Positions 1-29,982 of a stretch of 29,982 bases of DNA are shown one piece after another. The notes under the pieces are model-generated. The model was not told the origin of the DNA and did no database searches. It saw only the letters and a list, made by a program, of their open reading frames with translations. Each line of letters starts with the position of its first letter. Position 1 is the first letter of the stretch. Source of the stretch: a virus. The stretch covers positions 1 through 29,982 of IMG/VR virus record IMGVR_UViG_3300042484_000469, one strand, 5' to 3'. The position numbers and the translations under genes were made by a program.

Positions 1-268
1 TACCGACCACCCGGGTTGTCACCGGCGCCTGCCGGCCTCGCAGCATATTGTAGATCGCTAGGCCGTCCCAGACGTTACCGCCAGGGCTGTTGATCTCGAC
101 CACCAGGGGGCCGGGGCCTACAGACTGGAGAGCATCGGAGAATGCCTTAGCAGAAATGCCTGAACCACCGAACCAGTCCTCGCCGATCTGGTCGAATATC
201 TGGAGCACCGCCGGTTCATGGACCGAGGCTCGGGGGCTGTAGGAAAGCCAGTTGGTTACTTTAGTCAT
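1..268 (-). CDS. Prohead protease-capsid fusion, N-terminal fragment (window edge, copy A)
   Basis: This is the first 89 codons of the same gene that is complete at 27089-29209, cut by the left window edge. The ATG at 266-268 overlaps the portal stop codon (TGA at 265-267) as ATGA, as in the right-hand copy. The visible part includes the SPGG loop typical of ClpP-like proteases. Base differences from the right-hand copy are silent where I checked them. It is an effect of the circular map, not a broken gene. Confidence 0.9.
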   Translation of the reverse strand, partial: MTKVTNWLSYSPRASVHEPAVLQIFDQIGEDWFGGSGISAKAFSDALQSVGPGPLVVEINSPGGNVWDGLAIYNMLRGRQAPVTTRVVG

Positions 269-1041
269 TCGGTTTTCTTGGCTCTGGTTTTCCGCTTCTT
301 AGGCTCGAGCACTGCAACCACCTCTTCGATGGGCTCGGCCGGGATCGGCTCGGGCATTTCTTCGGAAGGAGGCTGCTCGAGAGCGGCCGCGGCCGGCTCC
401 GGTGCTATCGGCTGCTTTTGAGCGGTCGAGATCTGTGAGACATCGAGGCCGTACTTGACTGCCAGGTCTTGGATGTACCGGGCTTGTTGGGCCTTGGCCT
501 CCAGGGCGGATCGCCAGTCGATGCCTCGGGCGCCGTAGATCTCATCGTAGGTCGTAATGCCAGCACCAAGCTCGTTTAGCTGTGCGGCTGAGTTACGACC
601 GACGTCGACGTTAGGGGCCCGGGGTGCCTGGATGGCCACCTCGTACCAGTCGTCAGGGCTGTCTCTGAGAGTCGGATCGGTGCGGATGGCGTATTCCATC
701 ACATACTCCCAGATACGTCGGGCGGCCGAGGCCATCACCTGGTGCCGGCTGCGGAACCACACCGAAGACATATCGAGTGAGCCCCGGTAGACGGTGCCCT
801 GCATCGACTCTGGGAATACCAGGACGTAAGGAATACCGACGCCGGCGCACACCTTCTCGGTGAGGCTGCGCCAGTACTCGCGCATATTTACATTTGGGCG
901 GTCAGCGCTGAACTGCTCGAACTCGTCGCCAGTCTTCATAACCTTGACCGAGGCGCCGAAAATGTTTTCGTAGTAGTTCTGAGCGGTCCCCTGGGAACCA
1001 GCAACACCGGATCGGAGGCTGGTTGCCTGGACCTCGCCGGA
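1..1041. repeat. Left copy of a 1041-bp terminal redundancy
   Basis: Bases 1-1041 align without gaps to 28942-29982. By eye I count about 40 substitutions (roughly 3.8%), mostly at third codon positions. Only one amino-acid change is visible (Leu to Ile near the portal C-terminus). An overlap that is a physical direct terminal repeat should be identical, so two co-assembled strains of a circularly mapping genome explain it better. Confidence 0.93.
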
Positions 1042-1806
1042 GCTCGTCTTAATGACCTGGGCCACGCTGGAGGCGAGCTTGCAGGATTCCATCTCGAGCT
1101 TCTGGAGATCGTCCAGGTCGTGCAGGTCGTTGATGACGCAGGCAACAAAAGGCAGGCCGCGGAGCTGGCCGGCACGTTGGGCCTCGTAGATGTGGACCAC
1201 CGAGTCGGATGAGATCGACCGGATGTCGGTAAGTTGTCCCTGCTGCTGCTCCTGGCCGCAATAGAAGGAGATGGCCCGACCCGTCTTGGGGTCGAACCGC
1301 ACACCGTCGAACACATCGGGAAGGCCCTCCTGGCCAGCGGGAGTGGAGACCTGCTGCGGCTCGATTAGCTGCAGGCGGGGCCGGCCGGTCTCGCCCTTGG
1401 TCAGGAGGATAAAGGATTCCCCGTCATAAAACCAGCCACGGGCTGCCAGCGACATCAGGGTGCCGAAAGATTGCCGGGATCCGATGTCAGGGTAGCGGCT
1501 CCAGGTGTCCCACCATTTCTTAGCTCGGAGATTCCAGTCGGGATTCGAGGAAGCCGGCTGCACCGAGAAGTTGCTGCCGACGGTGTAATTCTCGAACAGG
1601 TCGCCCAGGCGATTCATCACCGCGTTGTTCTGCTCGAAGAATCGGGACTTTCGCACGATCTGCTGCCGGGTAGAGGCAGTCACATCGAACCGCACCGAGG
1701 TGTAGCTGGTGTCCAGGAAGGACCGGCGGATCGAGTTGGACGCGCCCTCGTAGCGGTCGACAGGTGCCGACCGGAACTTGCTCAGGATGGTGTCGAGGAA
1801 TCCCAT
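265..1806 (-). CDS. Portal protein (lambda gpB family)
   Basis: This 513-aa protein is likely the dodecameric portal through which DNA enters the capsid and to which the tail connects. The length and composition fit the lambda-type portal family. The N-terminal part has the FENYTVGSN segment and a WDTWSRYPD stretch, followed by a central DIRSISSDSVVHIYEAQRAGQLRG segment typical of this family. The C-terminus is an Ala/Pro/Glu-rich tail ending in a basic patch (KKRKTRAKK). Its place between a gpW-like gene and the protease-capsid gene is the lambda order (A-W-B-C-E). The start overlaps the upstream stop by one base (TAATG-type junction at 1806), and its stop overlaps the protease-capsid start as ATGA. 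A second, partial copy from a divergent strain lies at 29206-29982. Confidence 0.93.
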   Translation of the reverse strand: MGFLDTILSKFRSAPVDRYEGASNSIRRSFLDTSYTSVRFDVTASTRQQIVRKSRFFEQNNAVMNRLGDLFENYTVGSNFSVQPASSNPDWNLRAKKWWDTWSRYPDIGSRQSFGTLMSLAARGWFYDGESFILLTKGETGRPRLQLIEPQQVSTPAGQEGLPDVFDGVRFDPKTGRAISFYCGQEQQQGQLTDIRSISSDSVVHIYEAQRAGQLRGLPFVACVINDLHDLDDLQKLEMESCKLASSVAQVIKTSSGEVQATSLRSGVAGSQGTAQNYYENIFGASVKVMKTGDEFEQFSADRPNVNMREYWRSLTEKVCAGVGIPYVLVFPESMQGTVYRGSLDMSSVWFRSRHQVMASAARRIWEYVMEYAIRTDPTLRDSPDDWYEVAIQAPRAPNVDVGRNSAAQLNELGAGITTYDEIYGARGIDWRSALEAKAQQARYIQDLAVKYGLDVSQISTAQKQPIAPEPAAAALEQPPSEEMPEPIPAEPIEEVVAVLEPKKRKTRAKKTE

Positions 1807-2228
1807 CAGCTCATGCCTCGATAGCTCGCCTCACGGCGGAAGTTGGAGAAGTCGCCGCCGAAACTGGTGGCTGCAACCAGAACCACGGCCACCATCTTGG
1901 TGTAGATCTGGGCGTCGGTGGGCGTAAGGTTGCCGTCCTGCTCGAGGTAATAGACAGCCAGGTCATAATCGTCGACCAGGCTTTCCCACATCTCGACCAT
2001 CTCAGAAGGTGTGGGTGCACCTTTGCCGGGCTCAGCGAACTCGACCGACACATCGGAGGATGATGTCGACCGGACAACCTGGCCGGATTCGATCACTGTG
2101 GCCGCGGCGATGGACTTAGCAGCCAAAGCAGCCAGGAGCGTCACACCGCCCAGTGTCGCATAGACACTGCGGAGATAGGCCCTCTTAATTGCTACCGTAA
2201 AAGTGAACACCTCGGGCCGGATCTTCAC
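1806..2228 (-). CDS. gpW-like head-tail connector candidate
   Basis: This 140-aa protein sits between the large terminase and the portal, where lambda W lies. Residues about 45-95 carry a pattern seen in gpW-like and related connector proteins: a SGQVV turn, a Ser-rich strand ending in VSVEFA, then an acidic helix with EMWESLVDDYD. Residues about 22-45 form a hydrophobic Ala/Leu-rich stretch that could be mistaken for a membrane segment. Lambda gpW is about 68 aa, so this protein is twice as long. The function is inferred from position and weak motif similarity. It could instead be an unrelated structural protein. Confidence 0.6.
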   Translation of the reverse strand: MKIRPEVFTFTVAIKRAYLRSVYATLGGVTLLAALAAKSIAAATVIESGQVVRSTSSSDVSVEFAEPGKGAPTPSEMVEMWESLVDDYDLAVYYLEQDGNLTPTDAQIYTKMVAVVLVAATSFGGDFSNFRREASYRGMS

Positions 2229-2252
2229 CGATCCAAGGGTGACTTCAATAGG

Positions 2253-4109
2253 TTAGCTGGCTATTGACTCGCTTGACGTCACCAGATCATTCCAGAGCAT
2301 CACCATGGCGAGCTGCATGATTTCACAGTCGTGCAGATGGTCGGGCCACTTTTGGTTCCTCTTAACCCAGACGTGCTTGATGCGGCCGGCTCGATTGGCC
2401 TGGGGGCGTAGGACGTGAGAGTCCAGGTGGCGCCAGTAAAGGTCAGGCTCGGCGATATAGGCTCCTTCGGCCTGGACGCTAGGCGGATCCTGGTGCACGC
2501 CCCATTCTCGGTCGATGTCGCCCTTCCTTAGCCTGGAGAGCATATCTCGGAGGTGCTCGGTGTCGAACACCAGGAGGGGCTGCACCACGTCGGTCCTCAT
2601 CGAGGATGATGTCGACAACCCGAAAGGGTGCACCGCCCCGGTGGCTGCCGTGAACCGCGCGCCGGTCTCCCGGCCTTTGAGTGGCATCCAGCCGATCACC
2701 ATCGGCTTGCGGAGGCCGCCTTCCGGTGGGTATCGAAGGCCACAAGGGAAGTTGATCGGGTTGGATGTCACCGAGGAATAGGAGGCACAGGCATCGTAAA
2801 CCGTCTGGGTGTTAAAGCCTGAGTCGATGCCGACATCCATGTCATGGACCTCGAGGGCCACCTGGACCCGGCGAAGGGCTGCGAAGTCGTCGGCATGGCC
2901 GGCAGCAATCAGGGTAGAGTTGCCGTCTTTCCATTCCCTACACACCCACCACAAGAACGGCGCCACGGCCTGGACGTCGGCGGTCAGATAGCGGCGGCCG
3001 CCATCGACGGTCACGGTGGCCGCGGTCTCGGTGCGCTCCTGCTGAACATCCTGCTGCTCCCAAGGCTCGGCCAGGTTGCCGTTGATGAAGCCCTGGAGGC
3101 CGGCCATAGATGCCTTGGCTTCCAAGAATGAGACCGCCAGATAGCCCCAGGTGCACTTACGGTCGGGGCTGTAGAGGCTGCTTAGGTGGTAGGAACGCAC
3201 ACCAGGCATGGCGTTGGGATTCTCAGGGCGCCATTGGCCATGTCGGAGAGCTGCCACCTTGTGAGAGTCGGTGATTTTGCCCTGGCACAACTGGCAGACG
3301 TAATGGGCCGAGGATCGGATCTTGCCTAGGTCGTGTTTGCCGTCCTCGGCCTTGGCGTCGTCCCAGGTAACCTGGCGCCATTCGAGCTTGATGTACTCCC
3401 GGCAGTGGGGGCACGGCAGGTAGTAGCGGCGCTGGTCACCGCGGAGGAAGCGCTGCCAGATCCGGCCTTCGACCACCGTCGGTGTGCTGGTCATAAAGGC
3501 CTTGGAGCTGCTAAAGCTCTTAAGTCTCTGCTCGGCCAGGTCCAGGGCGTCGGCCTCCCGGGCAGTAGCCTCGGCGAACTTGTCCACCTCATCGGCGATG
3601 AGCACCCGAACCGGGCGGCTGGCTAGGTTGGCCGGGCTGTTGGATCCTACGAAAGTCAGGGTCGACCTGGTGAAGTTCTGCTCGAGGTTGGTGATCTTGT
3701 CAGCCTCGGCCGGGTAACATTCGAGCATGGCCGGGCTGTCCTCGAGCATGGGCAGCCAGCGGCTCTTCGAGAATGACCTGGCGAGGCTCTCGGTGGGCAT
3801 CAGCCACAAGGCCGGGCTCGGCTCGTTGGCGATTAGCCAGGCCAGGCCGGCCATCAGGGTGGTCGTTTTGCTGGTTTGGCTTCCCCAGCAAAGGGTCACC
3901 TCATAGACCGTGGGGTCTTTCCAGGCCTCCATGGGCTCGCGGGTATACGGTCGAACCGAGGTCGAGAAGGGCCCAGGGTGCTCGGTCTGCCGTTGGGTGA
4001 GCCGGAGCGATGCCTCGGCCCAGTCGACCACGGTCTGCATCGGTGTCGGCCGGTAGAGGTTGCGGCGGTAGTCCAGGAGGGAGCGCTGGAGGTCGGTCAG
4101 GTTTTCCAT
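2253..4109 (-). CDS. Terminase large subunit (GpA family)
   Basis: This is the ATPase-nuclease motor that packages DNA into proheads. From the ATG at 4109 it is 618 aa. Residues about 75-83 (CWGSQTSKTTT) form the Walker A-like loop in the GpA arrangement, and VLIADEVDKF near 169 is Walker B. A CPHC...CQLC pair forms the zinc-binding insert typical of GpA proteins. The C-terminal half has the Asp-containing strands VGIDSGFNT and DHLHDCEIM expected of the RNase H-like nuclease. A GTG at 4154 would add 15 residues, but the family usually begins close to the MENL start. That start overlaps the small subunit gene by 13 bases. No good Shine-Dalgarno is seen at either start. Confidence 0.95.
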   Translation of the reverse strand: MENLTDLQRSLLDYRRNLYRPTPMQTVVDWAEASLRLTQRQTEHPGPFSTSVRPYTREPMEAWKDPTVYEVTLCWGSQTSKTTTLMAGLAWLIANEPSPALWLMPTESLARSFSKSRWLPMLEDSPAMLECYPAEADKITNLEQNFTRSTLTFVGSNSPANLASRPVRVLIADEVDKFAEATAREADALDLAEQRLKSFSSSKAFMTSTPTVVEGRIWQRFLRGDQRRYYLPCPHCREYIKLEWRQVTWDDAKAEDGKHDLGKIRSSAHYVCQLCQGKITDSHKVAALRHGQWRPENPNAMPGVRSYHLSSLYSPDRKCTWGYLAVSFLEAKASMAGLQGFINGNLAEPWEQQDVQQERTETAATVTVDGGRRYLTADVQAVAPFLWWVCREWKDGNSTLIAAGHADDFAALRRVQVALEVHDMDVGIDSGFNTQTVYDACASYSSVTSNPINFPCGLRYPPEGGLRKPMVIGWMPLKGRETGARFTAATGAVHPFGLSTSSSMRTDVVQPLLVFDTEHLRDMLSRLRKGDIDREWGVHQDPPSVQAEGAYIAEPDLYWRHLDSHVLRPQANRAGRIKHVWVKRNQKWPDHLHDCEIMQLAMVMLWNDLVTSSESIAS

Positions 4110-4726
4110 GGGTCGGTGTTGTGTAATGTCTTGAGCGCCACCTCCTGGACCCACCGGGTCAGCTCGCGCTCGGCGTGCTCGGGGTCATGCGGTGCAATAC
4201 GGCCGGAGAGTTGTTTCGGCATGGCCTTGATCAGCGAGGCCACGGCGCCGTCATGCTCCTGCATCACCCGGCGCACCCAGTCGCCAGAGACCAGGCGGCG
4301 CTCCTTCTCGGCCTGGGTGATCACCTCGTCCCTGGCGCTTGTGAGGTTCTTGGCTGCCGCGGCATGGATGGCCACCAGCCGGCCGGCGTCGGCTCGACCA
4401 CCGCGGAGGGCATCGACCGCCAGGTCATAGGCTGCACGCTCGATTTGCCGCTGCCTTTCGTAAGCGCCTTCAGGCGAGTCGGTGGCTGCTGTTGCGGTGT
4501 TGAGAGGGGTCTCTGCTTCAATAGGCCTGTAGGGGCCTTCCTGTTCGATTGCGGTGGGGTCCGGTGTGATCTTCTGTTTAGGAATAGACTTGGCTCGTGA
4601 CCTAACGTGTTGAGATCGCCAGAGGTCGGCCGACTCGGGCGAGTCCATGGGCATCCCCTGAGATATAAGCTGTGCGACCCGCGGCTGGCTTATACCGATG
4701 CGGTCGCCGTATTCCTTTTGTGTCAT
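4097..4726 (-). CDS. Terminase small subunit (Nu1-like)
   Basis: This 209-aa protein lies directly upstream of the large terminase and probably recognises phage DNA for packaging. Residues 1-40 form a winged helix-turn-helix of the Nu1 type (TQKEYGDRIGISQPRVAQLI). A Lys/Pro/Gln linker follows, then a long helical C-terminal half (about 85-209) of Arg/Glu/Ala-rich helices likely to mediate oligomerisation and contact with the large subunit. The start overlaps the upstream small gene as ATGA (4723-4726). The gene order and the N-terminal HTH together make the assignment strong. The recognised DNA site is not known. Confidence 0.85.
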   Translation of the reverse strand: MTQKEYGDRIGISQPRVAQLISQGMPMDSPESADLWRSQHVRSRAKSIPKQKITPDPTAIEQEGPYRPIEAETPLNTATAATDSPEGAYERQRQIERAAYDLAVDALRGGRADAGRLVAIHAAAAKNLTSARDEVITQAEKERRLVSGDWVRRVMQEHDGAVASLIKAMPKQLSGRIAPHDPEHAERELTRWVQEVALKTLHNTDPWKT

Positions 4727-4947
4727 GGTTGTAAGGCGTCCTTGATCTCCTGTGGCATCATCGAGTCGGGCAGGTTGCCTGCAAATTGGAGGGCTCGGAA
4801 CACACCGTCGCGCCGGCTGTCGTAGTTGCTGGGCACCAGGGAACCGACGATCTGCTCTGGAGTGGTGCCGCTTTTCATCAGCCGGATAAACCAGGCGGTG
4901 TTGGCCAGGCCGAACTGGTCGACGAGGAATTGTATTTGGTTAGGCAT
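4723..4947 (-). CDS. Small conserved hypothetical, head of packaging operon
   Basis: This 74-aa protein (begins MPNQIQFLVDQFG) heads the packaging operon. It is mostly helical and has no Cys pairs, signal peptide or membrane segment. Its stop overlaps the small terminase start by 4 bases, so the two are translationally coupled. I do not recognise the family. A role in DNA recognition or terminase regulation is only suggested by position. Confidence 0.7.
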   Translation of the reverse strand: MPNQIQFLVDQFGLANTAWFIRLMKSGTTPEQIVGSLVPSNYDSRRDGVFRALQFAGNLPDSMMPQEIKDALQP

Positions 4948-5030
4948 AAATTATTTGATGACAGCATTACTCGCAGAAATTGATAGGGGTCTCGCGTTCA
5001 CCTGTTATTGGAGATATGGCAAAAGATTCC
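4948..5030 (-). promoter_or_regulatory. AT-rich leader between replication and packaging modules
   Basis: These 83 bases separate the HTH gene from the packaging operon and are clearly richer in A/T than the flanking genes. Nearly all other neighbours overlap or abut, so a gap here is a plausible site for a promoter driving the packaging genes. I could not find a convincing sigma70 -35/-10 pair, so the call rests on position and composition only. Confidence 0.3.
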
Positions 5031-5402
5031 TTACATATTTGCAGTTTTAACAGAGGTGTCTATTGTACTATGCTCTATCCTTTGCTGCCTTAAATACATC
5101 TCATGACCTTTCGCTATGATGTAAGCCACCGAACCACGGGCAACACCGCACGCCTTGGCCACATCGTCGAGGCTTAGGTCACGCTCCCGTAGGTCGTAGG
5201 CCTTGCGACAGATATCTGCATCCTGGGCGGTCGCAGTGATCTCGTAGTCGTCCTCCTCATCAATCACCACCATGGGCGTGCCTAAGGCACTGAGCTTGAC
5301 GCTGCGAGGGTAGGACATCCAGCCACGCTTGATTGCCAGGGCAACGAGGTTGGGGGCTTCGTGCAGGAGTTTAACTCGGTCGAGGTCGTAGGGTATTTTC
5401 AT
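5031..5402 (-). CDS. Small helix-turn-helix protein
   Basis: This 123-aa protein starts at the ATG at 5402, two bases after the DnaB stop. A longer in-frame reading to 5474 would run into dnaB and is rejected. Residues about 85-110 (LSLDDVAKACGVARGSVAYI) form a clear helix-turn-helix of the kind found in transcription regulators and in small terminase-like proteins. The middle is acidic (DEEDDYE). It is the last gene of the replication block and lies just before the gap that precedes the packaging genes, so a role in switching to packaging or late genes is possible but not shown. Confidence 0.7.
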   Translation of the reverse strand: MKIPYDLDRVKLLHEAPNLVALAIKRGWMSYPRSVKLSALGTPMVVIDEEDDYEITATAQDADICRKAYDLRERDLSLDDVAKACGVARGSVAYIIAKGHEMYLRQQRIEHSTIDTSVKTANM

Positions 5403-5404
5403 TG

Positions 5405-6700
5405 TTAGAAGCTGGGCGATGGGTCGGTGAACCGGCAGAACTGGCCTTCGTACCACAGAGGCACGAGGCCGCACTCGCCGTCGCGTTGTTTGGCGACAGC
5501 GATGATGGCCTCGCCGTTGGGTTGGTTGCGCTCCCGGTTGAGTAGCAGCACCAGGTCGGCGTCCCTTTCAATCTGCCCAGAGTCGGCCAAGTCGGTGAGG
5601 CGAGGCACCCGGCCTTTGTCCTTTTCGTTCTCCCGGTTGAGCTGGGCCAGGGCGACCACCGCGGTCTTGGTGTCGGAAGCAATGGCCTTGAGTCGACCGG
5701 AGACCTCGGCGATCTCATAGGTCTTCTTTTCGGCCGCCTTGCTGCCGTGAATCTTCTGGAGGTAGTCGACCATGACGAGCTTGACGCCCCATTTACGGAC
5801 AGCCCGACGGATCACAGCGGTGATGGTGGCGATGCCGGACACACCTGAACCGGACACGAAGTAGATCGGGCTGCCGGCCACCTTAGCGGAGGCACTGGCC
5901 ATGGCCTTCATTCCGCCTTCATCCAGGTCGCCGGTCTTGATGTCCTGCATCGGAATGGATCCTACGGTAGAGACCATTCTCCGAACGATAGACTCGTCGG
6001 ACATTTCCAGCGATATAAACAGGGTCGGCACCCGGTGGTCGATGGCTGCTGCCCGGGCTATTGCGATGGCGATGGCGGTCTTTCCGATGCTTGGCCTGGC
6101 CGCAATGATGGCCAGCTCGCCGAACTGGAATCCGTCGGTCATTGCGTCCAGGCGCCGGAAGCCGGAGGTGATGCCGGACAGGTGGCCCTTCCTGGCAAAT
6201 CGCTCCTGGGTAGAGTCGATGAACCGACTGACTACCGACTTGCAGGGTTGCACCTCTTCCTTGGATGCCTCAACGGTGAGCCCTGCTTCGGCATTGGCGA
6301 CGATTTGATCCACAGACAGGGTGGAGACAGCGGAATCGCGAATAAGACGGTCACCGGCGAAACGTAACTGCCGGCGGTGATGGGCCTCGAGGACAGCCTT
6401 GGAGAACTCGGGATGGTTGGACGGGCTGGGGCACATCTCGTCGCACTTGTTCAGAGCCTCGAAAGGCACCGGAGTTTGGCCCATGGAGCGCTTCCACTCC
6501 TTGACCACGGTGGTCATGTTGACCGGATCGCTCTTGGCAACGAGGCCTTTGATGATTTCGAACACATGGTACAGATCGCTGTCCTGGAGGGCCTCGGTGG
6601 GGATCTTGGCGAATACCTCGTGGCAAACATCGGATCCACCGGATAGGCAGGCGCCCAGGAGGCCGAACTCGTCGTCCTCGGCAAAGTAGGGGTCGCTCAT
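5405..6700 (-). CDS. dnaB: Replicative DNA helicase, DnaB family
   Basis: This 431-aa protein unwinds DNA ahead of the phage replication fork. The N-terminal domain (about 1-110) is the DnaB collar with the LLGACLSGG start. The RecA-like motor has Walker A ARPSIGKT at about 201-208, the LEMS motif at 231-234, Walker B LVMVDYLQ at about 308-315, the QLNRENE segment, and the sensor/arginine-finger region ending in GQIERDADLVLLL near 376-387. These are textbook DnaB motifs and the length is close to bacterial DnaB. It overlaps the upstream initiator gene by 4 bases (ATGA), the lambda O-P-like pairing of initiator and helicase or loader. Confidence 0.96.
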   Translation of the reverse strand: MSDPYFAEDDEFGLLGACLSGGSDVCHEVFAKIPTEALQDSDLYHVFEIIKGLVAKSDPVNMTTVVKEWKRSMGQTPVPFEALNKCDEMCPSPSNHPEFSKAVLEAHHRRQLRFAGDRLIRDSAVSTLSVDQIVANAEAGLTVEASKEEVQPCKSVVSRFIDSTQERFARKGHLSGITSGFRRLDAMTDGFQFGELAIIAARPSIGKTAIAIAIARAAAIDHRVPTLFISLEMSDESIVRRMVSTVGSIPMQDIKTGDLDEGGMKAMASASAKVAGSPIYFVSGSGVSGIATITAVIRRAVRKWGVKLVMVDYLQKIHGSKAAEKKTYEIAEVSGRLKAIASDTKTAVVALAQLNRENEKDKGRVPRLTDLADSGQIERDADLVLLLNRERNQPNGEAIIAVAKQRDGECGLVPLWYEGQFCRFTDPSPSF

Positions 6701-7467
6701 TGGTAGTCCTCGATGTTGGTGCTGTACGCGCCGGTGCCATTGTTCCCAGAGGGGGAGGTGCTTCGAGACTTGTCGATCTCTCCGTTCCAGTTGTTCAACA
6801 GGGTCATCAGCTCACGTCGAAGGTATTTGTCGTCCGACTGGTACCGTGCCTCTAGGGCAACCAAGTCTTCCTCTGGAGTGTTAAAGTCGAAGATCTCTTT
6901 CAAGGCCTTGATCTCTTTCGCACTCCACTGGGTGCTGGGTCGACGGCGGATCATTGCACCGACTCGTAGGCGAAAGGCTTCAAGGTCAGGACTCAAGGCT
7001 TTCTGCGAAACTCCTTCCTTTCCATTCCCTTCCCTTCCCTTCCCTTCCCCTTGACCCGCGTGGTCGTCGCGTGGGGCACGCGTGGGGCACGCGTCAATTT
7101 CCTCGGTGTTTATTGGCGTTTCCTGAATGTTTCCCTCTGGATCCGGTAGAACTGATTCCGATTCCCGGTTGTTGATCACCTGGTGCTTTAGGAAGCTGGG
7201 GATAAACCCAAAGCACGCGTCACCCACGCGATACTTGAGAACGAAAGCACGCGTGGCCAACGCGTCGAGCACGCGTGAAAAGTCGACGCCATCGTAGGGC
7301 AGCACCTGCACACCGATGCGCCTGGGCTCCCACTTAAAACGGCCTTCCCGGTCAGCAATGCACCAGAGGCCAGCAAAGGCCACGCGGAGCGGTAGCTTGG
7401 TTTCCAGCTCGGCCTCGAACAGTCCCTCATGATGGAAGAACTCCGGCTTGATCGTGCGGATTCTCAT
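6697..7467 (-). CDS. Phage replication initiator / helicase loader (lambda O-like)
   Basis: This 256-aa protein opens with MRIRTIKPEFFHHEGLF, a motif I know from many phage replication proteins with an N-terminal winged helix. Residues about 1-110 form that DNA-binding part. Residues 113-150 are a disordered Gly/Lys/Glu linker (GEGKGREGNGKEG), and about 165-256 form a DnaT/DnaD-like helical part ending in NIEDYQ. It sits directly upstream of dnaB. Its coding sequence contains a GGGAA array and at least five GCACGCGT repeats that look like an origin, as in lambda O. Both ends overlap the neighbouring genes by ATGA. The exact split between initiator and loader roles is inferred. Confidence 0.85.
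   Translation of the reverse strand: MRIRTIKPEFFHHEGLFEAELETKLPLRVAFAGLWCIADREGRFKWEPRRIGVQVLPYDGVDFSRVLDALATRAFVLKYRVGDACFGFIPSFLKHQVINNRESESVLPDPEGNIQETPINTEEIDACPTRAPRDDHAGQGEGKGREGNGKEGVSQKALSPDLEAFRLRVGAMIRRRPSTQWSAKEIKALKEIFDFNTPEEDLVALEARYQSDDKYLRRELMTLLNNWNGEIDKSRSTSPSGNNGTGAYSTNIEDYQ
7027..7050 (-). other. G-quadruplex motif (GGGAA array) in initiator gene
   Basis: On the minus (sense) strand there are five runs of three or four G, each separated by exactly AA. This matches the canonical G3N2 x4 quadruplex rule. The reading frame passes through it as a Gly/Glu/Lys linker. It lies 26 bases from the first strong iteron at 7076. It could form in the displaced strand or in the mRNA. Confidence 0.75.
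7076..7276. repeat. Iteron cluster, candidate replication origin
   Basis: The octamer GCACGCGT occurs on the plus strand at 7076, 7087, 7213, 7247 and 7269. Further ACGCGT cores are at 7260 and degenerate forms at 7058, 7068 and 7226. Two copies extend to AAAGCACGCGT (7210 and 7244). Spacings between start points are 11, 126, 34 and 22 bases, close to whole helical turns. The copies fall in all three codon phases of the overlapping gene (for example tCA-CGC-GTG, ACG-CGT-GCT, gAC-GCG-TGC), so the DNA and not the protein is conserved. The less GC-rich stretch 7095-7205 between the groups could be the unwinding element. The arrangement parallels lambda ori inside gene O. Confidence 0.75.
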
Positions 7468-7952
7468 AGGTCGTTTTCCTTTTGAAAGTCCAAGGCGTCA
7501 ATTTGGCATCTTAGCAACAAGAACCAGCCATTTGTCATGATGCCGCTGTCAGCGGCTTCCTTGATCAAATTGACTGCTTCCATTGTGTCCAGATTTGCGT
7601 TCTCGGACGCCTTTGCGATGGAATACAAACACCCTTCGTCGCACTCTTCTTCTTCTTGTTGCATTTTGATCTGCCTTTGAATCTCAATCATTGCTGAGTG
7701 TTCCCAGGAATCAAAGTACGTCATTCTTGAGTACGATTCATCATGCCCCTCGGTGTGACACTGCCGGCAGAGTGTGTACATTGATGAGATGGGGTATTCC
7801 CAAGGTTGCCTTCCTGAGATGTAGTAAAAGTGGTGAACCGTCAGCGTGTTGGTCTTCGATGAGCACTTTACGCACTGAAAGCCGTCTCTGGACATGATTT
7901 TCAGGCGCATCTTCTGCCACTGCGGATCTTGGAGTTTTTCGGAATAGGTCAT
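7464..7952 (-). CDS. HNH endonuclease
   Basis: This 162-aa protein carries a zinc-bound HNH nuclease fold in residues about 10-70: CVKC at 27-30, the catalytic HH pair at 40-41, and LCRQCH at 61-66. The usual Asn before the second Cys pair is replaced by Ser/Met, so activity needs testing. Residues 100-162 are helical and acidic, without a family I recognise. The gene is richer in A/T than its neighbours and has a 181-base gap upstream, which fits later acquisition. It overlaps the initiator gene by ATGA. It could be a free-standing homing nuclease or a nuclease serving packaging or host DNA degradation. Confidence 0.85.
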   Translation of the reverse strand: MTYSEKLQDPQWQKMRLKIMSRDGFQCVKCSSKTNTLTVHHFYYISGRQPWEYPISSMYTLCRQCHTEGHDESYSRMTYFDSWEHSAMIEIQRQIKMQQEEEECDEGCLYSIAKASENANLDTMEAVNLIKEAADSGIMTNGWFLLLRCQIDALDFQKENDL

Positions 7953-8133
7953 GGTTCAAACAGAAAACCCCGTCACGCATCGCGGTGAGGAATCGCGGAG
8001 AAACAACGCGACGTTCACGATACGGACGGGGGAAAATTGATTGATCATGGTTTCTCTGAAGGTTCAACGCTCACCTCTCACAGCTCACGTTGACGGGTCT
8101 TCCTTATCTGCTCTCCTGCTCGATGTCCAGCCC
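7953..8133 (-). other. Gap upstream of HNH gene
   Basis: This 181-base stretch lies between the exonuclease stop and the HNH start. It holds a short direct repeat (CCGCGAT twice on the minus strand within 20 bases) and a 30-codon minus ORF (7956-8048) that ends just before the HNH ATG. The ORF has no clear ribosome site. No convincing promoter was found. It may hold the HNH promoter or be a scar of insertion. Confidence 0.35.
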
Positions 8134-8796
8134 TCAGTAAGCCGGCATCAGGATGTCGGCCACAGCCTGGGTGAGCTTCACGTCCTGAAGGCAGTAGCTG
8201 ATGGCCGCCTGTCGGTCGGTGTTCCACAGTAGGCTAAAGTCAGCGCCGCTGCCGCTCTTCTCACCGAGTCCCAGGTGCCGACTGATCGACGCAAGGCTTC
8301 CATGGGCCCGGTTGTCCCCGAGCTGCCAAACCTCGCGCAGATCGACCACCAGCTCCGACCAGTACCGGCCGTTCCTTAGCCAGTAGGGCGGCATGATCTT
8401 GTGGCGCCAGGAGCGTTTGATGAGGAAGGGCAAATCGAAGGCCTTGATGTTGAATCCGATGAGCTGGGGCTGGCGCTCGTAGTAGTTGAGCAGCGCCCAC
8501 CATTGTCGCAGCAGGTGGGCCTCGCCGTCGGCATCGGCGCACAGGATGTTTTGCTCCTGGTGATCGACCCGGTAGCCAATGCACAGCACCTGGCCCGATA
8601 GTGCGTCCAGGGCGGCATTGCGGATGTAGTCGGCCGTGTGGCTCTCCTCGGCCTTCTGTAGCTTCTCGGCGATAAGATCAGGGTTCTTGATGTTGCCGAG
8701 CTTCACGTCGGCTGGGTTAAAGGCTGGGATGTTGAGCTGCTCGAGCGGTAGAGGCCCGGTCTCAATGTCGAAGTAGATGTTTGGATTGGCTGGCAT
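8134..8796 (-). CDS. DEDDy-type 3'-5' exonuclease (PolB-exonuclease-like)
   Basis: This 220-aa protein has the RNase H-like exonuclease fold. ExoI is YFDIETGP with D10 and E12, ExoII is GFNIKAFDLPFL with D121, and ExoIII is YCLQD with Y201 and D205, which makes it the DEDDy class. The family, resembling the proofreading domain of family B polymerases without the polymerase part, is common in phage replication modules. It probably trims 3' ends during replication or recombination. No polymerase gene is present, so the phage would rely on host polymerase. The gene has its own leader with a GCGCG hairpin and a CA-rich tract before the ATG. Confidence 0.88.
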   Translation of the reverse strand: MPANPNIYFDIETGPLPLEQLNIPAFNPADVKLGNIKNPDLIAEKLQKAEESHTADYIRNAALDALSGQVLCIGYRVDHQEQNILCADADGEAHLLRQWWALLNYYERQPQLIGFNIKAFDLPFLIKRSWRHKIMPPYWLRNGRYWSELVVDLREVWQLGDNRAHGSLASISRHLGLGEKSGSGADFSLLWNTDRQAAISYCLQDVKLTQAVADILMPAY

Positions 8797-8844
8797 TTGT
8801 CAGAGTTGTTGAGAGTTGTTGCGCGTTTGTCGGCCGATGCGCGC
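8797..8844 (-). promoter_or_regulatory. GCGCG hairpin plus CA-rich leader of the exonuclease gene
   Basis: In the sense direction a GCGCG/CGCGC stem (8840-8844 with 8821-8825) encloses a loop containing the palindrome TCGGCCGA. It is followed by 24 bases rich in CAAC before the ATG at 8796, with no Shine-Dalgarno. The same arrangement recurs before 14727 and before the internal capsid start at 28225. Confidence 0.6.
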
Positions 8845-8890
8845 CCCCGGCACTACGAGTCCCCGACAGCAACAGGCTGCCGGAAGGTGG

Positions 8891-9286
8891 TTAGATCTTT
8901 TTGCCGCAATGGGGGCAGACGAGGAAGTTGATTGGCTCCCGGGTGGTCGGTACTTCAAGCCATTCACAGATCTCGAAGTAGCTTACCCAACCGAATCCGC
9001 GGACAGCTCCTGGTCGAAGGTGGCCGGTGTTGTAGAGTTGCAAGGCCTCGTCGCGGCTCTTAACGCACAGGCGCTCAAGGGTATTAAACGTCCTGACCGT
9101 AAACGGGAATCCCCATTGGCGCAGGATCTCCTCGTGCATCTCGGCCGACTGCTCGATCTGTTTAATGCGCTGGCGAGACAGGTTAAAGTGCTTCCCGATC
9201 TCCTCGAGGGTCTTGCCTTCGGAGCGCATCCGAACCACTTCGGGAACTTTGTCGACCAGTTTAACGTAGGGCTTCCTCGGTTTCAT
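8891..9286 (-). CDS. Sigma region 4 - alpha-CTD-like fusion regulator
   Basis: This 131-aa protein combines two RNA polymerase-derived patterns. Residues 25-49 (KTLEEIGKHFNLSRQRIKQI) match sigma70 region 4.2, the helix-turn-helix that reads the -35 element. Residues about 61-113 (FTVRTFNTLERL, then RPGAVRGFGWVSYFEI) follow the helix-hairpin-helix pattern of the RNA polymerase alpha C-terminal domain, including the RxFG turn. The C-terminus ends in CPHCGKK, half a zinc ribbon. It probably acts as a DNA-binding transcription factor, perhaps as an early-to-late switch or appropriator of host polymerase. Its start shares one base with the SSB stop (TAATG). Confidence 0.75.
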   Translation of the reverse strand: MKPRKPYVKLVDKVPEVVRMRSEGKTLEEIGKHFNLSRQRIKQIEQSAEMHEEILRQWGFPFTVRTFNTLERLCVKSRDEALQLYNTGHLRPGAVRGFGWVSYFEICEWLEVPTTREPINFLVCPHCGKKI

Positions 9287-10026
9287 TAGAAGGGCACGTC
9301 GTCGAAGTTGGGTTGATCTTTAGCCTCGATCTCCTGCAAGCGCTTGGTCACCGCGGCGATCAAAAAAATGTCCTCGGGGCTCTTTCCGGCGCTGACCTTA
9401 GCCTTTGGTAACCAGTGCTCACTCAGGCCTCGCACAGCGTCGTCGGTCAGCTCGGAGATCGGCACGCCCTTGAACTTGCCGACGTGCACCTTCACATCCG
9501 AGATCTTGACCGGCGCCGCGGTAGCCGGCACCACCGTCTTCACCTGGTCGTCATCCTTCGGCGGCCTGTCTTCCATCCGTACCCACAGGCCCGAGGGCTT
9601 GAGCGGCTCGCCGTTCTTGTGAGCCATGATCAGCTTGATGTTCGAGAACGTCTTGGTGCCGTCCTGGCTCTGCTCATGGACGATCACCACGGTAGCCGGT
9701 CGGCCGATGAGGCTGTCCAGGTCGAGGCTGGTGGTCTCCTCAGCGGTAAGTGCCCGACCATGCCAGTCCTTGAGGAACTTGGTCAGGCCGGCCTTCTCAT
9801 GCAGGCTGGCGGTCATCGGCGCCGTCATGACCACCCAGGGCTGCACCGGGTTGCGCGTCTTGTCGATCATGTCCAGCTCGAACGCGATCTTGAACTTTTG
9901 CTTGGGCCCATACTCGGTCTCATAGGTCTTTAGCGGCGTGATGTCGACGCACACCGCGCGGCCGGTGTACTCTGGGCACGGTGTGAAGGTGCCGCCTGTT
10001 TGTTTCGTTGATACTGTGATTCCCAT
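9286..10026 (-). CDS. Single-stranded DNA-binding protein-like
   Basis: This 246-aa protein has an OB-fold-like N-terminal part (about 10-135, strands AVCVDITPLKTYE and KFKIAFELDM). A charged linker (RPPKDDDQ) follows, then a small module (about 175-230) built around VHVGKFKGVPISEL, a motif found in exonuclease-associated small domains. The tail ends in NFDDVPF, an acidic tip with a terminal Phe like that of bacterial SSB (DDDIPF), which recruits partner proteins. It lies in the replication block. The leader is a pure CAACAA-type tract with no Shine-Dalgarno. The extra middle module is unusual for an SSB. Confidence 0.75.
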   Translation of the reverse strand: MGITVSTKQTGGTFTPCPEYTGRAVCVDITPLKTYETEYGPKQKFKIAFELDMIDKTRNPVQPWVVMTAPMTASLHEKAGLTKFLKDWHGRALTAEETTSLDLDSLIGRPATVVIVHEQSQDGTKTFSNIKLIMAHKNGEPLKPSGLWVRMEDRPPKDDDQVKTVVPATAAPVKISDVKVHVGKFKGVPISELTDDAVRGLSEHWLPKAKVSAGKSPEDIFLIAAVTKRLQEIEAKDQPNFDDVPF

Positions 10027-10056
10027 GTTGTTGCTGTGTTGTGTTGTTGTTGTTGT

Positions 10057-10248
10057 TTACTTGGAGGATTGCTTTTCAACCTCCGAAAGCTGTTTTGCCA
10101 TGCGGTCGTACTGCGACCAGTAGTCGGGCCAGGTGGCCTTGATCTTCCCCAGGTTCTCTGGATCGGCCACCAGCGCCGCGGCACCGAGTTTGCGAACGAA
10201 TGACCCGCCGTATTCGATCATCGTTGAGGCTACATCAAAGTCTCTCAT
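10057..10248 (-). CDS. Small hypothetical protein
   Basis: This 63-aa protein (MRDFDVASTMIEYGGSF start) begins at an ATG overlapping the previous stop as ATGA. The pattern of a short helix, then Ala-rich helix and ENLGKIKATWPDYW recalls small phage proteins next to SSB genes, but I cannot assign a function. Longer in-frame extension upstream would run through the preceding gene and is rejected. Confidence 0.65.
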   Translation of the reverse strand: MRDFDVASTMIEYGGSFVRKLGAAALVADPENLGKIKATWPDYWSQYDRMAKQLSEVEKQSSK

Positions 10249-10433
10249 TGGATGATGAAGTCGAAGTTGATCTTCCAGTTGTCGCCGAGGCGGTTGTAGG
10301 TGTCGCCCTTGATCTTCCAAGTGCGCGGATCGCGGGTCGTCTTGGTGTGACGGCAGCGGATACGGACGTCGATGTCCTTGAGCGCCACATTTCGCAGCCG
10401 GTCGTCTTCAGGTAGTTCGTGCAGGTGTTTCAT
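10245..10433 (-). CDS. Small hypothetical protein
   Basis: This 62-aa protein (MKHLHELPEDDRLRN start) overlaps its neighbours by ATGA at both ends. It is rich in Arg/Asp and beta-prone at the C-terminus (WKINFDFII). It has no motif I can name. It is translated from a coupled start without a Shine-Dalgarno. Confidence 0.65.
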   Translation of the reverse strand: MKHLHELPEDDRLRNVALKDIDVRIRCRHTKTTRDPRTWKIKGDTYNRLGDNWKINFDFIIQ

Positions 10434-10627
10434 GTCAGTAGGTGTTTGATGATCTGATTTCGCTCTTTGATCGTCGCTCTCAAGATGCTCTCCAGCACAA
10501 CGTGAGGGTTGATTGTCGCAACGTGTTTCCATTCTGGATTGCCATCGATGCGCTTGGCTGTATCCAGACTCTCTACGCGAACAATGCCGTTGGTTTTGTT
10601 GACGTATATGAAGGCGCAGTCTCTCAT
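10430..10627 (-). CDS. Small hypothetical protein
   Basis: This 65-aa protein (MRDCAFIYVNKTNGIVRVES start) has a beta-hairpin-like N-terminus and a helical C-terminus (ESILRATIKERNQIIKHLL). The ATG follows GGGAGTCCAA, a Shine-Dalgarno encoded by the last codons of the upstream gene, and overlaps its stop as ATGA. Function unknown. Confidence 0.65.
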   Translation of the reverse strand: MRDCAFIYVNKTNGIVRVESLDTAKRIDGNPEWKHVATINPHVVLESILRATIKERNQIIKHLLT

Positions 10628-10797
10628 TTGGACTCCCTCCACAGCAGCAGATCCGCTCGCATTGCGTCGTTCTCCTGCTCCAGTTGTTTCACCCGATCCT
10701 CCAGCTTGCGGACATCGAGGGCGATTGCGCGGAGTTGGCGGCGGTCGTTGTAATCGGCAAAAGCCGGCAGGTCCAAGATTCGTTGTTCTACGCTCAC
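10624..10797 (-). CDS. Short coiled-coil protein
   Basis: This 57-aa protein starts at a GTG (10797) that overlaps the upstream stop as GTGA, with AAGGAGG eight bases before it. The ATG-start reading 27 bases upstream would put the Shine-Dalgarno inside the gene and is rejected. Residues 20-50 form a heptad coiled coil (VRKLEDRVKQLEQENDAM). The C-terminus WRESK encodes the next gene's ribosome site. It belongs to the row of small coiled-coil genes here. Confidence 0.7.
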   Translation of the reverse strand: MSVEQRILDLPAFADYNDRRQLRAIALDVRKLEDRVKQLEQENDAMRADLLLWRESK

Positions 10798-11126
10798 GGC
10801 TTTGCCTCCTTGGCTTTGCGCCATTTCTCAATCTCTATGTGCCACCCAATAAAGGCGGCAGCAACGGATAGCATATCCCCCGACTCCTCTAGCCGCTTGA
10901 TACGCTCACGCACTTCATCCCGCTGCTTCATAAGCAGTTGATTTTCACGAGTCCGACATGCCATAGATTGCTCTGCACGTTTCCATTGATTGTCAGCCAG
11001 TTCGACATCGTAAACGGTACGGCATTCGTAGGTAGCGAATCCGCAGTTATCCGACCTCAGTAGGTTTCCGCCATGAACCATGATCGGCGATTCGCAGAAT
11101 GGGCATTTATCTGGTGCGGGTTTCAC
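10794..11126 (-). CDS. Zinc-ribbon coiled-coil protein
   Basis: This 110-aa protein starts at GTG 11126 with AAGGAGG upstream and a GTGA overlap. Residues 8-11 CPFC and a later CG...C form a zinc ribbon (about 8-36) of the Lar-like type common in phage early proteins. A heptad helix follows (QRDEVRERIKRLEESGD), then a C-terminus EKWRKAKEAKP. The last 40 residues resemble the C-termini of the next two upstream genes, so the ribbon appears grafted on a shared coiled-coil tail. Early host-takeover function is a guess. Confidence 0.7.
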   Translation of the reverse strand: MKPAPDKCPFCESPIMVHGGNLLRSDNCGFATYECRTVYDVELADNQWKRAEQSMACRTRENQLLMKQRDEVRERIKRLEESGDMLSVAAAFIGWHIEIEKWRKAKEAKP

Positions 11127-11428
11127 GGATTGGCCTCCTTGGCTTTGTTCCAATGCAACTCTCGGTCGAACAGGTTCGTTTTGTAAATCGCTTCATCACC
11201 AGCCTCCTCCAGCCGCTTGATCCGCTCATTGGCACTCTCAAGATCCTGATAGGCGTTCACCTTGTCGATGTTTTGGACGGTACAAAGCGCAGATTCCAAG
11301 TTCTTGATGCGCTCATTGGCCGCGTTGAGTTCGCGTTCAAGTTTCAGGCCTTCAGTTAATAGATATGATTCAGTGCAATCTTCCTGTGCCTTACGAAGCG
11401 CAAGGTCCATCCTCGGTGTATCACTCAC
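11123..11428 (-). CDS. Coiled-coil paralogue B
   Basis: This 101-aa protein starts at GTG 11428 (AAGGAGG upstream, GTGA overlap). It begins SDTPRMD and contains ERELNAANERIKNLE and ERIKRLEEAGDE heptads, ending in HWNKAKEANP. Nearly the same blocks occur in the same order in the upstream neighbour (11425-11799), so the two arose by tandem duplication. No enzymatic motif is seen. Coiled-coil oligomerisation is likely. Confidence 0.72.
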   Translation of the reverse strand: MSDTPRMDLALRKAQEDCTESYLLTEGLKLERELNAANERIKNLESALCTVQNIDKVNAYQDLESANERIKRLEEAGDEAIYKTNLFDRELHWNKAKEANP

Positions 11429-11799
11429 AGCTTTGCCTCCTTGGCTTTGTTCCATCTGTTGCTGGAGTAATAATCACGGCAGTATTTTTCCATCTCATCT
11501 CCAGCCTCCTCCAACCGCTTGATGCGCTCCCCTCTGTCCTCGTACAACGCAACGTCCGCAACCAACACTGCGTACTGGTTCTTCGCGTCCATTAGATCCT
11601 CCTCCAGCCGCTTGATGCGGTCGTTTGCTGCGTTGAGTTCGCGTTCAATGGTGCGAGCGAACTCCGATGGAACTGCGGCATTACGCAGCGAATCACCAGC
11701 TAGTATTTCAAACCGAGTGCATGGCTTGCCGTTGATTTGTTCATCCATCCTCGGGGTATCACTGATCATTTTCGTGGGGTCAGGAATATGATCGCTCAT
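11425..11799 (-). CDS. Coiled-coil paralogue A
   Basis: This 124-aa protein starts at ATG 11799 with GGAGTGCAA before it and an ATGA overlap. It contains ISDTPRMDEQING, then ERELNAANDRIKRLEE and ERIKRLEEAGDE heptads, and ends WNKAKEAKL. This is the same modular order as its downstream neighbour. The SDTPRMD opening is common in small phage proteins of unknown function. The terminal codons encode AAGGAGG for the next gene. Confidence 0.72.
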   Translation of the reverse strand: MSDHIPDPTKMISDTPRMDEQINGKPCTRFEILAGDSLRNAAVPSEFARTIERELNAANDRIKRLEEDLMDAKNQYAVLVADVALYEDRGERIKRLEEAGDEMEKYCRDYYSSNRWNKAKEAKL

Positions 11800-11987
11800 T
11801 TGCACTCCTTCCATTTGAATTGCGGTTTACCATTTGTGTCAGCCACCCACTCGGCATGGCCTTTGATGACGGCTTCTTGTTGTACTTTATCGATTCCTCC
11901 AACAAAACCAATTTGCTTTATTAAAGCAAAGCAACCGATTATAACCGCAGCAACTAGTGATATAATAAGAGGAAGGTTGTTTTTCAT
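11796..11987 (-). CDS. Small membrane-anchored protein
   Basis: This 63-aa protein has a single hydrophobic segment at residues 5-27 (LPLIISLVAAVIIGCFALI) preceded by Lys. This is a signal anchor with the C-terminal part probably in the periplasm, unless the Cys is processed. The rest is hydrophilic and ends FKWKECK, which encodes the next ribosome site. The ATG has GAGGGAATCGAA upstream and overlaps the previous stop as ATGA. It may interact with the host envelope. Function unknown. Confidence 0.68.
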   Translation of the reverse strand: MKNNLPLIISLVAAVIIGCFALIKQIGFVGGIDKVQQEAVIKGHAEWVADTNGKPQFKWKECK

Positions 11988-12220
11988 TTCGATTCCCTCG
12001 CTTTGAGCATTGCGTCGGCTAGTTGATAGGTGGCTTTGGAAATAGCATTAACATCCCAAGACTCGTATACTTTCCACGCTACTGGCAACGCCGCCGCCGC
12101 GAAGTAGTCGCGCAGGGTCATGCCTCCTTTGATCGTAAATTGCGGACCGATACTTCCGATTGGCTCACTGTAATAGACGCATGGAAACGCCGGTCCTCCG
12201 TCGTTGATTGGTGCGCTCAC
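11984..12220 (-). CDS. Conserved phage hypothetical protein (NDGGPAFP type)
   Basis: This 78-aa protein starts at GTG 12220 (GGAGGGCGTCAA upstream, GTGA overlap with the resolvase stop). It shows the arrangement I know from many unrelated phages: INDGGPAFP at the N-terminus, GGMTLRDYFAAAALP in the middle and a final helix QLADAMLKAR. The family has no agreed function. The ATG-start reading further upstream would overlap the resolvase and is a shadow. Confidence 0.75.
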   Translation of the reverse strand: MSAPINDGGPAFPCVYYSEPIGSIGPQFTIKGGMTLRDYFAAAALPVAWKVYESWDVNAISKATYQLADAMLKARESK

Positions 12221-12672
12221 TTGACGCCCTCCGTAATTAGAGCGTGCTCCAACAGAAGCACCGCATCGGCCGTCTTGAGCGTGATGTGGAGTGAAGGCTG
12301 CCGTTGCTGCGCCAAGCCCTTCAGATGGCCCTTCCAGCGCGTTCCATGCGTCTTGCTGGTTCCTGCACCCAAAGTCCGCTGCCAGCGCTGTGGTGTCACC
12401 TCGATGCACCTGGTGTTCATGCTGGCGATGAGGCCATGCAGGAAGCCGACATTGCGACCGAATTGGAACATGGCGCTGCCGGGTGCCCCTTTGCCTCCGA
12501 TGTATCCGCCGACCTTCTCGATGTAGCAGACATCCGACTGGCTCAGGAAGTTGACCAGGACATCTCGGATGTCCCTGTCGGTCGTCGGCATGGGCTCCAG
12601 GGTGACTCGGTTTGCTGCGTAGTGCGCCAGGCCGCCAGATAGGCCTGGGTCAATGGCCAAGATCCGTTTCAT
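12217..12672 (-). CDS. RuvC-like Holliday junction resolvase
   Basis: This 151-aa protein has the RNase H-like resolvase fold: ILAIDPGLSGG with D8 on strand 1, CYIEKVGGY with E52, and TADAVLLLEHA with D136 and nearby E142. The acidic tetrad and the glycine-rich loop (GAPGSAMFQFGRNVGFLHG) match phage RuvC-like enzymes. It would cut branched DNA formed in replication or recombination before packaging. It overlaps the ribbon-helix-helix gene by ATGA upstream and the NDGGPAFP gene by GTGA downstream. Confidence 0.88.
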   Translation of the reverse strand: MKRILAIDPGLSGGLAHYAANRVTLEPMPTTDRDIRDVLVNFLSQSDVCYIEKVGGYIGGKGAPGSAMFQFGRNVGFLHGLIASMNTRCIEVTPQRWQRTLGAGTSKTHGTRWKGHLKGLAQQRQPSLHITLKTADAVLLLEHALITEGVK

Positions 12673-12806
12673 CGGGAGGCTTTCTTTAGCCAGGCCAGGA
12701 TAGCATGGTCGGCCACCGCCTGGATCTTGAGGCCGTTGGCAATGCAGTAGGCTCGCAGTTTTTGGTGGGTGGTTGGTGTCACGTTGATGGTCTTTGGTTT
12801 GGTCAT
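12669..12806 (-). CDS. Tiny ribbon-helix-helix-like protein
   Basis: This 45-aa protein runs from the ATG at 12806 to the TGA at 12669. Its N-terminus KTINVTPTTHQKL is a typical ribbon strand, followed by two helices (RAYCIANGLKIQAVADHAIL and WLKKAS). This is the Arc/CopG plan for a dimeric DNA-binding repressor. Both ends overlap neighbours by ATGA, which supports it as a real gene despite its size. It may autoregulate this part of the early operon. Confidence 0.75.
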   Translation of the reverse strand: MTKPKTINVTPTTHQKLRAYCIANGLKIQAVADHAILAWLKKASR

Positions 12807-13279
12807 TGGGTGAGCTGTTTCGAGATCTCCTGGCCGAGACTGGATGATGTTCTGCCCAGGAGGGCTACACGATGCGCCATCTTCTCGGTGACGGCTTCGT
12901 GCCTCTTCCTTTCACATTCCGACAGCAGGTTGAGGTTCGTCTTGGTGCCCAGGATCACCGAGGCCGTGAGGCTGTTTACTGCCACGCGGTTCATGCGCTC
13001 CATTTCCTCGGCGTTGGTGTTGGGAGGCGCGATATGGAAGCCAGCCCCGCGGAAGCCCCGCTGGCTGAAGTTCATTCCTCGGTGCCGCAGCACTATCCGA
13101 ATGTTAAGGATTGCCATATTGAATTCCACGGTTCCGATCTTCTCCTCCAGGGCTGCTTCCATTTCCTCGGTGGTCACGGTCAGGCCGTAGGCCAGCCGGT
13201 GCTCGTTGCGTTCGATCCAGTCCTTCCAGAGCGGAAGGCGCCGGACCTCTTCTTCGTTGATCATGTCTTGTGTTTCCAT
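12803..13279 (-). CDS. Hypothetical protein downstream of repeat array 1
   Basis: This 158-aa protein starts at ATG 13279 (METQDMINEEE), 14 bases after hairpin H1 of the first repeat array. An in-frame extension into the array would translate pentamer repeats and is rejected. It is helical and charged, with LPLWKDWIERNEHRL, two further amphipathic helices and LSECERKRHEAVTEKMAHRVALL near the end. No catalytic motif is recognised. Its leader has the hairpin and a CTTTCACAAC stretch instead of a Shine-Dalgarno, and its stop overlaps the RHH gene as ATGA. Confidence 0.7.
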   Translation of the reverse strand: METQDMINEEEVRRLPLWKDWIERNEHRLAYGLTVTTEEMEAALEEKIGTVEFNMAILNIRIVLRHRGMNFSQRGFRGAGFHIAPPNTNAEEMERMNRVAVNSLTASVILGTKTNLNLLSECERKRHEAVTEKMAHRVALLGRTSSSLGQEISKQLTQ

Positions 13280-13293
13280 GTTGTGAAAGTTGC

Positions 13294-13576
13294 CCGGTGT
13301 TACCGCACACCGGAAAGCGTTGTTGCCTTGCTCTGCCGTACCAAGCCACGCCTTGCCGCGCCCCGCCATACCGATCCCTGAAAAATTGTCTGGGTTACCG
13401 TACCCAGTGACGTGTTGCCTCGCCGCGCCGCGCCTGGCCCGGCCTTGCCTCACCGTGCCACGCCCCGCCCTAAAAAATTGTCCCGGATACCGCGCCGGGT
13501 CGCGTGTTGCCTTGCCGTGCCGTGCCGCGCCGCGCCGAGCCTAGGCTTGCCGCGCCAAACCAGGCCGAGCCTTGAG
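13294..13576 (-). repeat. Hairpin-GGCNN pentamer array 1 (three modules)
   Basis: Plus-strand hairpins are H1 13294-13313, H2 13390-13407 and H3 13482-13499. Between them lie blocks of degenerate NNGCC pentamers (GGCNN in the transcript): 11 at 13323-13377, 11 at 13415-13469 and 13 at 13507-13571. In the transcript, H2 and H3 are followed by ACAATTTTTCAG or ACAATTTTTTAG. Stems differ but pair (CTGGGT with ACCCAG in H2, CCGGTGT with ACACCGG in H1). The sense-strand hexaloop is RCGGTA in all three. Module period is 92-96 bases. Pentamer periodicity is not a coding signal. The array fills the whole gap between the genes at 12803-13279 and 13581-14156. Confidence 0.9.
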
Positions 13577-13580
13577 AAAA

Positions 13581-14156
13581 TCAAACCACCTCGACAGTGA
13601 ACCTGCCGAACTTCGGTCTCCAGTCGCCCAGGCCGACCAATCCGCCAGCCTCGCGTGATGCGTCGATCACTTGCTCCTTTGAGACAACCGATTCGTCAAA
13701 CTCGATGGTGCAGGTAGCCCACCAACCGGAAGGAACCATCGGCCGGACTCGAATGATTCCGAGGTCGACGCGCTTTCGCAGTGTGAAAGCCGGGTCGGAG
13801 TAAATCTGCTCCTTGGTCTGGCCCATCTTGCGATGGTGAATGACCACCTCTGCCTCGGATAGCAGCACCGCGGCGTCAAACTTTTTGCCGAGTCGCGCCT
13901 TCTTAGCGCCGTCCTTGAGGCACTTCTCGATGTTGTCGCACGGAAGGACCATGCCGTTCTCGATGTCTGACCAGTAAAGGCCGGCCTCCCATTCGAGGCG
14001 GTCGCGTTCGTCATGATCGCTTGGTGTCATGTTTTTGCTGCCCTTGACGGTGATCCGTTTGATCGCCACGACATAAGGGTTTTTGTGATCCACCATGTCG
14101 CCGTTGTGCATGATGAGGGGCCGCAGCCCGGTGAGTTTGACTTTGATCTGCTTCAT
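13581..14156 (-). CDS. RAMP/Cas7-like phage protein (family uncertain)
   Basis: This 191-aa protein lies alone between the two hairpin-GGCNN arrays. Residues 1-19 (KVKLTGLRPLIMHNG) look like the first strand of a RAMP fold. About 70-90 (VLPCDNIEKCLKDGAKKARLGK) resembles the IPGSSIKGALR helix of Cas7-type proteins. The C-terminus (GGLVGLGDWRPKFGRFTVEVV) is a glycine-rich loop with an invariant-looking RxxFGRF. I have seen this arrangement in many phage proteins of unknown function, so the gene is real, but the RAMP link is motif-level inference. If right, it binds RNA. Its own leader has hairpin H4 and a CA-rich tract, with no Shine-Dalgarno. Confidence 0.6.
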   Translation of the reverse strand: MKQIKVKLTGLRPLIMHNGDMVDHKNPYVVAIKRITVKGSKNMTPSDHDERDRLEWEAGLYWSDIENGMVLPCDNIEKCLKDGAKKARLGKKFDAAVLLSEAEVVIHHRKMGQTKEQIYSDPAFTLRKRVDLGIIRVRPMVPSGWWATCTIEFDESVVSKEQVIDASREAGGLVGLGDWRPKFGRFTVEVV

Positions 14157-14199
14157 GTTGTTTTGCTTTGGTTGCCTTGTTTTTGTTTACCGAAAGTGT

Positions 14200-14394
14200 C
14201 CGGTGATACCGCTCACCGGCAGGCGTTTTGCCTAGCCACGCCCGGCCACGCCCCGCCACGCCTTGCCCGGCCGGGCCCTGCCCTGAAAAATTGTCCTGGT
14301 TGCCGTACCAGGTGACGTATTGCCTCGCCCCTCCACGCCTTGCCCAGCCGGGCCGGGCACTGCCACGCCGTGCCGCGCCTAGCCAAGCCTCGGA
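14200..14394 (-). repeat. Hairpin-GGCNN pentamer array 2 (two modules)
   Basis: Hairpins are H4 14200-14219 (CCGGTGA stem, sense loop GCGGTA) and H5 14295-14312 (CCTGGT stem, sense loop ACGGCA). Pentamer blocks are 11 copies at 14228-14282 and 14 at 14320-14389. H5 is followed in the transcript by ACAATTTTTCAG, as in array 1. H4, nearest the downstream ATG, instead precedes ACACTTTC, matching GCAACTTTC after H1. Internal blocks have exactly 11 pentamers in both arrays, while the outermost blocks, next to the upstream gene's stop, have 13-14 and end in a GAAAATCA-like sequence. The array fills the gap between the lytic transglycosylase and the RAMP-like gene. Confidence 0.9.
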
Positions 14395-14397
14395 AAA

Positions 14398-14727
14398 TCA
14401 TTTGATCACCTTCTGTATCCGGCGCCAGTAAGCCACCGTCGCCGGCTTGCGGTCCCCAGTCGGGCCCCCATTCCATCTCCTGGCTAACTGCTCGGTGGTG
14501 GCGCCGCGGCCGTAGTGGGTCAGGTAGGCCTGGCAGACTGCTCGGGCTGCCACCCGGTTGGTCATGTCCTGGTGCCGGTAATGGCTGCCGGTGAATCGGT
14601 TGACGTCCAGGACAACGGCCTTGTGAATCTGGAGGCATCCAATGGCCCGGCCTTGGTCACCGATGGCCAGGTCGTTGTTGCTGCTTTCTACGATCATCAG
14701 GGCTGAGATTAAGCTGTTGAGGTTCAT
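14398..14727 (-). CDS. Lytic transglycosylase / lysozyme-like protein
   Basis: This 109-aa protein cuts peptidoglycan. From ATG 14727 it shows LISALMIVESSNND with the probable catalytic E14, AIGCLQIHKAVV (the GxxQI strand of SLT-fold enzymes), and LARRWNGGP with the sugar-binding Trp/Asn. There is no signal peptide. It is among early genes rather than beside the holin-like genes at 24.4-24.8 kb, so it may be the endolysin placed apart or an envelope-modifying enzyme. An extension to 14802 would overrun the leader hairpin and is rejected. Confidence 0.82.
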   Translation of the reverse strand: MNLNSLISALMIVESSNNDLAIGDQGRAIGCLQIHKAVVLDVNRFTGSHYRHQDMTNRVAARAVCQAYLTHYGRGATTEQLARRWNGGPTGDRKPATVAYWRRIQKVIK

Positions 14728-14817
14728 TGCTGTGCATTGCTGTGGTGTTGCTGTGGTTTGCGCGTTGACCAGTCGCGCCCCTGGGGGTGGTTTAGGCCCC
14801 ACCCGGGGCTAAGGTTG
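14728..14817 (-). promoter_or_regulatory. Hairpin and CA-rich leader of the transglycosylase gene
   Basis: In the sense direction there is a GC-rich hairpin at about 14792-14812 (TTAGCCCC with GGGG(C)CTAA) and a GCGCG/CGCGC stem (14774-14778 with 14760-14764). After these come 32 bases dominated by CA and CAG up to the ATG at 14727, with no Shine-Dalgarno. The GCGCG stem plus CA leader matches those at 8797-8844 and 28226-28267. I found no convincing -35/-10 promoter. Confidence 0.5.
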
Positions 14818-15063
14818 TCAGAGGGCGGCGGTCCAGTTGTCCTGGATGAATTGGTAGATCGAATCCATCATCGACTCGTCGTCTCCAAAGATTCCGCGGC
14901 CTCGAGGCTCCTGCATATGCTGGAAGTCGATGTCGACGTCAGGGAATTGGCTTCGGATCATCATCTCCAAGTTGCCGATGATGCGGTAGACGTCAGCCTC
15001 GGTGGCGGTGCTGCCCCAGTAGGAGGTCTCGGTCGGAAGTTGGACGGTGATGATGTTGCTCAT
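14818..15063 (-). CDS. Small hypothetical protein, first early gene
   Basis: This 81-aa acidic protein (MSNIITVQLPTETSYWG start) ends in a helix (DSIYQFIQDNWTAAL). It is the first gene after the control region and so possibly the first transcribed of the early half, a position often used by host-takeover proteins. The leader shares AACAAAAACA...ACCAAAGCAAAACA with the leader of the RAMP-like gene. No domain recognised. Confidence 0.65.
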   Translation of the reverse strand: MSNIITVQLPTETSYWGSTATEADVYRIIGNLEMMIRSQFPDVDIDFQHMQEPRGRGIFGDDESMMDSIYQFIQDNWTAAL

Positions 15064-15198
15064 GTTTTGCTTTGGTTTGCTGTTTTTGTTACCTTCGACG
15101 TGATCAAGATGGGCGATGCCCAGCCTTTCGTCTACAGAGAAAACTGTTTTTCTGTAGATTTGAGAGAAAACCCAATGTTTACAGGGGTCAAACAGGGG
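15064..15198 (-). promoter_or_regulatory. Control region between structural and early modules
   Basis: This gap holds a tandem perfect 11-mer (CAGGGGTCAAA twice, 15182-15203, overlapping the end of the tail gene). It also holds a long palindrome (15131-15158, 8-bp arms TCTACAGA/TCTGTAGA plus an AAAA/TTTT inner stem), a TGGGC-GAT-GCCCA hairpin (15110-15122) and a CA-rich leader. The palindrome could terminate late transcripts or serve as an operator. The 11-mer contains TTGACC on the sense strand, a possible -35 element, though no good -10 follows. This is the most likely early promoter/operator site in the genome. Confidence 0.5.
15131..15158. terminator. Interrupted palindrome, terminator or operator
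   Basis: TCTACAGA and TCTGTAGA arms enclose an A4/T4 inner stem with a one-base bulge, about 12 bp paired in all. It begins about 40 bases beyond the stop of the 912-aa tail gene in the direction of transcription. No long U-tract follows, so intrinsic termination is uncertain. The perfect two-fold symmetry equally suits a dimeric repressor site. Confidence 0.5.
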
Positions 15199-17937
15199 TC
15201 AAATTCCCTTAAGATCAACGAAGCTCAGGGTCATGTATTCCTGAGCGTTGGCCGTTGCGTCGAAGTAGGAGATGACCTTCTGCGTCTCTCGTTGCGAGTA
15301 GCTCCGGTAGTCTTTGACTCGGGTCGCAACCACCGCAGGGAACTCGGTCGGCTGCCCGTTCTCGGTCTGCCAGTTGCCCGACGTGAAGCCGAACTTCCGG
15401 CACCAGGTCTGCAAGTTCTCAGGCGGCACAAAGAAATACTCGGTCGAGAAGCTGTCCTCGCCGCGGAAGCATTGTACGCCGTAGCCGCTCAGAAGATCAT
15501 AGCCAGCCTGGTCCAAATACCAGGCATCGAGGTCGAAGTCGGGCTCGTACCCGGTGCCAAAGAATGCAGGCAGGCCCGGGGCGAAGTTCTGCGTGCACAA
15601 GCACGGCGACTGCGTCCAAGAATCGAGGCGCCATTGCAGCAGGTTCCACAACCAGGCGCTCTTCGGGATCTTGTGGAAGAATGGGCCGCAGCCTGGTCCG
15701 CCGTTTAAAAGGTTACGGGCGACATAGGGTATCGCGAAAATGTAGGTGTTACCTTCCCAGTCAAACTTGATGGACGTCAGATAATCAGCGTTTGCATTGA
15801 CCGGCGAAGCCATTGAAAGCGGAAGTGTCGAAGCAAACCGGGCATTTCGTCGATCTCTGAACACGTCGTCGACGGCGACCTTAACCACGGTGACAAATGA
15901 GGAATTAGGCCCGTCGGGTTTGACGGCGAACTTCGGAGTTTTGTTTGGACTACCTAGGATCCGAACCGAGGCATCCACACCGTTTGGACCGCCCCATTTG
16001 TTGACCCAGAAGTCGGCCTCGTAGCCACTGTTTGATTGATAGTCAGGGTCGCCATAGGTGGCTCGCATCAGCTCGTTGTCGTAGTTGCCTGAGCTGAATC
16101 CCCAAGGCCCTCCTGGTGGGATGTAGGCCGCATTGATGGCCCCTTGAAAGATTGTCGACGAGGTTGGAATCGAGTCCCCGATCTTGGTGGGGAACATATT
16201 CTGCCACGGTATCCCAGGAGATGTTGCTCCTGAATTTCTCGATGGAGCAATCAGGACCGTGTCGGTTTTTGATTCGAAATAGAAGTTGGTCCATGCACCG
16301 ACGCCATATCCCGCGTTGCGGCTTTTGACGTAAAGCTGTGTAGACGTCGCGTAGGCTTCGAAATCAATCAGCAGATTACCGTCGATGCCTATCGGGCTTC
16401 CTACGCTACAGGCCAGCCCCTGGGGCGTAAGCTTGAGTAGGCCGACCCGATCCTCGGTGATGTCGTGGACGTCGTCGTAGTTGGCAAGGAATCCAGCTTC
16501 AACAGCCAGCTTTCGGCGCACATCCAGCGCCTTGTCAAAGATCGTTGCCTCATTGCCGGCAGACCAGAATGAGCTGGTGCCGCTGGATGGAGGGTAGACC
16601 GTCGAAATTGTTATTGGTGTCGTGCTAATCTCCCAGACTGGACTCTCTCCGTTGTTGAAGATGTTGCAGTCGATGGGTGTGATTTGGAAGTAACCGCGGC
16701 GGCTGGTGAGGGTGATGCTGGTCGGGTTTTGGACGACAGTAATGCCAAGCGCCTCCAGCCTTTGGACTAAGCTCCCAACACCCGGGAAGTTGACTTCGCG
16801 ATCCTCATAGGTCGGATTGGTGCCATTTGGGTCGATGGTGTATCTGACTTGTGCGCGTCCCCAGGTGAACACCAGGTCGCCGAGCTGCTGCCTGTGGTCG
16901 CCGGGGTCGGCGTAGGTCTGGGGGTACACCTGCCGGATGTCGTGATGCACCGTCGGGTCGATCTGGGCGCCCATCGTGTGCAGCCAGTCGAACATGATGA
17001 ACGGATTGGCCACGTTGTTGGCCTGGGCCGATCTTTCGAGGGCGAGGAATGGCGAGGTGGCGGCGCCCTGCCAGCTCGGTGGGCCCTCGGCGAAATACGG
17101 CACGTCCCCAGGGAAGTACGGGAAGAAATGGTAACAGAAGCCACCGTTAGGCCAGCGCGTAGCCCAGGTGCCGTCCTGGCGGCGTCGGAAGGCTCGGACC
17201 TGCCCTGGGCCTACGAACTCCCTATCGCCACTGCCATCGGGTAGCTGGAGCAACACCTGCACGGTGGTAGTGCCGCAGTTGTGCACGCGCCAGCAGTCGT
17301 AACGCTGGTAGGTGTTGAGGATACGAAAGACGGTCAGGCCCTCGATGGCGATCTCGGCGACAGCCAGCTTGTGCTTGTGGATCCGACCAGGAGGCAGTGT
17401 GGGGTCGGAAGGCCCGAGGCTGCCGCGGACATAGGACGTCAGGCCTGAGCCGGCCTGAGGATCCCAGCCGAGGTGCACGTCGTACTGGATGCCTGCTACC
17501 TCACGGCGTAACAGCTCAAAGCTGTAGTGAATTGATCCAATGTCGGCTGTAAAAGGATCGCCAGATGTGCTGTGGTGGTCGACGTAGACCTGGCCTCCGG
17601 CTGTGTCCAGGTACTTGTTCTCCAGCTTCGACAGGGCGATCTTGGCCGCCTGTTGGCTGTGCTCGTCGCGGTAGTAGCCGATGCCAGGGATGGACGGGTC
17701 AGGCACGCCTCCATCGTCATGCAGGCGCATGGCTGTCTGCGGATCGTTCCGGTAGACGTACCACACACCGTAAGGGAACGGCGCCGACCATTGATCGAAG
17801 GGCTGGAATCTCGATTGCGCCCACAGCGGACCCATCTCATTCAACGCTGCCCGACATTTCGCGTCGAACCGGCTGTACAGGACGTTCAGGTTGTAGGCCG
17901 TGAACATCTTGTCCTTTCTGTCGATGGCGTAGGGCAT
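15199..17937 (-). CDS. Large tail protein (tip or fibre associated), unrecognised family
   Basis: This 912-aa protein is the largest in the genome and ends the structural operon. It is rich in Tyr, Trp, Gly, Asp and Asn and beta-prone throughout, typical of secreted or virion beta proteins. Two Cys-rich stretches (residues about 215-235 CWRVHNCG; and CGPF, CLCT near 790-810) are unusual for a tail protein. It has no S74, collagen-like or lysozyme motif that I can see. The ATG at 17937 (MPYAIDRKD) is two bases after the upstream stop. A TTG at 17952 would add 5 residues. By place, after the tape measure and its followers, it may be the distal tail hub or receptor-binding protein. Confidence 0.7.
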   Translation of the reverse strand: MPYAIDRKDKMFTAYNLNVLYSRFDAKCRAALNEMGPLWAQSRFQPFDQWSAPFPYGVWYVYRNDPQTAMRLHDDGGVPDPSIPGIGYYRDEHSQQAAKIALSKLENKYLDTAGGQVYVDHHSTSGDPFTADIGSIHYSFELLRREVAGIQYDVHLGWDPQAGSGLTSYVRGSLGPSDPTLPPGRIHKHKLAVAEIAIEGLTVFRILNTYQRYDCWRVHNCGTTTVQVLLQLPDGSGDREFVGPGQVRAFRRRQDGTWATRWPNGGFCYHFFPYFPGDVPYFAEGPPSWQGAATSPFLALERSAQANNVANPFIMFDWLHTMGAQIDPTVHHDIRQVYPQTYADPGDHRQQLGDLVFTWGRAQVRYTIDPNGTNPTYEDREVNFPGVGSLVQRLEALGITVVQNPTSITLTSRRGYFQITPIDCNIFNNGESPVWEISTTPITISTVYPPSSGTSSFWSAGNEATIFDKALDVRRKLAVEAGFLANYDDVHDITEDRVGLLKLTPQGLACSVGSPIGIDGNLLIDFEAYATSTQLYVKSRNAGYGVGAWTNFYFESKTDTVLIAPSRNSGATSPGIPWQNMFPTKIGDSIPTSSTIFQGAINAAYIPPGGPWGFSSGNYDNELMRATYGDPDYQSNSGYEADFWVNKWGGPNGVDASVRILGSPNKTPKFAVKPDGPNSSFVTVVKVAVDDVFRDRRNARFASTLPLSMASPVNANADYLTSIKFDWEGNTYIFAIPYVARNLLNGGPGCGPFFHKIPKSAWLWNLLQWRLDSWTQSPCLCTQNFAPGLPAFFGTGYEPDFDLDAWYLDQAGYDLLSGYGVQCFRGEDSFSTEYFFVPPENLQTWCRKFGFTSGNWQTENGQPTEFPAVVATRVKDYRSYSQRETQKVISYFDATANAQEYMTLSFVDLKGI

Positions 17938-17939
17938 GG

Positions 17940-18149
17940 TCAGTAGAACCAAGACTCCTCGGAGGTCTGCACCGTTGTCGACATCACCGGGGTCTTCAGG
18001 GTCGTGCCGTTGGCGTTCTGCTCGACCCGTTGGCCAGGCCCGGCGATGAGCTGGGACCGTCGAACGGCCTCGATGAGCTGGTTAATGGCCCGGGCATGAT
18101 CTGCCTTAAGGCCGGTCTCGGCCAGTTTGGAGGGCAGTTGGATGGCCAT
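17940..18149 (-). CDS. Small virion-operon hypothetical
   Basis: This 69-aa protein (MAIQLPSKLAETGLKADHAR start) has a helical first half containing INQLIEAVRRSQLIAGPGQ and a Thr/Ser-rich second half. The ARAINQLIEAVR helix followed by an extended tail is a pattern of small trimeric fibre-foot or tail-tip proteins, but this is inference. It lies between the paralogue pair and the large tail protein. Confidence 0.65.
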   Translation of the reverse strand: MAIQLPSKLAETGLKADHARAINQLIEAVRRSQLIAGPGQRVEQNANGTTLKTPVMSTTVQTSEESWFY

Positions 18150-18155
18150 GGCTGG

Positions 18156-18512
18156 TTAGATCTCGCAGAACTGGGCAAAGATCTTGACGGGGCTGTTGGA
18201 GGCCTTGACGTACATGGTGGCATCGACCCATGGGATCAGGATGAACTGCCCGGCAGGCACCTGAAACGAGTACGGTGAGGAAGGCCCGATAGAGACCGGG
18301 TTGACCAGGTCCAGGTTGACCACCAGGAGGCGGTAGGGCGTCCCCAGGTCAGCGGTAAGGTCCAGAGCCTCGTCCGTCGTACCGACCACCTGGGTCTGCT
18401 GTCCCATGTCGGTGCCGGTCATATTGGCAATCGCGCTATAAGACAGTGAGTTGATCACAGCACCGCCCTTGCTGGCGTACAGCCGGGCTGACATTTCGAC
18501 TTCGTTAGCCAT
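18156..18512 (-). CDS. Virion paralogue 2 (118 aa)
   Basis: This 118-aa protein is a clear paralogue of the next upstream gene. Shared blocks in the same order are MA(N/D)E at the start, ARLYASK, then TGTDMG-QTQV and VGTDMG-QTQV, EALD, a SP/TPY(R/K)LL strand, VPAG/IPAG, and an FCE(I/V) end. It is beta-rich and lacks catalytic motifs. It probably forms a small beta sandwich on the tail. The leader is CA-rich (ACCACCAACACC) without a Shine-Dalgarno. Confidence 0.78.
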   Translation of the reverse strand: MANEVEMSARLYASKGGAVINSLSYSAIANMTGTDMGQQTQVVGTTDEALDLTADLGTPYRLLVVNLDLVNPVSIGPSSPYSFQVPAGQFILIPWVDATMYVKASNSPVKIFAQFCEI

Positions 18513-18524
18513 GGTGTTGGTGGT

Positions 18525-18884
18525 TTAAACTTCGCAGAAGGTGGCCTGTACGGTCACCGATGAGGTGTTGGCCAGGAGATAGAGCGTGGCGCTGACATAG
18601 GGCATCAGCAGCGTCTCGCCGGCCGGGATCCGCATCGTGTAGGTGCCGGACACGAATCCCATCTCGACATAGTTGGTAGTGTCCAGATTGGAGATCAGGA
18701 GTTTGTAGGGGCTGGTCACGTCGACCGGGACATCGAGGGCCTCGACCGTCAGGCCGATGACCTGAGTCTGGCTGCCCATGTCGGTGCCGACCATAGTGCT
18801 GCTCTTGGTGTAGGTGACCGAGGGTAGGAAAGCTCCGTTTTTGGAGGCGTACAACCGGGCTGTTAATTGGATTTCGTCTGCCAT
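18525..18884 (-). CDS. Virion paralogue 1 (119 aa)
   Basis: This 119-aa protein is the partner of the 118-aa gene just downstream, arising by tandem duplication. The two align end to end without large gaps, and most difference lies in loop-like stretches (for example KSSTM vs AIANM). Beta-rich, no signal or membrane segment. It may decorate the tail or adsorption apparatus. Two diverged copies could build a hetero-oligomer. Leader AACTCAATAACACT lacks a Shine-Dalgarno. Confidence 0.78.
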   Translation of the reverse strand: MADEIQLTARLYASKNGAFLPSVTYTKSSTMVGTDMGSQTQVIGLTVEALDVPVDVTSPYKLLISNLDTTNYVEMGFVSGTYTMRIPAGETLLMPYVSATLYLLANTSSVTVQATFCEV

Positions 18885-18902
18885 AGTGTTATTGAGTTAG
18901 TA

Positions 18903-19739
18903 TTAAATGAATGGGTAAATGTCGGTGTCGTATGCTGAGAAGGTCCAAGAGATGTTCTGCTCAACCATGTTTGTTTTCACAATCAGAGTGCTTGAATAGT
19001 TGGTTTGTTTCCATCCCCATGCTGTTCCTAATGGAGCCATTACTTTTCCTGTTCTTGGGTCAATAGGAACATTGGGCAGCATTGTGTAGACTGAAAAAGG
19101 AAGGTTCCATGCAATAATAAAGCTGGAAGGTGTGTATACAGGCGGGATCCCTTGTGGGACTTGAGGAAGCCCGAGACTTCCGGAGAATGTTGCTACACGG
19201 CTAAGGCTTATTCTAGGCAATGGAAACGAGTCTTCGCCTCGGCATAGCTTCTGAAATACTTTTCTCGCTATTGGAAGATTACCCAAGGGTGATACTTCGG
19301 TCAGTTTCAGCCCGTTGTTAACAGTTTCTTCAAGTGTCTTCTTGTAGAAGGCAGGGTCACCGATGGATTCAGCCTCGGCAGCCACAGCAGGCAAAGCGAA
19401 AAGCGAGATGTCGACGTAGTCTGTTCTGAACTCGTAGCGGATGTCAGGCGACTCTTGGCCGGCCACCGGAACCACGGCTGAGTCTATTGGATCACCTGGA
19501 TCCGCGGTAGGCCCGGAAAAGGTAACAGTTGCCGACGCATAGGGGCCGTCCTCAACGGTGCTATACTTGGCCCCAATGTTCGACCACCCGAGCGTGGCAA
19601 GCCGGATAGCGTCCTTCGTACCTCGGTATTCGATTGTCCACACCGGGCCGGTGCCGGAACCGGATTGATCGAACCGGCGGCTGACCTCGATGTAGCCTGG
19701 AAAGTCCGACAGCTCGGTCGATTGGTGGATCGTTGCCAT
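18903..19739 (-). CDS. Tail protein downstream of tape measure
   Basis: This 278-aa protein lies directly after the tape measure, where distal tail or baseplate-hub proteins sit in siphoviruses. The N-terminal half is beta-rich (VWTIEYRGTKDAIRLA), followed by a Pro-rich segment (PQVPQGIPPVYTPSSF). The C-terminus ends SWTFSAYDTDIYPFI. Base composition is richer in A/T than neighbouring genes. I do not recognise the family. The function is inferred from position. Confidence 0.65.
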   Translation of the reverse strand: MATIHQSTELSDFPGYIEVSRRFDQSGSGTGPVWTIEYRGTKDAIRLATLGWSNIGAKYSTVEDGPYASATVTFSGPTADPGDPIDSAVVPVAGQESPDIRYEFRTDYVDISLFALPAVAAEAESIGDPAFYKKTLEETVNNGLKLTEVSPLGNLPIARKVFQKLCRGEDSFPLPRISLSRVATFSGSLGLPQVPQGIPPVYTPSSFIIAWNLPFSVYTMLPNVPIDPRTGKVMAPLGTAWGWKQTNYSSTLIVKTNMVEQNISWTFSAYDTDIYPFI

Positions 19740-19740
19740 G

Positions 19741-20820
19741 TTATTGGGAAACAGCCTCGGCCGTCTTCTTAGTGTTCTTGGAGATGTCTCGGATATCCAT
19801 TGCCTGCGTTCTTACATTACCGAAATATTTATCCATATTAGACTGGAAAGCAGTAAAGCCGCCAGTCCTGGCAAGCTGGTCTCCGGTGGCTGCGGAAACG
19901 GCTACGGTTTTCAGTTTTTCACCTTCGGGGGTCATTTCAATTTTTCGCCTGACCTCTGCTCGCCTGTCCCTAGCCTCGCGTTTGCCTTGTATTTCGGCAT
20001 CCATCTCGTCCAGGGCTGCGCGTCTGGCCTGTGCAAACTGCTGAAAGAAGTTCTCGATTTGGAAACTAGCCCGGCCTTCAGCAAACATAGCGCCAAAGAA
20101 CCCCTGAATACCTGCACCCAAAGCGTCAAGTTGCCGAAAAGCTGGCTCAATAATCTTGGCCATAAATGAGCCGGTTCCGGCTTCCATAGTCTTCCGCATG
20201 ATGTCCACACGGTCGTTTGCCTCGTCCAAGGTGTCTATGACGTCGGTCGACATGATCATACCCAATCTGTGGGCTTGATTTGCTGCATCCGAAAGTCCCG
20301 ACGCCATGGCTGGAATCAAGGCGCCAGCGCTTTTGCCAGCCAGTTCACGGAAAGGTGTGAGAAGGTTTTGCGGGTTGGCATCACCTTCAAATGCACGGCC
20401 GATCTTCAGAAAGATGTCTTCTATCTTTGCTGATTTGATTTCCGCAGCGCTGACTTTGAATCGGGCGAAGGCATCGACTAGGCCCTGATCTCCACCAAGT
20501 GCTTTTCCTCGTGCAATTGTGATTTTCTCAAGCGCCGCAGCGACCTCATCAAGGCTTGAACCGCCCATATCGGCGGCAAACTTCATCTCCTGCAAAAACT
20601 CGGCGGACACACCGAGTTGCGTTGATAGGTCTTGGAGTTTTCCAGCAGTCTCAAGCGCTTGATTTCCAAACGCCACTAACTTATCGACCGCAAAAACACC
20701 AGCCACTGTTCCTGAGATGTCCCTGCCGATGCTTTTGGCAAGCGATTGAGATCGCTTTAAGCCTGTTTCAAACGCGGTGCCATCAAGCCCGAGTTTTGCG
20801 AGCAACGAGAAGATAGCCAT
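19741..20820 (-). CDS. Tail tape measure protein (short)
   Basis: This 359-aa protein sets tail length. It opens with an amphipathic segment (FSLLAKLGLDGTAFETGLKR), typical of tape measures, followed by long helices with coiled-coil character, a central Ala/Gly-rich hydrophobic region (about 160-260), and a charged helical C-terminus. ATG 20820 is chosen because the earlier in-frame start lies inside the upstream gene. By the usual rule of about 1.5 A per residue the tail would be near 54 nm. The last codons of the upstream gene (QQQNTNN) provide a CA-rich leader. Confidence 0.85.
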   Translation of the reverse strand: MAIFSLLAKLGLDGTAFETGLKRSQSLAKSIGRDISGTVAGVFAVDKLVAFGNQALETAGKLQDLSTQLGVSAEFLQEMKFAADMGGSSLDEVAAALEKITIARGKALGGDQGLVDAFARFKVSAAEIKSAKIEDIFLKIGRAFEGDANPQNLLTPFRELAGKSAGALIPAMASGLSDAANQAHRLGMIMSTDVIDTLDEANDRVDIMRKTMEAGTGSFMAKIIEPAFRQLDALGAGIQGFFGAMFAEGRASFQIENFFQQFAQARRAALDEMDAEIQGKREARDRRAEVRRKIEMTPEGEKLKTVAVSAATGDQLARTGGFTAFQSNMDKYFGNVRTQAMDIRDISKNTKKTAEAVSQ

Positions 20821-20822
20821 GG

Positions 20823-21383
20823 TTAGTTGTTGGTGTTTTGTTGCTGTATCCAATGCCATAGGGCCTCGTCCTTAGGGCTCCAAAGCTCAATGTCTCCATG
20901 AGTCTCTGCGCGAGCCAGAACAAGCCTCTCAGCGTCACCAATTGGCATAGCCAAGACGGTATCCTCTCGCAGACCGATGTCCATGCAGCAGGCTAACATC
21001 CTTTCAGGCCATGGCATAGACAATTGCCTCGATTTGCCGGGCTTGCTTAGGATCTCCGGGGCTGTCGATTGGCTGGCCATCCAATCATTCCATTTCTGAA
21101 ATTCGGCATCAAATGAAAGACGCTTGATTCTTTTTGCCCACAGCCAGATGACCAAACCTCGAATTGGAGACCGCATGGCCTTAAGAGATTCCTGAATAGG
21201 CTGAGAGCATACTAGGACGGCCTCCATCAGGTTTGCCCGGTCCACATGGCCTCCAATTACCAACGGCGATCCCATCCGATGCAGCACCAGTGAGTGCCCC
21301 ACCGAATACGGTACCAGCCGCAGCCCCATCACAACGGGACAAGGCTCGGCTGTAGCGTTTAGGATGGCGGCCAGTTGGCTCAC
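20823..21383 (-). CDS. Putative tail assembly chaperone
   Basis: This 186-aa protein lies between the tail tube and the tape measure, the standard place for tail assembly chaperones. Many phages produce a longer form here by frameshift. I did not see a clear slippery heptamer with a second ORF. The N-terminus (VMGLRLVPYSVGHSLVLHRMG) is the most characteristic part. The C-terminus ends in a Gln/Asn run whose codons form the next gene's leader. Assignment is by position. Confidence 0.6.
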   Translation of the reverse strand: MSQLAAILNATAEPCPVVMGLRLVPYSVGHSLVLHRMGSPLVIGGHVDRANLMEAVLVCSQPIQESLKAMRSPIRGLVIWLWAKRIKRLSFDAEFQKWNDWMASQSTAPEILSKPGKSRQLSMPWPERMLACCMDIGLREDTVLAMPIGDAERLVLARAETHGDIELWSPKDEALWHWIQQQNTNN

Positions 21384-21865
21384 GCGTTGAGATCGGTAGC
21401 GGCGCCGGTGACGGTAATTCCAGGATAACGCTTCAGCGTGATTGTTCCGGTGGCCTTGCCGGTCTGAGTCGTCTTGATGGAACCACCGCCGGCATAGATC
21501 CAGCGATTGCCGGTCAGAGCATTAATAGCGTCAGCGTAACCACCCACCTCGATCACAGGAGCGCCAGAGATGATGCAGGTGCCATTCACGTCAGGCAGCG
21601 CGGCAGACAGCAGAGCGTTGGCCTTGCTGGTGGTATTGGCCGGGATGAAGTTGACGGTGAGCGTCAGGCGGTTGTTGTAGCCGATGTGGCCGACAACCTC
21701 ACCTTTGCTGTTGCGGACTTCATCAGTGTCGGCCTCGTGGCTGATGTCGTAGGATTCCATGTCGGGCGAGACGTAGCCGGTGACGACAAGTGCTCCCGCG
21801 GCGTCGTAGAGCTCCAGGACGGCCGGTGATCCAAAGATATATTTACTGCCATGTGTGAATGCCAT
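21380..21865 (-). CDS. Major tail (tube) protein
   Basis: This 161-aa protein is likely the tube subunit that polymerises under tape-measure control. It is beta-rich, opens MAFTHGSKYIFGS and has repeated short strands (RLTLTVNFIPA, GTITLKRYPGITVTGAATDLNA) typical of small phage tube proteins. The length and position upstream of the chaperone and tape measure fit. It overlaps the chaperone gene by ATGA at 21380-21383. The leader ACACAAAACACACATG is CA-rich. Confidence 0.75.
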   Translation of the reverse strand: MAFTHGSKYIFGSPAVLELYDAAGALVVTGYVSPDMESYDISHEADTDEVRNSKGEVVGHIGYNNRLTLTVNFIPANTTSKANALLSAALPDVNGTCIISGAPVIEVGGYADAINALTGNRWIYAGGGSIKTTQTGKATGTITLKRYPGITVTGAATDLNA

Positions 21866-21877
21866 GTGTGTTTTGTG

Positions 21878-22360
21878 TTAGATGGTTGCGGAACAGTAGA
21901 GGGTGAATGTCCTGGTGAACGTCCTGGACCTATTAGAGATTGAGGATGCACCAAAGTCCAGAGGGGCGGCGAATTGCGCCGTAAAGGGGCCGCTGGGGTC
22001 GTTTGCTGCGGCATCGAGGGCAGAGGCCCCGGCGTCGTCAAAGAGAGGCAGGATAAGGTTGTCGAGCACCTGGACAGTCGTTAGAACAGCAGCCTCGTCA
22101 GTGTCGTCTGCCGAGAGTTGCAGCTCGACAGCGATCTCCAGTTCGCAAGTCAGGTCGGTGCGTTGCACGGGCCGCGCGGAGTTGGTCGAGACAACCAGGC
22201 GCGGGAAGTTGGGCATGACGTCCTGATCGTCTGGGTCGTCGTACAGACCGCGGCTGTAGGACGTGAGGCAGGTGGGTGTGCCGGCGCCGGAGGCCGACCA
22301 GTTGGCTGCTGCCAGATAGTCGGCGACTGCAAGTTCAGCTCTTAGGGCTACGGCGTTCAT
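21878..22360 (-). CDS. Tail terminator-like protein
   Basis: This 160-aa protein sits between the neck gene and the tube, where the tail terminator (lambda gpU analogue) lies. It has MPNFPRLVVSTNSARPVQR, then ELEIAVELQLSADDTDEAAVLTTVQVLDNLI, an alternation of strand and acidic helix that fits the terminator fold. It overlaps the upstream gene by ATGA. The function is by position and general pattern only. Confidence 0.6.
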   Translation of the reverse strand: MNAVALRAELAVADYLAAANWSASGAGTPTCLTSYSRGLYDDPDDQDVMPNFPRLVVSTNSARPVQRTDLTCELEIAVELQLSADDTDEAAVLTTVQVLDNLILPLFDDAGASALDAAANDPSGPFTAQFAAPLDFGASSISNRSRTFTRTFTLYCSATI

Positions 22361-23136
22361 TTGATCGAGATTCCGTTGTCTTCAAGAACCTTACCGTTGG
22401 CCAGGAGGGCCTCGGTCATGTGATTGACCATCTCGGTCGTCTCGTCGTCCATGGCCTTCTGCATGGCCTGGTCGTAAATTTGAGATACCCGGTTGTATTG
22501 GCTGTCGGCCACACCCGCGGTCATCACCACCGAGGCTGTCGGGTTGAATCCTGGGACAGCCTGGATCCCTCGGGCCTTGGTGCCCTTGTGTGTGGCGACG
22601 TTCTCCTGGGGGAGGCCGTACTGGTTGGCCAGTGAGATGAGGGCGCCATTGGTCTGCTTGGGTGCCTTGTAGCCCGGGGGCTTAGATAGCGGCTTCCACT
22701 TGGCGCTTTGAAACTGGCTGAAGCCCTTGTTGTAGACGCGGATCATCTTCACCACACCGGATCGAAGGTAGCCGACCGACCCAATGGCCTTCCGCATCAG
22801 GGCCGAGGCTGCTGCCTTCATTTCTTCGCCATAGAGGCCGCGGCGACCGCCCTTGGCTTCCTTCGACTGAGCGATGAGGTGCACCCGGCGAAGGATGCGG
22901 GATTTACCGATCCGCTTGCCGGTCTTCTTAGACTTGCGGTTGATGTCACCTACGGGCGTGCCCAGGTAGTCGGCGATCCTGCGGCGCTCCTGTCCTGGGC
23001 TCTTGGGCGGCACCAGGACGAACAGCCGGACCATCAGGTAGAAGAACCGGCTGTTGATGGCCTTGTGAAGATCGCGGCTCGTCGTCAGCAGATACTGCTT
23101 CATGGCAGCATCGAACTTACTCGAGTCGACCGTCAT
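22357..23136 (-). CDS. Head-tail connector or minor tail protein
   Basis: This 259-aa basic protein has a long Lys/Arg-rich middle (RKSKKTGKRIGKSRILRRVH). A GTG at 23154 overlapping the previous stop as GTGA would add 6 residues; I chose ATG 23136. The reading to 23511 is a shadow of the upstream gene. It lies in the neck region between head completion and tail terminator genes and may be the gp10-like neck protein, but the basic middle suggests contact with DNA. Family not recognised. Confidence 0.6.
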   Translation of the reverse strand: MTVDSSKFDAAMKQYLLTTSRDLHKAINSRFFYLMVRLFVLVPPKSPGQERRRIADYLGTPVGDINRKSKKTGKRIGKSRILRRVHLIAQSKEAKGGRRGLYGEEMKAAASALMRKAIGSVGYLRSGVVKMIRVYNKGFSQFQSAKWKPLSKPPGYKAPKQTNGALISLANQYGLPQENVATHKGTKARGIQAVPGFNPTASVVMTAGVADSQYNRVSQIYDQAMQKAMDDETTEMVNHMTEALLANGKVLEDNGISIK

Positions 23137-23150
23137 GTTAACGACAGGCC

Positions 23151-23606
23151 TCACTTGGTCTTCGCCCCCAATTCGAGGTTGTAGTAGGCGCCGGAGGCAT
23201 CCACACGGCAGGACAGGATGCGGAGTGTGCGGCCTTGATAGACCAGAGTCCTGCCGACCACCGGACGAGGCTTGCAGAAGGTGAGAGCGATGCGGTCGCT
23301 GTTCTCCTGGAGGATGAACAGGCCGTCTTCCTTGAGCAGCCGGGAGAAGGTCGTGCCCTGGTCGAGCGTGTAGAGCGTTGAGTCCATCGAGACCAGGGTG
23401 CTGTCGCAGGTCTTCCAGTCGGAGAACATGACCAGGATCCTCGATGTCACGTTGTCCTGGAACCCACCGGAGATGGGCACGTTGGCATCGTTGACGGCAG
23501 CCGGAATGCACCGGATCGACGTCCCTTCCCAGATGAACATCGGCGCCCCCAGCATTTGCTGGAGCACCGCCATGCCCTGCTGGAGACTCGAGCCGATGGT
23601 GGTCAT
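23151..23606 (-). CDS. Putative head-tail stopper / head completion protein
   Basis: This 151-aa protein has a helical N-terminus (SLQQGMAVLQQMLGAPM), a beta-rich body, and the ending GRTLVYQGRTLRILSCRVDAS, a repeated-strand pattern seen in small stopper proteins. It lies at the start of the neck cluster. Its start shares one base with the previous stop (TGATG). Assignment is by position and pattern. Confidence 0.6.
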   Translation of the reverse strand: MTTIGSSLQQGMAVLQQMLGAPMFIWEGTSIRCIPAAVNDANVPISGGFQDNVTSRILVMFSDWKTCDSTLVSMDSTLYTLDQGTTFSRLLKEDGLFILQENSDRIALTFCKPRPVVGRTLVYQGRTLRILSCRVDASGAYYNLELGAKTK

Positions 23607-24106
23607 CAGGTTGTAAAGTAAGTGCCAGAGACTATCAGCCGGCTGGTGGCCTGGAGATGGTCGGCCAGGCTAGTGGCTGCTCCGGTCTCGAAGTGCGACA
23701 GCTCGAGGTAGCTGGTGCCGGCGATTAGCCTGGCGATGATTGCAGTCTTGGCCTGGTTGGTTCCGTTGGTCAGCCACACCGCGGCGGCGGCCTCGTAGGT
23801 CACGGCGTCAGGCAGCGACAGCCGGAGGTTGCCCGTGGCGGATCCGCTCACCGAGTTGACGGTGACGTCCGCGGTGAAGGTGGTCACGCATCCGATGGTG
23901 GTGTGTCGGGCGGTGTTGGTGGTGATGGCGAAGGTGCGGCCACCGCCGGAGTCGATGAGGGTCGGCACCCAGGTCGTCGGTGTAACCAACGGCAGGGCGG
24001 CATACAGCTCGTCGAAGTTGTCGTTTATCTTCTCGCCGGCGCCGCGGAGGGTGTCCCCGGTGTTGTCGTTGGCGATGGTGCCGATGTTGATCGTTTGCTG
24101 GGCCAT
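23606..24106 (-). CDS. Phage structural protein with NDNTGDTLR motif
   Basis: This 166-aa protein begins with INIGTIANDNTGDTLRGA followed by KINDNFDELYAAL, a motif widely found at the N-terminus of phage tail fibre and structural proteins that form trimers. The rest is beta-rich and Thr/Ala-rich. It lies between the lysis-like cassette and the neck genes, an unusual place for a fibre, so it may be a head decoration or neck fibre. No signal peptide. Confidence 0.75.
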   Translation of the reverse strand: MAQQTINIGTIANDNTGDTLRGAGEKINDNFDELYAALPLVTPTTWVPTLIDSGGGRTFAITTNTARHTTIGCVTTFTADVTVNSVSGSATGNLRLSLPDAVTYEAAAAVWLTNGTNQAKTAIIARLIAGTSYLELSHFETGAATSLADHLQATSRLIVSGTYFTT

Positions 24107-24110
24107 AGTT

Positions 24111-24332
24111 TTATTTCTTGGGTAGGACGTACCAGCCGGCCGGGAGGGTCACCCGGGAAGGCCCGACCAGCTTCTTGTCGGCATCGAAAGCATAGACGCT
24201 GGCCTTCACCGGCTTGGCCAGCATCACCGGATCACCGGAAGGGACCAGGACCACCCGTGTCATCTGGCAGCCCAGGCAGGTCAGCAATGCGGCCAGCCAG
24301 ATCGCTCTTGAGGGCTTCGGGAGCTTTACCAT
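24111..24332 (-). CDS. Putative lipoprotein, outer-spanin-like
   Basis: This 73-aa protein starts with a basic end, a hydrophobic core (AIWLAALLTCLGC) and a Cys in a lipobox-like context, followed by a mature part (VVLVPSGDPVMLAKPVKASVYAF) and ending GWYVLPKK. I recall similar small phage proteins with the PVKA...GWY pattern beside lysis genes. The gene overlaps the 57-codon gene 24232-24405 in another frame by about 100 bases, as in Rz/Rz1 pairs. A start at 24341 would add MCN. The lipobox is imperfect (Cys at -3). Confidence 0.65.
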   Translation of the reverse strand: MVKLPKPSRAIWLAALLTCLGCQMTRVVLVPSGDPVMLAKPVKASVYAFDADKKLVGPSRVTLPAGWYVLPKK

Positions 24333-24405
24333 GTTGCACATCGGTTGGTGGTGTTGCTCGCAGGAAGTCGAGGATTGCCCGAAGGATCTGGTAGATCCAG
24401 TTCAC
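24232..24405 (-). CDS. Small overlapping lysis-cassette protein
   Basis: This 57-aa protein is read from GTG 24405 to TGA 24232 and overlaps the holin-like gene as GTGA. The N-terminus (NWIYQILRAILDFLRA) is an amphipathic helix, and the middle EALKSDLAGRIADL is a second helix. The C-terminus is Gly/Pro-rich. It overlaps the lipoprotein gene by about 100 bases. It lacks the transmembrane segment of an inner spanin, so it may be a partner protein rather than Rz. Similar small genes with an amphipathic helix often sit beside phage holins. Confidence 0.6.
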   Translation of the reverse strand: MNWIYQILRAILDFLRATPPTDVQHGKAPEALKSDLAGRIADLPGLPDDTGGPGPFR

Positions 24406-24593
24406 GGCTTCGGAGCTTCGACTTCCTTGGCATCCTTGGCCCAGATCAGGCCGATACCAGCAGTGACCGCGGCAATAGTGGTAGTCAGATCGAGGTTGGT
24501 TGTCGGGTCGTTATCGAAGACAGCCTTCAAGGCTCCTCCAATAGCAATCAGGATAGCACCTACACCGGCGAGAGTTGTTTTCGTGTTTTTCAT
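24402..24593 (-). CDS. Holin-like two-segment membrane protein
   Basis: This 63-aa protein has two hydrophobic stretches (TTLAGVGAILIAIGGALKAVF and TTTIAAVTAGIGLIWA) joined by an acidic loop (DNDPTTNLD), with a charged C-terminus. This fits a class II holin that opens the inner membrane at lysis, or a holin-associated protein. It follows another two-segment membrane gene, so one may be the holin and the other the antiholin. It overlaps both neighbours by ATGA or GTGA. Confidence 0.75.
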   Translation of the reverse strand: MKNTKTTLAGVGAILIAIGGALKAVFDNDPTTNLDLTTTIAAVTAGIGLIWAKDAKEVEAPKP

Positions 24594-24760
24594 TTGGATT
24601 TGAACAGCCTATAGGCTCCGTAGATGGCGCAGGCTAAGCCAATGAGCGCAGTGATAAGCTGAACCCAGTCGGTAAGCCACGGAATAAACGAAACAGCGGT
24701 GGCACCTGCCGCTGCTGCGAGGCTTAGTCCAGGGCTGGTGCTGCTGTTCGTTGGATCCAT
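24590..24760 (-). CDS. Small holin-like membrane protein
   Basis: This 56-aa protein runs from ATG 24760 to TGA 24590. It has two predicted membrane segments: LSLAAAAGATAVSFIPWL and VQLITALIGLACAIYGAY, followed by the basic end RLFKSK. It overlaps the upstream stop by one base (TAATG) and the next start by ATGA. Together with the next gene it forms a tandem pair of small membrane proteins, likely holin and antiholin. Confidence 0.75.
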   Translation of the reverse strand: MDPTNSSTSPGLSLAAAAGATAVSFIPWLTDWVQLITALIGLACAIYGAYRLFKSK

Positions 24761-24909
24761 TACTCGGATTTAGGCTGTGCGGCTGAGAGGATGATGTCGG
24801 CCAAAGGGACGCCCACCTTGGCGTTCTGGTAGCCACCGGCCTTGATGGCAATGTCGATGAGTTGGAGGAGGCTGTTAACCTGCTCGGTGCTGAGTTCGAT
24901 CTTGATCAT
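24760..24909 (-). CDS. Small hypothetical protein
   Basis: This 49-aa protein (MIKIELSTEQVNSLLQLIDI start) overlaps the upstream gene as ATGA and the following gene by one base. It is a short helical protein with a beta start; a longer reading to 24945 would overlap the upstream gene and is rejected. It is similar in size and place to small phage proteins preceding holins. No function assigned. Confidence 0.65.
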   Translation of the reverse strand: MIKIELSTEQVNSLLQLIDIAIKAGGYQNAKVGVPLADIILSAAQPKSE

Positions 24910-25247
24910 ACGGCGGAAGGATCGACAACCATAACCGGCACCCACGGCAACGGCAGCTTCACTACCGGAGGATTGATCTGATCGTTGATCTGCTGCGTCA
25001 CGTTCGCTTCGATAGCGGTCTTATCGACACCGTTCTCGTAGCACCAGTTCAAGACCTGTTCCTGCGTCAGATCCTCGTAAGGCGTGAACTCACCAGTCGG
25101 CGGTTGGAACGAGCAGGATCCGTAGCAGGTGCCGCTGTATTGATCCTGAGTGCCGTTGCATCGCCAATCGGCGGTGATTACGACATCGGGGTTGCTGCCT
25201 TCGGTCGGCTTAACGAGAAGGCGTTCGATGATCCAGAGGATGGTCAT
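24906..25247 (-). CDS. Conserved phage hypothetical in fibre neighbourhood
   Basis: This 113-aa protein has the strand VVITADWRCNG, then a Cys-containing YSGTCYGSCSF segment, TPYEDLTQEQVLNWCYENGVDK, and a final hydrophobic LPLPWVP. I have seen this order in conserved phage proteins beside tail fibres and lysis genes, without known function. It follows the S74 fibre by three bases. Confidence 0.72.
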   Translation of the reverse strand: MTILWIIERLLVKPTEGSNPDVVITADWRCNGTQDQYSGTCYGSCSFQPPTGEFTPYEDLTQEQVLNWCYENGVDKTAIEANVTQQINDQINPPVVKLPLPWVPVMVVDPSAV

Positions 25248-25250
25248 AAA

Positions 25251-26345
25251 TTAGCGGGCTTCGAGGGTTTGGACGCGGGCGGTGAGTTCTTGGATTGCCG
25301 AGACAAGCAGCGCAACCATGTTTCCGTAATTGATCGAATCAGGAGTTTTGTCGGGAGCGTAGGCCACAAACTCGGCCAATCCAGCGGCGTGGACTTCTTC
25401 AGCGATCAAACCACCGAATATCGTGTCATCACCGTTCTTAGATTTGTAAGTCACTGAACGGAGCTTAAGAACATCAGCAAGACCATGAATGGAATCTTTA
25501 ACATCTGTCTTGTACTTCAATGAAGAAGTCGAGCGGTATACGAAACCGCTGGAATCAACGAACATATTCGCTGCACTAGCAGTTGTATTGCTGTACGGAG
25601 ACAGAGCTCCTTGTCCAGTGTTAAAATAACCATCAGAGCGAACATGAAACAAAAGCGTATCAGCACTGTCTCTAAAGTGAGCAGCAAATGTCGTGTTGGA
25701 TGTTCCAGCACTCTTAACCTCAAGCCGTCTGGTTCCAGTCACAGCACTTCCGATAGCCAATCCACCTCCTTCAAGGGTCATGGCGGTGGTGCCAGCTACG
25801 GACCATGTGGAGATGCCGGTGGAGTCGATGTTATAACGCTCTACAGGACTTCCGGCGGTAGGTGAAGTGTAAAGCTTCATCGAACCAACCGCCAGCATTC
25901 GGATGTTCATCGTGGCAGCGGTTCCATTAATCAAGATGTCGCCACCACTATTCAACGCAGAATTACGTTGAAGCGTAAGCTGTGTGTATTGCTGACCTCC
26001 GTTATCAATCAGCAAATTACTAGCATTTCCACCAACAACGGACAACGTATCACTCGGAGTCGCCGTCCCAATACCCACCCGATTGTTCGTCGAATCAACC
26101 TTCAGCGTACTCGTGTCCACCGTCAGATCGCCGGTGATCGCAGCGGAGCCAGCGGTGACAAGTCCGGTGACAGTCAATGCTCCACTCGCGGTTGGCGAGG
26201 ATGAGAGGATGTTGTTTGCGCTGATACGTTTGGTCGTACCAGATGCGGCCATCGACGTATCGGATACATCGACTACCGGAAACATATCGTTGACTGGATC
26301 AGCAGCAGTCAGTGCCGTTAGTGCTGTAATTTTAGAGTCTGCCAT
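25251..26345 (-). CDS. Tail fibre with C-terminal S74 intramolecular chaperone
   Basis: This 364-aa protein is a trimeric fibre that probably binds the host. Residues 1-50 (KITALTALTAADPVNDMFPVV) are a common fibre N-terminus. About 60-270 are Thr/Ser/Gly-rich beta-repeat sequence (GNxRVGIGTATP type). About 270-364 form the S74 chaperone: SSLKYKTDV with the Ser/Lys dyad, GGLIAEEVHAAG, and a helical end (ALLVSAIQELTARVQTLEAR). The chaperone cleaves itself after trimer folding. The gene composition is less GC-rich than neighbours, consistent with exchange of host-range modules. Confidence 0.9.
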   Translation of the reverse strand: MADSKITALTALTAADPVNDMFPVVDVSDTSMAASGTTKRISANNILSSSPTASGALTVTGLVTAGSAAITGDLTVDTSTLKVDSTNNRVGIGTATPSDTLSVVGGNASNLLIDNGGQQYTQLTLQRNSALNSGGDILINGTAATMNIRMLAVGSMKLYTSPTAGSPVERYNIDSTGISTWSVAGTTAMTLEGGGLAIGSAVTGTRRLEVKSAGTSNTTFAAHFRDSADTLLFHVRSDGYFNTGQGALSPYSNTTASAANMFVDSSGFVYRSTSSLKYKTDVKDSIHGLADVLKLRSVTYKSKNGDDTIFGGLIAEEVHAAGLAEFVAYAPDKTPDSINYGNMVALLVSAIQELTARVQTLEAR

Positions 26346-26348
26346 AGG

Positions 26349-26579
26349 TCAGTTGGATTGGATTGCGAGTTTGAAAAGGTCTTCCTGTTGCAGAAAACCA
26401 GCGTCTTCTCGCAACAGAGAGTCAAAAGTGCCAAAGGTGATGACGATTTTTCCGGTGCCGTCTTCTTGCAGCACAAAGAACTCGTCCTCTTGCAGGACAT
26501 CTCGACGCAGCACAGGCGCATCAGTGCCACCGGCTTGACCGGCAAACAACCGATTGAGTGCTATGCCGATTGAGATCAT
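26349..26579 (-). CDS. Small virion-region hypothetical with QED repeats
   Basis: This 76-aa acidic protein contains repeated short blocks (VLQEDEFFVLQEDGTGK, LLREDAGFLQQEDLFK), an (L/V)xxED tandem motif that may fold as a small beta solenoid. It overlaps the upstream gene by one base (TAATG). No known family. It may be part of the fibre complex. Confidence 0.6.
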   Translation of the reverse strand: MISIGIALNRLFAGQAGGTDAPVLRRDVLQEDEFFVLQEDGTGKIVITFGTFDSLLREDAGFLQQEDLFKLAIQSN

Positions 26580-26839
26580 TAGCTGCGAGCGAGGAAAGCC
26601 ACAACGCTACCGGATGAGATTTGAAAGCCGGTGATGTTGCCGACAAGCGGGAATCCAGCAGGAATGGTCTTGGAGGTCCAAGTACCAGATATTCCAAATC
26701 CAGTGATAGACGTAAACACTGTTGGCTCAACGGGAATCAAACCAGACCACGCTCCGGTTTGAGCGGCGGTGCTGGTGATGAGCGCAAAGCCCTCGCGGCC
26801 CATTGAATACTCAGTCGAAATGTCTGCTTGAACGGCCAT
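26579..26839 (-). CDS. Small beta-rich virion protein
   Basis: This 86-aa protein is beta-rich (FTSITGFGISGTWTSKTI, GNITGFQISSGSVVAFLA). It has no signal or membrane segment. The leader after the terminator is TTTAACAAACACAATTTT. It may be a head decoration or fibre-associated protein. It is the first gene past the terminator. Confidence 0.6.
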   Translation of the reverse strand: MAVQADISTEYSMGREGFALITSTAAQTGAWSGLIPVEPTVFTSITGFGISGTWTSKTIPAGFPLVGNITGFQISSGSVVAFLARS

Positions 26840-26857
26840 AAAATTGTGTTTGTTAAA

Positions 26858-26890
26858 GGGAGGGTCACCAGCGTGTCCAGTGACCCTCCC
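26858..26890 (-). terminator. Strong hairpin terminator after the capsid genes
   Basis: A perfect 11-bp stem (GGGAGGGTCAC at 26858-26868 with GTGACCCTCCC at 26880-26890) encloses an 11-base loop. In the sense direction it is followed by TTTAACAAACACAATTTT. It lies just after the stop at 26903, so it would trim transcripts after the abundant capsid genes, with some read-through to the fibre genes. Confidence 0.85.
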
Positions 26891-26902
26891 AGTTTTGGTT
26901 TG

Positions 26903-27079
26903 TTAACCCTTACGAATCTTCGGTGCCAGACTGCCCTGTATCCACAGGATCAGTTTGCCTCCCTCGGGAATAGTCGCGGTGTTGAAGGCGGTGCGCTGGA
27001 GTGACGCGTCGACTTCGGGGCCGGCGACAATCTTAGCCTTGTCGTTTCGGTCCACCGAGATGGTTGTGGCGATTCTCAT
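26903..27079 (-). CDS. Small protein downstream of the capsid gene
   Basis: This 58-aa protein is read from ATG 27079 to TAA 26903. It is beta-rich and charged, with IATTISVDRNDKAKIV, LQRTAFNTATIPEGG and LILWIQGSLAPKIRKG at the end. It lies between the protease-capsid gene and the terminator, so it may be a head decoration or cement protein. Its small size leaves the function open. Confidence 0.65.
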   Translation of the reverse strand: MRIATTISVDRNDKAKIVAGPEVDASLQRTAFNTATIPEGGKLILWIQGSLAPKIRKG

Positions 27080-27088
27080 GGGTCAGCC

Positions 27089-29209
27089 TTAGGCGGTCAC
27101 GAGAACTTCGGCCTGGGTCGTGTCCGCGGCCGCGGCGCCGAACATGATGTCGTAGGACGCCATGTGAGCGCGGGAAGCGCGGCTGTACCAGACGGAGAGC
27201 AGGCAGCTCAGGCCGTTGGCGGTGGTCACGGCGCGTTGCTCGAGGAACTCGCCGGCGATCATTCCGACCGGCAGGCCGGAGGCGATGGCGATGGCATCAG
27301 GGCCGCAGACGAAGCCAGCGGTGTTGGTCTCGGCAGAGGTCCAGCGGTTGTTCTCGGCGACGACATCGAAGCCGAACCGGCCGTTGGCCAGCAACTCAAG
27401 GCGGCTGTCAGGGAAGGTGCTTGTGGCAGCCGAGAACTGGAGGCGAGCGATGTGGCCACCGTCCAGGATGAGGTTCTTGCTGCGGTAGTTCTTCGCCAGG
27501 GCGAGGATCGCAGGTAGATCGGAGGTGTCGAAGTTGGCCGCGGTGCCGATAGTAACTGCGGTGCCGTAGTTGCCCGAGACCATCAGGGCGGTCAGCACGT
27601 CGCTGATGCCGTAGGCAAACAGGTCGGCAGAACCGGCAGCCAGGTCGGAAAGCATGAAGCCCTGATTAAGCTCCTGCTGGGTGACCGTGAAGTTCTTCGA
27701 GATCTGGTTCACGGTGACCGCGGTGGCGGCCAGCGTCGAATCGTTGTTGGTTTCCCACGACGTCGGGTTGGTCTGGGCAGCGGTGCCGGTGGTGTACTTC
27801 TTGACCTGAACCGAGGCGCGGGGCCGGAGGTTGTCCAGGCCGACGTTGCGGCTGAAAGCGGAGACCAGGGCCAAACGAGTGGCGGCCACGGTGATCACTG
27901 CGTCGGCGAGATAATCGACAACCAGGCCGGAGGCGAACGTGTTGGCGTTCTGGGGGGCGTGGATGGCGCTCTGGCGCAACAGCTCGGAGTGGTTGGCCAC
28001 CAGGAACTTGCGGCGGTCAGCACCGGCCTGAAAGCCTCGATGCTTCTCGAGCAGTGCATTGCCGAGGTTCTCGATGCGAACCGGGGCGACGGGCTCCGGT
28101 GCAGGGGCGGCGGTGATGGTCTTGGCGCTGATGGCAGCGGCCACGGCCTTGGCGACGATGGCGTCGATGTCGAGGGCGGTCGGCGCACTAGGAGCGGCCG
28201 CCACCACGGTGTTGGAATCAGTCATGTTGTGTGGTGTCTGCTGTGATGTCGGCGCGGTTGTCGCGCCATCGTCGGCAGCGTTAGTGCTGCCGGTCGAAAG
28301 TTTGTTGTCTGTGGTTTTGCCCTCCTCGACTTCGAGCTGGGCATAGAGTGCCTTGAACCAGTCACGTCCGGCGGCACCTCCCCAGAGGTTGGCAGCCACG
28401 TCGGCAGGGGTGTTGGCTTCGGCCTCGAGGAAGCGCTCGTTGCGTCCCCACCAGGCGTTAGCTGTTCTAACCTTGTCCTCGGTGGGCGCCTCACCGGCCA
28501 CTAGGGCCTCGGCGTCCAGGACGGTCTGCTTCTCGAGGCCATCACCGGCCAGGCCTTCGGCATACTGCTCGAGGCCTCGCCGGAGGTTGCTTCGGACGGT
28601 CTCAGGGGCGGTCTTGGTGACGGCCCGAGGATGCCAGCAGGCGGCCATGGCGAGCTGCTCGGTGGTCTTGTCGGCCAGACCGAACTGGATGGCCTCCTGG
28701 GCGGTGAACCATGTTTCCGCGGTCATTGCCGCGCGGATCTGAGCTGAGGTCTTGCCGGTGCGCTTGGTGTAGATGCCGGCCAGGATCTCCGCGTGCTGGT
28801 CGAGGGCGTTGGCCATCTTCCGCATATCGTCTGAGGTGCCTGCCACCATTCCAGACGGGTCATGGATCATAAACAGCGAGGCCTCGGCCATCTCGATGCT
28901 GTCACCTGCAAGAGCTATGACGGAAGCAATCGAGGCAGCGATACCGACCACCCGGGTTGTCACCGGCGCCTGCCGGCCTCGCAGCATATTGTAGATCGCT
29001 AGGCCGTCCCAGACGTTACCGCCAGGGCTGTTGATCTCGACCACCAGGGGGCCGGGGCCTACAGACTGCAGAGCATCGGAGAATGCCTTAGCAGAAATGC
29101 CTGAACCACCGAACCAGTCTTCACCGATCTGGTCGAAAATCTGGAGCACCGCCGGCTCATGGACCGAGGCTCGGGGGCTGTAGGAAAGCCAGTTGGTAAC
29201 TTTAGTCAT
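27089..29209 (-). CDS. Fused ClpP-like prohead protease and major capsid protein
   Basis: This 706-aa ORF combines two virion functions. Residues 1-190 are a ClpP/S49-type protease: SPGG (61-64), GIAASIAS with the catalytic Ser about 93, and MIHDP with His 116. Residues about 200-328 are a charged, scaffold-like linker. From Met329 (28225) a 378-aa capsid segment follows, with MTDSNTVV, LLEKHRGFQAGADRRKF, then a long beta-rich part. Two sense-strand hairpins and a CA-rich leader precede Met329, which suggests a separate capsid product from an internal start, as in lambda C/Nu3. The gene overlaps portal by ATGA. Confidence 0.85.
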   Translation of the reverse strand: MTKVTNWLSYSPRASVHEPAVLQIFDQIGEDWFGGSGISAKAFSDALQSVGPGPLVVEINSPGGNVWDGLAIYNMLRGRQAPVTTRVVGIAASIASVIALAGDSIEMAEASLFMIHDPSGMVAGTSDDMRKMANALDQHAEILAGIYTKRTGKTSAQIRAAMTAETWFTAQEAIQFGLADKTTEQLAMAACWHPRAVTKTAPETVRSNLRRGLEQYAEGLAGDGLEKQTVLDAEALVAGEAPTEDKVRTANAWWGRNERFLEAEANTPADVAANLWGGAAGRDWFKALYAQLEVEEGKTTDNKLSTGSTNAADDGATTAPTSQQTPHNMTDSNTVVAAAPSAPTALDIDAIVAKAVAAAISAKTITAAPAPEPVAPVRIENLGNALLEKHRGFQAGADRRKFLVANHSELLRQSAIHAPQNANTFASGLVVDYLADAVITVAATRLALVSAFSRNVGLDNLRPRASVQVKKYTTGTAAQTNPTSWETNNDSTLAATAVTVNQISKNFTVTQQELNQGFMLSDLAAGSADLFAYGISDVLTALMVSGNYGTAVTIGTAANFDTSDLPAILALAKNYRSKNLILDGGHIARLQFSAATSTFPDSRLELLANGRFGFDVVAENNRWTSAETNTAGFVCGPDAIAIASGLPVGMIAGEFLEQRAVTTANGLSCLLSVWYSRASRAHMASYDIMFGAAAADTTQAEVLVTA
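28226..28292 (-). promoter_or_regulatory. Hairpins and CA-rich leader at the internal capsid start
   Basis: Inside the linker coding sequence lie a CGGCAGC/GCTGCCG hairpin (28273-28292, loop of 6) and a GGCGCG/CGCGCC hairpin (28251-28267, loop of 5). Twenty-five CA-rich bases follow, ending at ATG 28225. The GCGCG stem plus CA leader matches the leaders of the exonuclease and transglycosylase genes, where the ATG is a true start. This supports internal initiation of a free capsid protein. Confidence 0.6.
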
Positions 29210-29982
29210 TCGGTTTTCTTGGCTCTGGTTTTCCGCTTCTTGGGCTCGATCACCGCAACCACCTCTTCGATGGGCTCGGCCGGGATCGGCTCGGGCATTT
29301 CTTCGGAAGGAGGCTGCTCGAGAGCGGCCGCGGCCGGCTCCGGTGCTATCGGCTGCTTTTGCGCGGTCGAGATCTGGGAGACATCGAGGCCGTATTTGAC
29401 CGCCAGGTCTTGGATGTACCGGGCTTGTTGGGCCTTGGCCTCCAGGGCGGATCGCCAGTCGATGCCTCGGGCTCCGTAGATCTCGTCATAGGTCGTAATG
29501 CCGGCACCAAGCTCGTTTAGCTGGGCGGCAGAGTTGCGACCGACGTCGACGTTAGGGGCCCGGGGCGCCTGGATGGCGACCTCGTACCAGTCGTCGGGGC
29601 TGTCTCTGAGTGTCGGGTCGGTGCGGATGGCGTACTCCATGACGTATTCCCAGATACGTCGAGCGGCCGAGGCCATCACCTGATGACGGCTGCGGAACCA
29701 CACCGAAGACATATCGAGTGAGCCCCGGTAGACGGTGCCCTGCATCGACTCTGGGAAGACCAGGACGTAAGGAATACCGACGCCGGCGCACACCTTCTCG
29801 GTGAGGCTGCGCCAGTACTCACGCATATTGACGTTGGGGCGGTCAGCGCTGAACTGCTCGAACTCGTCGCCAGTCTTCATGACCTTGACCGAGGCGCCGA
29901 AAATATTTTCGTAGTAGTTCTGTGCGGTCCCCTGGGAACCAGCAACACCGGATCGGAGGCTGGTTGCCTGGACCTCGCCGGA
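28942..29982. repeat. Right copy of the 1041-bp terminal redundancy
   Basis: This is the second copy of the sequence at 1-1041, with about 40 substitutions and no indels. It covers the protease N-terminus and the C-terminal portion of portal. The position of identical start and stop codons and overlap junctions in both copies supports homology rather than a chance repeat. Confidence 0.93.
29206..29982 (-). CDS. Portal protein, C-terminal fragment (window edge, copy B)
   Basis: These are the last 258 codons of the portal gene, open to the right window edge. The protein matches the C-terminal part of the complete portal at 265-1806 except for one visible Leu/Ile difference near the C-terminus, despite many silent changes in the DNA. 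The apparent ATG start at 29880 is an internal Met. It is a second-strain copy of the same gene. Confidence 0.9.
   Translation of the reverse strand, partial: SGEVQATSLRSGVAGSQGTAQNYYENIFGASVKVMKTGDEFEQFSADRPNVNMREYWRSLTEKVCAGVGIPYVLVFPESMQGTVYRGSLDMSSVWFRSRHQVMASAARRIWEYVMEYAIRTDPTLRDSPDDWYEVAIQAPRAPNVDVGRNSAAQLNELGAGITTYDEIYGARGIDWRSALEAKAQQARYIQDLAVKYGLDVSQISTAQKQPIAPEPAAAALEQPPSEEMPEPIPAEPIEEVVAVIEPKKRKTRAKKTE

What the first reader, a model, noticed from the sequence alone, without database searches (positions are those of the whole stretch)
13294..14394. Two hairpin-GGCNN pentamer arrays with covarying stems flank one gene
Five hairpins (13294, 13390, 13482, 14200, 14295) share a sense-strand hexaloop of RCGGYA type. 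Their stems differ in sequence yet still pair: CTGGGT/ACCCAG, CCTGGT/ACCAGG, CCGGTGT/ACACCGG, CCGGTGA/TCACCGG and CCCGG/CCGGG. That is covariation, which points to selection on RNA (or cruciform) structure. Between them lie about 60 degenerate GGCNN pentamers, exactly 11 in each of the three internal blocks and 13-14 in the outer blocks. Three of the hairpins are followed by ACAATTTTTCAG or its one-base variant. The module period is 92-96 bases. G2N3 periodicity allows stacked two-quartet G-quadruplexes, and 10 bp per two pentamers is near one helical turn. I know no standard feature with this architecture.
Basis: seen in the sequence. Interest (0 to 1): 0.88.

Follow-up and report, generated by a model that had tools for sequence, protein, structure and literature searches.

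The report
Phage VIPR guide-RNA locus
The repeat arrays are five predicted guide RNAs of a VIPR system, a recently described CRISPR-like weapon that phages use against rival phages; this is a new metagenomic branch of a known kind, not a new kind of element.

Summary
Five modules of 10-13 GGCNN pentamers, each ending in a GGCAA plus hairpin tail, flank the gene at 13581-14156 on the minus strand. The reading as an unknown element is superseded. This is a VIPR locus (Viral Interference Programmable Repeat; PMC13142463, 2026 preprint). The flanked gene encodes a Vipr protein: it matches PDB 36pp 'SUSP1 Vipr protein' (E = 1.9e-25) and SUSP1's own gene in GenBank. Its AlphaFold model (pLDDT 92.7) matches Csm3/Cas7-type CRISPR backbone proteins. 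The downstream gene is a remote homologue of SUSP1 vap1. The arrays are vrRNAs whose hypervariable NN dinucleotides spell a target read with a one-base skip. Of 53 viral loci with arrays, 41 also encode a Vipr homologue, against 0 of 99 without arrays. About 17 distinct tails keep the stem through sequence changes, and their loops can form a short pseudoknot. I decoded all five guides. No convincing target was found for this phage's own guides. A sister-phage guide matches 8 consecutive NN of this phage family's cos site (set-wise p about 0.05), a suggestive lead only. Verdict: new member of a known, very recent kind.

The parts
14325..14389 (-). vrRNA 1 guide: 13 pentamers, NN = TT TA GC AC GT AG CC CC TG AA GT GG GA
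   Evidence: near-identical guide in L025, L041, L052, L119
14283..14324 (-). vrRNA 1 tail: GGCAATACGTCA, hairpin CCTGGT-ACGGCA-ACCAGG, ACAATTTTTCAG
14233..14282 (-). vrRNA 2 guide: 10 pentamers, NN = AG CC CG AA GT GG GT CG GT TA
14200..14232 (-). vrRNA 2 tail: GGCAAAACGCCTG, hairpin CCGGTGA-GCGGTA-TCACCGG; no T-run, continues into the vipr leader
13581..14156 (-). vipr: RAMP-like effector protein, 191 aa, G-loop GLGDWRPKFGRF
   Evidence: PDB 36pp_D SUSP1 Vipr E=1.9e-25; SUSP1 gene tblastn 5e-24; AF2 pLDDT 92.7; Foldseek Csm3/Cas7
13512..13571 (-). vrRNA 3 guide: 12 pentamers, NN = TC CT TT GC AA TA TC GC GC AC AC AA
13470..13511 (-). vrRNA 3 tail: GGCAACACGCGA, hairpin CCCGG-CGCGGTAT-CCGGG, ACAATTTTTTAG
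13420..13469 (-). vrRNA 4 guide: 10 pentamers, NN = GG GT AC GA AA CG CA GC GC GA
13378..13419 (-). vrRNA 4 tail: GGCAACACGTCA, hairpin CTGGGT-ACGGTA-ACCCAG, ACAATTTTTCAG
13328..13377 (-). vrRNA 5 guide: 10 pentamers, NN = TC AT GG GC AA GT TT AC AG AA
13294..13327 (-). vrRNA 5 tail: GGCAACAACGCTTT, hairpin CCGGTGT-GCGGTA-ACACCGG; no T-run, continues into the vap leader
12803..13279 (-). vap1-like accessory gene, 158 aa
   Evidence: hhalign against the SUSP1 Vap1 family: probability 95, E 3.4e-8; Vap profile finds its homologue in L072 at 1.6e-5

Best explanation
The region is a phage-borne VIPR locus. Five vrRNAs of about 80-110 nt are transcribed on the minus strand. Vipr (13581-14156) oligomerises along the GGC repeats as RAMP subunits do on a crRNA, and the structured tail anchors one end. 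The exposed NN dinucleotides pair with double-stranded DNA in the pattern NNxNNxNN. Bound complexes repress genes or block sites of rival phages or satellites in the same cell, helped by the Vap1-like protein. Shown here: homology of Vipr and Vap, the predicted RAMP fold, the array layout, tail stems conserved through sequence changes, hypervariable NN against fixed GGC. Inferred from the preprint: RNP formation, the one-base skip rule, repression. Inferred by me: the T-runs after vrRNAs 1, 3 and 4 act as terminator or processing sites, while vrRNAs 2 and 5 double as mRNA leaders.
For: The window protein matches PDB 36pp_D 'SUSP1 Vipr protein' over its full length, E 1.9e-25, and the SUSP1 gene by tblastn, 31.6%, 5e-24. 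The SUSP1 locus has arrays upstream of vipr and downstream of vap1, as in PMC13142463. AlphaFold model pLDDT 92.7; all 50 listed PDB fold matches are CRISPR effector-complex entries, mostly type III (Csm) and type VII. Vap homology. Arrays go with Vipr: 41 of 53 array-bearing viral loci have a homologue, 0 of 99 array-free loci do, and most of the 12 without one carry the array near a fragment end. 12 of 13 alphaproteobacterial Vipr loci also have an array just downstream. Per-position entropy in 878 pentamers: G 0.25, G 0.24, C/T 0.70, N 1.96, N 1.97 bits. NN composition resembles codon positions 1-2 (r 0.73 with both strands mixed) and not positions 3-1 (r -0.27), as wobble skipping predicts.
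Against: No full-length natural target was found for this phage's own guides. Overall, skip-1 matches in family DNA exceed controls only through one related guide set. Transcription, RNP formation and targeting were not measured. The pseudoknot is only 3 bp with one covarying pair in two states.
Confidence: 0.95

Rival explanations
1. Leader or attenuator RNAs: the hairpins with ACAATTTTT are intrinsic terminators or regulatory 5' leaders of the flanking genes, and the GGC repeats are bound by a TRAP-like ring protein that reads 11 spaced triplets.
For: Three hairpins score as terminator-like. The arrays lie in gene leaders. The 5-base period and 11 repeats resemble TRAP sites (own knowledge).
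Against: Terminator-like sites are not above shuffles (4 against 3.3). Repeat number varies from about 6 to 17 in relatives. Distant phages carry long arrays with other tails next to a Vipr homologue. The partner gene is a RAMP, not TRAP.
Confidence: 0.03
2. Neutral low-complexity or recombination-linker DNA that expands by slippage.
For: Array length varies and blocks appear shared between related phages.
Against: GG is kept in 97% of pentamers while NN is close to maximum entropy, which slippage would not give. Tails are conserved with compensated stems. Strict linkage to Vipr.
Confidence: 0.01
3. A degenerate VIPR locus: true homology, but the guides no longer have targets.
For: No target found for the window's own guides.
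Against: GGC and tails are intact in all five modules, and guide 1 is kept almost unchanged in several other contigs. Public sampling of its rivals is thin and the host is unknown.
Confidence: 0.05

Closest known systems
VIPR system of Escherichia phage SUSP1 (type II; PMC13142463; PDB 36pp)
   Same: Homologous Vipr (31.6%) and remote Vap1; phage-borne; multiple vrRNAs of GGY/NN repeats with a structured 3' tail; possible H-type pseudoknot with the same strand order.
   Different: GGC rather than mostly GGT repeats; two vrRNAs upstream of vipr and three between vipr and vap, instead of one upstream and three after vap; tail is a GGCAA plus 5-7 bp hexaloop hairpin of unrelated sequence; uncultivated host; own supported 4-row clade in the tree.
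Class 1 CRISPR-Cas backbone RAMPs (Csm3, Cas7)
   Same: Predicted fold and glycine-rich loop; RNA-guided assembly is assumed by analogy.
   Different: No CRISPR repeats or spacers, no other cas genes recognised; guide code is noncontiguous; sequence identity about 10-15%.
TRAP (MtrB) 11-triplet binding sites
   Same: Pentamer period, about 11 fixed triplets with free NN spacers.
   Different: Protein unrelated; NN is information-bearing and hypervariable; repeat number not fixed. Works-like analogy only, from memory.

Membership tests
VIPR | Small (about 20 kD) Vipr protein homologous to SUSP1 Vipr | tested here: met
   phmmer to 36pp_D 1.9e-25, residues 1-190; tblastn to SUSP1 5e-24
VIPR | RAMP fold with glycine-rich loop | tested here: met
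   AF2 pLDDT 92.7; Foldseek Csm3/Cas7 E about 2e-5, TM about 0.5; GLGDWRPKFGRF, with R180, G184, F186 invariant in 22 homologues
VIPR | Intergenic RNAs of 9-16 GGY/NN repeats with hypervariable NN | tested here: met
   13, 10, 12, 10, 10 repeats plus the tail repeat (and sequence); entropy profile
VIPR | Conserved structured 3' tail, pseudoknotted in the SUSP1 clade | tested here: inconclusive
   Stem conserved through changes and loop RCGGYA. A CGY-RCG pseudoknot is possible in all genuine tails (about 17 distinct), with one covarying pair in two states. RNAfold, which cannot show pseudoknots, gives a competing GGC-GYC mini-hairpin
VIPR | Adjacent vap gene | tested here: met
   hhalign probability 95, E 3.4e-8 against the SUSP1 Vap1 family
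VIPR | Noncontiguous DNA targeting with a 1-nt skip | tested here: inconclusive
   One related guide set with 8 consecutive NN at the cos site, set-wise p about 0.05; no target for the window guides
VIPR | vrRNA expressed and bound by Vipr | not testable with these tools
   needs RNA sequencing and pull-down
VIPR type II | Groups with SUSP1 in the Vipr tree and carries vap1 | tested here: inconclusive
   vap1 homologue present; the deep forks of my 34-protein tree are weak, and the preprint's type references are not held
CRISPR-Cas | Array of near-identical repeats with unique spacers, plus cas genes | tested here: not met
   No such array; TRF finds only the degenerate pentamers and unrelated short repeats; no PADLOC or Pfam hit for Vipr

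The most novel reading that the evidence does not exclude
VIPR guides in this phage family target the cohesive-end (cos) packaging site of sibling phages, so the complex would block DNA packaging or genome circularisation rather than transcription. The guides track allelic variants of the rival's cos flank while sparing their own genome.
Probability: 0.3. Interest if true: 0.78.

Novelty: new member of a known kind. Interest (0 to 1): 0.5.

Why it matters
VIPR was described only in 2026, with experiments on a few systems. This locus adds a clearly separate clade with dozens of related guides, a different tail architecture and gene order, and decodable guides. That lets the guide code, self-avoidance and target choice be studied by comparison in uncultivated phages. 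If the cos lead holds, it would add a new mode of attack, interference with packaging rather than gene repression.

Tried and rejected
(1) Rfam: no family at gathering threshold; no tRNA. (2) blastn of the region to cultured phages: none. (3) Target search for the window guides in 2.9 million viral contigs: guide 1, two seeds, 0 hits; guide 5, one 9-NN seed hit in L133 inside a tail-fibre-like ORF, in frame (GIGANVFTSN), but about one hit is expected by chance by my estimate and the outer NN do not match. Guides 2, 3 and 4 were not scanned for lack of scans. (4) The first guide A seed had a spacing error of mine (6 instead of 7 wildcards), so its last dinucleotide is out of register; the cos match was re-established with correct spacing on contigs not fetched by that seed. 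(5) Longer in-register seeds for guides A and B: 0 hits, so the cos match stops after 8 of 17 NN. (6) Skip 0 and 2 gave no run above 6. (7) MAFFT misaligned the tails, so pairs were counted by template in Python. (8) G-quadruplex and helical-phase ideas: not pursued, no longer needed. (9) The own genome is only this virus record; no host could be named, since the nearest cellular Viprs are at most 38% identical.

Full report
What was checked. The five hairpins and about 60 GGCNN pentamers are present at the stated positions on the minus strand, the coding strand of nearly all genes here. GGCNN x5 with up to two mismatches is found 47 times against 0.35 expected, 45 of them in these arrays. Each module is a run of 10, 12 or 13 pentamers, a conserved GGCAA(N)ACGY, a 5-7 bp stem around RCGGYA, and in three cases ACAATTTTTYAG. 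Two modules precede gene 13581-14156 and three lie between it and gene 12803-13279.

What it is. A literature search for phage pentanucleotide repeats led to PMC13142463. It describes VIPR: a phage-encoded RAMP protein (Vipr), an accessory protein (Vap), and vrRNAs of 9-16 GGY/NN repeats with a structured 3' tail. There the NN dinucleotides specify double-stranded DNA read with a one-base skip. I tested membership independently. The gene between the arrays matches SUSP1's vipr in GenBank and the solved 'SUSP1 Vipr protein' 36pp_D over its full length at 1.9e-25. The SUSP1 stretch itself shows GGY arrays before vipr and after vap1, as the preprint says. An AlphaFold model from 22 window and viral-contig homologues (mean pLDDT 92.7) matches CRISPR effector backbone subunits, chiefly Csm3, as its best PDB folds. 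The downstream protein is a remote Vap1 homologue.

Linkage. Loci came from scanning IMG/VR for the array by DNA pattern alone, a second pattern scan and later target scans. Of those with an array, 41 of 53 also encode a Vipr homologue; of 99 without an array, none does. Most of the 12 exceptions carry the array near a fragment end. Cultured phages of Mycobacterium, Gordonia, Pseudomonas and Escherichia with a homologue mostly carry GGY arrays too, although two of the nine examined (phiHSIC and prophiBWHA-1) gave none at my threshold. So do 12 of 13 alphaproteobacterial genome loci. The window's Vipr forms its own well-supported clade with the other contigs of its family; deeper forks are weak.

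Guide and tail evolution. In 878 pentamers of 83 clade guides, GG is kept in 97% and the third base is C or T in 96%, while the NN positions have 1.96-1.97 bits of entropy. NN composition correlates with codon positions 1-2 with both strands mixed (r 0.73) and not with positions 3-1, as expected if the skipped base falls on the wobble position; this is weak evidence. About 17 distinct genuine tails keep the stem, with A-U/G-C exchanges at several pairs and a few single broken pairs. In every one the base after CG and the first loop base are C with G or T with A, which allows a 3-bp H-type pseudoknot (CGY with loop RCG) of the same strand order as the one I can draw for SUSP1 (and sequence). 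RNAfold, which cannot show pseudoknots, proposes a small GGC-GYC hairpin, so the pseudoknot is unproven.

Targets. The five window guides were decoded and are listed under parts. No convincing target was found. Guide 5 matches 9 of 10 NN in frame in a tail-fibre-like ORF of L133, which is near chance expectation. A 17-repeat guide in sister phages (L014, L022; variant in L025, L052) matches 8 consecutive NN at ACAGGTGAACGCGAGACCCC. This element is at 4986-5005 in the window, just upstream of the terminase genes. Several family contigs end at ...GGTGAACGCGAGAC and several others begin at GGTGAACGCGAGACC, so the element is very probably the cos site. The two guide variants (AT or GA) match the two cos-flank variants. 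The guide-A phage L022 (a 39.9-kb contig with repeated ends, so probably complete) lacks this cos and gives no match to the window's terminase and portal. L052 carries the AT-type cos but the GA-type guide. Shuffling guide order gives a run this long in 51 of 1054 full sets; skips 0 and 2 never exceed 6. The remaining 9 NN do not match and longer seeds found nothing. I treat this as a lead only.

Mechanism. Most likely the locus makes five short guide RNAs that, with Vipr and helped by the Vap1-like protein, bind and silence DNA of competing phages or satellites. RNP assembly, DNA binding and the skip rule are transferred from PMC13142463, not shown here. The T-runs after vrRNAs 1, 3 and 4 look terminator-like but are not above chance in number.

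Verdict. A genuine and striking feature, but one already explained by a 2026 preprint: a new, divergent member of the VIPR systems.

Noticed in passing
window 4986-5005 (-); L171, L198, L200, L202 starts; L052, L080, L174, L197, L199, L203 ends: Contigs of this phage family start or end at the same 14-15 bases, GGTGAACGCGAGAC, identifying a cos-like cohesive end upstream of the terminase genes; sister-phage VIPR guides match 8 NN of it.
   Followed up: partly
L022 / G005 (39.9 kb, repeated ends): A relative shares the VIPR, RuvC-like and lysis-like genes with the window but gives no match to its terminase and portal, and lacks the cos element; it carries the cos-matching guide.
   Followed up: partly
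L133:2849-2877: Window guide 5 matches 9 of 10 NN, in frame with the skip on wobble bases, in a glycine-rich tail-fibre-like protein; about one such hit is expected by chance.
   Followed up: partly
L008, L012, L013, L082, L083: Very long GGCNN arrays with recurrent GGCAGGC phase slips, next to Vipr homologues of another branch where the locus reaches that far; possibly the preprint's staggered arrays.
   Followed up: no
L023:1032-1522: Array blocks separated by conserved long hairpins (TTCGCATCGTC...GACGATGCGAA) and a divergent Vipr; tail type unlike the window's.
   Followed up: no
window 7013-7049: Short CCTTC pentamer tandem repeat (7.4 copies) unrelated to the GGCNN arrays.
   Followed up: no
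GU169904.1 91694-92263: Record named Staphylococcus phage SA1 carries a Vipr like the enterobacterial Felixounavirus ones; the host label may be wrong.
   Followed up: no
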